From assembly GCF_900111835.1 (NCBI RefSeq), contig NZ_FOJP01000013.1, positions 1 through 64,000 of the forward strand: 64,000 nucleotides of DNA, written 5' to 3'. Source of the DNA: Metapseudomonas otitidis. GTDB lineage: Bacteria; Pseudomonadota; Gammaproteobacteria; Pseudomonadales; Pseudomonadaceae. Every line of letters starts with the position of its first letter. Within the stretch, counting starts at the first letter, position 1. Shown here one piece after another: positions 1 through 64,000 of this stretch. The notes beneath the pieces were generated by a model, which had not been told where the DNA came from, did no database searches, and was given only the letters and a program-made list of their open reading frames with translations. Both the position numbers and the translations under genes were made by a program.

Positions 1-266
1 TCCAGCTCCTTGATGCGCTGCTCCGGCGTCAGTGGCAGGTTGGGTTCGGACATCGACTTGCTCCTGGCGGATCGAATGGAGGCTCCTTGACTCCAGTCCT
101 GCCGACCATGCTTGCGTAACCACACCAGCACCGTCGAACGGCCCTGGATGCCGTAGCGAGCCTGAGCCTCCTTGTAGCTCATTTCGCCTTTTTCGACTTG
201 ATCGACCACTGCCAGTTTAAAAGCCTGCGTGTAATCACGCTGACTGCGACGGATACCTTCTGCCAT
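1..266 (-). CDS. IS3-family transposase OrfA (partial)
   Basis: This is the first 88 codons of a small helix-turn-helix protein starting at the ATG at 266 and continuing past position 1. It begins MAEGIRRSQRDYTQAFKLAV and continues with the pattern E-M-S-Y-K-E-A-Q-A-R-Y-G-I-Q-G, then V-L-V-W-L-R-K-H-G, the HTH of IS3/IS150-type OrfA proteins. The end of the visible part (LPLTPEQRIKELE) is where the coiled-coil dimerisation helix of OrfA normally starts. In this family OrfA is fused to the DDE transposase OrfB by a -1 frameshift. OrfB is not in view. GGAGAG upstream of the ATG (about 271-276) is a good ribosome binding site. Confidence 0.85.
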   Translation of the reverse strand, partial: MAEGIRRSQRDYTQAFKLAVVDQVEKGEMSYKEAQARYGIQGRSTVLVWLRKHGRQDWSQGASIRSARSKSMSEPNLPLTPEQRIKEL

Positions 267-319
267 CGGGACTCTCCTGAAATAAGGGCGAAGGTGTAAA
301 CCTTATTCAGGACGGGACA
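1..319 (-). mobile_element. IS3-family insertion sequence, left end only
   Basis: The element runs off the window edge. Its outer end is placed at 319, because the minus strand from there reads TGTCCCGTCCTGAATAAGG, beginning with the 5'-TG typical of IS3-family termini. The first transposase frame starts about 50 bp inside this end, the usual IS3 spacing. The far end, the second frame and the target duplication are outside the window, so intactness cannot be judged. The tip lies about 8 bp beyond the T-tract of the lysS terminator. Confidence 0.8.
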
Positions 320-327
320 GCAGCCAC

Positions 328-354
328 AAAAAAGCCGCCCGAAGGCGGCTTTCT
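328..354 (-). terminator. Rho-independent terminator of lysS
   Basis: Read on the minus strand this is AGAAAGCCGCC-TTCG-GGCGGCTTTTT, an eight-pair stem with a stable TTCG loop and a T-tract. It lies just after the lysS stop at 363, between lysS and the end of the insertion sequence. Confidence 0.9.
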
Positions 355-362
355 CATCCCAC

Positions 363-1868
363 TCAGGCCTGGGGCCGCATGTGGGGGAACAGGATCACGT
401 CGCGGATCGACGGGGAGTTGGTCAGCAGCATCACCAGGCGGTCGATGCCGATGCCTTCGCCGGCGGTGGGCGGCATGCCGTATTCCAGCGCGTTGACGAA
501 GTCGGCGTCGTAGTGCATCGCCTCGTCGTCACCGGCGTCCTTCTCCTTGACCTGCAGCATGAAGCGCTCGGCCTGGTCTTCGGCGTCGTTCAGCTCGGAG
601 TAGGCGTTGGCGATCTCGCGGCCACCGATGAACAGCTCGAAGCGGTCGGTGACGCTCGGGTCCTTGTCGTTGCGGCGGGCCAGCGGGGAGACCTCGAAGG
701 GGTACTGGGTGATGAAGTGCGGCTGTTCCAGCTTGCTCTCCACCAGCTCCTCGAAAATCATCACCTGCAGCTTGCCCAGGCCTTCGTGGCCGAGGACCTT
801 GGCACCGGCCTTCTTGGCGATGGCGCGGGCCTTCTCGACGTCGTTGAGGTCGGCGGCGGTGATGTCCGGGTTGTACTTGAGGATCGCGTCGAACACCGAC
901 AGGCGGGCGAAGGGCTCGCCGAAATGGAAGACCTTGTCGCCGTAGGGCACGTCGGTGCTGCCGAGCACGGCCTGGGCCAGCTCGCGGAACAGCTCCTCGG
1001 TCAGGTCCATGTTGTCTTCGTAGTCGGCGTAGGCCTGGTAGAACTCGAGCATGGTGAACTCGGGGTTGTGCCGGGTCGAGACGCCTTCGTTACGGAAGTT
1101 GCGGTTGATCTCGAAGACCTTCTCGAAGCCACCGACCACCAGGCGCTTGAGGTACAGCTCCGGGGCGATGCGCAGGAACATCGGCATGTCCAGGGCGTTG
1201 TGGTGGGTCGCGAAGGGCTTGGCCGCCGCGCCGCCGGGGATGGTCTGCAGCATCGGGGTTTCCACTTCGAGGAAACCGCGCTCGCTGAGGAAGCGGCGGA
1301 TGTGGGCGATGACCTGGGAGCGCACGCGGAAGGTGTGGCGGGTTTCCTCGTTGACGATCAGGTCGACGTAGCGCTGGCGGTAGCGCTGCTCGGTGTCGGT
1401 CAGGCCGTGGTGCTTGTCCGGCAGCGGGCGCAGGGACTTGGTCAGCAGGCGCACGCTGGTCATGTCGACGTACAGGTCGCCCTTGCCGGAACGGGCCAGG
1501 GTGCCTTCGGCGCCGATGATGTCGCCCAGGTCCCAGGTCTTGATCTCGGCCAGGGTCTCTTCCGGCAGGGTCTTGCGGTTCACGTAGACCTGCAGGCGAG
1601 CGCTGCTGTCCTGCAGGACGATGAAGGAGCCGCGGTTGAGCATGATGCGACCGGCGACCTTGACCGGGATGGCTGCAGCTTCCAGCTCTTCCTTGGTCTT
1701 GTCCGCGTACTGTTTCTGCAGGTCCGCGAAGTAGGCGTCGCGGCGGAAGTCGTTCGGGAAGGCGATGGCCTTGGCTTCGCGCACGGCAGCAAGCTTTTCC
1801 TTGCGCTGGGCGATCAGCTTGTTCTCTTCCTGTTGCAGTTCGTGCTGGTCGGGTTGTTGGTCGCTCAT
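363..1868 (-). CDS. lysS: Lysyl-tRNA synthetase, class II
   Basis: Charges tRNA-Lys with lysine in the cytoplasm. The 501-residue length is normal for bacterial class II LysRS. The N-terminal OB-fold anticodon-binding domain occupies about residues 60-170 ([18 protein letters not shown] region). The class II catalytic core follows, with motif 2 ([20 protein letters not shown]) and motif 3 ([13 protein letters not shown]) near the C-terminus. I start at the ATG at 1868 ([22 protein letters not shown]), which matches Pseudomonas LysS, rather than at the upstream in-frame ATG at 1934. The gene lies 123 bp downstream of prfB on the same strand, the prfB-lysS order also seen in E. coli, so co-transcription is likely. 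It ends in the hairpin at 328-354. Confidence 0.97.
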
Positions 1869-1991
1869 GGTCTTCGGTGGTTCCTGATTAGGCGCTCTTG
1901 CCTGTGGAAACGGATTGCATAACAGCGGCAGCAAAGCCTGGCGGACGCAGGCCAGCCGCTGCTTGAGGCGGGCTGGCCGGGCGCGGCGGCG

Positions 1992-3087
1992 TTACAGCCC
2001 TTGCTTGAGGCTGGCCTCGAGGTACTCGTTCAGATCCCCATCCAGCACCTTGTCGCAGTCGCTGCGCTCGACGCCGGTGCGCAGGTCCTTGATCCGCGAC
2101 TGGTCGAGGACGTAGGAGCGGATCTGGTGCCCCCAGCCGATGTCGGATTTGGTGTCCTCCAGAGCCTGGGAGGCGGCGTTGCGCTTCTGCATCTCCAGCT
2201 CGTACAACTTGGCCCGCAGCATCTTCATGGCGGTGTCCTTGTTGGCGTGCTGGGAGCGTTCGTTCTGGCACGCCACCACGGTGTTGGTGGGCACGTGGGT
2301 GATCCGCACCGCGGAGTCGGTGGTGTTCACGTGCTGGCCACCGGCACCGGAGGAGCGGTAGGTGTCGATGCGCAGGTCGGACGGGTTGATCTCGATCTCG
2401 ATGTTGTCGTCGATCTCCGGGGAGACGAACACCGCGGTGAACGAGGTGTGACGACGGTTGCCCGAATCGAACGGGCTCTTGCGCACCAGGCGGTGCACGC
2501 CGATCTCGGTGCGCAGCCAACCGAAGGCGTATTCGCCCTTGATGTGCACGGTGGCGCCCTTGATGCCGGCGACTTCGCCTTCGGACAATTCGACGATCTC
2601 GGCGGCGAAGCCGTTCTTGTCGGCCCAGCGCAGGTACATGCGCAGCAGCATGTTGGCCCAGTCCTGGGCCTCGGTGCCGCCGGAACCGGCCTGGATGTCC
2701 AGGTAGGCGTTGTTGGGGTCCATCTCGCCGCTGAACATGCGGCGGAACTCCAGCTTCTCGAGGATCTCGCGCAGGCGCTCGACTTCGGTGGCGACGTCGT
2801 TCACGGCGCCTTCGTCGTTCTCCTCGACCGCCATGTCCAGCAGGTCGCTGGAGTCGGCCAGGCCGCTGGTGAGTTCGTCGAGGGTCTCGACCACCTGCGC
2901 CAGCATGGAGCGTTCGCGGCCCAGGTTCTGGGCGTATTCGGGGTTGTTCCAGACGTTGGGGTCTTCGAGTTCGCGGTTTACTTCGACGAGACGATCATGC
3001 TTCTGATCGTAGTCAAAGATACCCCCGAATGGCCTGGGTACGTTCGGAGAGGTCCTTGATGCTGTTCAGGATCGGGTTGATTTCCAT
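1992..3087 (-). CDS. prfB: Peptide chain release factor 2, with programmed +1 frameshift
   Basis: RF2 recognises UGA and UAA stop codons and triggers peptide release. The gene starts at the ATG at 3087 ([22 protein letters not shown]), and reading frame one ends at an in-frame UGA at 3013-3015. A +1 shift at CUU-UGA-C continues into the long frame ending at 1992, giving 364 residues, the family's normal size. The anticodon-mimic SPF motif (VRKSPFDSG) and the catalytic GGQ loop (GAGGQHVN) are both intact. The shift is the classic RF2 autoregulation: low RF2 causes pausing at UGA and more shifting. An annotation that ignores the shift will truncate the protein at its N-terminus. It is the first gene of the prfB-lysS operon. 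Confidence 0.97.
3008..3027 (-). other. prfB programmed +1 frameshift site
   Basis: Minus-strand sequence CGG-GGG-TAT-CTT-TGA-C. The G-rich stretch acts as an internal Shine-Dalgarno just upstream of the slippery CTT codon, followed by TGA (3013-3015) and C, the poor-termination context conserved in bacterial prfB genes. All elements are directly visible. Confidence 0.95.
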
Positions 3088-3176
3088 GGCGGGAAGCTCT
3101 CACTGGCAAAACTTTCGGAAAAGCCGGCGAGTATACCCGAGTCGATTCGCCTCGGGCAGCCTGCGCCGATGACCGT

Positions 3177-4538
3177 TTACAGGCCCGCCGCCTCGGCCAC
3201 GGTGACCGCCCGCCAGGGCCCCGGGGAGGTGCCGGCCAGGGCCGACCAGTACCAGGCGGAGGTGTCGCTGAAGCTCCGTCCGGCCGCGTCCTCGATGTAT
3301 TCGCACACCCGCAGCCGACCGGAGGCGGCGCTGGCCAGGAAGCAGCGCTGCAGGCCCTCGCCACTGGCCCGGCGGTGAAGGGCGATGGCGCTGATGCGAA
3401 AGCCCAGGGCGCGGTAGCAATCCGCTGCCGGGTGCAGCTTGCGGGTCGGCACCTGCACCTGGCGCAGCACCAGGGTGCGCGGGCCGGCGGCGAAGCGCGC
3501 CAGGCGACCGGGGAAATCCTCGGCGAAGCGCCGCTCCACCGCCGTCAGCGCCAGCGGGCGCAAGGCCTGCCCCTCGAAGGTGCTCGGCCACTCGACGAAA
3601 CCGGCCGGGCGCGCGCCCTCCCCGCCCGCGCCCGGCACCAGGCTGTACGCCGCCAGGCCGACGAAGAGCACGCCCCAGGACCACGGACGCACCGCGCCGG
3701 GCAGGCCATCCGCCCGGTTCGCCGGCTGGGCCGGCAACCCCACCACCAGGCGCAGCACCAGCCCGCAGAGCGCGGCGAACACCGCCAACCCGATGCCCTC
3801 ATGGAGCCAGGCCGGCCCCTGCCAATGCCCGGCCTCCTGCAGCACCAGCAGCGTATTGCGCAGCGCATTGGCCCCGAGGATCAGCAGGCTGAGCCAGGGC
3901 AGCCGGCGCAGCAGCCGGGCATCCGCCACCCGCAGCCAGGCGGCGGCGGTGAAGGCCACGAAGTAGGCGGCCCAGGCCATCTGCACGCCGGAACAGGGCG
4001 CGTCGACCATCACCAGCTGACCGCCCACCTCCAGCGCACTGCCCTGGCGCGTGACGGCGAAGCCCAGTCCGCGCAAGGCCCAGAGGCTGGCCTCGGCGGT
4101 GATCACCCGCAGCGGGTAGCCGATGAAGAACTGCAGCGACGCCAGGATCGGCAGCGCCAGCACCCCCAGCCCCAGCCAGGCCAGCAGCGGCTGGCCGGGC
4201 CGACGCAGGGCGAAGGCCATCACCAGCACTGCCAGCACCGCCAGCAACCCGCGCCCCAGGGCCGGCACGCCCGGCACCAGCAGCGCGGCTGCCGTCAGCC
4301 CCAGGGAGGCGAGCAGCCCGGGCAGGCGCGGCGCCGCCAGCAGCGCGTGACGGTCACGCCACAGGCAGGCCAACAGCACCACCAGCGCCACCGCGCCCCA
4401 GGGATCGTCCGAGCCATCACCCATGCGGGCAACGGCCCAGCGCCACACCGGCCACAGCGCCAGGGCCGGCAGCGCCAGCCAGGCCCAGACGGGCAGCGCG
4501 CGGGTCACGCCTGGCCCCACTGACGGCGCAATGCCCAT
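3177..4538 (-). CDS. Exosortase with C-terminal periplasmic domain
   Basis: Predicted multi-pass inner-membrane transpeptidase-like enzyme that cleaves and processes PEP-CTERM-type C-terminal signals. Eight or so hydrophobic segments fill residues 15-275. The three conserved exosortase residues are in place: Cys182 in PCSGVQM, Arg227 in ANALRN and His246 in WLHEGIG. After the last membrane span there is a soluble tail of about 140 residues (VEWPSTFEGQALRPL onward) with four cysteines, resembling the EpsI-like extension fused to some exosortases. The ATG at 4538 overlaps the upstream gene by 34 bp. A GTG at 4508 would overlap its stop by 4 bp (GTGA) and is an equally good start. I cannot assign the exosortase class. 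The only obvious substrate is the gene directly upstream. Confidence 0.88.
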   Translation of the reverse strand: MGIAPSVGPGVTRALPVWAWLALPALALWPVWRWAVARMGDGSDDPWGAVALVVLLACLWRDRHALLAAPRLPGLLASLGLTAAALLVPGVPALGRGLLAVLAVLVMAFALRRPGQPLLAWLGLGVLALPILASLQFFIGYPLRVITAEASLWALRGLGFAVTRQGSALEVGGQLVMVDAPCSGVQMAWAAYFVAFTAAAWLRVADARLLRRLPWLSLLILGANALRNTLLVLQEAGHWQGPAWLHEGIGLAVFAALCGLVLRLVVGLPAQPANRADGLPGAVRPWSWGVLFVGLAAYSLVPGAGGEGARPAGFVEWPSTFEGQALRPLALTAVERRFAEDFPGRLARFAAGPRTLVLRQVQVPTRKLHPAADCYRALGFRISAIALHRRASGEGLQRCFLASAASGRLRVCEYIEDAAGRSFSDTSAWYWSALAGTSPGPWRAVTVAEAAGL

Positions 4539-6514
4539 CCCAGGCCCAGCAAGCCCACCAGCAACAGCGCCCTGGTCGCCGGCTCCGGCGTGCCCGGCAC
4601 CATCGGCCCGCTGACGCTGCCGCCCACGGCCTGGGCGCTGACGCCCTGGGGCAGGGGCAGCGGCTGGTCGACTTCCGCCGCGTCCTGCGGCGCCGGGTTG
4701 CGCACCTGCTCATCCACCGCGACGAAGGAGGTGTAGGGCGTCAGCAGGCTGTACTTGAGGCCGAGGTCGAGGATCTGCTGGCTGTAGTTGTAGGCGTAGC
4801 CACCTTCGATGGCCTCCTGGTCCATCAGCGAGGCGATGCGCTGGCGGGCCCAGAGGTGCGCCAGGGCGCTGCCCTCCACGGCCTGCCCGGCCAGCAGCGG
4901 CGCCTCGGCATGCCAGGTGCCCCGGCTGGTCAGGCCCTGGGCGCGGAGGAAGCCCCGGCGCTCGCCGCGCCACTTGCCGAACACCACCAGCGGCCGCTCG
5001 GCGAACAGGTCCGGCAGCTCCAGGGGCTCCACGTCATAGGTGTCCAGCCCGTCGAAGGTCAGTTTCGGGCGCACCAGCACCGGCGACTCGATCATCCGCT
5101 GCAGGCGCTCGGCCTGGGCATCGGCCTGCGCGGCGTCCAGCACCACGAAGGGCTCGCCCTGGCCGGCGCGGGCCAGGCCCTCGATCAGCTCGCGGTTCAC
5201 CGAGCTGCCGATGCCGAAGGCGAACAGGTTGGCCTTGCCCAGGTTGCCGCGCACCAGCGCATAGGCCTCGCTTTCCACGTCCACGAAGCCGTCGGTGACC
5301 ACGATGAAGGAGCGCGAACGCCCCGCCTCCGCCGGCATCGCCAGGGCCTGGCGCAGGGCCGGCAGCAACTCGGTGCCGCCACTGCCCATCTCGGTGTCCA
5401 GCAGCCCCAGGGCCTGCTGGATGTGCTCGGCATCCGCAGGGATCGACTGCGGCACCAGCAGGCTGGCACTGCCGGAGAACAGCAGCACGTTGAAGCGGTC
5501 CTGCGGGCGCAGGCCGCCGATCAGCCGGCGCAGCAGGTGCTTGGCGGTGTCCAGGGGGAAGCCGTGCATGGAACCGGAGATGTCCACCACGAACACGTAT
5601 TCACGGGGCACCACCGCCTCGCTGGGCACGCGCCGGGGCGGCGCCACCATGGCCAGGAAGAAGTTCTCCTCGGCCCCCTCGCTGAGCAGCACCCCGCTCT
5701 GGAAGCCCTCGCCACCCAGGCGGTAGTCCAGCACGAAGTCACGGTTGGCCGCCGCGCCGCCGGCCGGGTCCAGGCTCACCCGCACGTGCCGGGCGTCCTG
5801 CCCCTGGCGCAGGATGCGGTGGCTGGGCGAGGCCAGCTCGGCGATGTCCGCCGGGGCCTGCAGGTCCACGTCCAGGCTGAATCCGGCGGTTCCCGGCTCG
5901 CCTTCCGGCAGGTGCGCGGTGGCCGTCCAGGGTTCGACGGCGCCCCCCGGCCGGCCGGTGTAGCGGGGGCCGACCACGGTGGGGAAGACGAAGGAGTAGA
6001 GCCCATCGCGGGGGACCAGCAGCTCGGTGTAGCGCAGCTCCACATCCACTGCATCGCCGGGGAGGATGTTGGCGACATTCATCTCGAACACGTTGCTGCG
6101 CTGCTGCTCCAGCAGGGCCGCGGTCTGCCCGGCCACCTTGGCCGCCTCGTAGTCTTCGCGGGCCTTGCCCTTCTCCTCGATGCGCGCCTCGATCACCCGC
6201 TGGCCGATGCGCACGGTCATGCCGTGCACCGCCGCCCGGGTCGAGCCGGGGAACACGTAGCGCGCCTCCAGCGCCCGGCTGCCTTCGTTGCGGTAGTGCT
6301 GGGTGACGCTGACGTCGGCGATCACCCCCAGCACCCGTGCCTTCACCTCGGTGGCCTTGAGGGGCAGGCCGTCGACACCGGGCTCGGCGTTCTCCACCAC
6401 GAAATAGGGCCCTTCCGGGGCGGGCTGCGGCGCGTCGGCCAGGACGGTCATCGGCACCAGCAACAACAACAGGCTCCACCAGCGGCGGCGCGGGAGGGTG
6501 ACAGGGCGGGACAT
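4505..6514 (-). CDS. VIT and vWA domain protein with PEP-CTERM-like sorting signal
   Basis: A 669-residue exported protein with a signal peptide at about residues 1-26 (RRRWWSLLLLLVPMTVLADA). A VIT domain follows at about 45-180 (ARYVFPG, RIEEKGKAREDYEAAK). A von Willebrand A domain spans about 305-480 with an intact MIDAS motif DISGSM (311-316) and a following TELLPAL loop. The C-terminus is a tripartite sorting signal: PEP at 643-645, a hydrophobic stretch ALLLVGLLGLGWAL, and a basic end RRQWGQA. This architecture is like inter-alpha-trypsin inhibitor heavy chain proteins and the marine proteobacterial sortase-target family, but here the partner enzyme is an exosortase. Stop and start overlap the exosortase gene, so the two are translated together. 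Likely an envelope adhesion or metal-dependent binding protein. The ligand is unknown. Confidence 0.88.
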   Translation of the reverse strand: MSRPVTLPRRRWWSLLLLLVPMTVLADAPQPAPEGPYFVVENAEPGVDGLPLKATEVKARVLGVIADVSVTQHYRNEGSRALEARYVFPGSTRAAVHGMTVRIGQRVIEARIEEKGKAREDYEAAKVAGQTAALLEQQRSNVFEMNVANILPGDAVDVELRYTELLVPRDGLYSFVFPTVVGPRYTGRPGGAVEPWTATAHLPEGEPGTAGFSLDVDLQAPADIAELASPSHRILRQGQDARHVRVSLDPAGGAAANRDFVLDYRLGGEGFQSGVLLSEGAEENFFLAMVAPPRRVPSEAVVPREYVFVVDISGSMHGFPLDTAKHLLRRLIGGLRPQDRFNVLLFSGSASLLVPQSIPADAEHIQQALGLLDTEMGSGGTELLPALRQALAMPAEAGRSRSFIVVTDGFVDVESEAYALVRGNLGKANLFAFGIGSSVNRELIEGLARAGQGEPFVVLDAAQADAQAERLQRMIESPVLVRPKLTFDGLDTYDVEPLELPDLFAERPLVVFGKWRGERRGFLRAQGLTSRGTWHAEAPLLAGQAVEGSALAHLWARQRIASLMDQEAIEGGYAYNYSQQILDLGLKYSLLTPYTSFVAVDEQVRNPAPQDAAEVDQPLPLPQGVSAQAVGGSVSGPMVPGTPEPATRALLLVGLLGLGWALRRQWGQA

Positions 6515-6680
6515 GGGACGTGGCTCCTTGCGTGTATCGGAAACCCAGCCTCGCCCGCGCCCGTGGAGGCTTCGTGCAGGGTGTGTGGTGTTTCTGTGGT
6601 TTTATGCGGCCGAGCCAAAACGGAGCGGACTATGCTTTACCGGCCGGCTCGCCCGCAGTCATCGCCCGGAGATCCTCCCC

Positions 6681-8348
6681 ATGCGTCGCCCCCACAGCCT
6701 GCGTAGCCGCATCGCCCTGTCCGTCGCCCTGCTGGTGTGTGCCCTGAGCTGGCTGCTCGGCACGCTGATCGGCCAGCGCTCCGGCGAGCGCATGGGCGAG
6801 GAATTCGGCCAGGGACTGGCGGAGCTGTCGTTCCAGATGGTCGATCGGCTGGACCGCGACATGGACAACCGCGCCCGCCTGCTGCAGGTCATCAGCGAGC
6901 TGAAGGCCCTGCGCCAGCCGGACGACATCCGCCAGGTCCGCGCCCTGCTGGACAGCCTGCAGCACGAGCTGCCGGATATCGCCTGGATCGGCTTCACCGA
7001 CCCCGATGGCCTGGTCCTGGCCTCCAGCAACGGCGTGCTGGAAGGGGTGAACATCGCCCAGCGGCCGGTCTACCAGCGCGGCATCCAGGGCCGCTTCATC
7101 GGTGACGTGCACGAGGCCGTGCTGCTGGCCAGGCTGCTGCCCAACCCCACCGGGGAGGCGATGAAGTTCGTCGACATCGCCCTGCCGGTGAAGGGGCCGG
7201 ACGGACGCACCGTTGGCGTGCTCGCCTCGCACCTGTCCTGGTCCTGGGCCGACGAGGTGCGCCGCGCGCTGATCGAGCCCATGCAGACGCACCGCCGGGT
7301 GGAGTTCTTCATCCTCAGCAGCGACTACAGCGTGCTGCTGGGCCCGGCGAGCAGCATCGGTCAGAAGCTGGAGCTGCCGGCCCTGGCCAGCATCGACGCG
7401 CGCAAGAGCTTCTGGAGCGTGCAGCGCTGGCCGGACGGCCGCCGCTACCTCACCGGCTTCGCCCCCAGCCACGGCTACCGCGACTACCCCGGCCTCGGCT
7501 GGATCGTGGTCACCCGCCAGGCAGAAGAAGAAGCCTTCGCCCCCGCCCACGCCCTGCAGCGGGAGATCTACCTCTGGGGCGGCGCGCTGGCGATCTTCTT
7601 CGCCGTCCTCGGCTGGGTGCTGGCGGCCCGGGTGACGCGCCCGCTGCAGCGCATCGCCGACGCGGCGGACCGCCTCAGCGCCGGGGAGATCGCCGTCATC
7701 CCCTCCGGCACCGGCACCCGGGAAATCCGCACGCTGAGCAAATCCATCGCCCACCTGGTGGAGAGCCTCACCCAGCAGCAGCTCACCCTCGGCCTGCTGG
7801 AGAACAAGGCCCATCACGACCCGCTCACCGGCCTGCCGAACCGCGCCGCACTGGAGAAGCACCTGCCCCGGCTGCAGCAACGCTGCCACGTGGCCGGCGG
7901 CGCACTGGGGCTGCTCTACCTGGACCTGGATGGGTTCAAACCGATCAACGACACCCACGGCCACGCCGTCGGCGACCTGGTGCTGCGCGAGGCCGCCCAG
8001 CGGATGCGCGGCTGCCTGCGGGACGGGGACCTGTTGGCGCGCCTGGGCGGGGATGAGTTCCTGATGGTGCTGCAGCTGCAGCAGGACGACGGCCTGAGCC
8101 ACATCAGCCGGGTCGCCCAGCGGGCGCTGCAGGTGCTGGGAGAGCCGATGCTGCTGGAGGGGCGCACCCTGGGCATCGGCTGCAGCATCGGCGGGGCCCT
8201 GTGGCCCCGTGACGGGGAACGCCTGGAAGAGGTGATGGAACGCGCCGACCAGGCGCTCTACCGGGCCAAGCGGGAAGGCCGCAACCGGGCCTTCCTGCAT
8301 GACGAAGACGAAGCGGTGCACATCGCTGCAGGCCCCGCCGTCAACTGA
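6681..8348 (+). CDS. Membrane-bound sensor diguanylate cyclase (Cache-HAMP-GGDEF)
   Basis: Makes the second messenger c-di-GMP. The start is the ATG at 6681 (MRRPHSLRSRIALSV). The open frame extends further upstream into the divergent promoter, but that part is not protein-like. Order: membrane span (about 10-30), periplasmic dCache-type sensor (about 35-285, ending with GLGWIVVTRQ), second span (about 295-315), HAMP linker (AARVTRPLQRIADAADRLSAGE), then GGDEF domain. The catalytic motif GGDEF is intact, and the product-inhibition I-site RDGD lies five residues before it, so an active, feedback-inhibited cyclase is expected. Ligand unknown. It is divergent from the VIT/vWA gene and overlaps the next gene tail-to-tail by 8 bp. 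Confidence 0.93.
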   Translation: MRRPHSLRSRIALSVALLVCALSWLLGTLIGQRSGERMGEEFGQGLAELSFQMVDRLDRDMDNRARLLQVISELKALRQPDDIRQVRALLDSLQHELPDIAWIGFTDPDGLVLASSNGVLEGVNIAQRPVYQRGIQGRFIGDVHEAVLLARLLPNPTGEAMKFVDIALPVKGPDGRTVGVLASHLSWSWADEVRRALIEPMQTHRRVEFFILSSDYSVLLGPASSIGQKLELPALASIDARKSFWSVQRWPDGRRYLTGFAPSHGYRDYPGLGWIVVTRQAEEEAFAPAHALQREIYLWGGALAIFFAVLGWVLAARVTRPLQRIADAADRLSAGEIAVIPSGTGTREIRTLSKSIAHLVESLTQQQLTLGLLENKAHHDPLTGLPNRAALEKHLPRLQQRCHVAGGALGLLYLDLDGFKPINDTHGHAVGDLVLREAAQRMRGCLRDGDLLARLGGDEFLMVLQLQQDDGLSHISRVAQRALQVLGEPMLLEGRTLGIGCSIGGALWPRDGERLEEVMERADQALYRAKREGRNRAFLHDEDEAVHIAAGPAVN

Positions 8349-9027
8349 CCTGGGCGTCCCGCACCTGGGCTTCCAGCTCCGCCTTGAGCCCCGGCTCCAG
8401 GCGCATCTGCCGCGCCAGTTCGTCCAGGTAGGCGCGCTCCATGAAGTGCTCCTCGTCCACCATCAGCACGCTGGCCAGGTACATCTCGGCCGCCATCTCC
8501 GGGGTGGCCGCCGCGCGGGCCACTTCGGACGGGTCCAGCGGCTTGTTCAGCTCCGTTTCCAGCCAGCCGCGCAGGCTGGGGTCGTCGGTCAGGCGGGCCA
8601 GTTCGCTCTCGATCAGTTGCCGCTCGCGGGCGTCCACATGGCCGTCGGCCTTGGCCGCCGCCACCAGGGCCTTGAGGATGGCCTGGCTGTGCTGCTCAGC
8701 CTGGGGCGCCGGCAGGCGGTCGAGGGTACGAGGCTCGCCCTGGGGCGCGGTGGGCTGGTTGGCCTGCCAGTTGCTGTAGGCCTTGTAGGCCAGCACGCCA
8801 AGGGCGGCGAGACCGCCGTAGGTCAGCGCCTTGCCGCCGAGCTTGCGCGCGCTCTTGTTGCCCAGCAGCAGGCCCAGCGCGCCGGCAGCCAGGGCACCAC
8901 CGCCCGCGCCACCGAGCAGGCTGCCGAGCTGGCCGCCGCCGATGCCGGACGGTTTGCCGCCGGCCTTCTTCTGCAGCAGGTCCTGGCCGGACTTGAGCAA
9001 TTGGTCGAGCAATCCACGGGTGTTCAT
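8341..9027 (-). CDS. TerB-like / DUF533 (YebE-type) protein
   Basis: A 228-residue protein beginning MNTRGLLDQLLKSGQDLLQK at the ATG at 9027. A Gly/Ala-rich hydrophobic stretch (LGSLLGGAGGGALAAGALGLLLG) is followed by a possible second membrane segment (GGLAALGVLAYKAYSNW). A helical TerB-like domain comes last (LKALVAAAKADGHVDARERQLIE, with the conserved ADG-x-D region). DUF533 proteins such as E. coli YebE are widespread and associated with envelope or tellurite stress, but their biochemical role is not established. The stop overlaps the 3' end of the convergent cyclase gene. Confidence 0.88.
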   Translation of the reverse strand: MNTRGLLDQLLKSGQDLLQKKAGGKPSGIGGGQLGSLLGGAGGGALAAGALGLLLGNKSARKLGGKALTYGGLAALGVLAYKAYSNWQANQPTAPQGEPRTLDRLPAPQAEQHSQAILKALVAAAKADGHVDARERQLIESELARLTDDPSLRGWLETELNKPLDPSEVARAAATPEMAAEMYLASVLMVDEEHFMERAYLDELARQMRLEPGLKAELEAQVRDAQVS

Positions 9028-9206
9028 GGGGGGCCTCCAAGGTCGCAATGGACGATGGGGCGCACTCTACCGCCAGTCTTCCTCATGTCGCGCAGGCGGA
9101 GTGCTTCGAGATATTGCGTCCCGAAACCGCTATCACCGGTCCCGTGCCGCGTAGCCCTGCCGACGCCTACCGGCTAGGCTGTAGGCCGTTTCGTCAGGAG
9201 GCCGTC

Positions 9207-9332
9207 ATGGAAGGGTTGTCGCTGGGCGGGTGGGGATGGGTGCTGCTGGCCGTGGGCCTGCACCTGGGTGTGCGGCTGTACATTCGCTACGGCCTGAAGG
9301 AAGACCGTAGCGAAGAGGACTGGCGCGCCTGA
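9207..9332 (+). CDS. Small single-span membrane protein (41 aa)
   Basis: A short frame beginning MEGLSLGGWGWVLLAVGLHL, with one hydrophobic helix (about residues 7-22) followed by a charged tail (KEDRSEEDW). CAGGAG lies 6 bp upstream of the ATG, an excellent ribosome binding site, which is the main reason for calling it. No family is recognised. It ends 1 bp before the convergent pbpG stop. Confidence 0.6.
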   Translation: MEGLSLGGWGWVLLAVGLHLGVRLYIRYGLKEDRSEEDWRA

Positions 9333-9333
9333 T

Positions 9334-10266
9334 TCAGTTGGGCGAGGCGACCATCTGCTGGCGACGGGCCGCGTCCTTCTGCTGGCGATAGGCCTTGGCC
9401 GCCTCGGGGATCGGGCCGCCCTTGCCGGTCTCGACCCAGCGGCGCATGCGCGTGGCATCGGCGAAGTGGGTGTACTTGCCGAAGGCGTCCAGCAGCACCA
9501 TGGCGACCCGCTGGTTGCCCATGCGGGTGCGCATCACCAGGCAGTGGCCGGCCTCGTCGGTGAAGCCGGTCTTGGTCAGCTCGATGTCCCAGTCGCTCTT
9601 GCGGGTCAGGTGGTTGGTGTTGCTGAAGCCCAGGCTGTAGCGCGGCTTGACGAAGGTGATGGTCTTTTCCTTGGTGGTGCTCATCTGGCTCAGCAGCGGG
9701 TACTTGCGGCTTTCCAGCAGTAGCTGGACCAGGTCGCGGGCGGTGGAGACGTTGTTCAGCGACAGACCGGTGGGCTCCACGTAGCGGGTGTGCTTCATGC
9801 CCAGCGCGCGGGCCTTGGCGTTCATCGCCGCGATGAAGGCGCCGTAGCCGCCCGGGTAGTGGTGGGCGAGGCTCGCCGCCGCACGGTTCTCGGAAGACAT
9901 CAGCGCCATCAGCAGCACGTCACGACGGCTCACCAGGCTGCCCACGCGCACCCGCGAGTAGACGCCCTTCATTTCCTTGGTCTGGCTGATGTCGATGCTG
10001 ATGATCTCGTCCAGCGACTGCTTGGCTTCGAGCACCACCAGGGCGGTCATCAGCTTGGTCACCGAGGCGATGGGCACCACCAGGTCGGGGTTGTTGGCGT
10101 AGATCAGCTTGCCGGTGGCGAGGTCCACCAGCATGGCGCTGCCGGAGGCGAGCTGCAGCTGGGCGGGGTCACGGACCGGGGTGGCCGCCTGGGCTTCGAG
10201 GGGGGCGGCGACGGCCAGGCTGGTGCAGAAGAACAGAGCCTTGAGCAGAGCGGTTCGGATTTTCAC
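9334..10266 (-). CDS. pbpG: D-alanyl-D-alanine endopeptidase (PBP7)
   Basis: Periplasmic low-molecular-weight penicillin-binding protein that cuts D-Ala-mDAP cross-links in peptidoglycan. The 310-residue protein has a signal peptide at 1-27 (ending LEAQA). All three active-site motifs are present: SVTK (Ser68, Lys71), SEN (125-127) and KTG (232-234), in the S11 peptidase layout. The start codon is GTG at 10266. An in-frame TAG lies a few codons upstream, so no earlier start is possible, and no strong Shine-Dalgarno is visible. Single gene, convergent with the 41-residue protein. Confidence 0.95.
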
Positions 10267-10401
10267 GGGAGGCTACCGGATGAAGAGTGGGATGAAGATC
10301 GCCTGTGCGAACTGGCGCACATTATAGATCCCCGAAGGCCAATTCCTTCAGTCACTTTCATCGCTTTCTGCAAGAAAACTCTCAGCTCGCAAATGCCCCC
10401 G

Positions 10402-10737
10402 TCAGCGCTGCTGGTACTGGTAACTCCCCTGCCCCGGCGTCCGCTCGATGATCACCCCGTTGGGGTACTCCGTGCTCTGGCGAATCCCGCCCTGCTGCTG
10501 GATCACCTGGCTGCCGCTCCCGGTGCTGTAGCGCGTGGTGCCCTGGGGCACGGGCTGCCCGCCGTAGACGTTGTAGCGCTCGCTGCGCTCGTAGGTGTCC
10601 ACACTGCCGCTGGCGCCGGGGCTGACGTAGGTCCTGGGGATGACGCGGATGGTCTGCTGCCCGTTCGGCTCGGCGGCCAGCGCGGGAATCGCACCGCTCG
10701 CCACCAGGGCCAGCAGCGCACAACGGAAGAGCTTCAT
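10402..10737 (-). CDS. Small secreted protein of unknown function
   Basis: A 111-residue protein with a clear signal peptide (MKLFRCALLALVASGAIPALA, cleavage before AEPNG). The mature part is short, polar and rich in Gly, Gln, Ser and Tyr (VYGGQPVPQGTTRYSTGSG, ending GQGSYQYQQR), with no cysteines and no recognised domain. It looks disordered or beta-strand-repeat-like. Monocistronic, upstream of pbpG on the same strand with about 135 bp between them. Confidence 0.7.
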   Translation of the reverse strand: MKLFRCALLALVASGAIPALAAEPNGQQTIRVIPRTYVSPGASGSVDTYERSERYNVYGGQPVPQGTTRYSTGSGSQVIQQQGGIRQSTEYPNGVIIERTPGQGSYQYQQR

Positions 10738-10864
10738 GGCCGTACCTCGCTGAGGGATGGATGCCGATGATACGTCCGTTGGGCAACCGCTCCAGGGCTT
10801 GGGTTCGGGGCTGGGATGGGTTTCGGATCAGTGGTGGGGAATCGGGAGGTGGCCGGAGCGCGGC

Positions 10865-11155
10865 CTAATACACCACATGCCCCCCTGCAATAGATAAAAA
10901 CTCCTCATCGATAGGCAGGCCAGACGCCGATCCCACGACCACGCTGGTCATGCAGCAGTGAGGACAACAGGCCGTTTCGCCGCCGTCCCACCATTTCACG
11001 ATCTCGGATGGCGCGAAGATTTCTCCACAGCCGATGCATCCGCACTTGTCGCTTCGCTCGATCAGCTCCCGGTTACCCTCCGTCGCACGCTGGTAGGCAT
11101 ATGGATCGATGCCTGGATCCCACGAGCGACCGCTGGGCAGCTTGATGCTTGTCAT
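10865..11155 (-). CDS. Small zinc-ribbon-like cytoplasmic protein
   Basis: A 96-residue protein starting MTSIKLPSGRSWDPGIDPYAY at the ATG at 11155. The open frame has an earlier ATG at 11179, but this start has GGAGC upstream. Two cysteine clusters, CGCIGC and CCPHCC, are spaced by about 30 residues and look like a treble-clef or zinc-ribbon metal site. The C-terminus (SGLPIDEEFLSIAGGH) resembles a family of small cytoplasmic proteins of unknown function found sporadically in Proteobacteria. First gene of the accessory patch. Confidence 0.7.
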   Translation of the reverse strand: MTSIKLPSGRSWDPGIDPYAYQRATEGNRELIERSDKCGCIGCGEIFAPSEIVKWWDGGETACCPHCCMTSVVVGSASGLPIDEEFLSIAGGHVVY

Positions 11156-11287
11156 ATCGGCTCCTTCGGATCCTCCCACAAAAACAGCCCAGAGATTACG
11201 AAGGCACGAGCCTTGTGTACATGGCAGGCAGGGAAGGGAGAATCGATCGGCAGACGATATGAAAGGTCTCAGCGAACGGCGGAGATA

Positions 11288-11327
11288 GGGCGGTGTTCGA
11301 ACCGCCCTTCCCGGGCTGAAGCCCGGG
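11288..11327. repeat. Two adjacent hairpins
   Basis: GGGCGGT (11288-11294) pairs with ACCGCCC (11301-11307). CCCGGGC (11310-11316) pairs with GCCCGGG (11321-11327) across a TGAA loop. There is no T-tract on either strand, so these look more like REP-type intergenic palindromes than terminators. They lie beside the degraded aldolase fragment. Confidence 0.6.
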
Positions 11328-11332
11328 CTACG

Positions 11333-11530
11333 TCAGGTGGGGAGTACGCCGCGTTGGCGGGAGAGGGTCAGGGCCAGGTCCTCGATCATGTCCTCCTGCC
11401 CACCCACAGTGCCGCGCCGGCCCAGCTCCACCAGCAGCTCGCCGGCCTGGATGCCGTACTTCTGCTCGGCGCGCTTGGCAAACAGCAGGAACGAGCTGTA
11501 CACGCCGGCATAGCCCAGGGTCAGCGGGGG
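11333..11530 (-). pseudogene. Remnant of 4-hydroxy-2-oxovalerate aldolase (C-terminal fragment)
   Basis: About 63 codons on the minus strand ([20 protein letters not shown]..., [20 protein letters not shown]...) match the C-terminal end of MhpE/DmpG-type 4-hydroxy-2-oxovalerate aldolase, which cleaves the product of meta-cleavage aromatic degradation into pyruvate and an aldehyde. The intact enzyme is about 340 residues. Upstream of about 11530 the frame continues into unrelated sequence ([19 protein letters not shown]), so the catalytic barrel is gone. No acylating acetaldehyde dehydrogenase or hydratase gene is nearby. I read this as the scar of a deleted or rearranged catabolic cluster. 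Confidence 0.75.
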
Positions 11531-11640
11531 GCGACCGAGTCGTTTGCCGGCTGTGTTGATGGCGCTTCCGGAACGCCGAAAATGACCCGGCTGAACAGCT
11601 GACTGAGGGATCACTCTGGGCTGGAGCGCTACCACTCCGG

Positions 11641-12102
11641 TCAGCGCTTCAACTCCGGTCGCCGGTAGGCCATGCCCACCGAACGCGGCGCGGTCTGCAC
11701 GAAGCCGAACTGCGCGTAGAGGTCCTGCGCCTGGCCATCGGCGATGAGGCTGACGTAGCCGCTCTCCGGCACATGGGTTTCGATGTACTTCAGAATCTCG
11801 CCCATGATGCGTTTACCCAGCCCCTTGCCCTGGTGCGCCTTGAGCACGGCGATGTCGACGACCTGGAAAAAGCATCCGCCATCACCGATCACCCGCCCCA
11901 TTCCCACGGGTTGCGATTGATGAAGAATCTGCACTGCGAAGAGCGTATTGGGCAGCCCGCGCACCGCTGCTTCATCGGTCTTGCCGCTGAGGCCGGAGCC
12001 CGTGCGCAGCGCCTGATAGACCGGGACGGAAGGGGTTTCGAGCAGGCAGGAATAGTCAGTCAATGGCGTCACCGTGGTGGGGTGTGAGGGGGGCCGAGGC
12101 AT
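11641..12102 (-). CDS. GNAT-family N-acetyltransferase
   Basis: A 153-residue protein with the acetyl-CoA binding motif A ([22 protein letters not shown], core Q-G-K-G-L-G-K) and a typical C-terminal beta segment ([13 protein letters not shown]). Substrate unknown. The family acetylates small amines or protein N-termini. The ATG at 12102 has no clear Shine-Dalgarno. A GTG at 12072 ([11 protein letters not shown]) is an alternative start closer to where the domain begins. It sits between the aldolase remnant and a gene-poor stretch. Confidence 0.82.
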
Positions 12103-12551
12103 GGGCTAGTAGGCCAGATGTTCGCTGGGTATGGACAGAAGCTGTTTGTCGATGGGGAGGCAGTTCACCTGCTCAAGCAGGATTGCCAGTTCCAGGAAAC
12201 CCGACTCCAACTGCTGTACTGCTTGGGGGATGTGAATGGCAGGCCACGGCGTCTACATATAAAAGCGCTGCCACAGCTCGGGGCCCGCTGAGCCCCCATT
12301 AAGGAAAATAAGCGACTAAAACACGTAGGGCAGCTCAAATTTCATCGCACGGCCGTGGCTAGCGTACGTGCGATTAGTTGAAGCCACTTACTCAACATGG
12401 AGGGCCGATTTCGGCCAAAAGTGGACGTTTAAGGATGGCTCGATTCTTGAGGGTTTGGGGGGCCGACGAAACCAGGGGCGAGTCATGGAATAGCATCGTG
12501 ATCCTCTCTGAGGCCTCACGTTCAAGCAGCCCTGGGGGCCGATCCGCAGTG
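12103..12551. other. Intergenic stretch without a supported gene
   Basis: No protein-like frame with a ribosome binding site was found in these 449 bp. Base composition becomes more AT-rich from about 12300. One perfect 8-bp inverted repeat is visible: ATCGCACG at 12344-12351 and CGTGCGAT at 12367-12374, separated by 15 bp. Since both flanking genes point left, this is the 3' side of the nuclease-like gene and the 5' side of the GNAT gene. Confidence 0.5.
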
Positions 12552-13595
12552 CTACCTTCCAAGCCCTAAAAGAAACTGGTCAACGCGTTCGAACAGGTAG
12601 GTGTTCGGATCTGAGCCTTCATCCTTAGTGTTCAGCAAATCGATTATCTCCGGCACAGACAGGGGGATGATCAGCTTCCCATGTTCTCGCATCGCCCCAG
12701 CAATTACGGCCTTAGCAGAGTCTGCACAGTCCTCATGTGAAATCACAATCGCAACCTTCCTGAGGGCGGAGGGATACAGATAACGCTCTGTAGTGACGAT
12801 CTCGTTTTGGGTAATGGGTTTGCTGTAGTTCTTAAATTCAAAGACCACATATCTGCTTCCTAGGTCTTCGAGCATCAGACGCCACACCTCGGCTGCCCTT
12901 GCCAAGATCCGGCACACCATATCTCTACGATGCAAGGCGTCTACGGTGCGAGACTGCTCGTGCCAACCGTGTAGATCCTTTTCGAAGAGATATTTAAGGG
13001 CGTTAATACAGGCACTCTCGAAATCTGTAGCCATATCTCGGCCGCGCTCGATTGCCGCTAAGGCCTCGGCCAACAACTTACCTTTTTTAGGCTCCGATGC
13101 CGGTTCATCAGCACCAGGCATCGCGGGCGTTGGCGAACTAAGGCTCAGAGTTTCAGCACTCTTAGGTGTGTCAGCTTCGAATATCTCCTCGAATCGGGTC
13201 AAGATCTCAGGGAACGGGGCTGCCATCTCAAATAGCTTCGTTTCGTCCCAAACCTCAACAGTGGGGAATGCCTGGGCCACATTCAAAAAACGCTCACCCA
13301 TGGGACAGGAGATTGCCAGCACAACTTTGACAGCGCCGATCTTACTACCACTTTCATGTGCGTACTCTAAAGCGCGTTTAAAAATAGAAGCTGGCGGCGG
13401 AGAGCTGCGACGATAAAACTTTGTTTCAATCATAGTCAGCGAGTCTTGCTGACCAAATGTGATATCTGGGGTCATACCCAGTATATTTGGCTCCTCCATG
13501 ACATTGTGCTCACCCAAACGTTTCAAAAGGAGCGCCAAGGCAGATGTAAAGGCATATGCAGCCCTGGCAACTCCATGTCGGTGTGATATAGCCAT
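12552..13595 (-). CDS. Orphan protein with two putative PD-(D/E)XK nuclease domains
   Basis: A 347-residue protein whose function I infer from fold motifs only. The N-terminal half (about 1-135) has a PD-(D/E)XK-like arrangement: PDITF with Asp44, then IETK with Glu57 and Lys59. A flexible Ser/Pro-rich linker follows (about 142-170). The C-terminal half (about 190-340) has a second candidate site, Asp225 in RRDMVCRI and Glu253-x-Lys255 in VVFEFKNYSKPITQNE, followed by a strand-rich segment (RKVAIVISHED). The FEFKNY-type site occurs in restriction-endonuclease-like proteins of defence islands. GC content is visibly lower than in neighbouring genes, and an AT-rich leader (TTATTAAAAATTTATTT) lies directly upstream. 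Both suggest horizontal transfer. No methylase, helicase or toxin partner is adjacent. Confidence 0.7.
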   Translation of the reverse strand: MAISHRHGVARAAYAFTSALALLLKRLGEHNVMEEPNILGMTPDITFGQQDSLTMIETKFYRRSSPPPASIFKRALEYAHESGSKIGAVKVVLAISCPMGERFLNVAQAFPTVEVWDETKLFEMAAPFPEILTRFEEIFEADTPKSAETLSLSSPTPAMPGADEPASEPKKGKLLAEALAAIERGRDMATDFESACINALKYLFEKDLHGWHEQSRTVDALHRRDMVCRILARAAEVWRLMLEDLGSRYVVFEFKNYSKPITQNEIVTTERYLYPSALRKVAIVISHEDCADSAKAVIAGAMREHGKLIIPLSVPEIIDLLNTKDEGSDPNTYLFERVDQFLLGLGR

Positions 13596-14160
13596 AAATT
13601 TCCCTTATTAAAAATTTATTTCCTCGCATACTGCTGACGGCCAGGCCATTTATGCAATACCTAGTCCTGACCTGGCGCTGACTCCCAAAGAGAAGCGCAG
13701 GAATTCTACTAGCAATCATCTGCCTGAATCGCCGCCCATTTCGTAGACATCACCGAAAGTCCGCTCTTGGCCGTTTCCTGCCAGTCACAACCAGCAGACT
13801 CATTAGTTAGCGCTAATTGCCCGCCCGCCTCACGATCCACCAGGCAAACCACTGCCACACCCTTGCCCTCAAAGTCCTGCCTCCCTATCCTCCCCCGGCC
13901 ACGGTCAATCCCGTGGCCGGGTTTGACAGCCCGATGACAAGGCGCGGTGCGCCACACGGTGCATGCGAAAAACGGCGAATGTTTTTTGCAGGCACGAGCA
14001 CGCATGCAGTTTTCAACTGCACGGCTTCATGGCGGATCGCGCGGGGAGACCCTCGCGGTCTGCCGGTCTCTTGTCCCGGTCTGTCAACCCCGCGCGATTC
14101 GCCACCCTTCGAATGACAGCGAGGAATGGCGAAGTGGTCCATCGACAAGGAACCCATGCC
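13596..14160. other. Intergenic region with a strong hairpin; no supported gene
   Basis: 565 bp between the nuclease-like gene and the BRO-N gene. It is AT-rich at 13596-13625 (promoter side of the leftward gene). A hairpin with an 11-bp stem and 6-nt loop lies at 13894-13921 (CCCGGCCACGG / CCGTGGCCGGG) and may be a terminator without a T-tract. A leftward frame ending at 13709 looks partly protein-like near its end but has no convincing start, so I do not call it. Confidence 0.5.
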
Positions 14161-14628
14161 ATGAACAAGGCTTTCACCCCTTTCGTTTTCTATCACCACC
14201 ACCAACGCCTGCGCGCCGTGATGGTCGACAACCTGCCCTGGTTCGTCGCCCATGATTTCGCGCAGTTGATCGGCCTGGCCGATGCCGCACCCCTGCTCCC
14301 GGCCCTGGAGCCTCACGAGCAGCAAACGCTCTGCCTGGGTTACAGCGATGACTTCCACGAAGAGGTGGCGGTGGTCAGCGATATCGGTGCCTACCGGGCG
14401 CTGTTCCAATTCGGTCAGCCGAAGCACGGCGAGGTGGGCCGCTGGCTGAACGAGGTGCTGGTGCCGACGCTGCATGACCACCACCGCACGCCGGATGCTG
14501 CGCCCAGCCGTGAGGTGTTGAACTACGGCGGGCGTCGGCTGGGGGTGGTGCGCTGGCAAGGGGAGCTGTGGGTGGCCTGGCGGGATTTGCCGTCCTTCAT
14601 GGCTGGCGAGCCGGAGGTGACGGGGTGA
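14161..14628 (+). CDS. BRO-N domain (phage antirepressor-like) protein
   Basis: A 155-residue protein starting MNKAFTPFVFYHHHQRLRAV at the ATG at 14161, with AAGGAA 7 bp upstream. The BRO-N fold spans most of it: LRAVMVDNLPWFVAHDFAQLIGLAD, then YRALFQFGQPKHGEVGRWLNEVLVPTL, the usual W-f-v-a-D-v and k-f-W-l-n-eVLP pattern. Such domains bind DNA in phage antirepressors and also occur as stand-alone regulators in Pseudomonas genomes. No integrase, repressor or structural phage gene is nearby, so this is either a domesticated regulator or a prophage leftover. It is followed by REP-rich spacer. Confidence 0.85.
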   Translation: MNKAFTPFVFYHHHQRLRAVMVDNLPWFVAHDFAQLIGLADAAPLLPALEPHEQQTLCLGYSDDFHEEVAVVSDIGAYRALFQFGQPKHGEVGRWLNEVLVPTLHDHHRTPDAAPSREVLNYGGRRLGVVRWQGELWVAWRDLPSFMAGEPEVTG

Positions 14629-14684
14629 CCGGTACTCCGGCTGCCGGTCGCTGAGCTGGGCTTGGCCCCTTTCGGTATCGGGAG

Positions 14685-14804
14685 GGGCCTCTTTGGGCAA
14701 CGGGGTTGCCCTTGGGCGATTGAAATCGCCCCTACAGGTGTATGCCGGGTGGGGCGGGCGGAGGGCTTTCGCGAATGAATTCACTCCCACGGGGTGCCTG
14801 CGGT
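14685..14804. repeat. REP-containing intergenic repeat, copy A
   Basis: About 120 bp matched by copy B about 204 bp further on, with 38 identical bases in the core (14706-14743). It contains the palindrome GGGCGAT-TGAA-ATCGCCC (14714-14731). It also contains a second REP-like palindrome around GCGAATGAATTCACTC (14771-14786). On the minus strand both read as the common Pseudomonas REP form (TGTAGGGGCGATTTCAATCG and GTGGGAGTGAATTCATTCGC). Confidence 0.85.
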
Positions 14805-14888
14805 CAGGCGTAGAGGGGATGGCGCTCTTTCCAACCACTAATGGCGTTTGCCTTGGCCCCGCACCTACGCCCCTCTCGGTGTCAGGAA

Positions 14889-15007
14889 GGGCCTTTGGGG
14901 CAACTGCGTTGCCCTTGGGCGATTGAAATCGCCCCTACAGGTGTATTCCGGGTGGGGCGTGCGGGGGGCTTTCGCGAGTGAATTCGCGCCCACGGGGTGA
15001 CTGCGGT
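14889..15007. repeat. REP-containing intergenic repeat, copy B
   Basis: Second copy of the tandem unit, in the same orientation as copy A. The 38-bp core is identical (14909-14946), and the outer parts diverge by scattered substitutions and a 1-bp indel. Together with copy A it makes four REP palindromes within about 330 bp of the 603-bp spacer between the BRO-N gene and ccoG. The rest of that spacer (14629-14684, 14805-14888, 15008-15231) shows nothing else that I can support. Confidence 0.85.
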
Positions 15008-15231
15008 GGAGCGTCTGTGTGTGAGGCGTGCCGTCTGATCATCTGCACTGCGACCTATTGCCGCGATCCCGACAGGGCCTTCGCCCGCGCGGCCAGGAAC
15101 CACGGGTTTCAAGGGCCAGGGGGTGCTGCGGGGTCATCTGATATGGTTTTTGCCTGATTACCTGAATCTGTTTCCGGTATCAGCGCCTCCCTATAGTCCG
15201 CCTCGCCGTCATAGCCCAAAAGGCCTGAATC

Positions 15232-16641
15232 ATGAGCGAGACCATCCCCGTCCGGCAGGTAGAGGTCGACCCAACGAGTCGCCCCGCTGCCACGTCCCTG
15301 TATGCCTCCAGTGCACCGATCCACACCCGCAGCTTCACCGGGCGCTTCCGCAACCTGCGCCGGTTGGGCGCGGGGCTGTTGTGCCTGTTGTTCTTCGGCA
15401 CCCTCTGGCTCGACTGGGACGGCCGCCAGGCCGTGCTCTGGAGTCTGGAGGACAGCAAGTTCTACATCTTCGGTGCGACCTTCTGGCCGCAGGACTTCAT
15501 CCTGCTGTCGGGGTTGCTGATCATCTGTGCCTTCGGGCTGTTCTTCATCACGGTGTTCGCCGGCCGGGTGTGGTGCGGCTACACCTGTCCGCAGAGCGTC
15601 TGGACCTGGATGTTCATGTGGGTGGAGCAGCGCACCCAGGGTGACCGCAACCAGCGCATCAAGCTGGCCGCCGCGCCCTGGGGTGCGGAGAAGGTGGCGC
15701 GCAACGTGGCCAAGCACGGTCTGTGGCTGGCCATTAGCCTGGCCACGGCGGTGACCTTCGTCGGCTACTTCACGCCGGTGCGTGAGCTGGCGATGAACCT
15801 GCTGACGCTGGAAGCCGGTGGGGTGGCGCTGTTCTGGGTGGTGTTCTTCACTGCGGCCACCTACATCAATGCCGGCTGGATGCGTGAGCAGGTGTGCATC
15901 CACATGTGCCCGTATTCGCGCTTCCAGAGCGTGATGTTCGACAAGGACACCCTGGTGATCTCCTACGACACCGCCCGGGGCGAGTCGCGCGGGGCGCGCA
16001 AGAAGGGGGTGGACCCGAAGAGCCAGGGCCTGGGCGATTGCATCGATTGCACGGTGTGCGTGCAGGTGTGCCCGACCGGCATCGACATCCGCGATGGCCT
16101 GCAGATCGCCTGCATCGGCTGTGCGGCCTGCGTGGACGCCTGCGATTCGGTGATGGAGAAGATGGGCTACGCCAAGGGCCTGGTGCGCTACAGCTCGGAA
16201 CGCGAGCTGGAAGGCGGTACCACGCACCTGCTGCGTCCGCGCCTGGTGGGTTACGCCGCTGCGCTGGTGATCATGATCGGGGCCTTCGCCTGGTTGCTGG
16301 CGACGCGCTCGGAGGTGTCGCTGGATGTGATCAAGGACCGGGGCATGTTCCGCGAGAACGCGGCCGGGCAGATCGAGAACATCTACAACCTGAAGCTGAT
16401 CAACAAGACCCAGCAGGACCTGCGCTACCGCCTGGAGCTGGCCGAGGGCGATGGCCTGGAGCTGGAGGCGCCGGCGCTGATCAAGGTGGAAGCCGGGGAG
16501 ATCCTCGACCTGCCGGTGTCGGTGGCCCTGGTGGACGACGATGGCCGCAGCGGCCCCCGCGAGCTGGTGTTCCGCATCCGCGCGGTGGAGGGCGATGCCC
16601 AGGCCAGCGCCAGCAGCACCTTCGTCAGCCCGAGGCGCTGA
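15232..16641 (+). CDS. ccoG: CcoG/RdxA/FixG-family copper reductase, cbb3 oxidase assembly
   Basis: Membrane protein that, in the best-studied members, reduces Cu(II) to Cu(I) for insertion into the CuB site of cbb3 cytochrome oxidase. The 469-residue sequence has five membrane spans in the first 360 residues. Two [4Fe-4S] motifs of ferredoxin type are intact (CIDCTVCVQVCPTG and CIGCAACVDACD). Other conserved FixG cysteine motifs are also present: WCGYTCPQSVW and CIHMCPYSRFQ. A C-terminal Ig-like periplasmic domain starts after about residue 360 (LLATRSEVSLDVIKDRG). No ccoNOP or ccoS genes lie in the window. The neighbour downstream is a MocR regulator, the pairing found beside the orphan ccoN4 gene in P. 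aeruginosa (PA4131-PA4133 as I recall it). Confidence 0.93.
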   Translation: MSETIPVRQVEVDPTSRPAATSLYASSAPIHTRSFTGRFRNLRRLGAGLLCLLFFGTLWLDWDGRQAVLWSLEDSKFYIFGATFWPQDFILLSGLLIICAFGLFFITVFAGRVWCGYTCPQSVWTWMFMWVEQRTQGDRNQRIKLAAAPWGAEKVARNVAKHGLWLAISLATAVTFVGYFTPVRELAMNLLTLEAGGVALFWVVFFTAATYINAGWMREQVCIHMCPYSRFQSVMFDKDTLVISYDTARGESRGARKKGVDPKSQGLGDCIDCTVCVQVCPTGIDIRDGLQIACIGCAACVDACDSVMEKMGYAKGLVRYSSERELEGGTTHLLRPRLVGYAAALVIMIGAFAWLLATRSEVSLDVIKDRGMFRENAAGQIENIYNLKLINKTQQDLRYRLELAEGDGLELEAPALIKVEAGEILDLPVSVALVDDDGRSGPRELVFRIRAVEGDAQASASSTFVSPRR

Positions 16642-16719
16642 GCCATGGAGCACGGCCGTGGCGGTAGCCGCACGCAGCGCTTAGAGTGGGCCTCCCCGGC
16701 CAACCTTCCCCAGGACAAG

Positions 16720-18129
16720 ATGAAGCGCTACGAGAAATTCGCGGACGAGATCGCCGAACTGATCCGCACCGGCGTCCTGGCGCCGGGCCAGAAGGTGCCC
16801 TCGGTGCGGCATGCCAGCCGCACCTACGGGGTCAGTGCCTCCACGGTGTTCCAGGCGTACTACCTGCTGGAGAGCCGCGGGCTGATCATGGCCCGCGCGC
16901 GCTCCGGCTACTTCGTCTGCCAGCACGTCAAGCGGCCGCTGCAGGAGCCCCAGGTGAGCAGCCGCGAGGCGGCCACCACCGAGGTGGACGTGAGCGAGCT
17001 GGTGTTCTCGGTGCTCAGTTCGATCCGTGACCCGGACACGGTGCCCTTCGGCTCGGCCTTCCCCAGCCCGGACCTGTTCCCCCTGCAACGCCTGGCGCGC
17101 TCGATGGCCCATGCGGTGCGCGACATGGACCCGCGCTCCACCGTGGCCGACATGACACCGGGCAACCACGGCCTGCGCCGGCAGATCGCCCTGCGCTACA
17201 TGGTCGGCGGGCTGCCGCTGCCCATCGAGGAGCTGGTGATCACCAACGGCGCCCTGGAGGCGCTGAACCTCTGCCTGCAGGTGGTGACCCGGCCAGGCGA
17301 CCTGGTGGCCATCGAGTCACCGGCGTTCTACGCCAGCCTGCAGGTGCTGGAGCGGCTCAAGCTGAAGGCGGTGGAAATCCCCGTGCACCCGCGCGAGGGC
17401 ATCGACCTGGAGGTGCTGGAGCGCAGCCTGGCGAGCCTGCCGATCAAGGCCTGCTGGTTCATGAGCAACTTCCACAACCCGCTCGGGGCGAGCCTGACCG
17501 AGGAACGCAAGAAGCACCTGGCGGGGCTGCTGGCCCGCTACCAGGTGCCGATGATCGAGGACGACGTGTACGCCGAGCTGTACTTCGGCCAGCACGCGCC
17601 CAAGCCGGTGAAGGCCTTCGACAACGAAGGGCTGGTGATGCACTGCAGTTCGTTCTCCAAGAGCCTGGCGCCGGGCTACCGGGTCGGCTGGGTGGCGGGT
17701 GGGCGCTATGCCGGGGAGATCGAGCGGCTGAAGCTGATGACCAGCATCTCCGCTTCGGTGCCGGCCCAGGCGGCCATTGCCGACTACCTGCAGCACGGCG
17801 GCTACGACCGCCACCTGCGGCGCCTGCGCTATGCGCTGGAGAGCCAGCAGAACGCGATGCTGGCGGCGGTGGCCCGACACCTGCCGGAGCAGACCGGGGT
17901 CAGCCGGCCCGACGGCGGTTACTTCCTCTGGCTGGAATTCCCCCGCCAGGTGGATGCGCTGCGGCTGTTCCAGCTGGCCCTGGCCCAGGGCATCAGCATC
18001 GCGCCGGGGCCGATCTTCTCCGCGACCCGCAGCTACGGGCATTGCGCCCGCCTCAACTACGGCCACCCCTGGACGCCCCGCAGCGAGCAGGCGGTGGAGA
18101 CCCTCGGGCGCATCATCAAGTCCCTCTGA
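16720..18129 (+). CDS. MocR-type GntR-family transcription regulator (PLP-binding)
   Basis: A 469-residue fusion of an N-terminal GntR winged helix (about 1-70: KVPSVRHASRTYGVSASTVFQAYYLLE) and a fold-type I aminotransferase domain. The PLP lysine is visible in CSSFSKSLAPGYRVGW, and the PLP-ring Asp region in MIEDDVYAELYF. Such proteins are regulators that use PLP or an amino-substrate as effector. I start at the ATG at 16720 (MKRYEKFADEIAELI) because the domain begins there and AGGA lies 4 bp upstream. The ATG at 16645, 4 bp after the ccoG stop, would add 25 unlikely residues. Position after a ccoG paralogue suggests orthology to P. aeruginosa PA4132 (MpaR). This is inference. Confidence 0.9.
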   Translation: MKRYEKFADEIAELIRTGVLAPGQKVPSVRHASRTYGVSASTVFQAYYLLESRGLIMARARSGYFVCQHVKRPLQEPQVSSREAATTEVDVSELVFSVLSSIRDPDTVPFGSAFPSPDLFPLQRLARSMAHAVRDMDPRSTVADMTPGNHGLRRQIALRYMVGGLPLPIEELVITNGALEALNLCLQVVTRPGDLVAIESPAFYASLQVLERLKLKAVEIPVHPREGIDLEVLERSLASLPIKACWFMSNFHNPLGASLTEERKKHLAGLLARYQVPMIEDDVYAELYFGQHAPKPVKAFDNEGLVMHCSSFSKSLAPGYRVGWVAGGRYAGEIERLKLMTSISASVPAQAAIADYLQHGGYDRHLRRLRYALESQQNAMLAAVARHLPEQTGVSRPDGGYFLWLEFPRQVDALRLFQLALAQGISIAPGPIFSATRSYGHCARLNYGHPWTPRSEQAVETLGRIIKSL

Positions 18130-18556
18130 GCGCCCTTCCCCACATCAATGGCCGGCTCGTTCATTGACCTGAACTTTGCCGGCTTTTGTGTGTTCTATGC
18201 TTCAGGTTCGATACACAGTCGCTACGAAGTTGCCATGGCAGCGAAGTGCGGCGGTGTTTGAATCACGCGGGCGGCCCCATGTTCCGCCTGTGACGGTGTA
18301 TGAACTTTTCACGCGAGCCTAGAGCTGGCGGCAAGTTTGCCTATATACTTCGCCCACCTCCCGATACGCATTGCGACCTCGCTGTAACACAGGCGCCATG
18401 CGGCCTGGGCGGATCACGAAGACAACCTCGAGGTTGCAACAGGATTGTGCAAGGCACGCACACTCCTCTTCCGGCGAAAGTTGCAAAGGGCATTCGACCC
18501 TTCATCACCGGAACTTGGATCAAGACCATTTCAACAGCACACAAGCGGATCATTAC
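18130..18556. other. Long non-coding leader region
   Basis: 427 bp with no supported gene. A GCCGGC...GCCGGC pair with a long loop and a TTTT run at about 18150-18187 may terminate the MocR gene. Further on, TATACT at about 18343 could be a -10 element, which would leave an untranslated leader of roughly 200 nt before the GTG start at 18557. I could not fold a convincing riboswitch from it. Confidence 0.35.
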
Positions 18557-18754
18557 GTGACGAAAGACGAACTGCGCGCCGAACTCGAGCGCCAGGAGAA
18601 ACGTTACAAGGATGTATATGGCGGGGAAGTCACCACCTACGCCGCCCAGCCGGACCCCGAACGCAAGCCCTGGCGCAAACGCCCCAACTACCTGGACCAG
18701 GCCTTCGAGCGCGAGCTCCAGAAGATGGAAAAAGAGCTCAAGCAATCGGACTGA
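18557..18754 (+). CDS. Conserved small charged protein (65 aa)
   Basis: Starts at GTG 18557 ([20 protein letters not shown]) and ends with a helical, highly charged tail ([16 protein letters not shown]). It is mostly predicted alpha-helix, with a Pro/Arg-rich centre ([17 protein letters not shown]). No family recognised. The open frame extends upstream as far as 18371, but that part is not protein-like. There is no strong Shine-Dalgarno before the GTG, so the start is tentative. A strong hairpin follows the gene. Confidence 0.6.
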
Positions 18755-18775
18755 AACGATTTTTAAACAAAGCCT

Positions 18776-18802
18776 GCGCAGCCCTCGCTTCTAGGGCTGC
18801 GC
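18776..18802 (+). terminator. Hairpin after the 65-residue gene (possible terminator)
   Basis: GCGCAGCCCT (18776-18785) pairs perfectly with AGGGCTGCGC (18793-18802) over a 7-nt loop. There is no T-tract after it, so termination is likely but not certain. Confidence 0.55.
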
Positions 18803-18907
18803 TGCCATGACGCACGGAACGATACGACCAATCGGCGGTCCGGAGCTGGGCGGGAAGCGGTTTTCTGGCATAATCCGCGCCCCCTAACCAGCCGTCATAC
18901 AACCTTC

Positions 18908-20380
18908 ATGTTCGATCTCTTCAGCGGGCTTGATGCCTGGCTGGTGCTGAGCCTGGTGCTCGCCCTGGCATTCGTCCTGACCTTCGAGTTCATCAACGGT
19001 TTCCATGACACCGCCAACGCGGTCGCCACGGTCATCTACACCAAGGCCATGTCGCCCTACCGGGCGGTGGTGCTCTCCGGCATCTTCAACTTCCTCGGCG
19101 TGCTGCTGGGTGGAGTCGGCGTGGCCTATGCCATCGTCCACCTGCTGCCGGTGGAGCTGCTCATCAACGTCAACACCGGCCACGGGCTGGCCATGGTGTT
19201 CTCGCTGCTGGCGGCGGCCATCACCTGGAACCTGGGCACCTGGTACTTCGGTATCCCGGCATCCAGCTCCCACACCCTGATCGGTTCGATCCTCGGCGTT
19301 GGCCTGGCCAACGCGCTGATCTCCGACCTGCCCCTGGGCGAGGGCGTGAACTGGGGCAAGGCCATCGACATCGGCCTGTCGCTGATCTTTTCCCCGGCGG
19401 CCGGCTTCATGGTCGCAGCCCTGGTGCTGCTGAGCCTGAAGTGGCTGTATCCGCTGTCGAAGATGCACAAGACGCCGGAAACCCGTAAGGAACTGGACGA
19501 CAAGAAACACCCGCCGTTCTGGAACCGTCTGGTACTGGTGCTCTCCGCCATGGCCGTGAGCTTCGTGCACGGCTCCAACGACGGCCAGAAGGGCATCGGC
19601 CTGATCATGCTGGTGCTGATCGGCATCGTTCCGGCCAAGTTCGTGCTGGACCTGAACAGCACCACCTACCAGATCGAGCGCACCCGCGACGCCGCCACTC
19701 ACCTGAGCCAGTTCTACCAGCGCCACACCGACACCCTCGGTGAGATGCTGGCCCTCGGCAAAGCCAACGTGAGCGAGATGCCGCAGGCGTTCCGCTGCGA
19801 GCCGAAGCAGACCGAGGCGACCATCGCCGGCCTGCTGGGCAACCTTCAGGGCGTGCAGAGCTACGCCGACATGAGCGAGGAGAAGCGCGTCGAGACCCGC
19901 CGCTACCTGCTCTGCCTGGACGACACGGCGAAGAAGGTGGGCAAGCTGTCCGACCTGCCGGCCCGTGAAAAGGCCGACCTGGAGAAGCTGCGCAAGGACC
20001 TGACCGCCACCACCGAGTACGCCCCCTTCTGGGTGATCATCGCGGTGGCCCTGGCCCTGGGCATCGGCACCATGGTCGGCTGGAAGCGCGTGGTGCTCAC
20101 CGTCGGCGAGAAGATCGGCAAGCAGGGCATGAGCTACGCCCAGGGCATGAGCGCGCAGATCACCGCCGCCATCGCCATCGGCATGGCCAACATCTACAGC
20201 CTGCCGGTCTCCACCACCCACGTGCTCTCCTCCGGCGTGGCCGGCACCATGGTCGCCAACAAGAGCGGCCTGCAGGGCGGCACCGTGCGCAACATCCTGA
20301 TGGCCTGGGTGCTGACCCTGCCCACCTCGATGGCGCTCTCCGCCGGCCTGTTCTGGCTGGCGACCACGCTGTTCGTCTGA
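18908..20380 (+). CDS. pitA: Low-affinity inorganic phosphate transporter, PiT family
   Basis: Proton- or metal-phosphate symporter in the inner membrane. The 490 residues carry the two PiT signature repeats, GFHDTANAVATVIYTKAM near the N-terminus and GSNDGQKGIGLIMLVLIG in the middle. Both halves have paired membrane spans, and a long hydrophilic loop (about 225-375) separates the last group. Length and loop match the E. coli PitA branch rather than the shorter PiT proteins that pair with a PhoU-like partner, and no such partner is adjacent. A CATAAT element about 40 bp upstream of the ATG may be the -10. It ends in the hairpin at 20399-20422. Confidence 0.94.
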   Translation: MFDLFSGLDAWLVLSLVLALAFVLTFEFINGFHDTANAVATVIYTKAMSPYRAVVLSGIFNFLGVLLGGVGVAYAIVHLLPVELLINVNTGHGLAMVFSLLAAAITWNLGTWYFGIPASSSHTLIGSILGVGLANALISDLPLGEGVNWGKAIDIGLSLIFSPAAGFMVAALVLLSLKWLYPLSKMHKTPETRKELDDKKHPPFWNRLVLVLSAMAVSFVHGSNDGQKGIGLIMLVLIGIVPAKFVLDLNSTTYQIERTRDAATHLSQFYQRHTDTLGEMLALGKANVSEMPQAFRCEPKQTEATIAGLLGNLQGVQSYADMSEEKRVETRRYLLCLDDTAKKVGKLSDLPAREKADLEKLRKDLTATTEYAPFWVIIAVALALGIGTMVGWKRVVLTVGEKIGKQGMSYAQGMSAQITAAIAIGMANIYSLPVSTTHVLSSGVAGTMVANKSGLQGGTVRNILMAWVLTLPTSMALSAGLFWLATTLFV

Positions 20381-20398
20381 GTCATCGGCTTCATCGAG

Positions 20399-20422
20399 AA
20401 AGGCGCCTGAGGGCGCCTTTTT
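20399..20422 (+). terminator. Rho-independent terminator of pitA
   Basis: AAAGGCGCC-TGAG-GGCGCCTTTTTT: a 7-bp GC-rich stem followed by a T-run, 18 bp after the stop codon. Confidence 0.92.
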
Positions 20423-20596
20423 CATGCCTGCTCGCCGGCCGGGGCGTCGCTGAATACCTGTGGAAAGTTCCGACATACAGGCATTTCGCCAGCCTCAAGC
20501 TTTAATGGGTAATGACCGACACAGTGGGGGACGCGACCACCAGAAGCCGCGCACTTGCCGCACTCGGCACCCCGCCCCAACCGGACGCACGAAGCC

Positions 20597-22474
20597 ATGA
20601 CCAAAAATATGAAGTTCAGCCACAAGATCCTGCTCGCCGCCTCGCTGGTGGTGATCGCGGCCTTCTCGCTGTTCACCCTGTACAACGACTACCTGCAACG
20701 GAATGCGATCCGGGAAGACCTGGAGAGTTACCTGAAGGAAATGGGTAACGTCACCGCCGGCAACATCCAGAACTGGCTCTCCGGCCGGATCCTGATGGTG
20801 GAGAACCTGGCCCAGAACATTGCCCAGCACCCCGAGCCGGATGCAGTGGCCAAGCTGCTGGAGCAGAAGGCGCTGACATCCACCTTCGCCTTCACCTACC
20901 TGGGCACCCAGGACGGTGCCTTCACCATGCGCCCGGACGAGGCGATGCCGGCCGGCTACGACCCCCGTCAGCGCCCCTGGTACAAGGACGCCATCGCCGC
21001 CGGTTCGACCACCCTGACCGAGCCCTACATCGATGCGGCGACCAAGGTGCTGATCATGACCATCGCCACGCCGGCGCCCGGCCAGGGCGTGGTGGGCGGC
21101 GACCTGAGCCTGGAAACCATGCAGCAGATCGTCAACTCGCTGGACTTCCAGGGCATGGGCTACGCCTTCCTGGTGAGCGAGGACGGCACCATCCTGGTCC
21201 ACCCCAACAAGAACCTGGTGATGAAGAAGCTGGCGGAGGTCTACCCGACCAACACCCCGCGCATCAGCACCGACTTCACCGAGACGGAGCTGGACGGCAA
21301 GCCCAGCATCCTCACCTTCGCGCCCATCAAGGGGCTGCCGACGGTGAAGTGGTACATCGGCCTGTCCATCGACAAGGCCCAGGCCTTCTCGATGCTCAAC
21401 GAGTTCCGCACCTCGGCCATCATCGTCATGGTGATCTCGGTGGTGATCATCATCCTCCTGCTGGGCATGCTGATCCGCTTCCTGATGCAGCCGCTGCTGC
21501 TGATGGGCCGTGCCATGAGCGACATCGCCCAGGGCGAAGGCGACCTGACCCGTCGGCTGGAGGTGCATTCCCAGGATGAATTCGGCGAGCTGGCCCAGGC
21601 CTTCAACCGTTTCGTCGAGCGGATCCACGCCTCCATCCGCGAGGTCTCGGCCACCACGCGCCAGGTGAACGAGGTCGCCCAGTTGGTGCTGAATGCCTCG
21701 AACTCCTCCATGAGCAACTCCGACGAGCAGGCGCAGCGCACCAACAGCGTGGCGGCGGCGATCAACGAGCTGGGCGCGGCCGCCCAGGAGATCGCCCGCA
21801 ACGCGGCGGATGCTTCCCACCAGGCCTCCGATGCCAAGGACCAGTCGGAAGACGGCCGCCAGGTGGTGGAGCAGACCATCAAGGCCATGAGCGACCTGTC
21901 GGCGAAGATCAGCACCTCCTGCGCCAACATCGAGGCCCTCAACGCCAAGACGGTGAACATCGGGCAGATCCTGGAGGTGATCAAGGGCATCTCCGAGCAG
22001 ACCAACCTGCTGGCGCTGAACGCGGCCATCGAGGCCGCCCGCGCGGGCGAAGCCGGGCGCGGCTTCGCGGTGGTGGCGGACGAAGTGCGCAACCTGGCCC
22101 ACCGTACCCAGGAGTCGGCACAGGAGATCCAGAAGATGATCGAGGAGCTGCAGGTAGGCGCTCGCGAGGCGGTCAACACCATGACCGAGAGCCAGCGCTA
22201 CAGCGAGGAGAGCGTGACCATCGCCAACCAGGCCGGCGAGCGTCTCTCCAGCGTGACCCTGCGCATCGGCGAGATCGACGGCATGAACCAGTCGGTGGCG
22301 ACCGCGACGGAAGAGCAGACCTCGGTGGTGGAGTCCCTCAACGTGGACATCAACGAGATCAACATGCTCAACCAGGAAGGCGTGGAGAACCTGCAGGCGA
22401 CCCTGCGTGCCTGTGCGGACCTGGAGCAACAGGCCGCCCGCCTGAAGCACCTGGTGGACAGCTTCCGCATCTGA
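20597..22474 (+). CDS. Methyl-accepting chemotaxis receptor, PctA/PctB/PctC type (amino acids)
   Basis: Inner-membrane chemoreceptor of 625 residues. Order: membrane span (about 10-30), periplasmic dCache_1 domain (about 35-275), second span (about 277-300), HAMP ([20 protein letters not shown]), and signalling domain with the invariant hairpin tip ([20 protein letters not shown]). The ligand pocket carries the amino-acid dCache signature: [12 protein letters not shown] and the downstream Asp in VVGGDLSL. Closest in my memory to the P. aeruginosa Pct receptors, whose genes also lie just upstream of purU and mvaT. Start at the ATG 20597 ([15 protein letters not shown]) rather than the in-frame ATG at 20555. 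No C-terminal methylation-enzyme pentapeptide. Which Pct paralogue it is cannot be said. Confidence 0.94.
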
Positions 22475-22487
22475 ACCGTCCGGGCAT

Positions 22488-22517
22488 GAAAAAGGCGCCT
22501 CAAGGCGCCTTTTTCGT
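22488..22517. terminator. Bidirectional terminator between chemoreceptor and the 58-residue gene
   Basis: GAAAAAGGCGCCT-CAA-GGCGCCTTTTTC: the stem is flanked by A- and T-tracts, so it can serve both strands. It overlaps the stop codon of the leftward gene (22500-22502). The stem is nearly the same as the pitA terminator. Confidence 0.9.
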
Positions 22518-22676
22518 GTCTTCCGCTTCGTCCTGGATCTGCTTCCAGAGGGCTTCGGCATCCGGGAAGTCGGTGCCGTCCTCCTCGTCCAGCGCCTCGG
22601 GGTCATAGCGCCGCACGCAGCCCTCGCCGAGGGTGGGCGGGGCTTTCGAGGTGGCGCGATCGAGCGGATCGGGCAT
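22500..22676 (-). CDS. Small acidic protein (58 aa)
   Basis: Starts MPDPLDRATSKAPPTLGEGC at the ATG at 22676 and ends DEAEDTKKAP. The middle is strongly acidic (YDPEALDEEDGTDFPDAEAL). No family recognised. It follows the CBS gene by 10 bp on the same strand, so it is probably its operon partner. The last codons and the stop lie inside the terminator stem, an economical arrangement that supports a genuine 3' end here. Confidence 0.65.
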   Translation of the reverse strand: MPDPLDRATSKAPPTLGEGCVRRYDPEALDEEDGTDFPDAEALWKQIQDEAEDTKKAP

Positions 22677-22686
22677 GGGCAGTCCC

Positions 22687-23106
22687 CTAGGCCAGGCGGC
22701 TGGCGTCGTGCTGGGCGAAGGCCTTGATCGCCCGCAGTGCATCACGGCGACTGAGTACGCCCACCAGCACTCCCCGCTCCACCACCGGCAAGGCCTCGCG
22801 CTGCTCACGCAGCAGGCGCTGGCAGACGTCGACCACGTCCTCGTCGGGGGAGACGCTGTCCAGCTGCGCCTGCATGCACGCGCCCACCACACCGCCTACA
22901 GCATCGTAGTAGGCACCGGAGAGGATGCCGCGCAGGCAATCGGATTCGGACAGCATGCCCAGCAGGTGGCCCTGGGCGTCCACCACCGGGGCACCGCTCA
23001 GGCGGTGCTCCAGCAGGCGCTCGATAGCCAGGAACAGGTCGGTCTCCGGCCGGAAGGTCACCTGGTGGTGGGTCATGTAGTCACGAACCTGGACGGACTT
23101 GAGCAT
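22687..23106 (-). CDS. Two-CBS-domain protein
   Basis: A 139-residue stand-alone Bateman module: CBS1 at about 8-68 (VRDYMTHHQVTFRPETDLFLAIERL, GAPVVDAQGHLLGMLSESDCLR) and CBS2 at about 76-130 (ALPVVERGVLVGVLSRRDALRAI). Such modules bind adenine nucleotides and act as energy-state sensors for partners. The partner is unknown here. It lies 30 bp downstream of purU on the same strand. Confidence 0.92.
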   Translation of the reverse strand: MLKSVQVRDYMTHHQVTFRPETDLFLAIERLLEHRLSGAPVVDAQGHLLGMLSESDCLRGILSGAYYDAVGGVVGACMQAQLDSVSPDEDVVDVCQRLLREQREALPVVERGVLVGVLSRRDALRAIKAFAQHDASRLA

Positions 23107-23136
23107 GGGATCGTTCCTTGTTCCGGCAGTGTGCGA

Positions 23137-23988
23137 TCAGTCGAAGACGACGGTCTTGTTGTCGTGCACCAGCACGCGGTCTTCCAGGTGGTAGCGCAGG
23201 CCACGGGCCAGCACCAGCTTCTCCACGTCCTTGCCGAGGCGGACCAGGTCTTCGATGTCGTCGCGGTGGCTGATGCGCACCACGTCCTGTTCGATGATCG
23301 GGCCGGCGTCCAGCTCTTCGGTGACGTAGTGGCAGGTGGCGCCGATCAATTTCACGCCACGCAGCGAGGCCTGGTGGTAAGGCTTGGCACCCACGAAGGA
23401 GGGCAGGAAGCTGTGGTGGATGTTGATCACCTGGTGGGCGTAGCGCTGGCACAGGTCCGGCGGGAGGATCTGCATGTAGCGCGCCAGGACCACGGTGTCG
23501 GCATTGTGTGCGTCGACCAGGCGGGACACCTCGGCGAAGGCCGGGGCCTTGTCCTTCGGGTCCACCGGTACGTGGAAGTAGGGGATGCCGTGCCACTCGA
23601 CCATGCTGCGCAGGTCGTCATGGTTGGCGATGACGCAGGGAATCTCGCAATCCAGCTCGCCGCTGTGCCAGCGGTGCAGCAGGTCGGCCAGGCAGTGGGA
23701 CTCGCGGCTGGCCATCAGCACCACGCGCTTCTTCACCGCCGAATCGGTGATGCGCCAGGACATGGAGAACTCCCGGGCAATCGGCGCGAAGGCCTGGCGG
23801 AAACCGTCCAGGTCGAACGGCAGCGAGTCGGCGCGGATTTCATGCCGCATGAAGAACCAACCGCTCTGGTTGTCGGAGTGATGGCTTGCCTCGGTAATCC
23901 AACCGTTATAGGTGGCCAGGAAATTACTCACCTTGGCGACAATGCCGACGCCGTCCGGGCAGGCAATCACCAGACGAAATGTGCGCAT
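23137..23988 (-). CDS. purU: Formyltetrahydrofolate deformylase
   Basis: Hydrolyses 10-formyl-THF to THF and formate, supplying formate for PurT-dependent purine synthesis and balancing one-carbon pools. The 283-residue protein starts MRTFRLVIACPDGVGIVAKV with an N-terminal ACT domain. A formyltransferase-like catalytic domain follows, with INIHHSFLPSF (catalytic His/Asn region) and GATCHYVTEELDAGPIIEQ. The ATG at 23988 has GGAG upstream and is preferred over the longer frame starting at 24066. The 5' region is shared divergently with mvaT, as in P. aeruginosa. Confidence 0.96.
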   Translation of the reverse strand: MRTFRLVIACPDGVGIVAKVSNFLATYNGWITEASHHSDNQSGWFFMRHEIRADSLPFDLDGFRQAFAPIAREFSMSWRITDSAVKKRVVLMASRESHCLADLLHRWHSGELDCEIPCVIANHDDLRSMVEWHGIPYFHVPVDPKDKAPAFAEVSRLVDAHNADTVVLARYMQILPPDLCQRYAHQVINIHHSFLPSFVGAKPYHQASLRGVKLIGATCHYVTEELDAGPIIEQDVVRISHRDDIEDLVRLGKDVEKLVLARGLRYHLEDRVLVHDNKTVVFD

Positions 23989-24218
23989 GGGAAACTCCAG
24001 ATACTTCGCAAAGGCGGCCATTCTAGCGGCACGCGGTGAAAACTTCAGCAGGCCCGAGCACTTCATCCGACGTCCCGCGTGCCCCTGCCAGGGGCATGGG
24101 TATTAGCACGCGGGTCTTCAATTGGCGGGGAGTTGTTCATGCCAGTTACGTGCGAACAACTAACAGGCCCGCCTGCATTCATTGGTAAAAAATATTCGAT
24201 TGATACTTTCCTGACATG

Positions 24219-24247
24219 TTTACTTGGTTTAGTGTCCTGACTATTAT
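24219..24247 (+). promoter_or_regulatory. Probable sigma-70 promoter of mvaT
   Basis: TTTACT (24219-24224) and TATTAT (24242-24247) are separated by exactly 17 bp, with the -10 five of six to consensus. It lies 42 bp before the mvaT ATG in a markedly AT-rich stretch (24160-24260). AT-rich DNA is what MvaT itself binds, so autorepression is plausible. Confidence 0.7.
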
Positions 24248-24289
24248 CCCTCCACATCATTCACCCCTAATTCACCAAGGGACGCCGAC

Positions 24290-24667
24290 ATGTCGCTGAT
24301 CAATGAATACCGCGCCACTGAAGAAGCCATCAAAGAACTCCAGGAGCGCCTGAAGAACCTGTCCCAGGACGACAAGCTGCAGAAAGAACTGGAATTCGAA
24401 GGCAAACTCCGCACCCTGATGGGCGAATACCAGAAGTCCCTGCGCGATATCATTGCCCTGCTCGACCCCGAGGCCAAAGCCGCCAAGCAACCGCGCGCTG
24501 CCAAGCCGGCCACTGGTACCAAGCGTGCCCGCAAGGTCAAGCAGTACAAGAACCCGAACACCGGCGAAGTCATCGAAACCAAAGGTGGCAACCACAAGAC
24601 CCTGAAAGAGTGGAAAGCCAAGTGGGGCGCCGAAACCGTTGAAAGCTGGGCCACCCTGCTGGGCTGA
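24290..24667 (+). CDS. mvaT: H-NS-family transcriptional silencer MvaT
   Basis: Nucleoid-associated protein that silences AT-rich and horizontally acquired DNA in Pseudomonas. 125 residues, nearly identical to the P. aeruginosa protein as I remember it. The N-terminal coiled-coil oligomerisation part is at 1-62 (MSLINEYRATEEAIKELQER), followed by a flexible Ala/Lys/Pro linker (67-82). The C-terminal DNA-binding domain has the AT-pincer elements (RKVKQYKNPNTGEVIETKGG, NHKTLKEWKAKWG). AAGGGA lies 7 bp before the ATG. It is likely to target the AT-richer genes in the window, such as the nuclease-like gene. This is inference. Confidence 0.98.
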   Translation: MSLINEYRATEEAIKELQERLKNLSQDDKLQKELEFEGKLRTLMGEYQKSLRDIIALLDPEAKAAKQPRAAKPATGTKRARKVKQYKNPNTGEVIETKGGNHKTLKEWKAKWGAETVESWATLLG

Positions 24668-24684
24668 TTCAGTCGGTTTCAACA

Positions 24685-24712
24685 AAAACGCCAGCGGATG
24701 CTGGCGTTTTTT
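24685..24712 (+). terminator. Rho-independent terminator of mvaT
   Basis: AAAACGCCAGC-GGAT-GCTGGCGTTTTTT, with A- and T-tracts on both sides. It probably also serves the convergent sbcB gene. Confidence 0.93.
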
Positions 24713-24731
24713 ATTGCCTGTTCGAACAGGA

Positions 24732-26162
24732 CTACAGCGAATAACGCTGACGCATTACTTCGGCATGGGCTTGCCAGGCATCAAGAATCGCCAACTGATC
24801 GGTTGACGCAGTTGCACGCAACTCCAGCACCGCTTCGGTGAATGCCGCCAAGGTATTGGGTGCTCCGTAATTGGGATGCATAAGCCGATTCCGACAGAAC
24901 TCCTGCCAGCGCGACTGCTCCTCCGCACTCAAAGTTTCCGGGAAGTTTCGCGCCCGGTAACGGAACAGCAACTCCGGCAAGCGCGAATCATCGAATGGCC
25001 ATACTTCCCGTGCCAGTCGCTGCGGATCGGCATTGCGCACCTGCTCGCACAGTCGACGATCACGATCCCCGAGGAAGCCGTCATAAAGTTGCTGCTCGGG
25101 ATCTTCGCTGCCGGCAAAGGACTCTTCGGCATAAACCATTGCCAACTTGTCCTGCCAGTTCGCCTGTTGCCGTGCCAGTTCATCCGCCTTGGCCTGACAG
25201 GCGGCCAGGTCGACGCCAATCCGCTCCCGATCCGCCGGCCTTAGTACGGAAAGCGGTGCCACCACGGGGCACTTGTTGATGTGCAGCAGTTTCAGTGGGA
25301 CCGGCAGTTCGCCTTCGGCCAGGGCATCCCGCCGGGTATAGAGACGGGCGCGCAAGGTCTCGGCATCCAGGTCCAGCAAAGGCGAAACCTCCACCTGCAG
25401 ATCACAGACGATCAGGGCGTTGCGGTTGCGCGGGAGCCAGGCCAGCGGCAGCACCACGGCGAGGAAATGACGCTCCGCCGAATAGCGGCCCGATACGTGG
25501 ACCAGCGGCTGCATCAGGCGGATCTGCTCCATCACCTTGTGCTTGCTGCGCAGCTGGAACAGGTAGTCGTACAGCTTGGGCTGGGCTTCGCGCACCCGGC
25601 GGGCCATGCCGATGGTGGCACGCACGTCGGACAGCGCGTCGTGAGCCTGGCCATGGTCGATGCCGTTGGCAGCGGTCAGCCGCTCCAGACGCAGGGTCAC
25701 CCGCCCCTCCTCGGTGGGCCACTGCAGGCCTTCCGGCCGCAGGGCATAGGCCGTGCGCAGGGTATCGATCAGGTCCCAGCGGCTGTTGCCGCCCTGCCAT
25801 TCCCGGGCGTAGGGGTCGATGAAGTTGCGGTAGAAGCTGTAGCGGGTCACCTCGTCATCGAAGCGCAGGGTGTTGTAGCCCGCGCCGCAGGTGCCCGGGC
25901 GCGACAGCTCGGCATGCACCCGGTGGATAAAGGCTGCCTCGTCCAGCCCCTTGTCCTGCAGGGTCGACGGCAGGATGCCGGTCACCAGGCAGGCCGCCGG
26001 GTGGGGCAGGATGTCGTCACTGACGCGGCAATACAGGTTCACCGGTTCGCCGACTTCGTTCAGGGCCTCGTCGGTGCGGATGCCGGCCACCTGGATGGCC
26101 CGGTCGCTACGCGGGTTGATGCCGGTGGTCTCGTAGTCGTACCAGAAGATGCTGGGGGTCAC
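24732..26162 (-). CDS. sbcB: Exodeoxyribonuclease I
   Basis: 3'-5' single-strand DNA exonuclease acting in mismatch repair and recombination. 476 residues, close to the 475 of E. coli ExoI. DnaQ-fold motifs are intact: FWYDYETTGINP (Asp and Glu of ExoI motif), a central Asp region (GYNTLRFDDEVTRYSFYRN) and HDALSDVRATIGMARR (His and Asp of motif III). The SH3-like and helical C-terminal parts follow. The start is GTG at 26162: AAGGAGG lies 6 bp upstream, whereas the in-frame ATG at 26195 would add eleven unlikely residues. Convergent with mvaT, as in P. aeruginosa. Confidence 0.96.
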   Translation of the reverse strand: MTPSIFWYDYETTGINPRSDRAIQVAGIRTDEALNEVGEPVNLYCRVSDDILPHPAACLVTGILPSTLQDKGLDEAAFIHRVHAELSRPGTCGAGYNTLRFDDEVTRYSFYRNFIDPYAREWQGGNSRWDLIDTLRTAYALRPEGLQWPTEEGRVTLRLERLTAANGIDHGQAHDALSDVRATIGMARRVREAQPKLYDYLFQLRSKHKVMEQIRLMQPLVHVSGRYSAERHFLAVVLPLAWLPRNRNALIVCDLQVEVSPLLDLDAETLRARLYTRRDALAEGELPVPLKLLHINKCPVVAPLSVLRPADRERIGVDLAACQAKADELARQQANWQDKLAMVYAEESFAGSEDPEQQLYDGFLGDRDRRLCEQVRNADPQRLAREVWPFDDSRLPELLFRYRARNFPETLSAEEQSRWQEFCRNRLMHPNYGAPNTLAAFTEAVLELRATASTDQLAILDAWQAHAEVMRQRYSL

Positions 26163-26325
26163 GCCGCCTCCTTGAATCCGGGCGCAGGGTCGCAATGGGC
26201 CGGAAGTCTAACAGCCCCCTCCCAAGGCAAATCGCCAAATCGTGATGCAGCCGATTGCAATTGCCCGGACAACTCCAGAAACTCGCCCACCATTCATATC
26301 CAGGCCCAAGGCACAGGGAAGCGTC

Positions 26326-27078
26326 ATGAGCGAACTCCAGCAGAACCCCTACTCCGCACCGCGCAGCGAGCTGGTAGAACGTCCGCCGGCAGACAATGTG
26401 CCCAGCATCGAAGACGCACTCGCCCGCGGCTATGACTTCCGCATCGGCGAACTCATCAGCGAAAGCTGGCAACGCATCCAGGGCCTGAAGGGCATGATGA
26501 TCGGCGGCCTGCTGGTCTACTCGGTGGTCAGCCAGTTCGTCAGTTTCATCCTCGGCCTGGTGCTGGGGCTGTTCGTTGCAAGTGACAGCGTGTTGCTGGT
26601 GATCGGCCAGTTGGTCATCGGCATCATTGCCGGTGCCTGCGCCGCGCCGGTGATGGCCGGCCTGTACATGCTGGCCATGCGTCACGTGACCGGCCAACCG
26701 CTGAACTTCAACGAAGTCTTCGCCCACACCGGCAAGTTCGTCCCCCTGGCCATCCTCAGCCTGCTGATCCCGCTGATGGTCTATGCCGGCTTCCTGCTGC
26801 TGGTCATTCCCGGTATCTACCTTGGCATCGCCTATGCCCTGGCCATGCCGCTGGTGGTGGAGCGCGGCCTCTCGCCCTGGCAGGCGATGGAAGCTTCGCG
26901 GCGCGCCATCAGCCAGCGCTGGTTCAAGTGCTTCGGCCTGTTCACCCTGCTCGGCCTGATCGTCATGCTCAGCGCCCTGCCGCTGTTCATCGGCCTGGTC
27001 TGGACCCTGCCCATGTGCTTCGTGGTGGTGGCCCTGCTGTACCAGCGCATCTTCGGCATCCAGCAGTTCCCCCAGTAA
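26326..27078 (+). CDS. Multi-pass membrane protein, BPSS1780-like
   Basis: A 250-residue protein starting MSELQQNPYSAPRSELVERP at the ATG at 26326, with AGGGAA upstream. A hydrophilic N-terminus (about 60 residues, NPYxAP motif) is followed by five or six membrane spans. The pattern around ALAMPLVVERGLSPWQAMEASRRAI is typical of integral proteins annotated as BPSS1780 or glycerophosphodiester-phosphodiesterase-like membrane domains. No enzymatic motif. It begins the run of rightward envelope genes 26326-34303 and probably belongs with the next gene (94-bp gap). Confidence 0.8.
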   Translation: MSELQQNPYSAPRSELVERPPADNVPSIEDALARGYDFRIGELISESWQRIQGLKGMMIGGLLVYSVVSQFVSFILGLVLGLFVASDSVLLVIGQLVIGIIAGACAAPVMAGLYMLAMRHVTGQPLNFNEVFAHTGKFVPLAILSLLIPLMVYAGFLLLVIPGIYLGIAYALAMPLVVERGLSPWQAMEASRRAISQRWFKCFGLFTLLGLIVMLSALPLFIGLVWTLPMCFVVVALLYQRIFGIQQFPQ

Positions 27079-27172
27079 TCCGCGGAGCCCGGACCGATCT
27101 GCCGGCGCGGATCGGTTGCCTCGCCACCCCGTTGCTCGCTAGCATCGGCCACCCCCTCCACGCAGTCGGACC

Positions 27173-27910
27173 ATGTCTTCTACGACCGGCAACAACAGCC
27201 CATACGGAAATGAGCAGGGTCTGACCGCTCCGCTGGACACCCGCTACCGCGTCGAGACGCCCGAAGGCATCGACCTGCTGCTGCGCCCCGCCAGCCTCCT
27301 GCCACGCGCCCTGGCGTTCTTCATCGACCTGCTGATCCGTGGCGGCATCCTCCTGGTGATGTTCGTGGTCCTCGCCCTGCTCGGCCAGTTCGGCATCGGC
27401 CTGGGGATGATCCTGCTGTTCCTCGTCAACTGGTGGTACATGGTGCTGTTCGAGGTGCTCAACCAGGGCCGTTCCCCCGGCAAGCAGGTCATGGGCCTGC
27501 GCGTGGTGCATGACGACGGCACCCCGGTGGGCTGGGCCTCCTCCCTGGTGCGCAACCTGCTGCGCTTCATCGACCTGCTGCCCTTCGGCTACACCCTCGG
27601 GCTGATCAGCAGCCTGCTCAACCCGGCCTTCAAGCGCCTGGGCGACATCGCCGCCGGGACCCTGGTGGTCTACCGCGAAGAGAAGGCCAGCCGCCCGAAC
27701 CTGCCCGAGGCCACACCCCTACGCTCTCCGGTGCCCCTGAGCCTGGAAGAGCAGCGCGCCATCCTCGGCTTCGCCGAGCGCCAGGCCGGCCTCTCCAGCG
27801 GCCGCCGTGCCGAGCTGGCCGGCATCCTCGCCGCGCCCCTGGAAACACCGCCCGAACAGGCCGAAGCCACGCTCAACGGCATTGCCCGCGGCCTACTGGG
27901 AAGCCCATGA
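27173..27910 (+). CDS. RDD-family membrane protein
   Basis: 245 residues. The RDD domain (about 35-165) contains its signature Arg-Asp-Asp positions in spread form (LPRALAFFIDLLIRGG with the conserved R and D, then FEVLNQGRSPGKQVMGLRVV). Three or four membrane spans come first, then a hydrophilic C-terminal tail of about 75 residues. RDD proteins have been linked to ion exchange or serve as membrane partners. No specific role can be read here. The stop overlaps the start of the next gene (ATGA), so they are translationally coupled. Confidence 0.88.
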   Translation: MSSTTGNNSPYGNEQGLTAPLDTRYRVETPEGIDLLLRPASLLPRALAFFIDLLIRGGILLVMFVVLALLGQFGIGLGMILLFLVNWWYMVLFEVLNQGRSPGKQVMGLRVVHDDGTPVGWASSLVRNLLRFIDLLPFGYTLGLISSLLNPAFKRLGDIAAGTLVVYREEKASRPNLPEATPLRSPVPLSLEEQRAILGFAERQAGLSSGRRAELAGILAAPLETPPEQAEATLNGIARGLLGSP

Positions 27911-28884
27911 AACAGAGCCTCTTCGAACACCGCCATCAGGCCGGCTGGAACCGCTTCGCCGCCCAGCTCGACGCCCTGGAACGCGGCAAGGCCGACCCCG
28001 CCAGCTGCGAGACCTTCGCCGCGGAGTATCGCCACCTCTGCCAGCAGCTCTCCCTCGCCCAGGAGCGCGGCTACAGCAGCCACCTGATCGACCAGCTGCA
28101 GCACCTGGCCATGCGTGGCCACCAGCAGTTCTACCGCCACCGCAGCCACCTGGGTGCGCAGATCCTCGGCTTCATCCTCGGCGGCTTCCCGCGCCTGGTG
28201 CGCGAACAGTGGCGCAGCATCGCCGTGTCCAGCCTGCTGTTCTACGGCACCCTCATCCTCATGGGCGTGCTGGTGTATTGCTTCCCCGATCTGGTCTACA
28301 GCGTCGTCTCGCCGGAACAGGTCAGCGAGATGGATTCGATGTACGAGCCGGACGCCCACCGCATCGGCGCCAGCAAGCGCGACGCCAGCGACGACTGGAT
28401 GATGTTCGGCCACTACATCATGAACAACATCGGCATCGGCTTTCAGACTTACGCCGGCGGCCTGCTCTTCGGGGTCGGCAGCCTGTTCTTCATCCTCTTC
28501 AACGGCCTGATGATCGGCGCCATCGCCGGCCACCTGACCCAGGCCGGCTACGGCGAGACCTTCTGGTCCTTCGTCATCGGCCATGGCGCCTTCGAACTCA
28601 CCGCCATCACCTTCGCCGGCGCCGCCGGGCTGCAGCTCGGCTGGGCGCTGCTGGCACCCGGTCGCTACACCCGTGCCGAATCTTTGCGCCTGGCCGGTGC
28701 CCGCAGCGTGCGCCTGGTGGCCGGGGTGATCCTGATGCTGCTGATCGCCGCCTTCATCGAGGCCTACTGGTCCTCCATGACCTTCGCCACGCCCCTGGTG
28801 AAGTACGTGGTCGGCGGCAGCCTGTGGATGCTGGTGGGCAGCTATTTCACCTTTGCCGGACGGGGTGGCCATGCGCCTGACTGA
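27907..28884 (+). CDS. SpoIIM-like (DUF95) membrane protein
   Basis: 325 residues with a helical cytoplasmic N-terminus (about 1-95). A set of membrane spans follows, with the DUF95 core: MNNIGIGFQTYAGGLLFGVGSLFFILFNGLMIG and FVIGHGAFELTAITFAGAAGLQLG. The family includes sporulation protein SpoIIM but is common in non-sporulating bacteria, where it travels with MoxR/DUF58 genes, as here. Function in Pseudomonas unknown. It overlaps the RDD gene by 4 bp and the next gene by 14 bp. Confidence 0.88.
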   Translation: MKQSLFEHRHQAGWNRFAAQLDALERGKADPASCETFAAEYRHLCQQLSLAQERGYSSHLIDQLQHLAMRGHQQFYRHRSHLGAQILGFILGGFPRLVREQWRSIAVSSLLFYGTLILMGVLVYCFPDLVYSVVSPEQVSEMDSMYEPDAHRIGASKRDASDDWMMFGHYIMNNIGIGFQTYAGGLLFGVGSLFFILFNGLMIGAIAGHLTQAGYGETFWSFVIGHGAFELTAITFAGAAGLQLGWALLAPGRYTRAESLRLAGARSVRLVAGVILMLLIAAFIEAYWSSMTFATPLVKYVVGGSLWMLVGSYFTFAGRGGHAPD

Positions 28885-30511
28885 CGCCTCCGTCGCCATC
28901 CGCCCACGCAGCGCCTGGGAAGCCATGGACCTGGGCGTCCTGCTGGCCCGCCGCCACGCCGGCCTGCTGATGGCCAGCTGGGCGCTGGCCACCCTGCCGG
29001 TGTTCATCGTCATCAGCCTGCTGCTGTGGAAGTACTCCACCTGGGCCTTCATCGCCTTCTGGTGGCTCAAGCCGCTGTTCGAACGCCTGCCGCTGTACAT
29101 CCTCTCCCGCGCCCTGTTCGGCGATACCCCGACCCTGCGCGAAGCGCTCAAGGCCTGGCCGACCCTGGCCAAGCGGCAGATCATCTCCACCCTGACCTGG
29201 CGCCGCTTCAGCCCCACCCGCAGTTTCGACATGCCGGTCATGCAGCTCGAAGGCCTGTCCGGCATCCCGCGCAGCCAGCGCCTGGCCGTGCTGGGCCAGC
29301 GCGACGCCGGCGGGGCCACCTGGCTGACCATCATCGGCATGCACCTGGAGTGGGCGCTGTTCACCGGCTTCATCACCCTCCTCTACCTGATGCTGCCCCA
29401 GCAGCTGATCATCGACATGGACTGGCAGAAGCTACTGCAAGCCCAGGAAGGTGACTGGGTCTGGATCGAGCACCTGTCCAACCTGTTCTACGCCTTCGTG
29501 CTGATCATCTGGGAGCCGGTCTACGTCGCCTGCGGCTTCACCCTCTACCTGAACCGCCGCACCCAGCTGGAAGCCTGGGACATCGAGCTGGTGTTCCGCC
29601 GCCTGCGCCAGCGCCTCACCGGAGTCGCCTACGCCCTGCTGCTGGGCCTGAGCGTCGGCCTGGCCTTCACCCTGCCTTCCGCCCCCGCCGTCGCAGAGGA
29701 GGCCACGGCCGAGCCGGTGCCCGACACGGCCACTGCCGGCGACAAGGCCGCCAAACCGGAAGAGAAGGTCGACCCGATGGGGCCCGACGCCGACCGCCTG
29801 CTCAACCAGCCCCTCACCAGCACCGCCTCCCGGGACAACATCAAGGCCATTCTCGACGCCCCGCCCTTCACCAACCGCGAGACGGTGACCCGCTGGCGCC
29901 TGCACGAGGACGAGAAGCCGGAGAAGAAGAAGGAAGAGCTGAGCCAGGAGGACAAGGACGCCTTCGAACGCTTCATCCGTGGCCTCATGGCCCTGGGGGA
30001 CTTCTGGAAATCCCTCGGTTTCCTCGCCAAGGTCATCGAGGTCCTGCTCTGGACCCTGGTCATCAGCCTGGTGTTGCTGCTGGTCTGGCGCTACCGCGAA
30101 TGGCTCTCCACCTTCGTCGACCGGATCGGCCTGCCCGCCCGCATCCACCGCGACACCCCCACCCAGCTGTTCGGCCTGGAAGTGGCACCCGAAAGCCTGC
30201 CCGACGATGTCGCCGCCGAAGCCGAACGCCTCTGGAGCGACCACCCCCGCGAAGCCCTCGGCCTGCTCTACCGCGCCCTGCTCAGCCGGCTGCTGCACGA
30301 CTTCCGCCTGCCCCTCAAGGGCTCCCACACCGAAGGCGAAGTGCTGCAACTGGTCCAGGCCCTGGAACGTGACGACCTCGGGCGCTTCGCCCAGGTACTG
30401 ACCCGCCACTGGCAGAACCTCGCCTACGGCCACCAGATGCCGCCGGAAACCCTCAAGCGCGGCCTCTGTGAAGGCTGGCGCCGACTGTTCGCCCAGGGGG
30501 CCAGCGCATGA
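28871..30511 (+). CDS. DUF4129-domain membrane protein
   Basis: 546 residues starting MRLTDASVAIRPRSAWEAMD at the ATG at 28871, inside the end of the previous gene. Several spans lie in the first 270 residues (LLMASWALATLPVFIVISLLLW, FITLLYLMLPQQLII). A charged low-complexity stretch follows (about 275-370, EEATAEPVPDTATAGDKAAKPEE), then one span (VLLWTLVISLVLLLVWRY). A C-terminal cytoplasmic DUF4129 domain comes last (AERLWSDHPREALGLLYRALLSRLLHD). Part of the MoxR-DUF58 type operon. Function unknown beyond that association. Confidence 0.87.
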   Translation: MRLTDASVAIRPRSAWEAMDLGVLLARRHAGLLMASWALATLPVFIVISLLLWKYSTWAFIAFWWLKPLFERLPLYILSRALFGDTPTLREALKAWPTLAKRQIISTLTWRRFSPTRSFDMPVMQLEGLSGIPRSQRLAVLGQRDAGGATWLTIIGMHLEWALFTGFITLLYLMLPQQLIIDMDWQKLLQAQEGDWVWIEHLSNLFYAFVLIIWEPVYVACGFTLYLNRRTQLEAWDIELVFRRLRQRLTGVAYALLLGLSVGLAFTLPSAPAVAEEATAEPVPDTATAGDKAAKPEEKVDPMGPDADRLLNQPLTSTASRDNIKAILDAPPFTNRETVTRWRLHEDEKPEKKKEELSQEDKDAFERFIRGLMALGDFWKSLGFLAKVIEVLLWTLVISLVLLLVWRYREWLSTFVDRIGLPARIHRDTPTQLFGLEVAPESLPDDVAAEAERLWSDHPREALGLLYRALLSRLLHDFRLPLKGSHTEGEVLQLVQALERDDLGRFAQVLTRHWQNLAYGHQMPPETLKRGLCEGWRRLFAQGASA

Positions 30512-31835
30512 GCCGTCGCGGCCAGTTCATCCTTGGCGCCCTTGCGTTCCTGATCATCGGGCTCATTGCCATCTACCTGCTCGGCCGCCTGGAGCCCTAC
30601 GAGGAAACCCTCGAACTGGGCGCAGCCCCCGAGGCCCGCCAGGACGACTACCTGGCCGCCCAGTACTACCTCAAGCGCCAGGGCATCGAAGCCAGCCGGG
30701 CCGACAACCTCAGCGTGCTGGACACCCTGCCCGCCCCCGGCAACACCCTGCTGCTGATCGCCAGCCGCGAGAACATGACGCCTTCCCAGGCCGACCGCGT
30801 ACTGGAATGGGCCAGCAAAGGCGGCCACCTGCTGTTCGTGGCCGAAGCCCTCTACGACGAGGAAACCGGCACCAGCGACGACCTGCTGCTCAACCGCCTC
30901 GGCATCCAGCAGTTCGACGCCGAGGAACTCGACGACGTCGACGAGGATGCGCCCGAGAGCGCAGCGGACGAGGAGCAGGCAACGGACAGCGAAGACGCTG
31001 ACAGCGAGGCCGACAGCAACGAAGACGCCGACGCAGGCATCGACGAAGAGACCCAGCAGGCCGAAGCCCCCGCCGATGAACAGAACGCGGACGAGCAGCC
31101 GGAAGCGGATGGCGAGAACAGCAAGGAGCCCTACCCCGAGCTGACCAAGCTGTATCTGGAGAACGAAGACGCACCGGCCTACATCGACTTCGACACCCGC
31201 TTCCACCTGTACGACAGCGAGGACCGCGCCCACGCCTGGGCCAACAGCGACAAGGCCACCCACATGCTGCAGATGAACTACGGCAACGGCCTGGTCACCG
31301 TGCTCACCGACAGCTGGATCTGGCAGAACGACAACATCGCCAGCCACGACAACGCCTGGCTGCTCTGGTACCTGACCCAGGACACCCACGCCACGCTGCT
31401 CTACAACGCCGACCGCGACGACCTGGCCAGCCTGCTCGGCCGCCACTTCCCCGAAGCCCTGGCCGCCCTCGCCCTGCTGGTGCTGCTCGGCCTGTGGCAC
31501 GTCGGCCTGCGCCAGGGCCCGCAGATCGCCCCGGCGAACCGCGCGCGCCGGCAACTGGAAGAGCACCTGCGCGCCAGCGCCGACTTCCTCCTGCGCCGCA
31601 GCGGCAACCAGGTGCTGCTGCGCCACCTGCAGGGCGACATCCTGCGCCGCGCCCGTCGTCGTCACCCCGGTTTCGAACGCCTCGGCGTGGCCGAGCAGTG
31701 GCAGGTGCTCAGCCGCCTCAGCCGCCTGCCCCCCAGCGCCATCAGCCAGGCCATGCGGCCGCTGCCCAAGCAGCGCCTCAGCGCCTCCGAATTCACCCGC
31801 CAGGTCGCCCACCTGCAAAGCCTCAGGAATGCCCT

Positions 31836-31839
<4 letters not shown>
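30508..31839 (+). CDS. DUF4350-domain membrane protein with acidic insert
   Basis: 443 residues: an N-terminal membrane anchor (10-26), then a DUF4350 domain like a glutamine-amidotransferase-type Rossmann fold (about 40-340: TLLLIASRENMTP, GGHLLFVAEALYD, YGNGLVTVLTDSWIW). A second span (FPEALAALALLVLLGLWHV) and a basic C-terminal region follow. Residues 138-208 are a very acidic Asp/Glu/Ala insert. It interrupts the domain between recognisable strands and is probably disordered. Overlaps the previous and next genes by 4 bp each (ATGA). Confidence 0.88.
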
Positions 31840-32968
<1,129 letters not shown>

Positions 32969-32972
<4 letters not shown>

Positions 32973-34303
32973 AGCCATCGCGCCTCCTGCTGGCCCTGCT
33001 GGGCGTCCTGCTGGCGCTCGGCATCGTGCTCGGCACCCTGGATGCCCTCAAGGTCGGTGCGCCGGCGCAGCTCCACCTCATCTGGTGGGGCCTGCTCGGC
33101 GCCCTGGGCTTCATCGCCGCGCTCGACGCCACCTGGCTCCGGCAACTGCCCTCGCCGCGCCTGGAGCGCCAGCTGCACGGCAACCTGTCCCTCGGCCGCT
33201 GGGGCGAAGTGCGCATGACTGTGCACCACCCCTACGCCCGCGAACTGGCACTGAAGGTGTTCGACCACGTGCCCGAAGGCATGGAGTTCGAGCACCTGCC
33301 CCAGGTGGTCGGCCTGCAGCCCGGCAACACCACCGAATTCGGCTACCGCGTCCGCCCGCTGGCCCGCGGCCGCTTCGTCTTCCCCCGCTGCGAGGTGGAG
33401 CTGCCCAGCCCGCTGGGGCTCTGGGGCCATCGCCGACGCCTGGAGATGAGCGACGAAACCCGCGTCTACCCCGATTTCGCCCGCCTCTACGGCGCCCAGC
33501 TGATGGCGGTGGACGACTGGATCAGCCAGCTCGGCGTGCGCCAGCGCCCACGCCGTGGCCTGGGGCTGGAGTTCCACCAGCTGCGGGAATTCCGCGACGG
33601 CGACACCCTGCGGCAGATCGACTGGAAGGCCACCGCCCGCAAGCGCACGCCGATCGCCCGGGAGTACCAGGACGAGCGCGACCAGCAGATCGTCTTCATG
33701 CTCGACTGTGGCCGCCGCATGCGCAGCCAGGACGGCGACCTCTCGCACTTCGACCACGCCCTCAACGCCAGCCTGCTGCTCAGCTACGTGGCCCTGCGCC
33801 AGGGCGACGCGGTGGGGCTGTCGACCTTCGCCGGCACCGGCGCGGATCGCTACCTGGCACCGGTCAAGGGCCAGGCCCAGCTCTCGGTGCTGCTCAACGC
33901 GGTGTACGACCTGGAAAGCAGCCAGCGCCCCGCCGACTTCGCCACCGCCATCGACGCGCTGCTGGCCAAGCAACGCCGCCGCGCCCTGGTGGTGCTGGTG
34001 ACCAACCTGCGTGACGAGGACGACGAGGAACTGCTGACAGCGGTAAAGCGCCTGGGCCGGCAACACCGTGTGCTGGTGGCCAGCCTGCGCGAGGAAGTGC
34101 TCGATACGCTCCGTCACACGCCCGTGCAGCGCTACGAGGAAGCCCTCGGCTACTGCGGCACGGTGAGCTACCTCAATGCCCGCAACGGCCTGCACGAGCG
34201 GCTGGCCGCCCACGGTGTCCCGGTTCTGGATTGCCGCCCTTCCGAGCTCGGTCCCGAGCTGGTCAGCCGCTACCTGGCCTGGAAGAAGGCCGGCGTCTTC
34301 TGA
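32969..34303 (+). CDS. DUF58 protein (MoxR partner, vWA-like)
   Basis: 444 residues: two N-terminal membrane spans (about 5-50), a beta-rich region, then the DUF58 signature (GLGLEFHQLREFRDGDTLRQIDWKATAR). A vWA-like domain follows, with a degenerate MIDAS (VFMLDCGRRMRSQDGDLSHFD). DUF58 proteins typically depend on a MoxR ATPase and are implicated in envelope maturation. Last gene of the coupled operon (ATGA overlap with moxR). Confidence 0.92.
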
Positions 34304-34318
34304 GTCGCTCCGCCCCGA

Positions 34319-34678
34319 TCAGGCGGAGGCGGCCAACGGGCGGAAGCTGAAGTAGTAACGCAACGCCTCGACCAGCTCCGCGTACTCCGGCGGCGGCGCC
34401 ACCAGCGAGAAGCCCGAGTCGTAGTTGCCGGGGTTCACATCCTCCCGGCTCCAGTGGCACGTGGCGTAGAAATCGATGAAGCGGATCTGCCCGTCATGCG
34501 CCGGGATCTTCAGGCGCATGTCGAAACGGGCCCCCACCAGCATGGGCAGCTGGCTGACGAGCATCAGGCCATCCAGGGACACATTGCCCAGATAACCCAT
34601 GGGTTTGTCGGTGATGCGGTTGAACACCTTCAGGTAGTACGGCAGTTGATGGCGTTCGATATGGCGCTGGCTACGCAT
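34319..34678 (-). CDS. PilZ-domain c-di-GMP-binding protein
   Basis: A 119-residue single PilZ domain. Both ligand motifs are present: RxxxR as RHIER (residues 5-9), and the (D/N)xSxxG element as NVSLDG. C-di-GMP binding is therefore expected. Single-domain PilZ proteins act as adaptors, and the target is not evident. It is the last gene of a leftward set with the DUF4124 protein (58-bp gap). The sadC-position cyclase encoded 5 kb away may supply its ligand (inference). Confidence 0.9.
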   Translation of the reverse strand: MRSQRHIERHQLPYYLKVFNRITDKPMGYLGNVSLDGLMLVSQLPMLVGARFDMRLKIPAHDGQIRFIDFYATCHWSREDVNPGNYDSGFSLVAPPPEYAELVEALRYYFSFRPLAASA

Positions 34679-34736
34679 GATGGCGAATCGCTATTGATGG
34701 CCGTTCAGTATGGCCTCACTACTGCACCCAAACCAA

Positions 34737-35162
34737 CTACCGCCCGCAACGCTCCTTGATTGCGTCGGTCAGTTTGCGACGAGCGGCGTCCACCTGCTCG
34801 GCGCTGTAGTACTGCCGTTCTCCCTTGGCATCGACGCTGAAATACTTGCCCTCGCGCTTGATCTGCGACAGTTGGGAACGCAGCTGCACGCACTGGCTCG
34901 CCCGCTCGTTGCGGGCCTGGGCCTCCTTGCGGCGGGCCTCCTCCTTCTCCTGGCGACGCGCATCGAAGAATTGTTCAGTGCGCTGCAGACGCTCCCGGGT
35001 CGGCGCGTCGTCATCCAGGGCCGGCGGGCGGACCTCGACCTGCTGCGCGCCCTCCTGTGGCTGCTCGCTAAAGTGCACCCGGCCGTTGGCATCCGTCCAG
35101 CGGTAGATCTCGGCCGACGCCAGGCTGGAGCAGGCCAGCAGGCAGAAAAGCAGGTGACGCAT
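34737..35162 (-). CDS. Secreted DUF4124-domain protein
   Basis: 141 residues starting MRHLLFCLLACSSLASAEIY at the ATG at 35162, with a signal peptide ending at ASA. The DUF4124 motif follows at once (EIYRWTDANGRVHFSEQP), the typical short beta domain of periplasmic Pseudomonas proteins. Then comes a charged coiled-coil-like helix (ARRQEKEEARRKEAQARNE) and a C-terminal part with two cysteines. Role unknown. Gap of 29 bp to the upstream lipoprotein gene, so one transcript is likely. Confidence 0.85.
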   Translation of the reverse strand: MRHLLFCLLACSSLASAEIYRWTDANGRVHFSEQPQEGAQQVEVRPPALDDDAPTRERLQRTEQFFDARRQEKEEARRKEAQARNERASQCVQLRSQLSQIKREGKYFSVDAKGERQYYSAEQVDAARRKLTDAIKERCGR

Positions 35163-35191
35163 GGATTCTCCCTGTCCCGCCACGCCCACCG

Positions 35192-35560
35192 TCAGAGGGG
35201 CGCCGCGTTCGGTTTGGCCGCGCTGCCCAGCTGGCCGATGCGCTCCAGGGTCTCAAGACGAGCCTTGGCGCGGAAGGCGTATTCACTGCTGGGGTAGCGG
35301 TTGATGATGAAATGGTAGGTCTGCGCCGCATCCACGAACAGGCTCTGGCGCTCCAGGCACTGGCCACGCAGCAGGGAAATCTCCGGCTGCATGTAGCTGC
35401 GCGAGCGGCTGCTGCGCTCGGCCATGGACAGCTCGAGCATCGCCTCCTCGCAGTTGCCTTCGTCATAGGCCTGGTAGGCGTTGTTCAGGTGACGGTCGAG
35501 GGACCAGCGGGTGCAGCCGGCAAGGCCGACCAGCAGGGCCAGGATGATGAACGTGCGCAT
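35192..35560 (-). CDS. Small lipoprotein with TPR-like helices
   Basis: 122 residues with a lipobox LVGLAGC (lipidated Cys at residue 16). A helical repeat region follows (LNNAYQAYDEGNCEEAMLEL, AAQTYHFIINRYPSSEYAFRAKARLETL) that looks like one and a half tetratricopeptide repeats. Probably outer-membrane-anchored, facing the periplasm. First gene of the leftward set with DUF4124 and PilZ. It is divergent from the next lipoprotein gene, which has the same general design. Confidence 0.85.
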   Translation of the reverse strand: MRTFIILALLVGLAGCTRWSLDRHLNNAYQAYDEGNCEEAMLELSMAERSSRSRSYMQPEISLLRGQCLERQSLFVDAAQTYHFIINRYPSSEYAFRAKARLETLERIGQLGSAAKPNAAPL

Positions 35561-35728
35561 TGGGGTGTCTCCTCCGTTGGCGAGTATATCGGCGCTCCCG
35601 GGGATTTCTGCAACGCCTTCCAGCGGCCGGGCACAACCTCCGATGGGACTTGCACGGCTCCGCAACGACGCCCCCGGCGGCGCTGCTAGACTCCCGCCGT
35701 CCGGCCCGAGAGCCCACCTGGAGCCCCC

Positions 35729-36535
35729 ATGCGCCACCTCCGCCCTGCCCTGCTCGCCAGTTGCCTGCTCGCCTTGTCCGCCTGCGCCCCCACCACCCCG
35801 TTGTTCATCGCCCAGATCACCACCAACGAAGTGGTGGAGCAGAAGGCCCTGAAGAACGCCCGCATGGCAGCGGCCGTGGAGGAAGAAGGCGACCTGCTCA
35901 CCTACAGCGCCATGGCCATCCGCGACGGCACCAGCGCCAAAGCCGAAGCGCTGTACATGACCGGCTACCGCGACCGGCAGTTCACCCCCGAAGTCCGCGC
36001 CATCGCCCTCTACCAGATCGGCCTCATCTACATGAGCCGCTACAACGACCAGCGCGACGACACCCGGGCCCTCAACCTGTTCTACCAGGTCACCAACGAG
36101 TTCCCCGGCACCCACGCCGCCGAGCATGCCCAGGCGCGCATCCTGATGATCCAGAAACGCGCCGAAGCGCCCGTGCAGAAGACCGCCCGCGAGCTGCTGG
36201 CGGACTGGAAGCCCAGCCAGAACCTCGACCTCTACCAGCGCGACCTGGACCCCGACATGACGCTGCTGTCCCGCCGCGCTGTACTCAAAGACCGGGTCGG
36301 CGAAGCCGAGCAGCTTTACGCCCTGGCCCTGATCGACGACCACGTGCAGCCGGATATAAAGGCCCGCGCCCTGTACCAGATGGCCCTGATGAACCTGGCG
36401 CCGGCCAATCCCCATGCCGACCGCCAGAAGGCCGTGGGCTACCTGCGCCGCCTGCTGGCCGAGTTCCCCGACGCCGAGCAGGCCGAGCCTGCCGCCCGGC
36501 ACCTGGACATGGCGCTGAACCCCGGCGTGAAGTGA
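35729..36535 (+). CDS. TPR-containing lipoprotein
   Basis: 268 residues with a signal peptide and lipobox LALSAC (Cys at about 19). Mostly helical, with several tetratricopeptide-like segments (YQIGLIYMSRYNDQRDDTRA, YLRRLLAEFPDAEQAEPAAR). A FPGT/FPDA-type turn as in YbgF/BamD-like proteins suggests a periplasmic scaffold. Function unknown. It sits between the divergent small lipoprotein and pykA. Confidence 0.85.
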   Translation: MRHLRPALLASCLLALSACAPTTPLFIAQITTNEVVEQKALKNARMAAAVEEEGDLLTYSAMAIRDGTSAKAEALYMTGYRDRQFTPEVRAIALYQIGLIYMSRYNDQRDDTRALNLFYQVTNEFPGTHAAEHAQARILMIQKRAEAPVQKTARELLADWKPSQNLDLYQRDLDPDMTLLSRRAVLKDRVGEAEQLYALALIDDHVQPDIKARALYQMALMNLAPANPHADRQKAVGYLRRLLAEFPDAEQAEPAARHLDMALNPGVK

Positions 36536-36631
36536 CGCCGTGCACCCGCCGCGCGGGTAGTAGAAATGGAACGAGACTACAGCCGAAGGGCGGTGTAGCC
36601 TCGGGCTCTGCTTTGAAACTGGAGCCTTCGC

Positions 36632-38083
36632 ATGTCCTTCCGCCGTACCAAGATAGTCGCCACCCTCGGCCCGGCCAGCAACTCACCCGAGGTGCTGGAG
36701 CAACTGATCATCGCTGGGATCGACGTCGCCCGCCTGAACTTCTCCCACGGCACCCCCGAAGAACACAAGGCACGCGCCCGCCTGGTGCGCGAGCTGGCGG
36801 CCAAGCACGGCCGCTTCGTCGCCCTGCTCGGCGACCTGCAAGGCACGAAGATCCGCATCGCCAAGTTCGCCAACAAGCGCATCGAACTGGCCGAAGGCGA
36901 CAAGTTCCGCTTCTCCGTCACCCACCCGCGTGACGCCGGTAGCCAGGACGTGGTCGGCATCGACTACCCGGACCTGATCAAGGACTGCGGCGTCGGCGAC
37001 GAACTGCTGCTGGACGACGGCCGCGTGGTCATGCGCGTCGACGCCACCACCGCCGACGAACTGCACTGCACCGTGCTGATCGGCGGCCCGCTGTCCGACC
37101 ACAAGGGCATCAACCGTCGCGGCGGCGGCCTCACCGCCCCGGCCCTGACCGCCAAGGACAAGGCCGACATCAAGCTCGCCGCCGAAATGGAGCTGGACTA
37201 CCTGGCCGTCTCCTTCCCCCGTGACGCCGCCGACATGGAACTGGCCCGCCGCCTGCGCGACGAAGCCGGTGGCAGCGCCTGGCTGGTGGCCAAGATCGAA
37301 CGCGCCGAAGCCGTGGCCGATGACGAGGCCCTCGACGGCCTGATCCGCGCCAGCGACGCCGTGATGGTGGCCCGTGGCGACCTCGGCGTGGAAATCGGCG
37401 ACGCCGAGCTGGTGGGCATCCAGAAGAAGATCATCCTGCACGCCCGCCGCTACAACAAAGCCGTGATCACCGCGACCCAGATGATGGAGTCGATGATCCA
37501 CAGCCCCATGCCGACCCGCGCGGAAGTCTCCGACGTAGCCAACGCCGTGCTCGACTACACGGACGCCGTGATGCTCTCCGCCGAGAGCGCCGCTGGCGAA
37601 TACCCGGTGGAAGCGGTCAAGGCCATGGCGCGCGTCTGCGTCGGTGCCGAAAAGCACCCCACCAGCCAGAAATCCAGCCACCGCCTGGGCCACACCTTCA
37701 GCCGCTGTGACGAGAGCGTGGCCCTGGCGACCATGTACACCGCCAACCACTTCCCGGGCGTGAAGGCCATCATCTGCCTGACCGAAAGCGGCTACAGCCC
37801 GCTGATCATGTCGCGCATCCGTTCCTCGGTGCCGATCTTCGCCTTCTCCCCCCACCGCGCCACCCAGGCGCGCGTGGCGCTGTTCCGTGGCGTCTCCACC
37901 ATCCCCTTCGACCCGGCCGCACTGCCGGCGGACAAGGTCAGCCAGGCTGCCGTGGACGAACTGCTCAAGCGCGGCGTCGTGCAGCAGGGCGACTGGGTCA
38001 TCCTGACCAAGGGCGACAGCTACCACACCGTCGGCGGCACCAACACCATGAAGATCCTCCACGTCGGCGACCCGCTGGTGTAA
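36632..38083 (+). CDS. pykA: Pyruvate kinase
   Basis: Converts phosphoenolpyruvate and ADP to pyruvate and ATP, the last step of glycolysis / Entner-Doudoroff. 483 residues, the type II (PykA) length. The barrel starts RRTKIVATLGPASNSPEVLE, the active-site region is MVARGDLGVEIG with the catalytic Lys in VAKIERAEA, and ATQMMESMIHSPMPTRAEVSDVANAV is intact. The C-terminal regulatory domain follows. It matches the PA4329 position in PAO1. Terminator at 38101-38129. Confidence 0.97.
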   Translation: MSFRRTKIVATLGPASNSPEVLEQLIIAGIDVARLNFSHGTPEEHKARARLVRELAAKHGRFVALLGDLQGTKIRIAKFANKRIELAEGDKFRFSVTHPRDAGSQDVVGIDYPDLIKDCGVGDELLLDDGRVVMRVDATTADELHCTVLIGGPLSDHKGINRRGGGLTAPALTAKDKADIKLAAEMELDYLAVSFPRDAADMELARRLRDEAGGSAWLVAKIERAEAVADDEALDGLIRASDAVMVARGDLGVEIGDAELVGIQKKIILHARRYNKAVITATQMMESMIHSPMPTRAEVSDVANAVLDYTDAVMLSAESAAGEYPVEAVKAMARVCVGAEKHPTSQKSSHRLGHTFSRCDESVALATMYTANHFPGVKAIICLTESGYSPLIMSRIRSSVPIFAFSPHRATQARVALFRGVSTIPFDPAALPADKVSQAAVDELLKRGVVQQGDWVILTKGDSYHTVGGTNTMKILHVGDPLV

Positions 38084-38100
38084 GGCATCTGCAGCACGTG

Positions 38101-38129
38101 AAAAGGCCGCTCATCGAGCGGCCTTTTTT
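38101..38129 (+). terminator. Rho-independent terminator of pykA
   Basis: AAAAGGCCGCTC-ATC-GAGCGGCCTTTTTT: a stem of more than eight pairs with T-tract, 18 bp after the stop codon. Confidence 0.93.
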
Positions 38130-38178
38130 CATGTGCCGAAACGGGAGGGGTGGGCTGAAGCCCGCCCTGCTGGACCAC

Positions 38179-38952
38179 TCAGGCGAACTTGGAAAAATCG
38201 GGTTTTCGCCGCTGCATGAACGCCGACAGCGCCTCGATGGCCTCGGGCGTACGCAGGCGCTGACCGAACAGCTCGCCCTCCTCCATGATCACCCGGCGCA
38301 GTTCCTCACGGCCGGGTTCGCGCATCAGGCGCTTGCTCACCGCCACCGCCGAGGGCGCCAGTTGCTCGAAGCGCTGGGCCATCTCGCGGGCACGGGCCAG
38401 GGTTGCGGCGCCGTCCGCCAGGGCCTCGTTGGCAATGCCCCAGGCAGCCGCCTGCTCACCGGTGAAAGACTCGCCCAGCAGCAGCAGCTCCGCCGCACGG
38501 GCGTGACCGAGTAGGCGCGGCAGGATCAGGCTGGAGCCGTACTCCGGGCACAGCCCCAGGTTGACGAAGGGCATCTTCAGCTTGGCGTCGCGCGCCACGT
38601 AGACCAGGTCGCAATGCAGCAGCAGCGTGGTGCCGATGCCCACGGCCGGGCCACTCACGGCGGCCACCACCGGCTTGCTGAAGTCGAACAGTGCCTTCAT
38701 GAAGCGGAACACTTCGCTGTCCAGCCCGGACGGCGGCGCCTGGATGAAGTCGGCCACGTCGTTGCCGCTGGTGAAGCAGGTCTCGCTGCCGGTGATCAGC
38801 ACCGCACGCACGCTGCGGTCCTCGTCGGCCGCGTCCAGCGCATCGGCCAGGGCGCCATACATGGCGCGGGTCAGGGCGTTCTTCTTGTCCTCGCGGTCCA
38901 TGCGCAGGGTCAGCAGGCCCTGCTCGCGTTCCAGGTGGATGTGTTCGCTCAT
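38179..38952 (-). CDS. Enoyl-CoA hydratase / isomerase (crotonase) family
   Basis: 257 residues of crotonase fold. The first oxyanion-hole segment is TCFTSGNDVADF and the second is AVSGPAVGIGTTLLLHCDLV. The catalytic loop reads VNLGLCPEYGSSLILPRLLG: a PEYG variant with one of the usual Gly positions replaced, more common in enoyl-CoA isomerase-like or uncharacterised crotonases than in classic hydratases. Substrate unknown. It lies downstream of the ferredoxin reductase (24-bp gap), so probably the third gene of the leftward GGDEF-reductase-crotonase operon. Matches PA4330. Confidence 0.9.
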   Translation of the reverse strand: MSEHIHLEREQGLLTLRMDREDKKNALTRAMYGALADALDAADEDRSVRAVLITGSETCFTSGNDVADFIQAPPSGLDSEVFRFMKALFDFSKPVVAAVSGPAVGIGTTLLLHCDLVYVARDAKLKMPFVNLGLCPEYGSSLILPRLLGHARAAELLLLGESFTGEQAAAWGIANEALADGAATLARAREMAQRFEQLAPSAVAVSKRLMREPGREELRRVIMEEGELFGQRLRTPEAIEALSAFMQRRKPDFSKFA

Positions 38953-38976
38953 GGTGGGTCCTCGGCGGTGGCCGCC

Positions 38977-39918
38977 TCAGACGGAGCGGCTCAGGAATTC
39001 GTCGGCCAGCAGTTGGTTGCGGGGCAGGCCCGCGAGATAGAGCCGGCGGGCGAAGGCCTCGACCCGCTCCGGCCGCCCGCAGAGTAGGGCGACGGTTTGC
39101 CGGCTCACAAGCCGGATTTCGGCCAAAACAGCCTGTAGCTGCGCCACCGTCACCAGCTCGACCGTGACGTTGGCATGCTCGGCCGCCAGCGCACGCAAGG
39201 GCTCCGCCAGGTAGTGGCCAGCCTCGTCATGGGCCACGTGAATGAGCCGGATGGGGCCGGCATGATGCTGGCGCAGCGCCTCCCGCAGCACACCCCAGAT
39301 CGGTGCCAACCCCGTGCCGGCAGCCAGCATCAGCAGCGGCCGGGCGTCCCAGGCCGGGTCATAGTGCAGCGCACCGCCGCGCAGTTCGCCCAGGCGCAGC
39401 GCATCCCCGGGCACCAGCGCCCGGGCGGCATCGCAGAAGGCGCCCGGCGCACGGCAATCGATGTGGAACTCCAGCCAGGGCGCCTCCCCCGGCAGGCTGG
39501 CCAGCGAGTAGGGCCGGGCCACGCCCTCCCCCGTCCACAGCAGCAGGTGCTGGCCGGCGCTGTAGCGCAGCGGTCGCTGTGGTTCCAGGCGCAGGCGCAG
39601 CACCTCGCCCCCCAGCCAGTCACAGGCCGCGACCCGGGCCAGGGTGCCGTCGCGCTGGGGGTCGAACAGCTCCACCGCCAGGTCCTGCACCACCAGGCAC
39701 TGGCAGGCCAGGCGCCATCCCTGTTCACGACGCTCGGCATCCAGCGCATCGGGGCGCGCATCGGCCGGCTCGCCGGCGGTCACCCGCACCAGGCAGGCAT
39801 GGCAGCTGCCGGCACGGCAACTGAACGGCACGCGGCAGCCACCGGCATTCAGGGCATCCAGCAGGTTGCTGGCGGGCGCCACGCTCCAGCGGCGCCCGGC
39901 GGCTTCGAGTTCAGGCAC
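38977..39918 (-). CDS. CDP-6-deoxy-delta-3,4-glucoseen reductase-like / ferredoxin reductase
   Basis: 313 residues: N-terminal plant-type [2Fe-2S] domain with ligands CRAGSCHAC and a distal C in LACQC. An FAD-binding barrel (RPYSLAS) and an NAD-binding domain (MLAAGTGLAPIWGVL, LLCGRPERVEAFARRLYLAG) follow. The start is GTG at 39918: it has GGGAG upstream and overlaps the preceding stop by 8 bp, while the longer frame to 40014 reads into the cyclase gene. It transfers electrons from NAD(P)H to an unknown oxygenase or metalloenzyme. No oxygenase lies nearby. Matches PA4331. Confidence 0.9.
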   Translation of the reverse strand: MPELEAAGRRWSVAPASNLLDALNAGGCRVPFSCRAGSCHACLVRVTAGEPADARPDALDAERREQGWRLACQCLVVQDLAVELFDPQRDGTLARVAACDWLGGEVLRLRLEPQRPLRYSAGQHLLLWTGEGVARPYSLASLPGEAPWLEFHIDCRAPGAFCDAARALVPGDALRLGELRGGALHYDPAWDARPLLMLAAGTGLAPIWGVLREALRQHHAGPIRLIHVAHDEAGHYLAEPLRALAAEHANVTVELVTVAQLQAVLAEIRLVSRQTVALLCGRPERVEAFARRLYLAGLPRNQLLADEFLSRSV

Positions 39919-41038
39919 CCTGGATCTCCCATGCCGCATCGCAGCGGTTGCGGCCATTGCGCTTGGCCCGGTAGAGCGCCTGGTCGGCCCGCTGCAGGGC
40001 GTCGTCCAGGTCATCGTTGCAACCGATCAGGGTCATGCCGGCAGACAGGCTCAGCGCCCCCACCTGCACCCCCACCGGCTCGGCGCTGGCGAAAGCCTCC
40101 CGCAGCCGCTCGCAGCAGCTGGTCAGGCGGTCGGCATCGCAGTCGGGCAACAGCAGCACGAACTCCTCGCCACCGTAGCGGGCCAGGAGATCGCCATCGC
40201 GCAGGCAGGCCCGCGCCACGGCCGCGAAGGTCTGCAGCACCCGGTCGCCGGCCGCGTGGCCATGCTGGTCATTGATGCGCTTGAAGTGGTCAAGGTCGAT
40301 CAGCGCCAGGCCATGGAAGCGGCCCGGCGGCACGCCCTTCATCTCCCGCGCTGCCATGCGCAGGAAGTGCCGGCGGTTGAACAGCCCGGTGAGTTCGTCG
40401 GTGGCCACCAGGTCTTCCAGTTGGCGCATCATCCCGCGCAGCGTGTCCTGGTGGGCCTGCAGGGCGAAGCGCCGCTGCCGCATGCGCTGGCGCATCGCCT
40501 GGACATAGCTGGCGAACAGCCCCAGCCACACCAGCAGCACGAACAGCGCACACACCTGCAGCAGCGCCAAGGCCGGCGACTGCAGGCGCATCTGGTACGC
40601 CTCCAGCAGGTTCAGGCCGGCGAAGGCCGTCAGCCCGAAGCCCGCACAGCGCAGGAATACCCGTGGCGGCAGCTGGAACACGCCGAACAGCAGGATCAGC
40701 ACATACACCACCAGCAGTGCGCCCCGGGCCGCGCCCAGGTCGGCCATCAGCAGGGTGTGCCAGGTCATGGCCACGAGGATCTGCGCCTCGGTCAGGCTGG
40801 GGTCGGGGAAACGCAGGTTGCGGCCGCTGCGCAGGAGCGCGAAGAACACGAGTTGGGAAATGACGATGAGTCCGGTGAAGCCCAGCGCCACCCAGGGCGA
40901 GCGCTGGTAGAAACCACCCAGCACCGCCAGCCAGAACAGCAGCAGCACGAGCGCATAGGTTGCCACTGCCATGCCGAAGCGCTTCAGCAGCAGGCTTTGC
41001 AGGCCCCGTTGGGTGGACCCTCGACTGGATGTGCTCAT
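39911..41038 (-). CDS. sadC: Membrane-anchored diguanylate cyclase at the sadC position
   Basis: 375 residues from the ATG at 41038 (MSTSSRGSTQRGLQSLLLKR; GGAG upstream). Five or six membrane spans fill residues 15-195. A short linker and a GGDEF domain (about 215-370) follow. The active site reads GGEEF with the I-site RDGD five residues before, so an active, product-inhibited cyclase is expected. Gene order pykA, crotonase, ferredoxin reductase, cyclase, fumarase equals PA4329-PA4333 of PAO1, where PA4332 is SadC, a regulator of surface attachment. This protein is about 110 residues shorter than SadC as I remember it, so orthology rests on position and domain layout. Confidence 0.85.
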   Translation of the reverse strand: MSTSSRGSTQRGLQSLLLKRFGMAVATYALVLLLFWLAVLGGFYQRSPWVALGFTGLIVISQLVFFALLRSGRNLRFPDPSLTEAQILVAMTWHTLLMADLGAARGALLVVYVLILLFGVFQLPPRVFLRCAGFGLTAFAGLNLLEAYQMRLQSPALALLQVCALFVLLVWLGLFASYVQAMRQRMRQRRFALQAHQDTLRGMMRQLEDLVATDELTGLFNRRHFLRMAAREMKGVPPGRFHGLALIDLDHFKRINDQHGHAAGDRVLQTFAAVARACLRDGDLLARYGGEEFVLLLPDCDADRLTSCCERLREAFASAEPVGVQVGALSLSAGMTLIGCNDDLDDALQRADQALYRAKRNGRNRCDAAWEIQGA

Positions 41039-41261
41039 GGGCTCCGTCCCGTGCTGGCACGATGCCGCCACTCTACGCGCGTGAAAACGAAAAACCTAGG
41101 GGACGCAAGCGGTTCGCCGAGCGCCCGGGGTCGACTCTTGGCGGGTGTGCCCGGCCTTGAGCACGCGGTATACTTCCGCGCCATTTTCACCCCCAATCCA
41201 ATGCGCGCCGGGTCGTGGTCCGGCGCTTCCTGATGTTCCCGAATTGAAGAGGAGCGCACCC

Positions 41262-42785
41262 ATGACCGTGATCAAGCAGGACGACCTGATTCAGAGCGTC
41301 GCCGACGCCCTGCAGTTCATCTCCTATTACCACCCCGTCGATTTCATCCAGGCCATGCACGAGGCCTACCTGCGCGAAGAGTCGCCCGCCGCGCGCGACT
41401 CCATGGCGCAGATCCTGATCAACTCGCGCATGTGCGCCACCGGCCACCGCCCCATCTGCCAGGACACCGGCATCGTCACCGTGTTCGTCCGCGTGGGCAT
41501 GGACGTGCGCTGGGACGGCGCCACCATGAGCGTCGACGACATGATCAACGAGGGCGTGCGCCGCGCCTACAACCTGCCGGAGAACGTCCTGCGCGCCTCC
41601 ATCCTGGCCGACCCGGCGGGTGCCCGTAAGAACACCAAGGACAACACCCCGGCGGTGATCCACTACTCCATCGTCCCCGGCAACACCGTGGAAGTGGACG
41701 TGGCCGCCAAGGGCGGTGGCTCCGAGAACAAGTCGAAGATGGCCATGCTCAACCCGTCCGACTCCATCGTCGACTGGGTGCTCAAGACCGTCCCGACCAT
41801 GGGTGCTGGCTGGTGCCCGCCGGGCATGCTCGGCATCGGCATCGGCGGCACCGCCGAGAAGGCCGCGGTGATGGCGAAGGAAGTCCTGATGGACCCGATC
41901 GACATCCACGAACTGAAGGCCCGTGGCCCGCAGAACAAGATCGAGGAAATGCGCCTCGAACTGTTCGAGAAGGTCAACCAGCTGGGCATCGGCGCCCAGG
42001 GCCTGGGTGGCCTGACCACCGTCCTCGACGTGAAGATCATGGACTACCCGACCCACGCTGCCTCGCTGCCGGTGTGCATGATCCCCAACTGCGCCGCCAC
42101 CCGTCACGCCCACTTCGTGCTCGACGGTTCCGGCCCGGCCGCCCTGGAGGCCCCGCCGCTGGACGCCTACCCGGAAATCGTCTGGGAAGCCGGCCCGAGC
42201 GCCCGCCGCGTCGACCTCGACAGCATCACCCCCGAGGACGTGCAGAGCTGGGAGCCGGGCGAGACCCTGCTGCTCAACGGCAAGATGCTCACCGGCCGCG
42301 ACGCCGCCCACAAGCGCATGGTCGACATGCTCAACAAGGGCGAAGAGCTGCCGGTGGACCTCAAGGGCCGCTTCATCTACTACGTCGGCCCGGTCGATCC
42401 GGTCGGTGACGAAGTGGTCGGCCCGGCAGGCCCCACCACCGCCACCCGCATGGACAAGTTCACCCGCCAGATCCTGGAAAGCACCGGCCTGCTGGGCATG
42501 ATCGGCAAGTCCGAGCGTGGCCCCATCGCCATCGAAGCGATCAAGGACAACAAGGCCGTGTACCTGATGGCCGTCGGCGGCGCTGCCTACCTGGTGGCCC
42601 AGGCGATCAAGAAGTCCAAGGTCCTGGCCTTCGCCGAACTCGGGATGGAAGCCATCTACGAATTCGACGTGAAGGACATGCCGGTCACCGTCGCCGTCGA
42701 CACCAACGGCGAGTCGGTGCACATCACCGGCCCGGCGATCTGGAACAAGAAGATCGCCGAAAGCCTCGCGGTGGAAGTGAAGTAA
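41262..42785 (+). CDS. fumA: Fumarate hydratase, class I (iron-sulfur)
   Basis: Interconverts fumarate and malate in the TCA cycle with an oxygen-sensitive [4Fe-4S] cluster. 507 residues from the ATG at 41262 (MTVIKQDDLIQSVADALQFI), with AGAGGAG 7 bp upstream. The alpha domain has the first cluster cysteine in CQDTGIVTVFV and the others in GAGWCPPGMLG and MIPNCAATRHAHFVLDG. The beta domain follows (GPAGPTTATRMDKFTRQIL, MIGKSERGP). Corresponds to PA4333. Terminator at 42801-42829. Confidence 0.96.
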   Translation: MTVIKQDDLIQSVADALQFISYYHPVDFIQAMHEAYLREESPAARDSMAQILINSRMCATGHRPICQDTGIVTVFVRVGMDVRWDGATMSVDDMINEGVRRAYNLPENVLRASILADPAGARKNTKDNTPAVIHYSIVPGNTVEVDVAAKGGGSENKSKMAMLNPSDSIVDWVLKTVPTMGAGWCPPGMLGIGIGGTAEKAAVMAKEVLMDPIDIHELKARGPQNKIEEMRLELFEKVNQLGIGAQGLGGLTTVLDVKIMDYPTHAASLPVCMIPNCAATRHAHFVLDGSGPAALEAPPLDAYPEIVWEAGPSARRVDLDSITPEDVQSWEPGETLLLNGKMLTGRDAAHKRMVDMLNKGEELPVDLKGRFIYYVGPVDPVGDEVVGPAGPTTATRMDKFTRQILESTGLLGMIGKSERGPIAIEAIKDNKAVYLMAVGGAAYLVAQAIKKSKVLAFAELGMEAIYEFDVKDMPVTVAVDTNGESVHITGPAIWNKKIAESLAVEVK

Positions 42786-42800
42786 GCCACACCGCAATTG

Positions 42801-42829
42801 AAAAGCCCGGCCTCGCGCCGGGCTTTTTC
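42801..42829 (+). terminator. Rho-independent terminator of the fumarase gene
   Basis: AAAAGCCCGGC-CTCGC-GCCGGGCTTTTT, 15 bp after the stop codon. Confidence 0.93.
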
Positions 42830-43198
42830 TTGGCGCTCTTCCGGTAACGCGCTGCTGATCAGTTCAGCGCCAAGCGGATTCCAGACGCCAACCTACTGCC
42901 CACCAAATCCCCAAAACGGGACCCACATCCTGATATGACCAACCGGTCAATTTCAGGAGTGTGAGCCCATGCACAGTTGTACTCCGACCAGTCGAACGGA
43001 CGTGCCGCTTTCCTTATTCTCTCGCCCGCTTGTCGGGTCTCCCCCAGGCAGGTCGCCATAGGAAACCAACACGTCGCATGGATGCGCAGCAGTCTGTCGA
43101 GCTTTCTCTATGCCCTGGACCTTTGCCCTCTCCCTGCGCCTTCCGGCCGGCACGCGGCTGCCCGTAGCCGATTGCCCGAGCATCCGGGAGCCCCGCCG
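42830..43198. other. Regulatory leader of the gspD-M66-gspC cassette
   Basis: A 369-bp spacer without a firm gene. It contains the palindrome at 42936-42949. It also holds two tiny frames. One at 42969-43061 (30 codons) has AGGAG 10 bp upstream. The other at 43110-43202 has 30 codons, and its TGA overlaps the gspD ATG as ATGA. They could be leader peptides but may be chance. The gspD reading frame itself is open back to 42977, although that part is not protein-like. Confidence 0.4.
42936..42949. promoter_or_regulatory. Palindromic operator-like site (TetR-type appearance)
   Basis: TGACC-AACC-GGTCA is a 5-bp inverted repeat with a 4-bp centre, close to operators bound by many TetR-family repressors (GACC...GGTC). 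It lies 250 bp upstream of gspD. No TetR gene is adjacent, so the assignment is tentative. Confidence 0.35.
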
Positions 43199-45523
43199 AT
43201 GAGCCTGTGCCTGCCCCGTTGCCTGGCCCGCCTCGCCTGGGCCTGCATGTTGCTGTGCCCGCTGCTGTGGGCAGAGCCGGCCAGCCAGGACGGCGAGGAG
43301 CGCTGGACCATCAACATGCGCGACGCCGACATCCGCGACTTCACCGAGCAGGTCGCCAGCATCAGTGGCCAGACCCTGGTGCTCGATCCCCGGGTCAAGG
43401 GCCAGGTCACCGTCATCTCCGAATCGCCGCTGACCCTCAGCGAGGTCTACCAGCTGTTCCTCTCGGTGATGAGCACCCACGGCTACAGCGTGGTCACCCA
43501 GGGCAACCAGGCGCGCATCGTGCCCGATGTGGAGGGCCGCAGCGTGGCCAACAGCCCCGTCGGCAGCGGCCCGGAAACCCTCGAGACGCGCCTGCTGCAG
43601 GTGCAGCAGACACCGGTCAACGAACTGCTCCCGCTGATCCGCCCGCTGGTGCCGCAGAACGGTCACCTGGCGGCCATCCCCTCCAGCAACTCGCTGATCG
43701 TCAGTGACAAGCGCGCCAACATCGAACGGCTGATCGCCCTGATCGCCCAGGTGGACAGCGCCGGAGCCAACGACAGCGTGTTCTACGACCTCAAGCACGC
43801 CTGGGCCCGCGACGTCGCCGCGATGCTGCAGGAGAGCCTGCGGCGCGGGCAGCCGGCCGGCAACGGCAACGCCCAGGTGATCGCCGACCCACGCACCAAC
43901 CGCCTGCTGCTGCTCGGCCCGCCCGAGGCCCGCGAGCGCCTGCTGAAGATGGCCCGCCAGTTGGACACCCAGCCTGTGCGCTCGGCCAACACCCGGGTCG
44001 TGCGCCTGCGCCATGGCGACGCCAAGGACCTGGCCAAGACCCTCAGCGACCTCTCCGAGCAACTGCGCGGCACCGCCTCGCCCACCACCACCCAGGCCCC
44101 GGTGCTGATCCGCGCCGACGAGGGGATCAACGCCCTCATCCTGATGGCCGAGCCGGACATGGTGGCGCAGCTGGAAGACCTGGTGCACCAGCTCGACGTA
44201 CCCCGCGCCCAGGTGCTGGTGGAGGCCGCCATCGTCGAGATGTCCGGCGACGTCAGCGAAGCCCTCGGCGTGCAGTGGGCCATCGACGGGCGCTCCGACA
44301 GCGGCCCCATCGGCGGCAGCAACTTCAGCAACACCGGGCTCTCGGTGGGCACCCTGCTCGGCGCCATCGACGCCAAGACCCCGGTCAGCCTGCCCGACGG
44401 CGCCATCGTCGGCATCGGCAACAAGAACTTCGGTGCGCTGATCACCGCCCTCTCCGCCAACGGCAACAGCAACCTGCTTTCCACCCCCAGCCTGCTGACC
44501 CTGGACAACCAGAAGGCCGAGATCCTCGTGGGGCAGAACGTGCCCTTCCAGACCGGCTCCTACACCACCGACGCCGCCGGGGCCAACAACCCCTTCACCA
44601 CCATCGAGCGCAAGGATGTCGGCGTCACCCTCAAGGTCACCCCGCACATCAACGAAGGCGGCACCCTGCGCCTGGTGATCGAGCAGGAGATCTCCTCCAT
44701 CGCCCCCAGCACCGGCGCCGCCTCCCGCGCGGTGGACCTGGTCACCAACAAACGCATGATCAAGAGCACCGTACTGGCCGACAACGGCCAGGTGATCGTG
44801 CTCGGCGGCCTGATCCAGGACGACGTCACCCGCAGCGAGAGCAAGGTACCGCTGCTGGGCGACATGCCCCTGGTGGGCGGCCTGTTCCGCTCCAGCAAGG
44901 ACGTCAACGTCAAGCGCAACCTGATGGTCTTCCTGCGGCCCAGCGTGGTCCGCGACGGCAACCGCCTGGCCGACCTCAGCCAGGAGAAGTACCTCGACCT
45001 GCGGCAGCAGGCCGCCGGGCCAAACGCCCAGCGCAGCCTGCCCCAGGAGCCGGCGCAGCTGTTCAAGTCCACCCGCTCGGCCGCCCCGGTCGCGACGGCA
45101 CCGGCACCGGCACCAACACCGGCACCTGCGCCCAAGCCGGCCCCGGCCCCGGCCCAACCCTACGCCGCCCCGGCTGAAACGCCCCTGCAGCGCAGCGCCC
45201 AACCCGTGGCAGCCACCACGCCAGCGACACAACCCCCGGCGCCCGCGGCTCCGGCACAGCCTGCCGCCGCTCCGGCGCCAGCCCCGGCCGCCCCGCGGCG
45301 CTACAGCATCAACCTGATCGAAGGCAGCAGCGAGCAGTACATGCGCGCACTGATGGCCCGCCACCCCGGCGCGCCCCTGCGCATCCAGCATTCGCAGCGC
45401 AACGGCCAGGACTGGTACCGCATGTTCTACGGCGAGTACTCCCAGGCCGACCTGGCCGAGCGCGCCCTGCGCGACCTGCCGGCCACACTGCCCAGCCATC
45501 GGGGACGGGTCATGGCGCTCTAG
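43199..45523 (+). CDS. gspD: Type II secretion secretin GspD with C-terminal SPOR domain
   Basis: Outer-membrane pore subunit of a type II secretion system. 774 residues from the ATG at 43199 (GGGAG upstream), with a signal peptide at about 1-25. The N0 domain is at about 33-105 (WTINMRDADIRDFTEQVASI) and N1-N3 follow (RLLQVQQTPVNELLPLIRPL, VVRLRHGDAKDLAKTL). The secretin channel domain spans about 350-600 with its signature (GQVIVLGGLIQDDVTRSESKVPLLGDMP). After it, instead of the pilotin-binding S-domain, comes a Pro/Ala-rich linker (about 620-700) and a SPOR domain (about 700-770: RYSINLIEGSSEQYMRALMA, WYRMFYGEYSQADLAERA). SPOR domains bind peptidoglycan lacking stem peptides. No other core gsp/xcp gene is in the window. 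Confidence 0.92.
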   Translation: MSLCLPRCLARLAWACMLLCPLLWAEPASQDGEERWTINMRDADIRDFTEQVASISGQTLVLDPRVKGQVTVISESPLTLSEVYQLFLSVMSTHGYSVVTQGNQARIVPDVEGRSVANSPVGSGPETLETRLLQVQQTPVNELLPLIRPLVPQNGHLAAIPSSNSLIVSDKRANIERLIALIAQVDSAGANDSVFYDLKHAWARDVAAMLQESLRRGQPAGNGNAQVIADPRTNRLLLLGPPEARERLLKMARQLDTQPVRSANTRVVRLRHGDAKDLAKTLSDLSEQLRGTASPTTTQAPVLIRADEGINALILMAEPDMVAQLEDLVHQLDVPRAQVLVEAAIVEMSGDVSEALGVQWAIDGRSDSGPIGGSNFSNTGLSVGTLLGAIDAKTPVSLPDGAIVGIGNKNFGALITALSANGNSNLLSTPSLLTLDNQKAEILVGQNVPFQTGSYTTDAAGANNPFTTIERKDVGVTLKVTPHINEGGTLRLVIEQEISSIAPSTGAASRAVDLVTNKRMIKSTVLADNGQVIVLGGLIQDDVTRSESKVPLLGDMPLVGGLFRSSKDVNVKRNLMVFLRPSVVRDGNRLADLSQEKYLDLRQQAAGPNAQRSLPQEPAQLFKSTRSAAPVATAPAPAPTPAPAPKPAPAPAQPYAAPAETPLQRSAQPVAATTPATQPPAPAAPAQPAAAPAPAPAAPRRYSINLIEGSSEQYMRALMARHPGAPLRIQHSQRNGQDWYRMFYGEYSQADLAERALRDLPATLPSHRGRVMAL

Positions 45524-45577
45524 CGCTCGCCCCGGCTCACAACAATCACAACAAAGCCGAACTGAAAGCGAGGGGAC

Positions 45578-48394
45578 ATGTTTCGCAAGCTCGTACTGAT
45601 CTACGGACTGCTCAGCCTGGCCGGTTGCCTGGACCTGGGCGGCGGCGGGGGTGGCGGAGGCTCCAGCAACCCCGCCCCACCGGCCACCAGCACCCCGGAG
45701 ACGCCATCCCAGCCGCCCGCCGGTGGTGGCACCCGCCCCGATCCGGAAACGCCCGAGACCCCGCAGCCACCGGTCACGCCCCCGGTCACGCCGCCCACCG
45801 AGCCGCCGGTCACCCAACCGGAGAACCGCTTCCCCGAGCCCAGTGCCGCCGTGGTAGATGAGGTCGGAGCCCTCGGTTTCTACGACCAGACCGCCGACGG
45901 CCAGCCGCGCCCGGTGCGCAACGACCTCACCGGCACCCTCGCGGCCATGCTGCAGTTCGTGCAGAGCCACTCGGTGGACCCGCAAGGCAACGAAGCGAAG
46001 AACATGCCGCGCCTGACCAGCGAGCGCGAAGCCCTGCTGCTGGTAACCCCCGACCCGGACCAGCCCCTGCCCAGGTCCCTGCGCGTGCAGGTGCTGTTGG
46101 ACGGCGCCCTCAAGGGCGACCTGACGCTGCGCCACCCCGACGAGCTCTACCGTGCCGACCGCACCGGCAGCGACGCCCGCCCCGACGTGGTGTATTCGCG
46201 CCGCGCCTGGTCCGCCGTGCTGCCCTGGGACTGGGTGGTGCCCGGCATGAGCCTGCAGCTCAGCGACGACCAGGGCCGCAGCGGCCAGCGCGGCGCCGAG
46301 GCCTTCGACTTCGCCCCGCCTGCCGAACTGCTGGTCCAGGCCATCCGCATCGGCATGCTCACCCCCGAGGTCCCGGGCGGCCAGCACTGGTTCAACACCC
46401 AGCCGGCCCAGGCCGCCACCGACTACTTCCAGACCGTGCCCATCGCCCGCATGGTGGCCAGCCGGTACGAGGACGTGCTACTGCGCAAGGTGATGGTGGC
46501 CAACGGCACGATCTACGACGCCGACCAGGGCCAGGTCAGCGCCACCACCGGCGACGTGTACAGCGGCGACATGCGCGAGAACACCGCCAAGTCCACCTTC
46601 AGCACCGGCATCAACCTGGCCAACTGGGGCATCACCAGCGCCGGCATGGCCAGCCAGGAGCAGCCGCAGCTGACCAACTCGGCGGTCATCCACCACGCCC
46701 GCGGCCTGTACAGCAACGGCACCGTCAACCACGGCCTCAGCGGCGGCAACGGCATCCTCACCCTGATCGACTCGGTGGGGAACGAATTCAGCCACGAGAT
46801 CGGCCACCACTACGGCCTGGGCCACTACCCGGGGCAGAGTGGCGACAACTACTTCTGGTCGGGTCACCACCACGACAGCGGCTGGGGCTACATCGCCTAC
46901 CGCAAGCGCATGCGCGCCAACCTGCACTGGACCCGCGCCAAGACCGGCGGCCTCAACGGCATGCCGATCTACGCCGATGCCTACAGCTTCGCCACCGACG
47001 CCATGGCCGGCGGTAACTTCGCCAGCGGCCTGTCGCGCTACACCCACTACACCGGCTACAGCACGCGGCAGAAGATCCAGCCGGCGCTGAACCGCGCCGT
47101 CTGGGCGCCCGACTCCCCCACCGGTTACCGCAAGTGGGACGCCACCAGCCGCAAGATGGAGGTGTTCCAGCCGAAGACGCCGACCTCCCGCACCGTCTGG
47201 TACAACAGCGCCGACGGCACCTACCGCAAGCCGCGCCTGTTCGGCGTCCCGGTCATCACCCTGCTCGGCGGCTACGACCCGGAGACCGGCGCCGCCGTGC
47301 TCTACCCGGCCCTGCGTGGCAACTGGGGCCAGGTCTACGACCTGCCGCCGCCCGACGCCGCAGCCACCAGCCGGCAATGCTGGCTGGAGGTCAGCTTCGC
47401 CAACGACAGGACCCAGCGCATCGCCGTCGCCCCCACGCGCCTGGGCAGCAACGCCAACAAGCTGCACGTCAACCTGGCCCAGGCCGAACAGCCCGTCGCC
47501 GCGGCCCTGCAATGCCGCGACACGGCCGGCGCCGCCACCACCGAGCTGGCCAGCGTGGTCATTCCCCAGGGCCTGCCCGCCCTGCCGCCGCCGGTGATCG
47601 TCGGTCGCGAAGCCGGCTTCCAGGCCCTGCGCCAGGAAGAACTGCCCCAGCTCGACGCCGCCCTCACGGCCCTCGCCGGCCAGCTCGTGCCCACGCTCAA
47701 GGGCAACGCACGGGTGCTCTTCGACAGCTACAGCGACCAGCCCGACGGCCTCTCGGCCACGGCCCAGCAGGTCCGCCAACGCCTGCTGGACCAACAGGCC
47801 CGCGCCCTGCGCCTGAATCGCTGGCTCGACGCCTACGGCGCCCAGCTGGCCGGCAGCGCCGACGCCGGCCAGGCCCTGGATGCCCTGCTGACCACCCTGC
47901 AGTTCGACAGCCGCACCCTGCTGCCACCGCGCCAGGGCTTCACCCTAGGCAACGGCAACTGCGTGCGGGTGGAACAGGTGGACGGCGCCTGGCAGCCCTA
48001 CGTGCTGGCCAAGGCCCAGTGCACCGGCTCGGCGGAGGAACAGTGGCGGGTGGACGCCAGCGGTCGCATCCGCAGCGTCGCCCAGCCCACCCAATGTCTT
48101 ACCGCCAGCAACGACGTGGGCCTGAGCGCCTGCGACAGCCAGCAGGACGCCCAGTCCTGGGACTTCTCCGCACTGCCACAGCTGAAGGCCGGCAGCCGCT
48201 GCCTGGACCTCTCCGGTGGCTACCTCACCAACGGACGCGGCAAGCTGATCCTCTACGGCTGCACCGGCGGCGCCAACCAGAAATGGTACGGCCCCACCCT
48301 CAGCGACAACGGCCTGCTGCCGCTGCTGCAAAGCCGCAACATCGCCGCCTTCACCGCCTATGCCGAGCAACGCGCCCAAGCCGTGGCCCCCTGA
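45578..48394 (+). CDS. M66 (StcE/TagA-like) zinc metalloprotease lipoprotein with ricin-like domain
   Basis: 938 residues with a lipobox LSLAGC (lipidated Cys17; +2 is Leu, not Asp, so not an inner-membrane retention signal). A poly-Gly and Pro/Thr-rich spacer covers about 21-88. An N-terminal beta-rich region is followed by the M66 catalytic domain. The zinc site is HEIGHHYGLGH at 406-416 (His406, Glu407, His410, His416), preceded by GNEFS exactly as in StcE-family mucinases. The C-terminal 120 residues (about 788-910) form a ricin-type beta-trefoil (QCLTASNDVGLSACDSQQDA, SRCLDLSGGYLTNGRGKLIL), probably carbohydrate-binding. Known relatives are secreted by type II systems and cut mucin-type glycoproteins. 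Flanked by gspD and gspC, it is the likely substrate (inference). Confidence 0.9.
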   Translation: MFRKLVLIYGLLSLAGCLDLGGGGGGGGSSNPAPPATSTPETPSQPPAGGGTRPDPETPETPQPPVTPPVTPPTEPPVTQPENRFPEPSAAVVDEVGALGFYDQTADGQPRPVRNDLTGTLAAMLQFVQSHSVDPQGNEAKNMPRLTSEREALLLVTPDPDQPLPRSLRVQVLLDGALKGDLTLRHPDELYRADRTGSDARPDVVYSRRAWSAVLPWDWVVPGMSLQLSDDQGRSGQRGAEAFDFAPPAELLVQAIRIGMLTPEVPGGQHWFNTQPAQAATDYFQTVPIARMVASRYEDVLLRKVMVANGTIYDADQGQVSATTGDVYSGDMRENTAKSTFSTGINLANWGITSAGMASQEQPQLTNSAVIHHARGLYSNGTVNHGLSGGNGILTLIDSVGNEFSHEIGHHYGLGHYPGQSGDNYFWSGHHHDSGWGYIAYRKRMRANLHWTRAKTGGLNGMPIYADAYSFATDAMAGGNFASGLSRYTHYTGYSTRQKIQPALNRAVWAPDSPTGYRKWDATSRKMEVFQPKTPTSRTVWYNSADGTYRKPRLFGVPVITLLGGYDPETGAAVLYPALRGNWGQVYDLPPPDAAATSRQCWLEVSFANDRTQRIAVAPTRLGSNANKLHVNLAQAEQPVAAALQCRDTAGAATTELASVVIPQGLPALPPPVIVGREAGFQALRQEELPQLDAALTALAGQLVPTLKGNARVLFDSYSDQPDGLSATAQQVRQRLLDQQARALRLNRWLDAYGAQLAGSADAGQALDALLTTLQFDSRTLLPPRQGFTLGNGNCVRVEQVDGAWQPYVLAKAQCTGSAEEQWRVDASGRIRSVAQPTQCLTASNDVGLSACDSQQDAQSWDFSALPQLKAGSRCLDLSGGYLTNGRGKLILYGCTGGANQKWYGPTLSDNGLLPLLQSRNIAAFTAYAEQRAQAVAP

Positions 48395-48902
48395 GGCCCA
48401 CCGGCGCCGGGCCCCATGGGGCCCGGCGCTGCTGCTGGCACTGCTGCCCCTGCCGCTTGCCGCAGTGGAGCTGCCCACCGCGCTGCTGGCCCCACCCCGG
48501 CTGCACCTGCAGCCGCTGGGGGCACTGCCCGGCCTCAGCGCATGGCGCCTGCACGGGGTGTTCAGTCGGGGGGATGGCCAGGGCAGCGCCACCCTCAGCC
48601 TTGAAGACGGGCCGCCCTTCAGCGTCCGGACCGGCGACCGCCTGCCCGGCGGCGTCGAGGTGCTGGCGATCCAGCGCGACCGCCTGCTGCTGCGGCGCGG
48701 CCGTGAGCTCGGCGAACTGGTGATCCTGGGCCGCGCACCGGGCGCGGGCGACAGCGCCGTCGCCTCCATGGCCAGCGAGGCCCCCGGCAACCTGCCCAGC
48801 TTGCCGCCCGACTGCGAAGCCTTCGCCCTCGGAGGCGTCCCCCTGGACGAACTGCAGGCCCTGGGCGGATGCCCGTCGCTGGCGGACGAGAGCGGGCGTT
48901 AG
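48360..48902 (+). CDS. gspC: Short GspC-like type II secretion coupling protein
   Basis: 180 residues: a basic cytoplasmic start, one membrane span (about 21-38, PALLLALLPLPLAAVEL), then a GspC homology-region domain (about 50-125). That domain has the pattern LSAWRLHGVFS, GSATLSLEDGPPFSVRTGDRLPGGVEVLAIQRDRLLLRRGRELGELVI, which fits the HR fold of GspC/XcpP that contacts the secretin N0 domain. It lacks the PDZ or coiled-coil end of longer GspC proteins and instead has a Pro-rich tail with two cysteines. The ATG overlaps the protease gene by 35 bp, so the two are coupled. It is paired with the secretin in the same cassette, like the orphan XphA-XqhA pair of P. aeruginosa. Confidence 0.75.
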   Translation: MPSNAPKPWPPEAHRRRAPWGPALLLALLPLPLAAVELPTALLAPPRLHLQPLGALPGLSAWRLHGVFSRGDGQGSATLSLEDGPPFSVRTGDRLPGGVEVLAIQRDRLLLRRGRELGELVILGRAPGAGDSAVASMASEAPGNLPSLPPDCEAFALGGVPLDELQALGGCPSLADESGR

Positions 48903-49771
48903 CTCCTCACGCGCTCGAACTGCTCCGGCCAGTCCCGCCGGGTGAACACCTGCCCCTCCCGCCGCACCCGGCGCACCTCCTCCAGGTCCAGCTCGGCCAG
49001 CAGCCAGCGACTGCCGTCCGGGCACAGCTCGGGGCTCTCGGCGATCACGCCGTTGCTCGGCATGCCGTAGTCCGGCGGCACATAGAGGCCGGCGCGGCCG
49101 ATGTTCTCGTCCAGCGCCGGGGACCAGGGCGCCAGCCCCACGGTGGGCGACTGCAGCACGGCGATCTGGCTTTCCAGGGCGCGGGCCTGGGCGCCGATGC
49201 GCACGCGGTGGTAGCCGGCCTCGGTGTCGGTGCAGCTGGGGGCGAGGATCAGGTCGGCGCCGCCCTCGGCCAGGGTCCGCGCCAGCAGGGGGAACTCGTT
49301 GTCGTAGCAGATGAGGATGCCCAGGCGCCCGAACGCCGTGTCGAACACCCGCAGCCCCTGCCCCGCCGCGATGTGCCAGTGCTCGCGCTCGAAGCGGGTC
49401 ATCATCAGCTTGTCCTGGTGGCCCAGCTCGCCGTCCGGGCCGTAGAACCAGGCGCGGTTGCGGTACTGGCCGTCGGCATCGCGCACCGCCACCGAACCGG
49501 GCTGCAGGTAGACGCCGAGGCGCCGCGCCAGGTCCGCGCACAGCGCCCGCCAGGCAGGCAGCAGCGGCTGGATGCCGTCGATGGAGGCCTGCAGGTCGCC
49601 GCGCTGGGCCGGCGGCAGTTGCCCGCTCAGTACCAGGCCGGCGTACTCCGGCAGCAGCAACAGCTCCGCGCCCTCGCCGGCAGCGGCCTCGCACAGGGTG
49701 GTGAGGTGCTCGGCGTAGGCGTCCCAGGTGTCGAAGAGGTCGATGTGGTATTGGCAGGCGGCGATCTTCAC
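48899..49771 (-). CDS. Nitrilase-superfamily carbon-nitrogen hydrolase
   Basis: 290 residues starting at GTG 49771 ([16 protein letters not shown]). The catalytic triad is visible: Glu42 (LLPEYAGL), Lys121 ([10 protein letters not shown]) and Cys155 ([10 protein letters not shown]). Such enzymes hydrolyse amides or nitriles. The substrate cannot be told. The start overlaps the stop of the upstream GNAT gene as GTGA, and the longer open frame to 49969 lies inside that gene. Fusion or pairing of a GNAT domain with a nitrilase domain recurs in bacteria, so the two probably act on the same metabolite. The 3' end overlaps the convergent gspC gene by 4 bp. Confidence 0.92.
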
Positions 49772-50358
49772 GGGGTCAGCTCCTTCAGCCAGAACGACAT
49801 GGGCTTGGCGCTTTCCTCGCGCTCGTCCAGGTCGCGCCAGTGGTACTCGGTGCGCAAGGCGGGGTGGTGGCGGTAACCGCGACGGGCCCAGAACCCGTGC
49901 AGCGGCTGGTAGCCGGGCGGGCGGCGCGGGTGGTCGTCCGGGCGCTCCACGGCGCAGAAGGCGCACCACTGGAAACGCCCCAGCGCACGGGCATAGGCCT
50001 CGCGCTCGGCGAAGAAGCGCACGCCCAGGCCGCCGCCCCGGTACGCCGGCAACAGCACCGACTCCCCGAAGTAGAAGATCCGCGCCGGGTCCCAGCCCTG
50101 GTCAAGGAAGGGCCGCTGGAAGGCGTCGGTCTCGTCCGCCAGGGGCAACCCGGTGGAGGCCCCGACCACCCGACCCTGGTCGAACATCAGCACGAACAGG
50201 CTCTCGGCCGACTCGGCGTAGGTGGCCAGGTAGCGCGCCTCGTAGTCCAGGGTGCCGTCGTAGAGATAGGGGTACTCGCGGAACACCGTCAGGCGCAGCC
50301 GTGCGAGGTCGTCGATGAAAGGCGCGATGGCCGCGCCCTGGTAGCGTCGGATGTCCAT
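49768..50358 (-). CDS. GNAT-family N-acetyltransferase
   Basis: 196 residues starting [20 protein letters not shown] at the ATG at 50358 rather than at the upstream in-frame ATG (50433). The acetyl-CoA motif is [29 protein letters not shown] (R-x-G-G-G-L-G). The sequence after it ([28 protein letters not shown]) is the form seen in GNAT enzymes partnered with nitrilases. Overlaps the nitrilase by 4 bp and is first in this two-gene operon. Divergent from the NTF2-like gene. Confidence 0.9.
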
Positions 50359-50468
50359 GGTCGTCGTTTTGCCAGCCTCGATGACGCCCCTGGCTAAGAG
50401 CGGGGGCGGACAAGACCCTATCATGCAGCGCAACCCCGAACCGACCCATTTGCGACAGGACCTTGACC

Positions 50469-50867
50469 ATGACCGCAGCCGAACTGGTGAAAGCCTATTA
50501 CGACGCCTTCAACGCCGGGGACATGCCGGCCTTCCTCGCCCTGCTCAGCGAGGACGTGGTGCACGACATCAACCAGGGCGAGCGCCAGCAGGGCAAGGCG
50601 GTGTTCGCCGCCTTCATGGAGAAGATGAACCGCTGCTACAAGGAGCGCCTGACCGACATCGTCATCATGCCCAGCGCCGACGGCAGCCGCGTGGCCGCCG
50701 AGTTCGTGGTGCACGGCCAGTACCTGGTGGGTGACGAGGGCCTGCCGCCGGCACGCGGCCAGACCTACGTGCTGCCGGCCGGCGCCTTCTTCCACGTGCA
50801 CGCCGGCAAGATCGCGCGGGTGACCAACTACTACAACCTGACCGACTGGATCGAGCAGGTCAGCTGA
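50469..50867 (+). CDS. NTF2-like / SnoaL-fold protein
   Basis: 132 residues starting [20 protein letters not shown] at the ATG at 50469 (AGGA 8 bp upstream; the TTG two codons earlier is less likely). The cone-shaped NTF2 fold is recognisable: helix with [27 protein letters not shown], and the final strand pair [25 protein letters not shown]. Members are steroid isomerase-like enzymes or small-molecule-binding proteins. Nothing indicates a specific reaction. Convergent with mntH, 4 bp between stops. Confidence 0.85.
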
Positions 50868-50871
50868 GGCC

Positions 50872-52188
50872 TCAGGCCAGCCAGAAGTACAGCAGCGTCA
50901 GGTTCGCCAGGGCGATCAGCCCGAACAGCGCCCAGGCCAGCAGCGCCACCGGCAGGCTGTTGGCGAACGGCCCCATCAACCGGCGGTCGCTGGTGAAGCG
51001 GATCAGCGGCCACAGCGCGAAGGGCAGTTGCAGGCTGAGCACCACCTGGCTCAGCACCAGCAGCTTGCCCACCGCCCCCTCCCCCAGCCACAGCACCCCG
51101 GCGATCGCCGGGACCAGCGCCAGGGCGCGGGTGATCAGGCGCCGCTGCCAGCAGGGGATCTTCGCCTGCAGGAAACCCTCCATCACCACCTGGCCGGCAA
51201 TGGTGCCGGTGAAGGTGGAACTCTGCCCCGCCGCCAGCAGCGCGAAGCCGAACAGGAAGCTGGCCAGCGCACCGCCCACCAGCGGGTCCAGCAGGTGGTA
51301 GGCGTCCTGGATCTCCACCACCTCGGTGTGGCCGTTGCCATGGAAGGCCGCGGCGGCCAGCACCAGGATGGCGCCATTGACCAGCAGCGCCAGGGACAGC
51401 GAGCCGATGGTGTCGAACCGGGCGAAGCGGATGGCGCTGCGCTTGCTGGCCTCGTCCTCGCCGTTGACCCGCGTCTGCACCACCGAGGAGTGCAGGTAGA
51501 GGTTGTGCGGCATCACCGTCGCCCCGAGGATGCCGATGGCCAGGTACAGCGGCTCCTGCCCGCTGAGCAACTCCCAGCTGGGCCGCAGCCCCGCCGCCAC
51601 CTCCGGCCAGTGCGGCCGCACCAGCAGCAGCTCGATGAAGAAGCAGGCGCCGATGGTGGCGATCAGCCCCAGCACGATGGCCTCCAGCCGGCGGAAGTTG
51701 GCGCCCTGCAGCGCCAGCACGATCAGCGTGTCGAACGCCGTCAGTACCACGCCCACGGTCAGCGACACCCCCAGCAGCAGGTGGAAGGCCAGGGCCGCGC
51801 CGAGCACCTCGGCCAGGTCGGTGGCGATGATCGACAGTTCCGCCAGCAGCCATTGCCCCCGCGCCACGCCGGGGCGGTAGCGCTCGCGGCAGAGCTGCGC
51901 CAGGTCACGCCCGGTGGCGATGCCCAGCCGCGAGCAGAGGCTCTGCAGCACCATGCCCGACAGGCTCGCCAGCAGCACCACGAACAGCAGCGCATAGCCG
52001 AAGCGCGACCCGGCCTCGATGGCGGTGGCCCAGTTGCCGGGGTCCATGTAGCCGACCGAGACCAAGAGGCCCGGGCCGAGGAACAGCATCAGCCGGCGAC
52101 CCAGGGAGGCGCCGGGGGGAATGGTCACGCTGTGGCTGACGGCGGAGGGGCAGAACGGCGCAGTGGCCGTGGTGGGCAGCTTGTACAT
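50872..52188 (-). CDS. mntH: NRAMP-family divalent metal (Mn2+/Fe2+) transporter
   Basis: Proton-coupled importer of Mn(II) and other divalent metals. 438 residues with about eleven membrane spans. The span-1 metal motif DPGNWAT (Asp49, Asn52) and the span-6 motif GATVMPHNLYLHSS are both intact. The start at 52188 (MYKLPTTATAPFCPSAV) has no clear Shine-Dalgarno and the first 25 residues are not conserved-looking, so a shorter product is possible. No Fur or MntR box that I can support was seen in the 100 bp upstream. Confidence 0.93.
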   Translation of the reverse strand: MYKLPTTATAPFCPSAVSHSVTIPPGASLGRRLMLFLGPGLLVSVGYMDPGNWATAIEAGSRFGYALLFVVLLASLSGMVLQSLCSRLGIATGRDLAQLCRERYRPGVARGQWLLAELSIIATDLAEVLGAALAFHLLLGVSLTVGVVLTAFDTLIVLALQGANFRRLEAIVLGLIATIGACFFIELLLVRPHWPEVAAGLRPSWELLSGQEPLYLAIGILGATVMPHNLYLHSSVVQTRVNGEDEASKRSAIRFARFDTIGSLSLALLVNGAILVLAAAAFHGNGHTEVVEIQDAYHLLDPLVGGALASFLFGFALLAAGQSSTFTGTIAGQVVMEGFLQAKIPCWQRRLITRALALVPAIAGVLWLGEGAVGKLLVLSQVVLSLQLPFALWPLIRFTSDRRLMGPFANSLPVALLAWALFGLIALANLTLLYFWLA

Positions 52189-52255
52189 CGCGGAACGCGC
52201 CAGGAAGGGAGATAGCGCAGCTTAGACCCCTCGCCGGCGCGGGCAAAGGCGTCGT

Positions 52256-52281
52256 GGCAACCGGCCGGGAGGCCGGTTGCC
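52256..52281. terminator. Strong hairpin between the secreted-protein gene and mntH
   Basis: GGCAACCGGCC-GGGA-GGCCGGTTGCC: a perfect 11-bp stem with a tetraloop, 10 bp after the upstream gene's stop on the minus strand. There is no T-tract on that side. Probably a terminator for the 52291-52791 gene. Confidence 0.65.
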
Positions 52282-52290
52282 GGGCACAAA

Positions 52291-52791
52291 TCAGAGCTTG
52301 GCTTCGAGGGCCTTGCGGATCGCCTCGGCTCGAGCGTCCACGTCGTCGACGTTGCTGAACGGGCGGAAGTTCAGGTCCAGCACGCCGCCGTCGAAGGCCA
52401 CGCCGTCCTGGTAGGCGCTGGAGGGCGCAGTGGCCTCGTCGTAGCGCACCACCACCTTGCTCAGCTTGGCTTTCAGGGCCTGCTTGCCCATGTCGTCCAC
52501 GGCAATGGCGGACAGGGCCTTCTGCAGGGGCACGAAGTAGATCTGGGTCCAGAAACCGTCCTGGGCGTAGTTGGCGGACTGGTCCGGCAGCGCAATGGTG
52601 TTCCATTGCACGTCCAGCGGCAGCTCGTAGCCGGCAGCGGCCTGGATGGCCTTGACCTGGTCGACGTAGACGCCCTGCTCGTACGCGGTGATGGCGCGAC
52701 GCTCGGCCAGGGACGGCTCGGCGAAGGCCGGCACACCGGCCAACAGGCAGGCAGCAAGGGCGGTGAGGGTGATGAAGCGTTTGGCAGCCAT
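52291..52791 (-). CDS. Secreted protein of unknown function
   Basis: 166 residues starting MAAKRFITLTALAACLLAGV at the ATG at 52791 (AGGAG upstream; the TTG two codons earlier is not needed), with signal peptide cleavage after AFA. The mature part is soluble, mixed alpha/beta, without cysteines: an N-terminal helix (LAERRAITAYEQGVYVDQVKAIQAA) and a C-terminal part (GVAFDGGVLDLNFRPFSNVDDVD). No family that I can name. Confidence 0.75.
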   Translation of the reverse strand: MAAKRFITLTALAACLLAGVPAFAEPSLAERRAITAYEQGVYVDQVKAIQAAAGYELPLDVQWNTIALPDQSANYAQDGFWTQIYFVPLQKALSAIAVDDMGKQALKAKLSKVVVRYDEATAPSSAYQDGVAFDGGVLDLNFRPFSNVDDVDARAEAIRKALEAKL

Positions 52792-52934
52792 GAACAACTC
52801 CTGGGGCCATCGAACCCCGACAGCGGATGCAGCCGGTGGACGCGCGGCGGTGGCCTCCCTGCCACGCGCGGGGGCAAGACTAACCGAGTCGGCCGGGGCG
52901 ATCCGCCGACCGCCTCATGTTTCAGACCGATCGG

Positions 52935-53237
52935 TCACCCGGTGCGGCGCGGGACCAGGCTCAGCCCGGCTGCCGTGCTGCGCTGGGCCAGGTAGCGGGT
53001 GCAGCTCACCCGCAGGAAGGAGGCGAAGTTCACCACCTCGCCACGGTAGTCCATCACCTCGTCGTAGAGCTTGGTGATGAGCTGGTTGGTGGTCATGCCG
53101 TCCACCTCGGCGATCTCCCGGAGGATGTCCCAGAACTGGTTCTCCAGGCGCAGGGTGGTGACCACGCCCCGGATGCGCAGGGAGCGCGAGCGGGATTCGT
53201 AGAGGATCGGGTCGGCCTTTACATAGAGCTCGCACAT
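52935..53237 (-). CDS. Ribbon-helix-helix DNA-binding-like protein
   Basis: 100 residues. The core (VVTTLRLENQFWDILREIAEVDGMTTNQLITKLYDEV) is a clear RHH pattern: a beta strand with alternating residues, then two helices. The C-terminal extension (FASFLRVSCTRYLAQRS) is that of the RHH_4 subgroup, which is common as a small stand-alone protein in Proteobacteria. DNA target unknown, no toxin partner adjacent. Confidence 0.88.
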   Translation of the reverse strand: MCELYVKADPILYESRSRSLRIRGVVTTLRLENQFWDILREIAEVDGMTTNQLITKLYDEVMDYRGEVVNFASFLRVSCTRYLAQRSTAAGLSLVPRRTG

Positions 53238-53379
53238 GGGGTGGGTCCTTTATCGGGGGTCCTGAATCGTGCAGGGGCGGCTTCGGTCGCCCAGCGGTGC
53301 GCCACGGCGCCAGCGTGATGGTCGCGCCCCTGGCGGCCGCACCGCAGTATGCAGGACGGCGCAGGGATTCTGCGCCTCG

Positions 53380-53961
53380 TTACAGGCTGATCCGCGTCCC
53401 CAGCACCTCGAGGAACTTCGCCAGCCAGGCCGAATGGGCCGGCCAGGCGGGAGCGGTGACCAGGTGGCCGTCCACGTGGGCGTGGTCCACGGCGATGTCG
53501 ACGAACTCGCCACCGGCCAGGGCGACTTCCGGAGCGCAGGCCGGGTAGGCGCTGCAGGAGCGGCCCTTGAGCACGCCGGCGGCGGCCAGCAGCTGCGGGC
53601 CGTGGCAGACGGCGGCGATGGGTTTCTTCGCGGCGTCGAAGGCTTTCACCAGCTCGATCACCCGGGCGTTCAGGCGCAGGTATTCGGGGGCACGGCCGCC
53701 GGGGATCAGCAGGGCGTCGTAGTCCTCGGCGCGGACGCGGTCGAAGTCGAAGTTGAGGGCGAAGTTGTGGCCGGGCTTCTCGCTGTAGGTCTGGTCGCCT
53801 TCGAAATCATGGATGGCGGTGCGCACGGTCTGCCCGGCGACCTTGTCGGGGCACACGGCGTGGACGGTGTGGCCGACCATGCCGAGGGCCTGGAACGGCA
53901 CCATGGTTTCGTAGTCTTCGGCGTAGTCGCCGACCAGCATCAGGATCTTCTTGGCTGCCAT
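53380..53961 (-). CDS. DJ-1/PfpI-family protein
   Basis: 193 residues starting [20 protein letters not shown] at the ATG at 53961. The nucleophile elbow Cys is in [15 protein letters not shown], and the conserved Glu is in GDYAEDYE. The family includes glyoxalase III, protein deglycase and stress chaperones. The insertion around [35 protein letters not shown] is typical of the PfpI subgroup. Substrate not determinable. Confidence 0.92.
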
Positions 53962-54046
53962 TGCGGGGTCCTCCCAGTCAGGGCTCAGGGTGACAAAGGT
54001 AGCCAATCATCCTCCCCAGCGTGGCCCCCTGGGTAACACCCGGCTA

Positions 54047-54598
54047 CTACAGCGGCTGGCCGTTGGCGTCGATGCGCAGCAGCGGTTGCACCTGGCGGGT
54101 GGCGGCGATCTCCTGGCGGCCCAGGGCCTCGCCCACCAGCTGCAGCGGGCCGTCGCCCTGGGGCGGCAGCTCGGCGTTCTTCGGCGGCGGATTGAGCTCG
54201 TCGTAGCGCAGGTAGTAGGTGCCGCCGGCACCGGCCTCGAAGGCGAAGCTGGTGATCTGGGTGAAGTCGAAATAGCCGCCGGCCAGCAGCGTCCAGTAGG
54301 TACCCATCAGCGGGCGGCGCATCTCCAGGCGGTAGTTGGCGACGTCGAACTCCAGGGCCAGGTAGCCGTTGCTCGGCAGGGTGCCGATCAGCCGGCCGTC
54401 GAGGAACAGCCCAGGCGCCTCCAGCTCCTGGTCGGCCCAGTCGCTGCGGGGGCGGTAGATGTAGACCAGGGCATGGTCGCCGTCCCGGGGCGCCAGCGCC
54501 TCGAAGGCCGGGCCGTCGGTGGCGCCGAAAAAGGCACCGGGGGTGGAACAGGCGGACAACAGCACGACCAGCAGGGGCAACAGCAGCGGACGGCGCAT
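54047..54598 (-). CDS. DUF2846-type lipoprotein
   Basis: 183 residues starting MRRPLLLPLLVVLLSACSTP at the ATG at 54598, lipobox LLSAC. The mature part has the DUF2846 signature (HALVYIYRPRS, FLDGRLIGTLPSNGYLALEF, GGTYYLRYDE). It is a beta-sandwich lipoprotein with no known activity. The longer frame reading from 54658 is less likely. Confidence 0.85.
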   Translation of the reverse strand: MRRPLLLPLLVVLLSACSTPGAFFGATDGPAFEALAPRDGDHALVYIYRPRSDWADQELEAPGLFLDGRLIGTLPSNGYLALEFDVANYRLEMRRPLMGTYWTLLAGGYFDFTQITSFAFEAGAGGTYYLRYDELNPPPKNAELPPQGDGPLQLVGEALGRQEIAATRQVQPLLRIDANGQPL

Positions 54599-54674
54599 GG
54601 GCACATCTCTCGTTATGGGGTGCAGGGAGCGTAGCCGGCGGCGGGCCACTGCCGACACCCGACAAAGGTTCGGC

Positions 54675-55829
54675 TCAGCGGCGGCGGTCCAGCAGGTTCA
54701 CCGCCAGGCGGTCGAGCCAGCCCCACAGGCGCTGGTAGAAGCGCTTGAGCAGCGGCCGGGCGTGCCAGTCCTCCAGGGTGATCTCGCGGCTGTCGTCGAA
54801 GTCGCGGCCGAGGGAGGCCGCCACCTGCTCGGTGAAGTGCCGGTCCAGGGCCTCGACGTTGGCTTCGAGGTTGAAGCGCAGGTTCCAGTGGTCGAAGTTG
54901 CACGAGCCGACGCTGACCCAGCCGTCCACCAGCACCATCTTCAGGTGCAGGAAGCGCGGCTGGTACTCGAAGATCCGCACGTTGGCCCGCAGCAGGCGCG
55001 GGTAGTAGCGCTGCCCGGCGAAGCGCACCGGCGGGTGGTCGGTGTTGCGCCCGGTGAGCAGCAGGCGCACGTCCACGCCGCGCCGGGCGGCCTTGATCAG
55101 GGCGCGGCGCACCTTCCAGCTGGGCAGGAAGTACGGCGTGGCCAGCCACACCCGCTCCTTGGCGTTGCGCAGGCTGCGCACCAGGGACTGGACGATGTCC
55201 AGGTGCTGGCGGGCGTCGGCGTAGGCCACCCGGCCCATGCCCACGCCGGCCGAGGGATAGGGCGGCAGGTGGCTGAGCCCCGGCGCCTCGTCCGGCAGCC
55301 AGGGACGGCGACGCAGGTTGGCCAGCCACTGGAAGTCGAAGATCAGTTTCCAATGCACCACCAGCGGCCCCTGGATCGCCACCATGGCCTCATGCCAATG
55401 GCTTTCGGCCTCGCCGGGCTGCCAGAAGTCGTCGGTGGAGCCGGTGCCGCCCACGTAGGCGACGCGGTCGTCCACCACCAGGATCTTGCGGTGGTCGCGG
55501 TAGAAGTTGTTCGCCCCACGCCGCCAGCGGATGGGGTTGTAGAACTGCAGCAGCACACCGGCCTCGGCCAGCCGCCCGCGCAGGGCCTGACCGAGCTTCT
55601 GGCTGCCGAAGCCGTCGAACAGGCAGCGCACCTTCACCCCCCGCCGCGCGGCCTGGCAGAGCACCTCCACCAGGGCCTCGCTGCAACGGCCGTCCTCCAC
55701 CAGGTAGAGCTCCAGGCTGACGTGGTGCTCGGCCCGGTCGATGTCGGCCAGCATGGCGGGAAAGAAGCTCGGCCCGTCGATCAGCAGATCAAAGCGGTTG
55801 CCGGACTTCCAGGGGAAGATGTGGCCCAT
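54675..55829 (-). CDS. clsB: Phospholipase D-family cardiolipin synthase (ClsB-like)
   Basis: 384 residues with two HKD motifs: HRKILVVD (with the preceding NNFYRD) and HLKMVLVD. The conserved GSxNFD/GGTGSTDDFW segments follow each, as in cardiolipin synthases that condense two phospholipids. It lacks the N-terminal membrane spans of ClsA, fitting the ClsB branch. The ATG shares a base with the YceI stop codon (TGATG), so the two genes are translationally coupled. Confidence 0.9.
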   Translation of the reverse strand: MGHIFPWKSGNRFDLLIDGPSFFPAMLADIDRAEHHVSLELYLVEDGRCSEALVEVLCQAARRGVKVRCLFDGFGSQKLGQALRGRLAEAGVLLQFYNPIRWRRGANNFYRDHRKILVVDDRVAYVGGTGSTDDFWQPGEAESHWHEAMVAIQGPLVVHWKLIFDFQWLANLRRRPWLPDEAPGLSHLPPYPSAGVGMGRVAYADARQHLDIVQSLVRSLRNAKERVWLATPYFLPSWKVRRALIKAARRGVDVRLLLTGRNTDHPPVRFAGQRYYPRLLRANVRIFEYQPRFLHLKMVLVDGWVSVGSCNFDHWNLRFNLEANVEALDRHFTEQVAASLGRDFDDSREITLEDWHARPLLKRFYQRLWGWLDRLAVNLLDRRR

Positions 55830-56410
55830 CAGCGCGCCGTGAAGATCAGCACGGCGCCCACCGGCACCGAGCTGCTGATGGAGGAGAGCCCCGCCAACTG
55901 CTTGAGGGTGCCCAGGCCTTCCATCAGGCCGAAGTCCTCCGCCTGCAGCACCAGCGGGGCCAGGGTCACCACCTGGAAGCGGCGGTCATCCAGGCGGGTG
56001 GCCAGCAGCTCGGCCTGGTACTCGTGCTCGCGGCCGTGCAGCGTCACCTTCAGCGGCAGGCGCAGCTCCAGCTGGGCGCCGGGGGCCAGGTCGGTGATGG
56101 GGCGCAGGTCGATCTGGGCGTGCACCTCGGCCTCGGGGTTGCGTTCGATCTCGAAGAACAGGTCGCGCAGGCGCTGGTCCCGCAGGGGGATGCCGGTGCT
56201 CACCGACTCCAGTTCGATGCGCAGGTGGGCCTTGCCGGTTTCGCCGATGTTGCCGTGCAGGGTGAGGAAGCGGTGCACCTCGGAGAGGCTGCCGCCCTTG
56301 GTGGAAATGAAGGACAGCCGCGAGGACTCGTTGTCCAGGTACCAGCCCGCGTGGGCCGGCAGCGCCAGGGCGCCCAGCAGGGCGAAGACGAGGGGAATGG
56401 ACGTGCGCAT
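55829..56410 (-). CDS. YceI-family periplasmic lipid-binding protein
   Basis: 193 residues with a signal peptide ending PAHA. The YceI lipocalin-like barrel follows: WYLDNESSRLSFISTKGGSLSEVHRF, then IELESVSTGIPLRDQRLRDLFF and the C-terminal SSSVPVGAVLIFTA. The family binds polyisoprenoid-type lipids in the periplasm. It is coupled to clsB, suggesting a shared role in lipid handling (inference). Confidence 0.9.
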   Translation of the reverse strand: MRTSIPLVFALLGALALPAHAGWYLDNESSRLSFISTKGGSLSEVHRFLTLHGNIGETGKAHLRIELESVSTGIPLRDQRLRDLFFEIERNPEAEVHAQIDLRPITDLAPGAQLELRLPLKVTLHGREHEYQAELLATRLDDRRFQVVTLAPLVLQAEDFGLMEGLGTLKQLAGLSSISSSVPVGAVLIFTAR

Positions 56411-56475
56411 GGGGACTCCTGTTGCAAATCGGCGCCACCTTAAACCGCCGGCCAGCGCACCTGCAAACCAGGGTC

Positions 56476-56507
56476 GCCGGCCCGTCGCCAGCAGGGCGAG
56501 GGCCGGC
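56476..56507. terminator. Inverted repeat after the porin gene
   Basis: GCCGGCCC (56476-56483) pairs with GGGCCGGC (56500-56507), 13 bp beyond the porin stop on the minus strand. There is no T-tract, so a terminator role is likely but unproven. Confidence 0.5.
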
Positions 56508-56519
56508 CTGTCCTTCGGA

Positions 56520-57827
56520 TCAGAAGCTATAGACGTAGTTCAGGTACAAACGTTCGGCGTGGTGGGTGATGATGCCCGCCGGCCCGCGCGAGGCCTGCCG
56601 GCGGTCCACCCCGTCGGGTACGCCTTCGGTGTGGAAGCGGTTGTGCAGCCAGGCCAGGCTGAGCCCCCTGAGCGGCCCGTCGAAGCGGTACTGCAGCAGG
56701 CTCTGGAACTCCCGCCGGGAGAAGTCGCGGTAGCCGGCGGCGTGGTCGGAGAAGGCGTAGTGGCTGTCCAGCCGCAGCTGGGGCAGGCCGAAGGCGCTGA
56801 AGTCCATCCCGGCCATGAGCTTGACCATGGCCTCGTCCTCGGCGCCGAAGTAGTAGAACAGCTTGGCGCTGCTGTTCCAGGTGCCGTGGTCCTGGCGGAA
56901 GAACGGGCGGTCGAAGTCGCCACCCCGCACCCGGTTGTAGGCCGCCCCCAGGGTGTAGGTGGGCGTGCGGTACTTCAGCGACAGGTCGGTGTAGCGGGCC
57001 CGGTGCTGCCGCTCCGCCTCGAACAGGCCGCGCACGCCCTCGTGCTCGAACAGGCGCCCGGCGTCCTGCTGGGCGCCGAGGGTGCCCGCGAGGTCGATGA
57101 AGCGCTCATCCCCCAGGGCCAGGCTGTGCTCCAGCTTGATGGAGCCGACCTTGAGGTAGTCTTCGGCCAGGCTGTACTCGCCAGTCAGGCGGCTGGTGGT
57201 GGGCAGCGTCCATTCCACGGCCGCCAGGTGCAGCGCCTCGATGCGCTGGCCACGGAAGTTGCGCAGGGTGTCGGACCAGCCCGACTCGTTGCGCGCACTG
57301 AAGCCGGTGAGGCGGCTGTAGCGCAGAGCGCGGCCCTCGGCGCGCCACTCCAGGTCCGTCCCCAGGGTGGAGGGCGGCAGGATGCGGCTGAAGGGGTCGT
57401 CGTAGTACTGCCCGTAGCGCCGGCTCTTCTTGCCGAGCCCCAGTTGCAGGTAGCCGTCGGCCACCGGGAGCCGTCCGCGCAGGTAGGCCTCCACCGGCTT
57501 GGCGATGCCGTGGGGCGACTGCACGCTGCGCCCGGCTTCCAGGTTGCTGATGCTGGTGGCCTCGTGGCCCACGTGCAGCGCATCGGCCAGGCCGTAGGCG
57601 TAGTCCACGCCGAACAGGTCGCGGTACCAGCCGGAGTTGAAGCTGAACAGGGCGGCCTGCACCCATTCGTCGCGGTTGGGGCCGACCTCGCCGCCGTCGT
57701 TCTCCTTCCAGTAGAACTGGCTGTAGCGCAGCGACGTGCGGCTGTCGTCGATGAAGGGTTCGGCATGGCACGCCCAGCCGGACGCCAGGCACAGCAGCCC
57801 GGCGAGGCCTTTCTCTCGCAGGTTCAT
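56520..57827 (-). CDS. OprD-family outer-membrane porin
   Basis: 435 residues starting MNLREKGLAGLLCLASGWAC at the ATG at 57827 (AAGGA upstream). Signal peptide at 1-22, then an 18-strand OprD-type barrel: FIDDSRTSLRYSQFYWKEND at the start, KKSRRYGQYYDDPFSRILPPST in the middle, C-terminal aromatic residue in YLNYVYSF. OprD-family porins admit small carboxylates or amino-acid-like solutes. The operator at 57911-57938 lies about 90 bp upstream and matches one before the M20 gene, so this is probably the uptake pore for the substrate of that pathway. Confidence 0.93.
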   Translation of the reverse strand: MNLREKGLAGLLCLASGWACHAEPFIDDSRTSLRYSQFYWKENDGGEVGPNRDEWVQAALFSFNSGWYRDLFGVDYAYGLADALHVGHEATSISNLEAGRSVQSPHGIAKPVEAYLRGRLPVADGYLQLGLGKKSRRYGQYYDDPFSRILPPSTLGTDLEWRAEGRALRYSRLTGFSARNESGWSDTLRNFRGQRIEALHLAAVEWTLPTTSRLTGEYSLAEDYLKVGSIKLEHSLALGDERFIDLAGTLGAQQDAGRLFEHEGVRGLFEAERQHRARYTDLSLKYRTPTYTLGAAYNRVRGGDFDRPFFRQDHGTWNSSAKLFYYFGAEDEAMVKLMAGMDFSAFGLPQLRLDSHYAFSDHAAGYRDFSRREFQSLLQYRFDGPLRGLSLAWLHNRFHTEGVPDGVDRRQASRGPAGIITHHAERLYLNYVYSF

Positions 57828-57910
57828 CTCGTTGTCCTTCTTGTTGTTCTGGATGAAAGGTGAGGCTGTCCGGACAGGCAGGCCCATTGTGGGCGGCCGC
57901 CCCCGACAGG

Positions 57911-57938
57911 CAATCGAAATGGGTTCCACCGGGTGGAA
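57911..57938. promoter_or_regulatory. Probable IclR operator upstream of the porin gene
   Basis: CAATCGAA, a 4-bp gap, then GTTCCAC-CGG-GTGGAA: inverted arms TTCCAC (57924-57929) and GTGGAA (57933-57938). The same extended sequence occurs at 62952-62981 before the M20 amidohydrolase gene. Both sit about 90-100 bp from an ATG. Confidence 0.7.
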
Positions 57939-57999
57939 TGGCGGGCGGGACGATGGTGCAGGCGACAGGAAGCCGGACGCGGGAGGGTGGGCCGGCGGC

Positions 58000-58770
58000 C
58001 TAGGCCAGCCGGCCCTGCAACAGGTCGACGGTGCCGGCGAGGTCCTGCAGGTGCTGGCCGCTGACCCGCTCGACGCTGTCCTGGTCGCGGGGCCAGTGCA
58101 GGGCGACGCTGCCCACGACACGCCCCTGGCGACGCACCGGCAAGGCCACGGCGCGGATCAGGAAGGGCAGGCGCACGGCATATTCCCAGCTGCCCTCGGT
58201 GCGCTCGCCATAGCCCTGGCGGTGGGCCTGTTCATGGACCCGCTGCAGCGCCTCGCCGGGCAGGCCATGGCGCGCGGCCAGGCGCTCCAGGTCGGTGGGC
58301 TCCAGGGCGGCGACGCAGGCCTTGCCCATGGCCGACTGGTGCAGGCTGGCCTTGAGCCCCACCACCAGGCGGTTGTTCGGGTAGCGCCGACGCAGCACCT
58401 GGGGCACGGCGCTTTCCACCACCAGCAGGTCGTCTCCGTCGAAGAACGACAGGTCGGCCACCAGGCCGGTGCGCTCGGCCAGCTCGCAGAGCAGCGGCGA
58501 GGCGCGCTCCACCAGTTGCCGGAGGAAGCGCTGCTGCGGGTCGCCGAACAGGCGCTCGGCGGTGAGCCGGTAGCGCCGGTCGCACAGCCCCCGGTACAGC
58601 CAGCCCTGCTCCTGCAGGGTGTGCAACAGGCGCGACACCGTGGCCTTGGGCAGGCCGGTGAGGTAGTGCAGCTCCTCCAATCCCAGGGCGTCATGGGCGC
58701 CCAGCAGTTCGAGGATGCCCAAGGCGCGCTCCACCGAGCGCACCGTGCCGTTGTCTTCTCGTGTTTGCAT
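58000..58770 (-). CDS. IclR-family transcriptional regulator
   Basis: 256 residues: N-terminal winged helix-turn-helix (about 10-75: SVERALGILELLGAHDALGL, GLPKATVSRLLHTLQEQG) and a C-terminal GAF-like effector domain (about 85-255: HQSAMGKACVAALEP, the conserved signature stretch of IclR effectors). It lies between the amidase gene and the porin gene on the same strand. The two matching palindromes flanking the locus are its most likely binding sites. Confidence 0.93.
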   Translation of the reverse strand: MQTREDNGTVRSVERALGILELLGAHDALGLEELHYLTGLPKATVSRLLHTLQEQGWLYRGLCDRRYRLTAERLFGDPQQRFLRQLVERASPLLCELAERTGLVADLSFFDGDDLLVVESAVPQVLRRRYPNNRLVVGLKASLHQSAMGKACVAALEPTDLERLAARHGLPGEALQRVHEQAHRQGYGERTEGSWEYAVRLPFLIRAVALPVRRQGRVVGSVALHWPRDQDSVERVSGQHLQDLAGTVDLLQGRLA

Positions 58771-58840
58771 ACCCGCCTCCCCTCCCCCATGGCGATGACA
58801 GGCGCCAGCAAGATACGGGCCTTGGCCGGCCCGTGATCGC

Positions 58841-60328
58841 TCAGTTCGCGGGTGGCCAACCCAGCAACGCCGGCGGGCGCCGCGTCACCCAGCGGGTCTG
58901 CCGCTCGTGGGCATGGGCCAGCTGCAGCACCGCCAGGTCGGCACGCGCCGGGCCGATCAGTTGCACGCCCATGGGCAGCCCAGCCTCGCCGAAGCCCACC
59001 GGCACGCTCATGGCCGGCAGGCCCGCGAGGCTCACGCCGATCACCACCTCCATCCAGCGGTGGTAGCTGTCCATGGCGCGGCCGGCCACCTCGGTGGGCC
59101 AGGGCTGCGCCGAGTCGAAAGGGAACACCTGGGCGCTGGGCAGCAGCAGGAAGTCGTAACGCTCGAACAGCGCCGTCACCACGCGGTACCAGTCGCTGCG
59201 GTCCACCGAGGCCTGGTGCACCGCCTCGGCGCTGAGGCCCAGGCCGCCCTCCACCTCCCAGCAGGCTTCCGGCTTGAGCCGCGCGCGCCGCGCCGGGTCG
59301 GCATACAGCGGCCCCAGGCTGCCGGCCACCAGCCAGTGGCGGTGCACGCACCAGCAGCGCCAGAGCCGCTCCGGGTCGTAGTCCGGCACCACCGGCTCCA
59401 CCTCGCAGCCCAAGGCGCGGAAGTCCGCCAGCCCAGCCTCGCACAGCGCCAGCAGGCCCGCCTCCATGGGCAGGTGGCCCCCCAGGTCGCCAAGCCAGCC
59501 GATGCGGGTGCCGGTGAAGTCCCGCTCCAGCGAGCCCTCCAGGTCCTGGCTGGACAACTGCGCCAGGGGCACGCCCGCCGCCGGCCCGGCCTGGGTGCGC
59601 AGCAGCGCGGCGACGTCGGCCACGCTGCGGCCCATGGGCCCTTCGGTGGCCAGCTGCTGGACGAACAGCTCCGGCGTCGGGCCGAAGGGCACCCGCCCCA
59701 GGGACGGGCGCAGGCCGTAGACGTTGTTGAAGGCCGCCGGGTTGCGCAGCGAGCCCATCATGTCGCTGCCGTCGGCCACCGGCAGCAGGCGCAGGGCCAG
59801 CGCCACCGCCGCCCCGCCGCTGCTGCCGCCGGCGCTGCGGCTGGGGTCGTAGGCGTTGCCGGTGATGCCGTGCACCGGGTTGTAGGTGTGCGAGCCGAGG
59901 CCGAACTCGGGGGTGTTGCTGCGCCCGATGAACAGCGCGCCGGCCGCCCGGGCGCGGGCCACCACGTGGGCGTCGTGGCGGGTCACCTGGTCGGCGAACA
60001 GCGGCGAGCCGAGGCTAGTGCGCAGGCCGGCGGTGGCGGCCAGGTCCTTCGGTGCCTGGGGCATGCCATGCATCCAGCCCAGCCATTGCCCATTGGCCAG
60101 TTGCCGGTCGCGCTGCTCCGCCTCGGCCAGCAGGCGCTCCTCGGGCTGAAGGTCCACCAGGGCGTTGACCACCGGGTTGAGGGCGTGGATGTGCTCCAGG
60201 TAGGCCTGCATCACCTCGCGGCAGGCCACCTGGCGGGTGCGGATGGCCTCGGACAGCGGCAGGGCGTCCAGGGCGACGATCTCCTCGCGCAGGGAGCGGG
60301 CAGGTGCGGGGGGTCGGGTCAGGCTCAT
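58841..60328 (-). CDS. Amidase-signature family hydrolase
   Basis: 495 residues from the ATG at 60328 (MSLTRPPAPARSLREEIVAL), overlapping the transporter stop by 4 bp. The Ser-cisSer-Lys triad is intact: Lys94 (QAPKDLAAT), Ser169 (SAGGSSGGAA) and Ser193 (MGSLRNPA). It hydrolyses a carboxamide. Third gene of the M20-MHS-amidase operon, so it probably acts on the same imported compound or on a product of the M20 enzyme. Confidence 0.93.
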   Translation of the reverse strand: MSLTRPPAPARSLREEIVALDALPLSEAIRTRQVACREVMQAYLEHIHALNPVVNALVDLQPEERLLAEAEQRDRQLANGQWLGWMHGMPQAPKDLAATAGLRTSLGSPLFADQVTRHDAHVVARARAAGALFIGRSNTPEFGLGSHTYNPVHGITGNAYDPSRSAGGSSGGAAVALALRLLPVADGSDMMGSLRNPAAFNNVYGLRPSLGRVPFGPTPELFVQQLATEGPMGRSVADVAALLRTQAGPAAGVPLAQLSSQDLEGSLERDFTGTRIGWLGDLGGHLPMEAGLLALCEAGLADFRALGCEVEPVVPDYDPERLWRCWCVHRHWLVAGSLGPLYADPARRARLKPEACWEVEGGLGLSAEAVHQASVDRSDWYRVVTALFERYDFLLLPSAQVFPFDSAQPWPTEVAGRAMDSYHRWMEVVIGVSLAGLPAMSVPVGFGEAGLPMGVQLIGPARADLAVLQLAHAHERQTRWVTRRPPALLGWPPAN

Positions 60329-61659
60329 TCGGCAAGGCTCCGGGTGGGCTGGGACAGGGAAAGCCGGCGGGCACGGCGCGCCAGGGCGGCGGGGGCGCCT
60401 TCGCGCAGGTGCCAGTTGGCGACTAGGCCGAGGCTGGCGGCGAAGACCACATAGTAGGCGGGTGCCACCGGGTCGCCGGTGGTCTGGGTAAGCCAGGTGA
60501 CGATGAAGGGGGCGAACCCGCCGAACAGCATCACCCCCAGGTTGTTCGACAGCGCCAGCCCGGTGGAGCGCACCGCCGCCGGGAACTGCTCGGCACTGGC
60601 AGTGGGCCCGGGGCCGTAGATGCTGCCGATGGCGCTGCATAGCAGCAGCTGCATCACCAGCAGGCGGCCGAGGCCGGGCGCGGCCGCCACCCAGCTGAAC
60701 AGCGGGTAGACCATCACCAGGAAGGCGAAGGTGCCCACCAGCAGCACCGGGCGCCGCCCGACCTGGTCGGACAGGTGCCCCGCCAGGGGGATCACCAGGG
60801 TCATCCAGGCCACGGCGGCCATCTGCACCATGAACACCTGGTCCAGCGGCAGCCCCAGCTGCTTGTGGGCGAAGGTGGGCATGTTCACCAGCACCACGTA
60901 GAAAGCCACGGTGCCGCTGATGGTGCAGCCGAGGGTGACCAGCACGGCCCGGCCGTTCTCCCGCAGCATGCGACCGAAGCCAATGTGCTCGCCGCGCTGG
61001 GTGTCACGGGCCTCCAGGAAGGCTTCGGTCTCGGCCATGTGCCGGCGCATCCACAGCCCCACCGGGCCGATCAGCAGCCCCACCAGGAAGGGCACCCGCC
61101 ACCCCCAGGCATCCAGCGCCTCGGGCGAGAGCCCGTGGGTGACCAGGGCGCCCATCCCGGAGCCGGCGAACACCGCCAGGCACTGGCCGAACAGCTGCCA
61201 GGCGCCATACAGCCCGCGCCGATGGGCCGGTGCGCTCTCCACCAGGAAGGCCGTGGCGCTGCCGTATTCGCCGCCGGTGGCGAAGCCCTGGAGCATCCGC
61301 GCCACCACGATCAGCAGCGGCGCGCCGAGGCCGATGGCGGCGTAGTCGGGGGCCAGGGCGATCATGGCGATGGAGACGGTCATCAGCAGGATGATCAGCT
61401 GCATGGCCGCCTTGCGCCCGCGGCGGTCGGCGTAGAGGCCCAGGAGGATGCCGCCCACCGGGCGCATGAAGAAGCCGACGCCGAAGGTGGCCAGGGCCAT
61501 CAGCAGCGAGGCGTACTCGTCGTCCGAGGGGAAGAACAGCCGGGCAATGATGCTGGAAAGGAAGCCGTAGACGATGAAGTCGTACCACTCCAGTGCGTTT
61601 CCGATGACGGCAGCCGTCACCTGGCGGCCGCGCGAGGCGCCGCTGGCGGATGGTTTCAT
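60325..61659 (-). CDS. MHS-family (major facilitator) metabolite:proton symporter
   Basis: 444 residues, twelve membrane spans. The start (VTAAVIGNALEWYDFIVYGF) and the loops GVGFFMRPVGGILLGLYADRRGRK, ATGGEYGSATAFLVES and GHLSDQVGRRPVLL are those of the MHS group (relatives: ProP, ShiA, citrate symporters). Inner-membrane importer for an organic acid or zwitterion. The exact substrate is not readable. It follows the M20 gene by 13 bp. Confidence 0.92.
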   Translation of the reverse strand: MKPSASGASRGRQVTAAVIGNALEWYDFIVYGFLSSIIARLFFPSDDEYASLLMALATFGVGFFMRPVGGILLGLYADRRGRKAAMQLIILLMTVSIAMIALAPDYAAIGLGAPLLIVVARMLQGFATGGEYGSATAFLVESAPAHRRGLYGAWQLFGQCLAVFAGSGMGALVTHGLSPEALDAWGWRVPFLVGLLIGPVGLWMRRHMAETEAFLEARDTQRGEHIGFGRMLRENGRAVLVTLGCTISGTVAFYVVLVNMPTFAHKQLGLPLDQVFMVQMAAVAWMTLVIPLAGHLSDQVGRRPVLLVGTFAFLVMVYPLFSWVAAAPGLGRLLVMQLLLCSAIGSIYGPGPTASAEQFPAAVRSTGLALSNNLGVMLFGGFAPFIVTWLTQTTGDPVAPAYYVVFAASLGLVANWHLREGAPAALARRARRLSLSQPTRSLAE

Positions 61660-61672
61660 GGCGGTCTCCGGG

Positions 61673-62875
61673 TCAGGCGTGGGCAGCGGGTTCGGCGAGG
61701 CGCACGGGCGTCACCTGCAGCCAGGATTCGGCCAGGGCGGCCCAGTAGGCGGCGCCTCTCGGGAGGATGGCGTCGTTGAAGTCGTAGGCGGGGTTGTGGA
61801 CCATCGGCCCGTCGCCGTTGCCGATCATCAGGTAGCTGCCGGGGCAGCGCTGCAGCATCCAGCCGAAGTCCTCGCTGCCCATGAGGGTGGGCGCGTCCTG
61901 CACGGCGTCGGCACCGGCCAGGTCGAGGGCGACACGCCGGGCGAAGGCGGTCTCGGCCGGGTGGTTGACGGTGACCGGGTAGGCCGGCCGGTGCTCGATC
62001 TGCACCTGGCAGCCATGGCTGGCGGCGTGGCCGCGGATGATCGCCATCACCCGCTGCAGCTGGCGCTCGCGCACCGCTGGGTCCAGCGCACGCAGGCTCA
62101 GGCGCAGGCGGGCCGTCTGCGGGATGACGTTGGCCGCCTCGCCGGCCTGGAAGGCGCCGATGCTGACCACCGCCGCCTGCTGCGCATCGATGTGGCGGGC
62201 CACCACCGTCTGCAGGGCCATGACGATGTCGGCACCGGCCACCAGCGGGTCAACGCACAGGTGCGGCATGGAGCCGTGCCCGCCGACGCCTTCGAGGGTG
62301 ACCTCCAGCAGGTCCTGGGAGGCCATCACCGGCCCGGCGCGGAAGGCCAGTTGCCCGGCCGGCAGGCCCGGCATGTTGTGCATGCCGAACAGCGCATCGC
62401 AGGGGAAGCGCTCCAGCAGGCCGTCCTCCAGCATGGCCAGGGCGCCGCCCTGCCCCTCCTCGGCGGGCTGGAAGATCAGGTTGAGGGTGCCGTCGAGGCG
62501 TCCGGCCTGGGCCAGGTAGCGGGCGGCGCCCAGCAGCATCACGGTGTGGCCGTCGTGCCCGCAGGCGTGCATGCAGCCGGCATGGCGGCTGATGTGGGCG
62601 GCCGCGCCGGCCTCGTGGATGGGCAGCGCGTCCATGTCGGCCCGCAGGCCGAGCCGCGCCGTACCCCGGCCACGGCGCAGCACACCGACCACGCCGGTAC
62701 GGCCGATGCCGGTGTGCACCTCATAGCCCCAGTCGCGCAGCAGGCGTGCCACCAGCTCGGCGGTGCGGTGCTCCTCGAAGCCGAGTTCGGGGTGGGCGTG
62801 GATGTCGTGTCGCAAGGCACGCAGCTCGTCGGCGATGCCGTCGAGCCAGGCCTGGATGGGAGCGAAGCGGGTCAT
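61673..62875 (-). CDS. M20-family amidohydrolase (hippurate/N-acyl-amino-acid hydrolase-like)
   Basis: 400 residues. Metal ligands of the M20D group are visible: RADMDALPI, CMHACGHDGHT, FQPAEEGQGG, a His in the dimerisation-domain loop, and LMGSEDFGWML. It cleaves N-acyl amino acids or similar amides. First gene of the operon that continues with the MHS transporter and amidase. GAGGAGAAC precedes the ATG at 62875. The palindrome at 62952-62981 lies about 90 bp upstream. Confidence 0.93.
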   Translation of the reverse strand: MTRFAPIQAWLDGIADELRALRHDIHAHPELGFEEHRTAELVARLLRDWGYEVHTGIGRTGVVGVLRRGRGTARLGLRADMDALPIHEAGAAAHISRHAGCMHACGHDGHTVMLLGAARYLAQAGRLDGTLNLIFQPAEEGQGGALAMLEDGLLERFPCDALFGMHNMPGLPAGQLAFRAGPVMASQDLLEVTLEGVGGHGSMPHLCVDPLVAGADIVMALQTVVARHIDAQQAAVVSIGAFQAGEAANVIPQTARLRLSLRALDPAVRERQLQRVMAIIRGHAASHGCQVQIEHRPAYPVTVNHPAETAFARRVALDLAGADAVQDAPTLMGSEDFGWMLQRCPGSYLMIGNGDGPMVHNPAYDFNDAILPRGAAYWAALAESWLQVTPVRLAEPAAHA

Positions 62876-62951
62876 TGTTGTTGTTCTCCTCGTCCGGTGG
62901 AGACCGCCCGGGGCGGTCGGTCTCCAGCTAACCGCGCGGGGCGGAGGAGAA

Positions 62952-62981
62952 CAATCGAAGGTGGTTCCACAGGGTGGAACC
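62952..62981. promoter_or_regulatory. Probable IclR operator upstream of the M20-MHS-amidase operon
   Basis: CAATCGAA, a 4-bp gap, then GGTTCCAC-AGG-GTGGAACC, a perfect 8-bp inverted repeat (62963-62970 and 62974-62981). It shares its arms and the flanking CAATCGAA with the site before the porin gene. Confidence 0.75.
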
Positions 62982-62994
62982 CGAGCGCGCGGCC

Positions 62995-63327
62995 TCAGGG
63001 CAGCGGGTCGGGCTCCGCCAGCAACTGGCAGCCCTGGCGCTCGCCGAGCCAGGCGGCAGTGTTGCTGCGCCCCAGGCCACGGGCAGTCACGCGCTTGCCG
63101 GCGGCATCGTCGAGGAAGCCGCTGATGGGCACGTACTGCTTCACGTAGCCCTGGCAGTAGTCCGCCGCGTTGTTCATCACGTAGCGGCAGGAGCAGTACT
63201 CCTTGGCGGTGTAGGCGCTGATGATGCCGGGGAAGGCCTGCAGGTGGACGCGGTTGTGCCAGGCCAGGCCGGCGAGCAGGAGCAGCAGCAGGACGAGGAC
63301 GCTGAGCACGGGACGGCGGCGGATCAT
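62995..63327 (-). CDS. Small membrane-anchored protein with four cysteines
   Basis: 110 residues starting MIRRRPVLSVLVLLLLLLAG, one N-terminal membrane span, then a periplasmic part with CSC, NNAADYC and a final Cys (RQGCQLL). It overlaps the upstream serine-hydrolase gene by 4 bp (ATGA) and is probably its functional companion. I know the pairing but no biochemical role. Confidence 0.78.
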   Translation of the reverse strand: MIRRRPVLSVLVLLLLLLAGLAWHNRVHLQAFPGIISAYTAKEYCSCRYVMNNAADYCQGYVKQYVPISGFLDDAAGKRVTARGLGRSNTAAWLGERQGCQLLAEPDPLP

Positions 63328-64000
63328 GGCTTCACCTCCGGGGCGAAGGCGGCCAGGGCCAGTTCGAGGAAGCGGTCGTGCTGGTAGGTGCCGTCGCGGT
63401 CATCGGCGTAGCGCACGATCACCAGCTTCTCGGTGGGCAGCACGTAGAGCGCCTGGCCCCAGTGGCCGAGGGCGGCAAAGGCGTCTTCCGGGGCATGCGA
63501 CCAGGGCTTCGGCGCGCCCTCTACCACGCGGTTGAGCCACCAGTGTCCGCCGGGGACGGCTTCGCCGGGCTGTTTCGGATCCGGCCGGTAGTCGGCGAAG
63601 GGCGTGCGGTTGAAGGCCACCCACTCGGCAGGCAGCAGTTGCCGCTCGCCCCAGCGACCGTTGCGCTGCATGAGCAGGCCGACCCGGGCCAGGTCACGGG
63701 CGCTGAGGTAGGCGTAGGAGGAGCCGACGAAGGTGCCGGCGGCGTCCCGCTCCCACACGGCGGAGCGGATGCCGAGGGGCTCGAACAGCGCGGTCCAGGG
63801 GTAGTCCGGGTAGGCGGCCTCGCCCACCATGCCGCGCAGGGCGGCGGAGAGCACGTTGCTATCGCCGCTGGAGTAGCGGAAGCGCTTGCCGGGCACGGCG
63901 TCCAGCGGGTGCTCGGCGGCGAAGGCAGCCATGTCGCCACGGCCTCGGGTGTAGAGCATGGCCACCACGGAGGACTTGAGCGGGGCGTACTCGTAGTCCT
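63324..64000 (-). CDS. Beta-lactamase-fold serine hydrolase (partial, NylB/class C-like)
   Basis: The last 224 codons of a gene that continues past the right edge. The visible part contains the class C-like Tyr motif region (GKRFRYSSGDSNVLSAALRG), the domain middle (SSYAYLSARDLARVGLLMQRNGRWG) and a C-terminal HxG-type motif (FAALGHWGQALYVLP). The nucleophile SxxK lies in the missing N-terminus. The family includes 6-aminohexanoate-dimer hydrolases, esterases and penicillin-binding-protein relatives. Substrate not determinable. Confidence 0.88.
   Translation of the reverse strand, partial: DYEYAPLKSSVVAMLYTRGRGDMAAFAAEHPLDAVPGKRFRYSSGDSNVLSAALRGMVGEAAYPDYPWTALFEPLGIRSAVWERDAAGTFVGSSYAYLSARDLARVGLLMQRNGRWGERQLLPAEWVAFNRTPFADYRPDPKQPGEAVPGGHWWLNRVVEGAPKPWSHAPEDAFAALGHWGQALYVLPTEKLVIVRYADDRDGTYQHDRFLELALAAFAPEVKP

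Follow-up and report, generated by a model that had tools for sequence, protein, structure and literature searches.

Genes and upstream elements of the locus

On the + strand of a relative of Pseudomonas, three neighbouring genes encode a GspD secretin whose C-terminus bears a SPOR domain, an M66 metalloprotease lipoprotein and a protein with an HR domain, in this order (Table 1). They lie in the window, the whole stretch of 64,000 nucleotides that was analysed, on contig C23 of the genome. The sequence-only reading had proposed all three genes, at least the last two of them coupled, and profile or fold matches together with open frames bear the genes out. The first gene product is a GspD by its N0, N1-N3 and secretin domains and by its score of 525 bits against TIGR02517 (cut-off 351). 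SPOR domains were sought with Pfam in the window secretin, L109 and six more (of which the one at 149 kb of C11 in this genome is a fragment), with that at 97 kb of C11 left out, and an AlphaFold model of the window secretin alone had a mean pLDDT of 37.9, too low to use. The second product is an M66 peptidase, with a profile score of 165 bits (cut-off 20.6) and the HExxHxxGxxH motif read in its sequence, and its best sequence match among solved structures is StcE. This lipoprotein is probably a mucin-cutting surface protease.

Table 1. Features of the locus, in positions of the window.
Feature	Position	Strand	Basis
Terminator-like hairpin with T run, 3' of the fumarase gene	42802..42828	+	read from sequence
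Palindrome TGACCAACCGGTCA, partly kept in relatives	42936..42949	.	sequence and alignment
CRP/Vfr-like palindrome TGTGA-N6-GCACA	42960..42975	+	sequence scan
gspD, secretin with C-terminal SPOR, 774 aa	43199..45523	+	profiles; start inferred
N0 domain of secretin, expected HR docking site	43310..43513	+	PF21305
SPOR domain of secretin	45293..45484	+	PF05036, 27.1 bits, cut-off 21
M66 metalloprotease lipoprotein, 938 aa	45578..48394	+	profile and match to StcE
Peptidase_M66 domain	46184..47089	+	profile
Ricin-type lectin domain, tail of M66 protein	47951..48286	+	PF00652
HR-domain protein, 180 aa, 35-nt overlap with M66 gene	48360..48902	+	fold match
Signal-peptide-like N-terminus, residues 1-35, invariant Ala-Val at inferred cleavage site	48360..48464	+	alignments; heuristic
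HR core, residues 62-121	48543..48722	+	fold match
Conserved two-Cys tail C-x6-GVP-x2-EL-x3-G-x-CP	48813..48875	+	alignment

The CRP/Vfr-like palindrome is the sole site with at most one mismatch in the window, a count that is not significant by itself, with 0.39 expected. An equally good site lies 5' of the SPOR-tailed gspD in G017, G008 and G107-G109, while P. fluvialis has CRP-like sites with two mismatches only (the scan was made without L065). Rfam gave no match over positions 42600-49200. The locus does not hold a complete type II secretion system (T2SS), with gspE-M and gspC beside gspD; as in an orphan pair, gspD stands there without gspE-M, and a GspC in the strict sense is absent too.

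The HR-domain protein and its linkage to the M66 gene

The HR fold of the third protein was found by matching its structure model (rows 4wfw, 2y4y and 2lc4), and the protein has no PDZ domain. The T2SSC sequence profile scored 21.4, under its cut-off of 27, and a profile search against PDB sequences returned nothing up to an E of 10. The earlier doubt that this might not be an HR domain did not come true, and an unrelated fold is ruled out by the model match to HR structures. The N-terminus resembles a signal peptide that can be cleaved; the Ala-Val site is present in all 16 aligned relatives, and the tail positions are invariant in the same proportion (16/16). Its uninterrupted hydrophobic stretch is shorter than in eight GspCs, by a measure that treats proline as a break, and its mean hydropathy overlaps the range of true GspCs. 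The protein resembles a soluble counterpart of a component that is usually anchored in the membrane. Like GspB/OutB and PilP, it combines the HR fold with the lack of a PDZ domain. Unlike GspB homologues, for which a transmembrane segment is reported (PMC9239104), and PilP, a lipoprotein according to its PDB titles, it shows neither clearly.

Eight of the genomes examined carry this type of M66 gene. Four belong to the window's genus, one is P. fluvialis and three are MAG species close to one another, so that they perhaps amount to three independent lineages (P0001-P0007 and P0021-P0034 stand outside these eight; L028 and the G007 contig, equal in length, were counted once). The HR gene lies directly 3' of the M66 gene in all eight. 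A SPOR-tailed secretin is also encoded in each, adjoining the M66-HR pair in five and unlinked in three, and the HR gene stays next to M66 also when the secretin gene is unlinked. Hence the three genes are neighbours in 5/8 genomes, and the concern that they would rarely be so was not borne out. The three MAGs had been taken to hold M66-HR without any SPOR secretin, a reading that was dropped when the unlinked secretins were found there. The frequency beyond the genus refers to the HR alignment in 99 genomes and to the named scan of 31 M66 loci, in which ORF neighbourhoods were read for the five Pseudomonas-type loci and 8 of the 26 others, the rest being covered by tblastn; the VIA-align families are those among the matches listed.

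In P. fluvialis and the three MAG species, the SPOR secretin comes with a membrane-anchored GspC as well as the HR protein, whereas no such GspC was found for this secretin in the window's genus. Because both proteins occur together in 4/8 genomes, the HR protein is not simply the GspC of that secretin. The sequence-only reading had called it a short GspC; its HR fold stands, but it is not the sole GspC of its secretin encoded beside gspD, and its gene trails M66.

A decaying remnant, in which M66, as an outer-membrane lipoprotein, would reach the surface independently of this secretin, with gspD and the HR gene as leftovers, is very improbable. The TAG codon that stands in frame within the secretin gene of P. 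fluvialis, one of the five adjacent cases, would fit such decay, as would the missing membrane GspC in the window's genus and the 26 M66 loci of Acinetobacter, Psychrobacter and Diaphorobacter, where no secretin or HR match appeared in the flanks examined, some of them short. Against it, none of the three frames is interrupted in the window, and dN/dS is 0.28 for gspD, 0.32 for M66 and 0.52 for the HR gene in comparison with G017, and 0.36 for M66 and 0.47 for HR, the two genes computed, in comparison with G008.

In the three related MAG species (G107-G109), a different protease, BamI-Mep72, is encoded between the SPOR secretin and its GspC. The 225-aa protein is BamI (254.5 bits) and the 598-aa protein is Mep72 (776.8 bits) by NCBIfam. 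The former had been considered CpaB-like, for which the PDB search was unhelpful, and the latter M72/CpaA-like, CpaA being a weak PDB match only (E 0.0028). The arrangement of a substrate gene between pore and coupler, to which the sequence-only reading had drawn attention, is real and recurs with BamI-Mep72. In P. aeruginosa, BamI and Mep72 are described as a bicistronic operon, and Mep72 as Xcp-dependent and Vfr-controlled (PMC4334185). The locus in the window resembles these loci in having a protease cargo behind the same type of SPOR secretin, and differs in the protease family. Tentatively, the locus may be one form of a modular head and cargo T2SS cassette, in which various metalloproteases (M66, BamI-Mep72) stand beside a SPOR secretin, separate from the body of the machine, and M66 brings a soluble HR adaptor that would compete with GspC at N0 or replace it. 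An HR gene that overlaps and tracks one cargo, together with the same secretin type around an unrelated protease elsewhere, provides a natural experiment on substrate choice.

Heads and bodies of type II systems in the genome and its relatives

Elsewhere, this genome has three complete T2SS and, at about 60.6-68.2 kb of C38, a gspE-M cluster without neighbouring gspC or gspD (names other than gspE were assigned by gene order and similarity). In P. fluvialis the cassette stands head to head with gspE-M. The M66-HR pair of G108 lies downstream of gspG-M; its earlier placement downstream of the Xcp cluster was overturned, those genes being nearer to the C38 cluster. In a GspK+L+M tree of six clusters (L071, L069 and clusters with only E/F left out), the M66-HR-linked clusters of two relatives and the C38 cluster form one group (100/100), apart from Xcp. 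Trees of GspE and of GspF fail to place P. fluvialis, GspK and GspL singly leave its position open, and the C38 GspE is closer to the Xcp protein of its own genome (85%) than to that of P. fluvialis (76%).

The sequence-only reading saw a satellite that borrows an existing machine. One part of it holds, in that the secretin lies away from any gspE and a gspE family search of C23 gave no match, but the linked gsp clusters are closest, in the K+L+M tree, to the headless gspE-M of C38. Therefore, a dedicated system in two separate parts is no less likely than one that borrows from Xcp. Under the borrowing model, a private pore and coupler would use the pseudopilus and ATPase of Xcp, or of another complete system, as XphA-XqhA does, with the HR protein as a minimal GspC on an uncleaved anchor. 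Three complete systems are at hand as partners, the window secretin is 63.7% identical to the Xcp GspD of its own genome, no other GspC for it is found in the window's genus, and in P. aeruginosa Xcp exports Mep72, which is the cargo at related SPOR loci (PMC4334185). The metZ-purF locus of P. fluvialis holds a further C-D pair with no gspK within the 20 kb examined, so that heads may share bodies. However, the existence and grouping of the headless cluster, the coexistence of the HR protein with a membrane GspC, its attachment to M66 and its cleavable-looking N-terminus all speak against borrowing, which we regard as rather unlikely.

The reading that we prefer, with about an even chance of being right, is that the locus encodes the outer-membrane head and the cargo of a second T2SS dedicated to M66, whose body (gspE-M) is encoded elsewhere and whose HR protein is a soluble M66-specific adaptor. 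The inner-membrane body would most likely be the C38 cluster. Weighing against this reading are the single-protein trees and GspE identities given above, the overlap in hydropathy with true GspCs, the lack of a membrane GspC for this secretin in the window's genus and the TAG codon in the P. fluvialis gene. In three genomes, an orphan gspC-gspD pair at a distance of 58-60 kb is a possible alternative head for the C38-type cluster. If the C38 body served the orphan pair on its contig, the window secretin would be an additional pore, and the HR protein would be a factor that assembles it in the manner of GspB or a pilotin instead of a cargo adaptor. This is improbable, since in two relatives C38-like clusters directly touch M66-HR or the SPOR head, the HR gene stays beside M66 where the secretin is unlinked, and the transmembrane segment ascribed to GspB homologues speaks against such a factor.

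In the dedicated system, M66 would cross the inner membrane by Sec, be lipidated and leave by way of the SPOR-tailed secretin; on the cell surface, its lectin tail and protease would target glycoproteins. The SPOR tail would anchor the pore in the peptidoglycan layer. After signal-peptide cleavage, the HR protein, whose translation is coupled to that of M66, would probably be set free in the periplasm. Its core may dock on the secretin N0 and its two-Cys tail may bind M66, so that this one cargo would be handed to the pore. If true, T2SS components would gain a new class, that of soluble HR adaptors which serve a single cargo. Furthermore, type II heads (C-D) and bodies (E-M) are scattered, and apparently reassorted, in Pseudomonas genomes.

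Comparison with known systems

Among the known cargoes, SslE is M60-like, and we take stcE to adjoin etpC. SslE is described as a surface metalloprotease-like lipoprotein and a substrate of T2SS-beta in E. coli (PMC3707838), where the gene order yghJ-pppA-yghG-gspCDEFGHIJKLM is given by a reference title. The likeness to the window is a surface lipoprotein of this kind encoded with its own type II system; the E. coli system, as described, has its full gsp cluster in one place, no cargo-tied HR protein and another protease family. StcE, an M66 protease like that of the window, is the cargo of the Etp T2SS in E. coli O157, and an etpC mutant arrests it (PMC12962677). In contrast, the window lacks gspE-M and has a SPOR secretin and an M66-linked HR protein, and its M66, a lipoprotein, ends in a ricin-type tail. 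XphA-XqhA of P. aeruginosa is an orphan GspC-GspD pair, part of a hybrid Xcp system, and shares with the window a GspD and a GspC-like protein encoded apart from other gsp genes (PMC6567927). On its side, the locus in the window has a cargo gene between the two, a secretin with SPOR at its C-terminus, which is a candidate difference from XqhA, and a last protein without a clear anchor. LspD, the T2SS secretin of Legionella, has a SPOR domain that binds peptidoglycan and lies at the N-terminus, before N0, and it is called the sole known T2SS case in the sources cited (PMC9239104, PMC6617341). The window shares the domain with LspD and adds a secretin that carries it at the C-terminus.

The cassette and its new features

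The window, which is the beginning of contig C23 in a genome of 6.3 Mb, carries three rightward genes that sit between fumarase-like and nitrilase-like genes.

Features of the cassette and its flanks (window positions)
Feature	Position	Strand	Description
Upstream neighbour			fumarase-like gene (named by eye) and terminator-like hairpin
CRP/Vfr-like palindrome	42960		sole site with at most one mismatch in 64 kb
gspD secretin	43199-45523	+	likeliest start ATG 43199; N0, three Secretin_N stretches, Secretin domain, Pro/Ala-rich linker, then SPOR
M66 protease gene	45578-48394	+	begins 54 nt after gspD; lipobox LAGC, Gly/Pro-rich linker, HExxHxxGxxH, TagA domain, ricin-type lectin tail
HR gene	48360-48902	+	180 residues; 35-nt overlap with the M66 gene
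Downstream neighbour		leftward	nitrilase-like gene (named by eye)

StcE is the best solved relative of the M66 protease, and the closest named homologue of the HR protein, which has the homology-region fold of GspC, is from Metapseudomonas otitidis (94% identity). Orphan GspC-GspD pairs (PMC6567927), M66 proteases as T2SS cargo (PMC12962677) and surface lipoproteins encoded alongside their own T2SS (PMC3707838) have already been described. The new features are a secretin with a C-terminal SPOR domain, an M66-linked HR protein with no clear anchor, and a head (gspC-gspD) and body (gspE-M) encoded apart. For secretins with SPOR, only the N-terminal SPOR of LspD turned up in the accessible text of the open literature (PMC9239104, PMC6617341). 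Titles and abstracts of the open literature, with few subscription papers, showed nothing similar for M66 with Pseudomonas and secretin, orphan GspC/GspD or soluble GspC homology regions.

Distribution of the cassette and a second cargo

Scanning the genomes of named species turned up 31 M66 relatives. The HR gene lies next to M66 in all five Pseudomonas-type loci, and at the 26 loci of Acinetobacter, Psychrobacter and Diaphorobacter neither HR nor a secretin was matched in the flanking DNA compared. The M66 frames of four Acinetobacter and Psychrobacter loci (L050, L053, L056, L057) match in 2-3 pieces, being either interrupted genes or assembly errors. Within the window's genus, four of 18 genomes, one of them the source of the window, have this M66, and all four keep the secretin-M66-HR order. 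Of 99 family genomes, including 10 from the window's genus, the HR alignment search matched four: the own genome and G007 strongly, and two others at 31 bits. M66-HR is present in eight genomes, each counted once: the own genome, G007, G008, G017, P. fluvialis and three related MAG species (G107-G109). These eight perhaps make up three independent lineages.

No secretin adjoins M66-HR in the MAGs; the contigs of G107 and G108 end 3-6 kb upstream, and none occurs within 9.7 kb in G109. Each MAG encodes, at another locus, a secretin with the Pfam SPOR domain whose alignment to the window secretin reaches residue 767 of 774 (62-63%). Therefore, SPOR-tailed GspD, M66 and HR occur together in 8/8 genomes. 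SPOR was found in no other secretin scanned (own Xcp, a complete T2SS; own C38; a fragment at 149 kb of own C11; the P. fluvialis metZ-locus copy). A single clade of SPOR secretins was not rejected (p-AU 0.50), a result that is no proof of one clade. The tail-only search of 5.8 billion proteins gave 13 matches, every one with the same Pfam architecture and the eight named all from Pseudomonas or Pseudomonadaceae; it overlooked the MAG copies and is thus not exhaustive. The P. fluvialis SPOR gspD (L032/L114) has one in-frame TAG shortly after the N0 region, reflecting a sequencing error or a pseudogene.

The unlinked MAG loci have the order SPOR gspD, 225-aa BamI, 598-aa Mep72 metzincin and 176-aa membrane-anchored GspC. 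Profiles were run on one of these loci, L109 (BamI 254.5, Mep72 776.8 and GspC T2SSC 58.7 bits), to which the other two copies are 92-96% identical. In P. aeruginosa, Mep72 is described as bound by BamI and under Vfr control, and an xcpP-Z mutant lacks it in its secretome (PMC4334185). Therefore, a metalloprotease between pore and coupler, the layout proposed in the sequence-only reading, is borne out and is seen with two protease families. P. fluvialis has the order 169-aa membrane GspC, SPOR gspD, M66, HR, and thus, with the MAGs, an ordinary GspC is present in 4/8 genomes and the HR protein is extra to it. The HR protein accompanies M66 rather than the secretin. Two divergent bamI-mep72-like pairs at about 128-134 kb of own contig C11 (L070:3817-9699; Mep72 53-56% and BamI 40-44% to the L109 copies) account for two weak M66 matches in the own genome.

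Candidate body for the head

The own genome gave 13 gspE matches, four above the cut-off, and six N0 matches, of which one at 31.6 bits is possibly PilQ. It also gave five T2SSC matches, among which the window HR scored lowest. For three of the gspE genes above the cut-off, gspC and gspD lie nearby; downstream of the fourth, on contig C38, come gspF to gspM. A search of C38:6001-77000 yielded neither gspC nor gspD, and the sole pair that family searches show on this contig is at its far end. The same headless cluster occurs in G017 and G008, with neither gene in the flanks examined. In P. fluvialis, gspE-M is divergent from gspC-gspD(SPOR)-M66-HR, and in G108 M66-HR comes after gspG-M.

In the combined GspK, GspL and GspM tree, the P. 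fluvialis, G108 and C38 clusters are set apart from three Xcp clusters (100/100). GspM alone groups these three (99/99), while the separate GspK and GspL trees pair C38 with G108 (98/99 and 99/99) and leave P. fluvialis open. P. fluvialis is not placed in the GspE and GspF trees, and C38 GspE is 85% identical to own Xcp versus 76% to P. fluvialis. Judged from these sequences, the C38 cluster would be the likeliest body for the window's head. A reservation is the orphan gspC-gspD pair (C38 0.3-2.9 kb, L067; also L118, L125, L129), a competing head 58-60 kb from the C38-type cluster in three genomes; its GspD is 38-39% identical to the window secretin, and no gspE lies near it in the DNA examined. 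Another gspC-gspD pair, without SPOR, stands beside metZ/purF-like genes (named by eye) in P. fluvialis (L113:9262-11620), where GspK/GspL queries gave no match in the 20 kb examined.

Regulatory site and gene divergence

The count of the CRP/Vfr-like site in 64 kb alone is not significant, and the case for it comes from its conserved position in relatives. In G017, G008 and the three MAGs, the region upstream of the inferred start of SPOR gspD likewise contains sites with no more than one mismatch; P. fluvialis has two-mismatch sites only.

HR is the fastest-diverging gene of the cassette, with dN/dS of 0.52 against G017 (gspD 0.28, M66 0.32) and 0.47 against G008 (M66 0.36). The dS of the HR gene against L063 and L064 is 0.67-0.76, compared with 0.26-0.32 for gspD and M66, and a possible source of this raised value is exchange of the 3' end.
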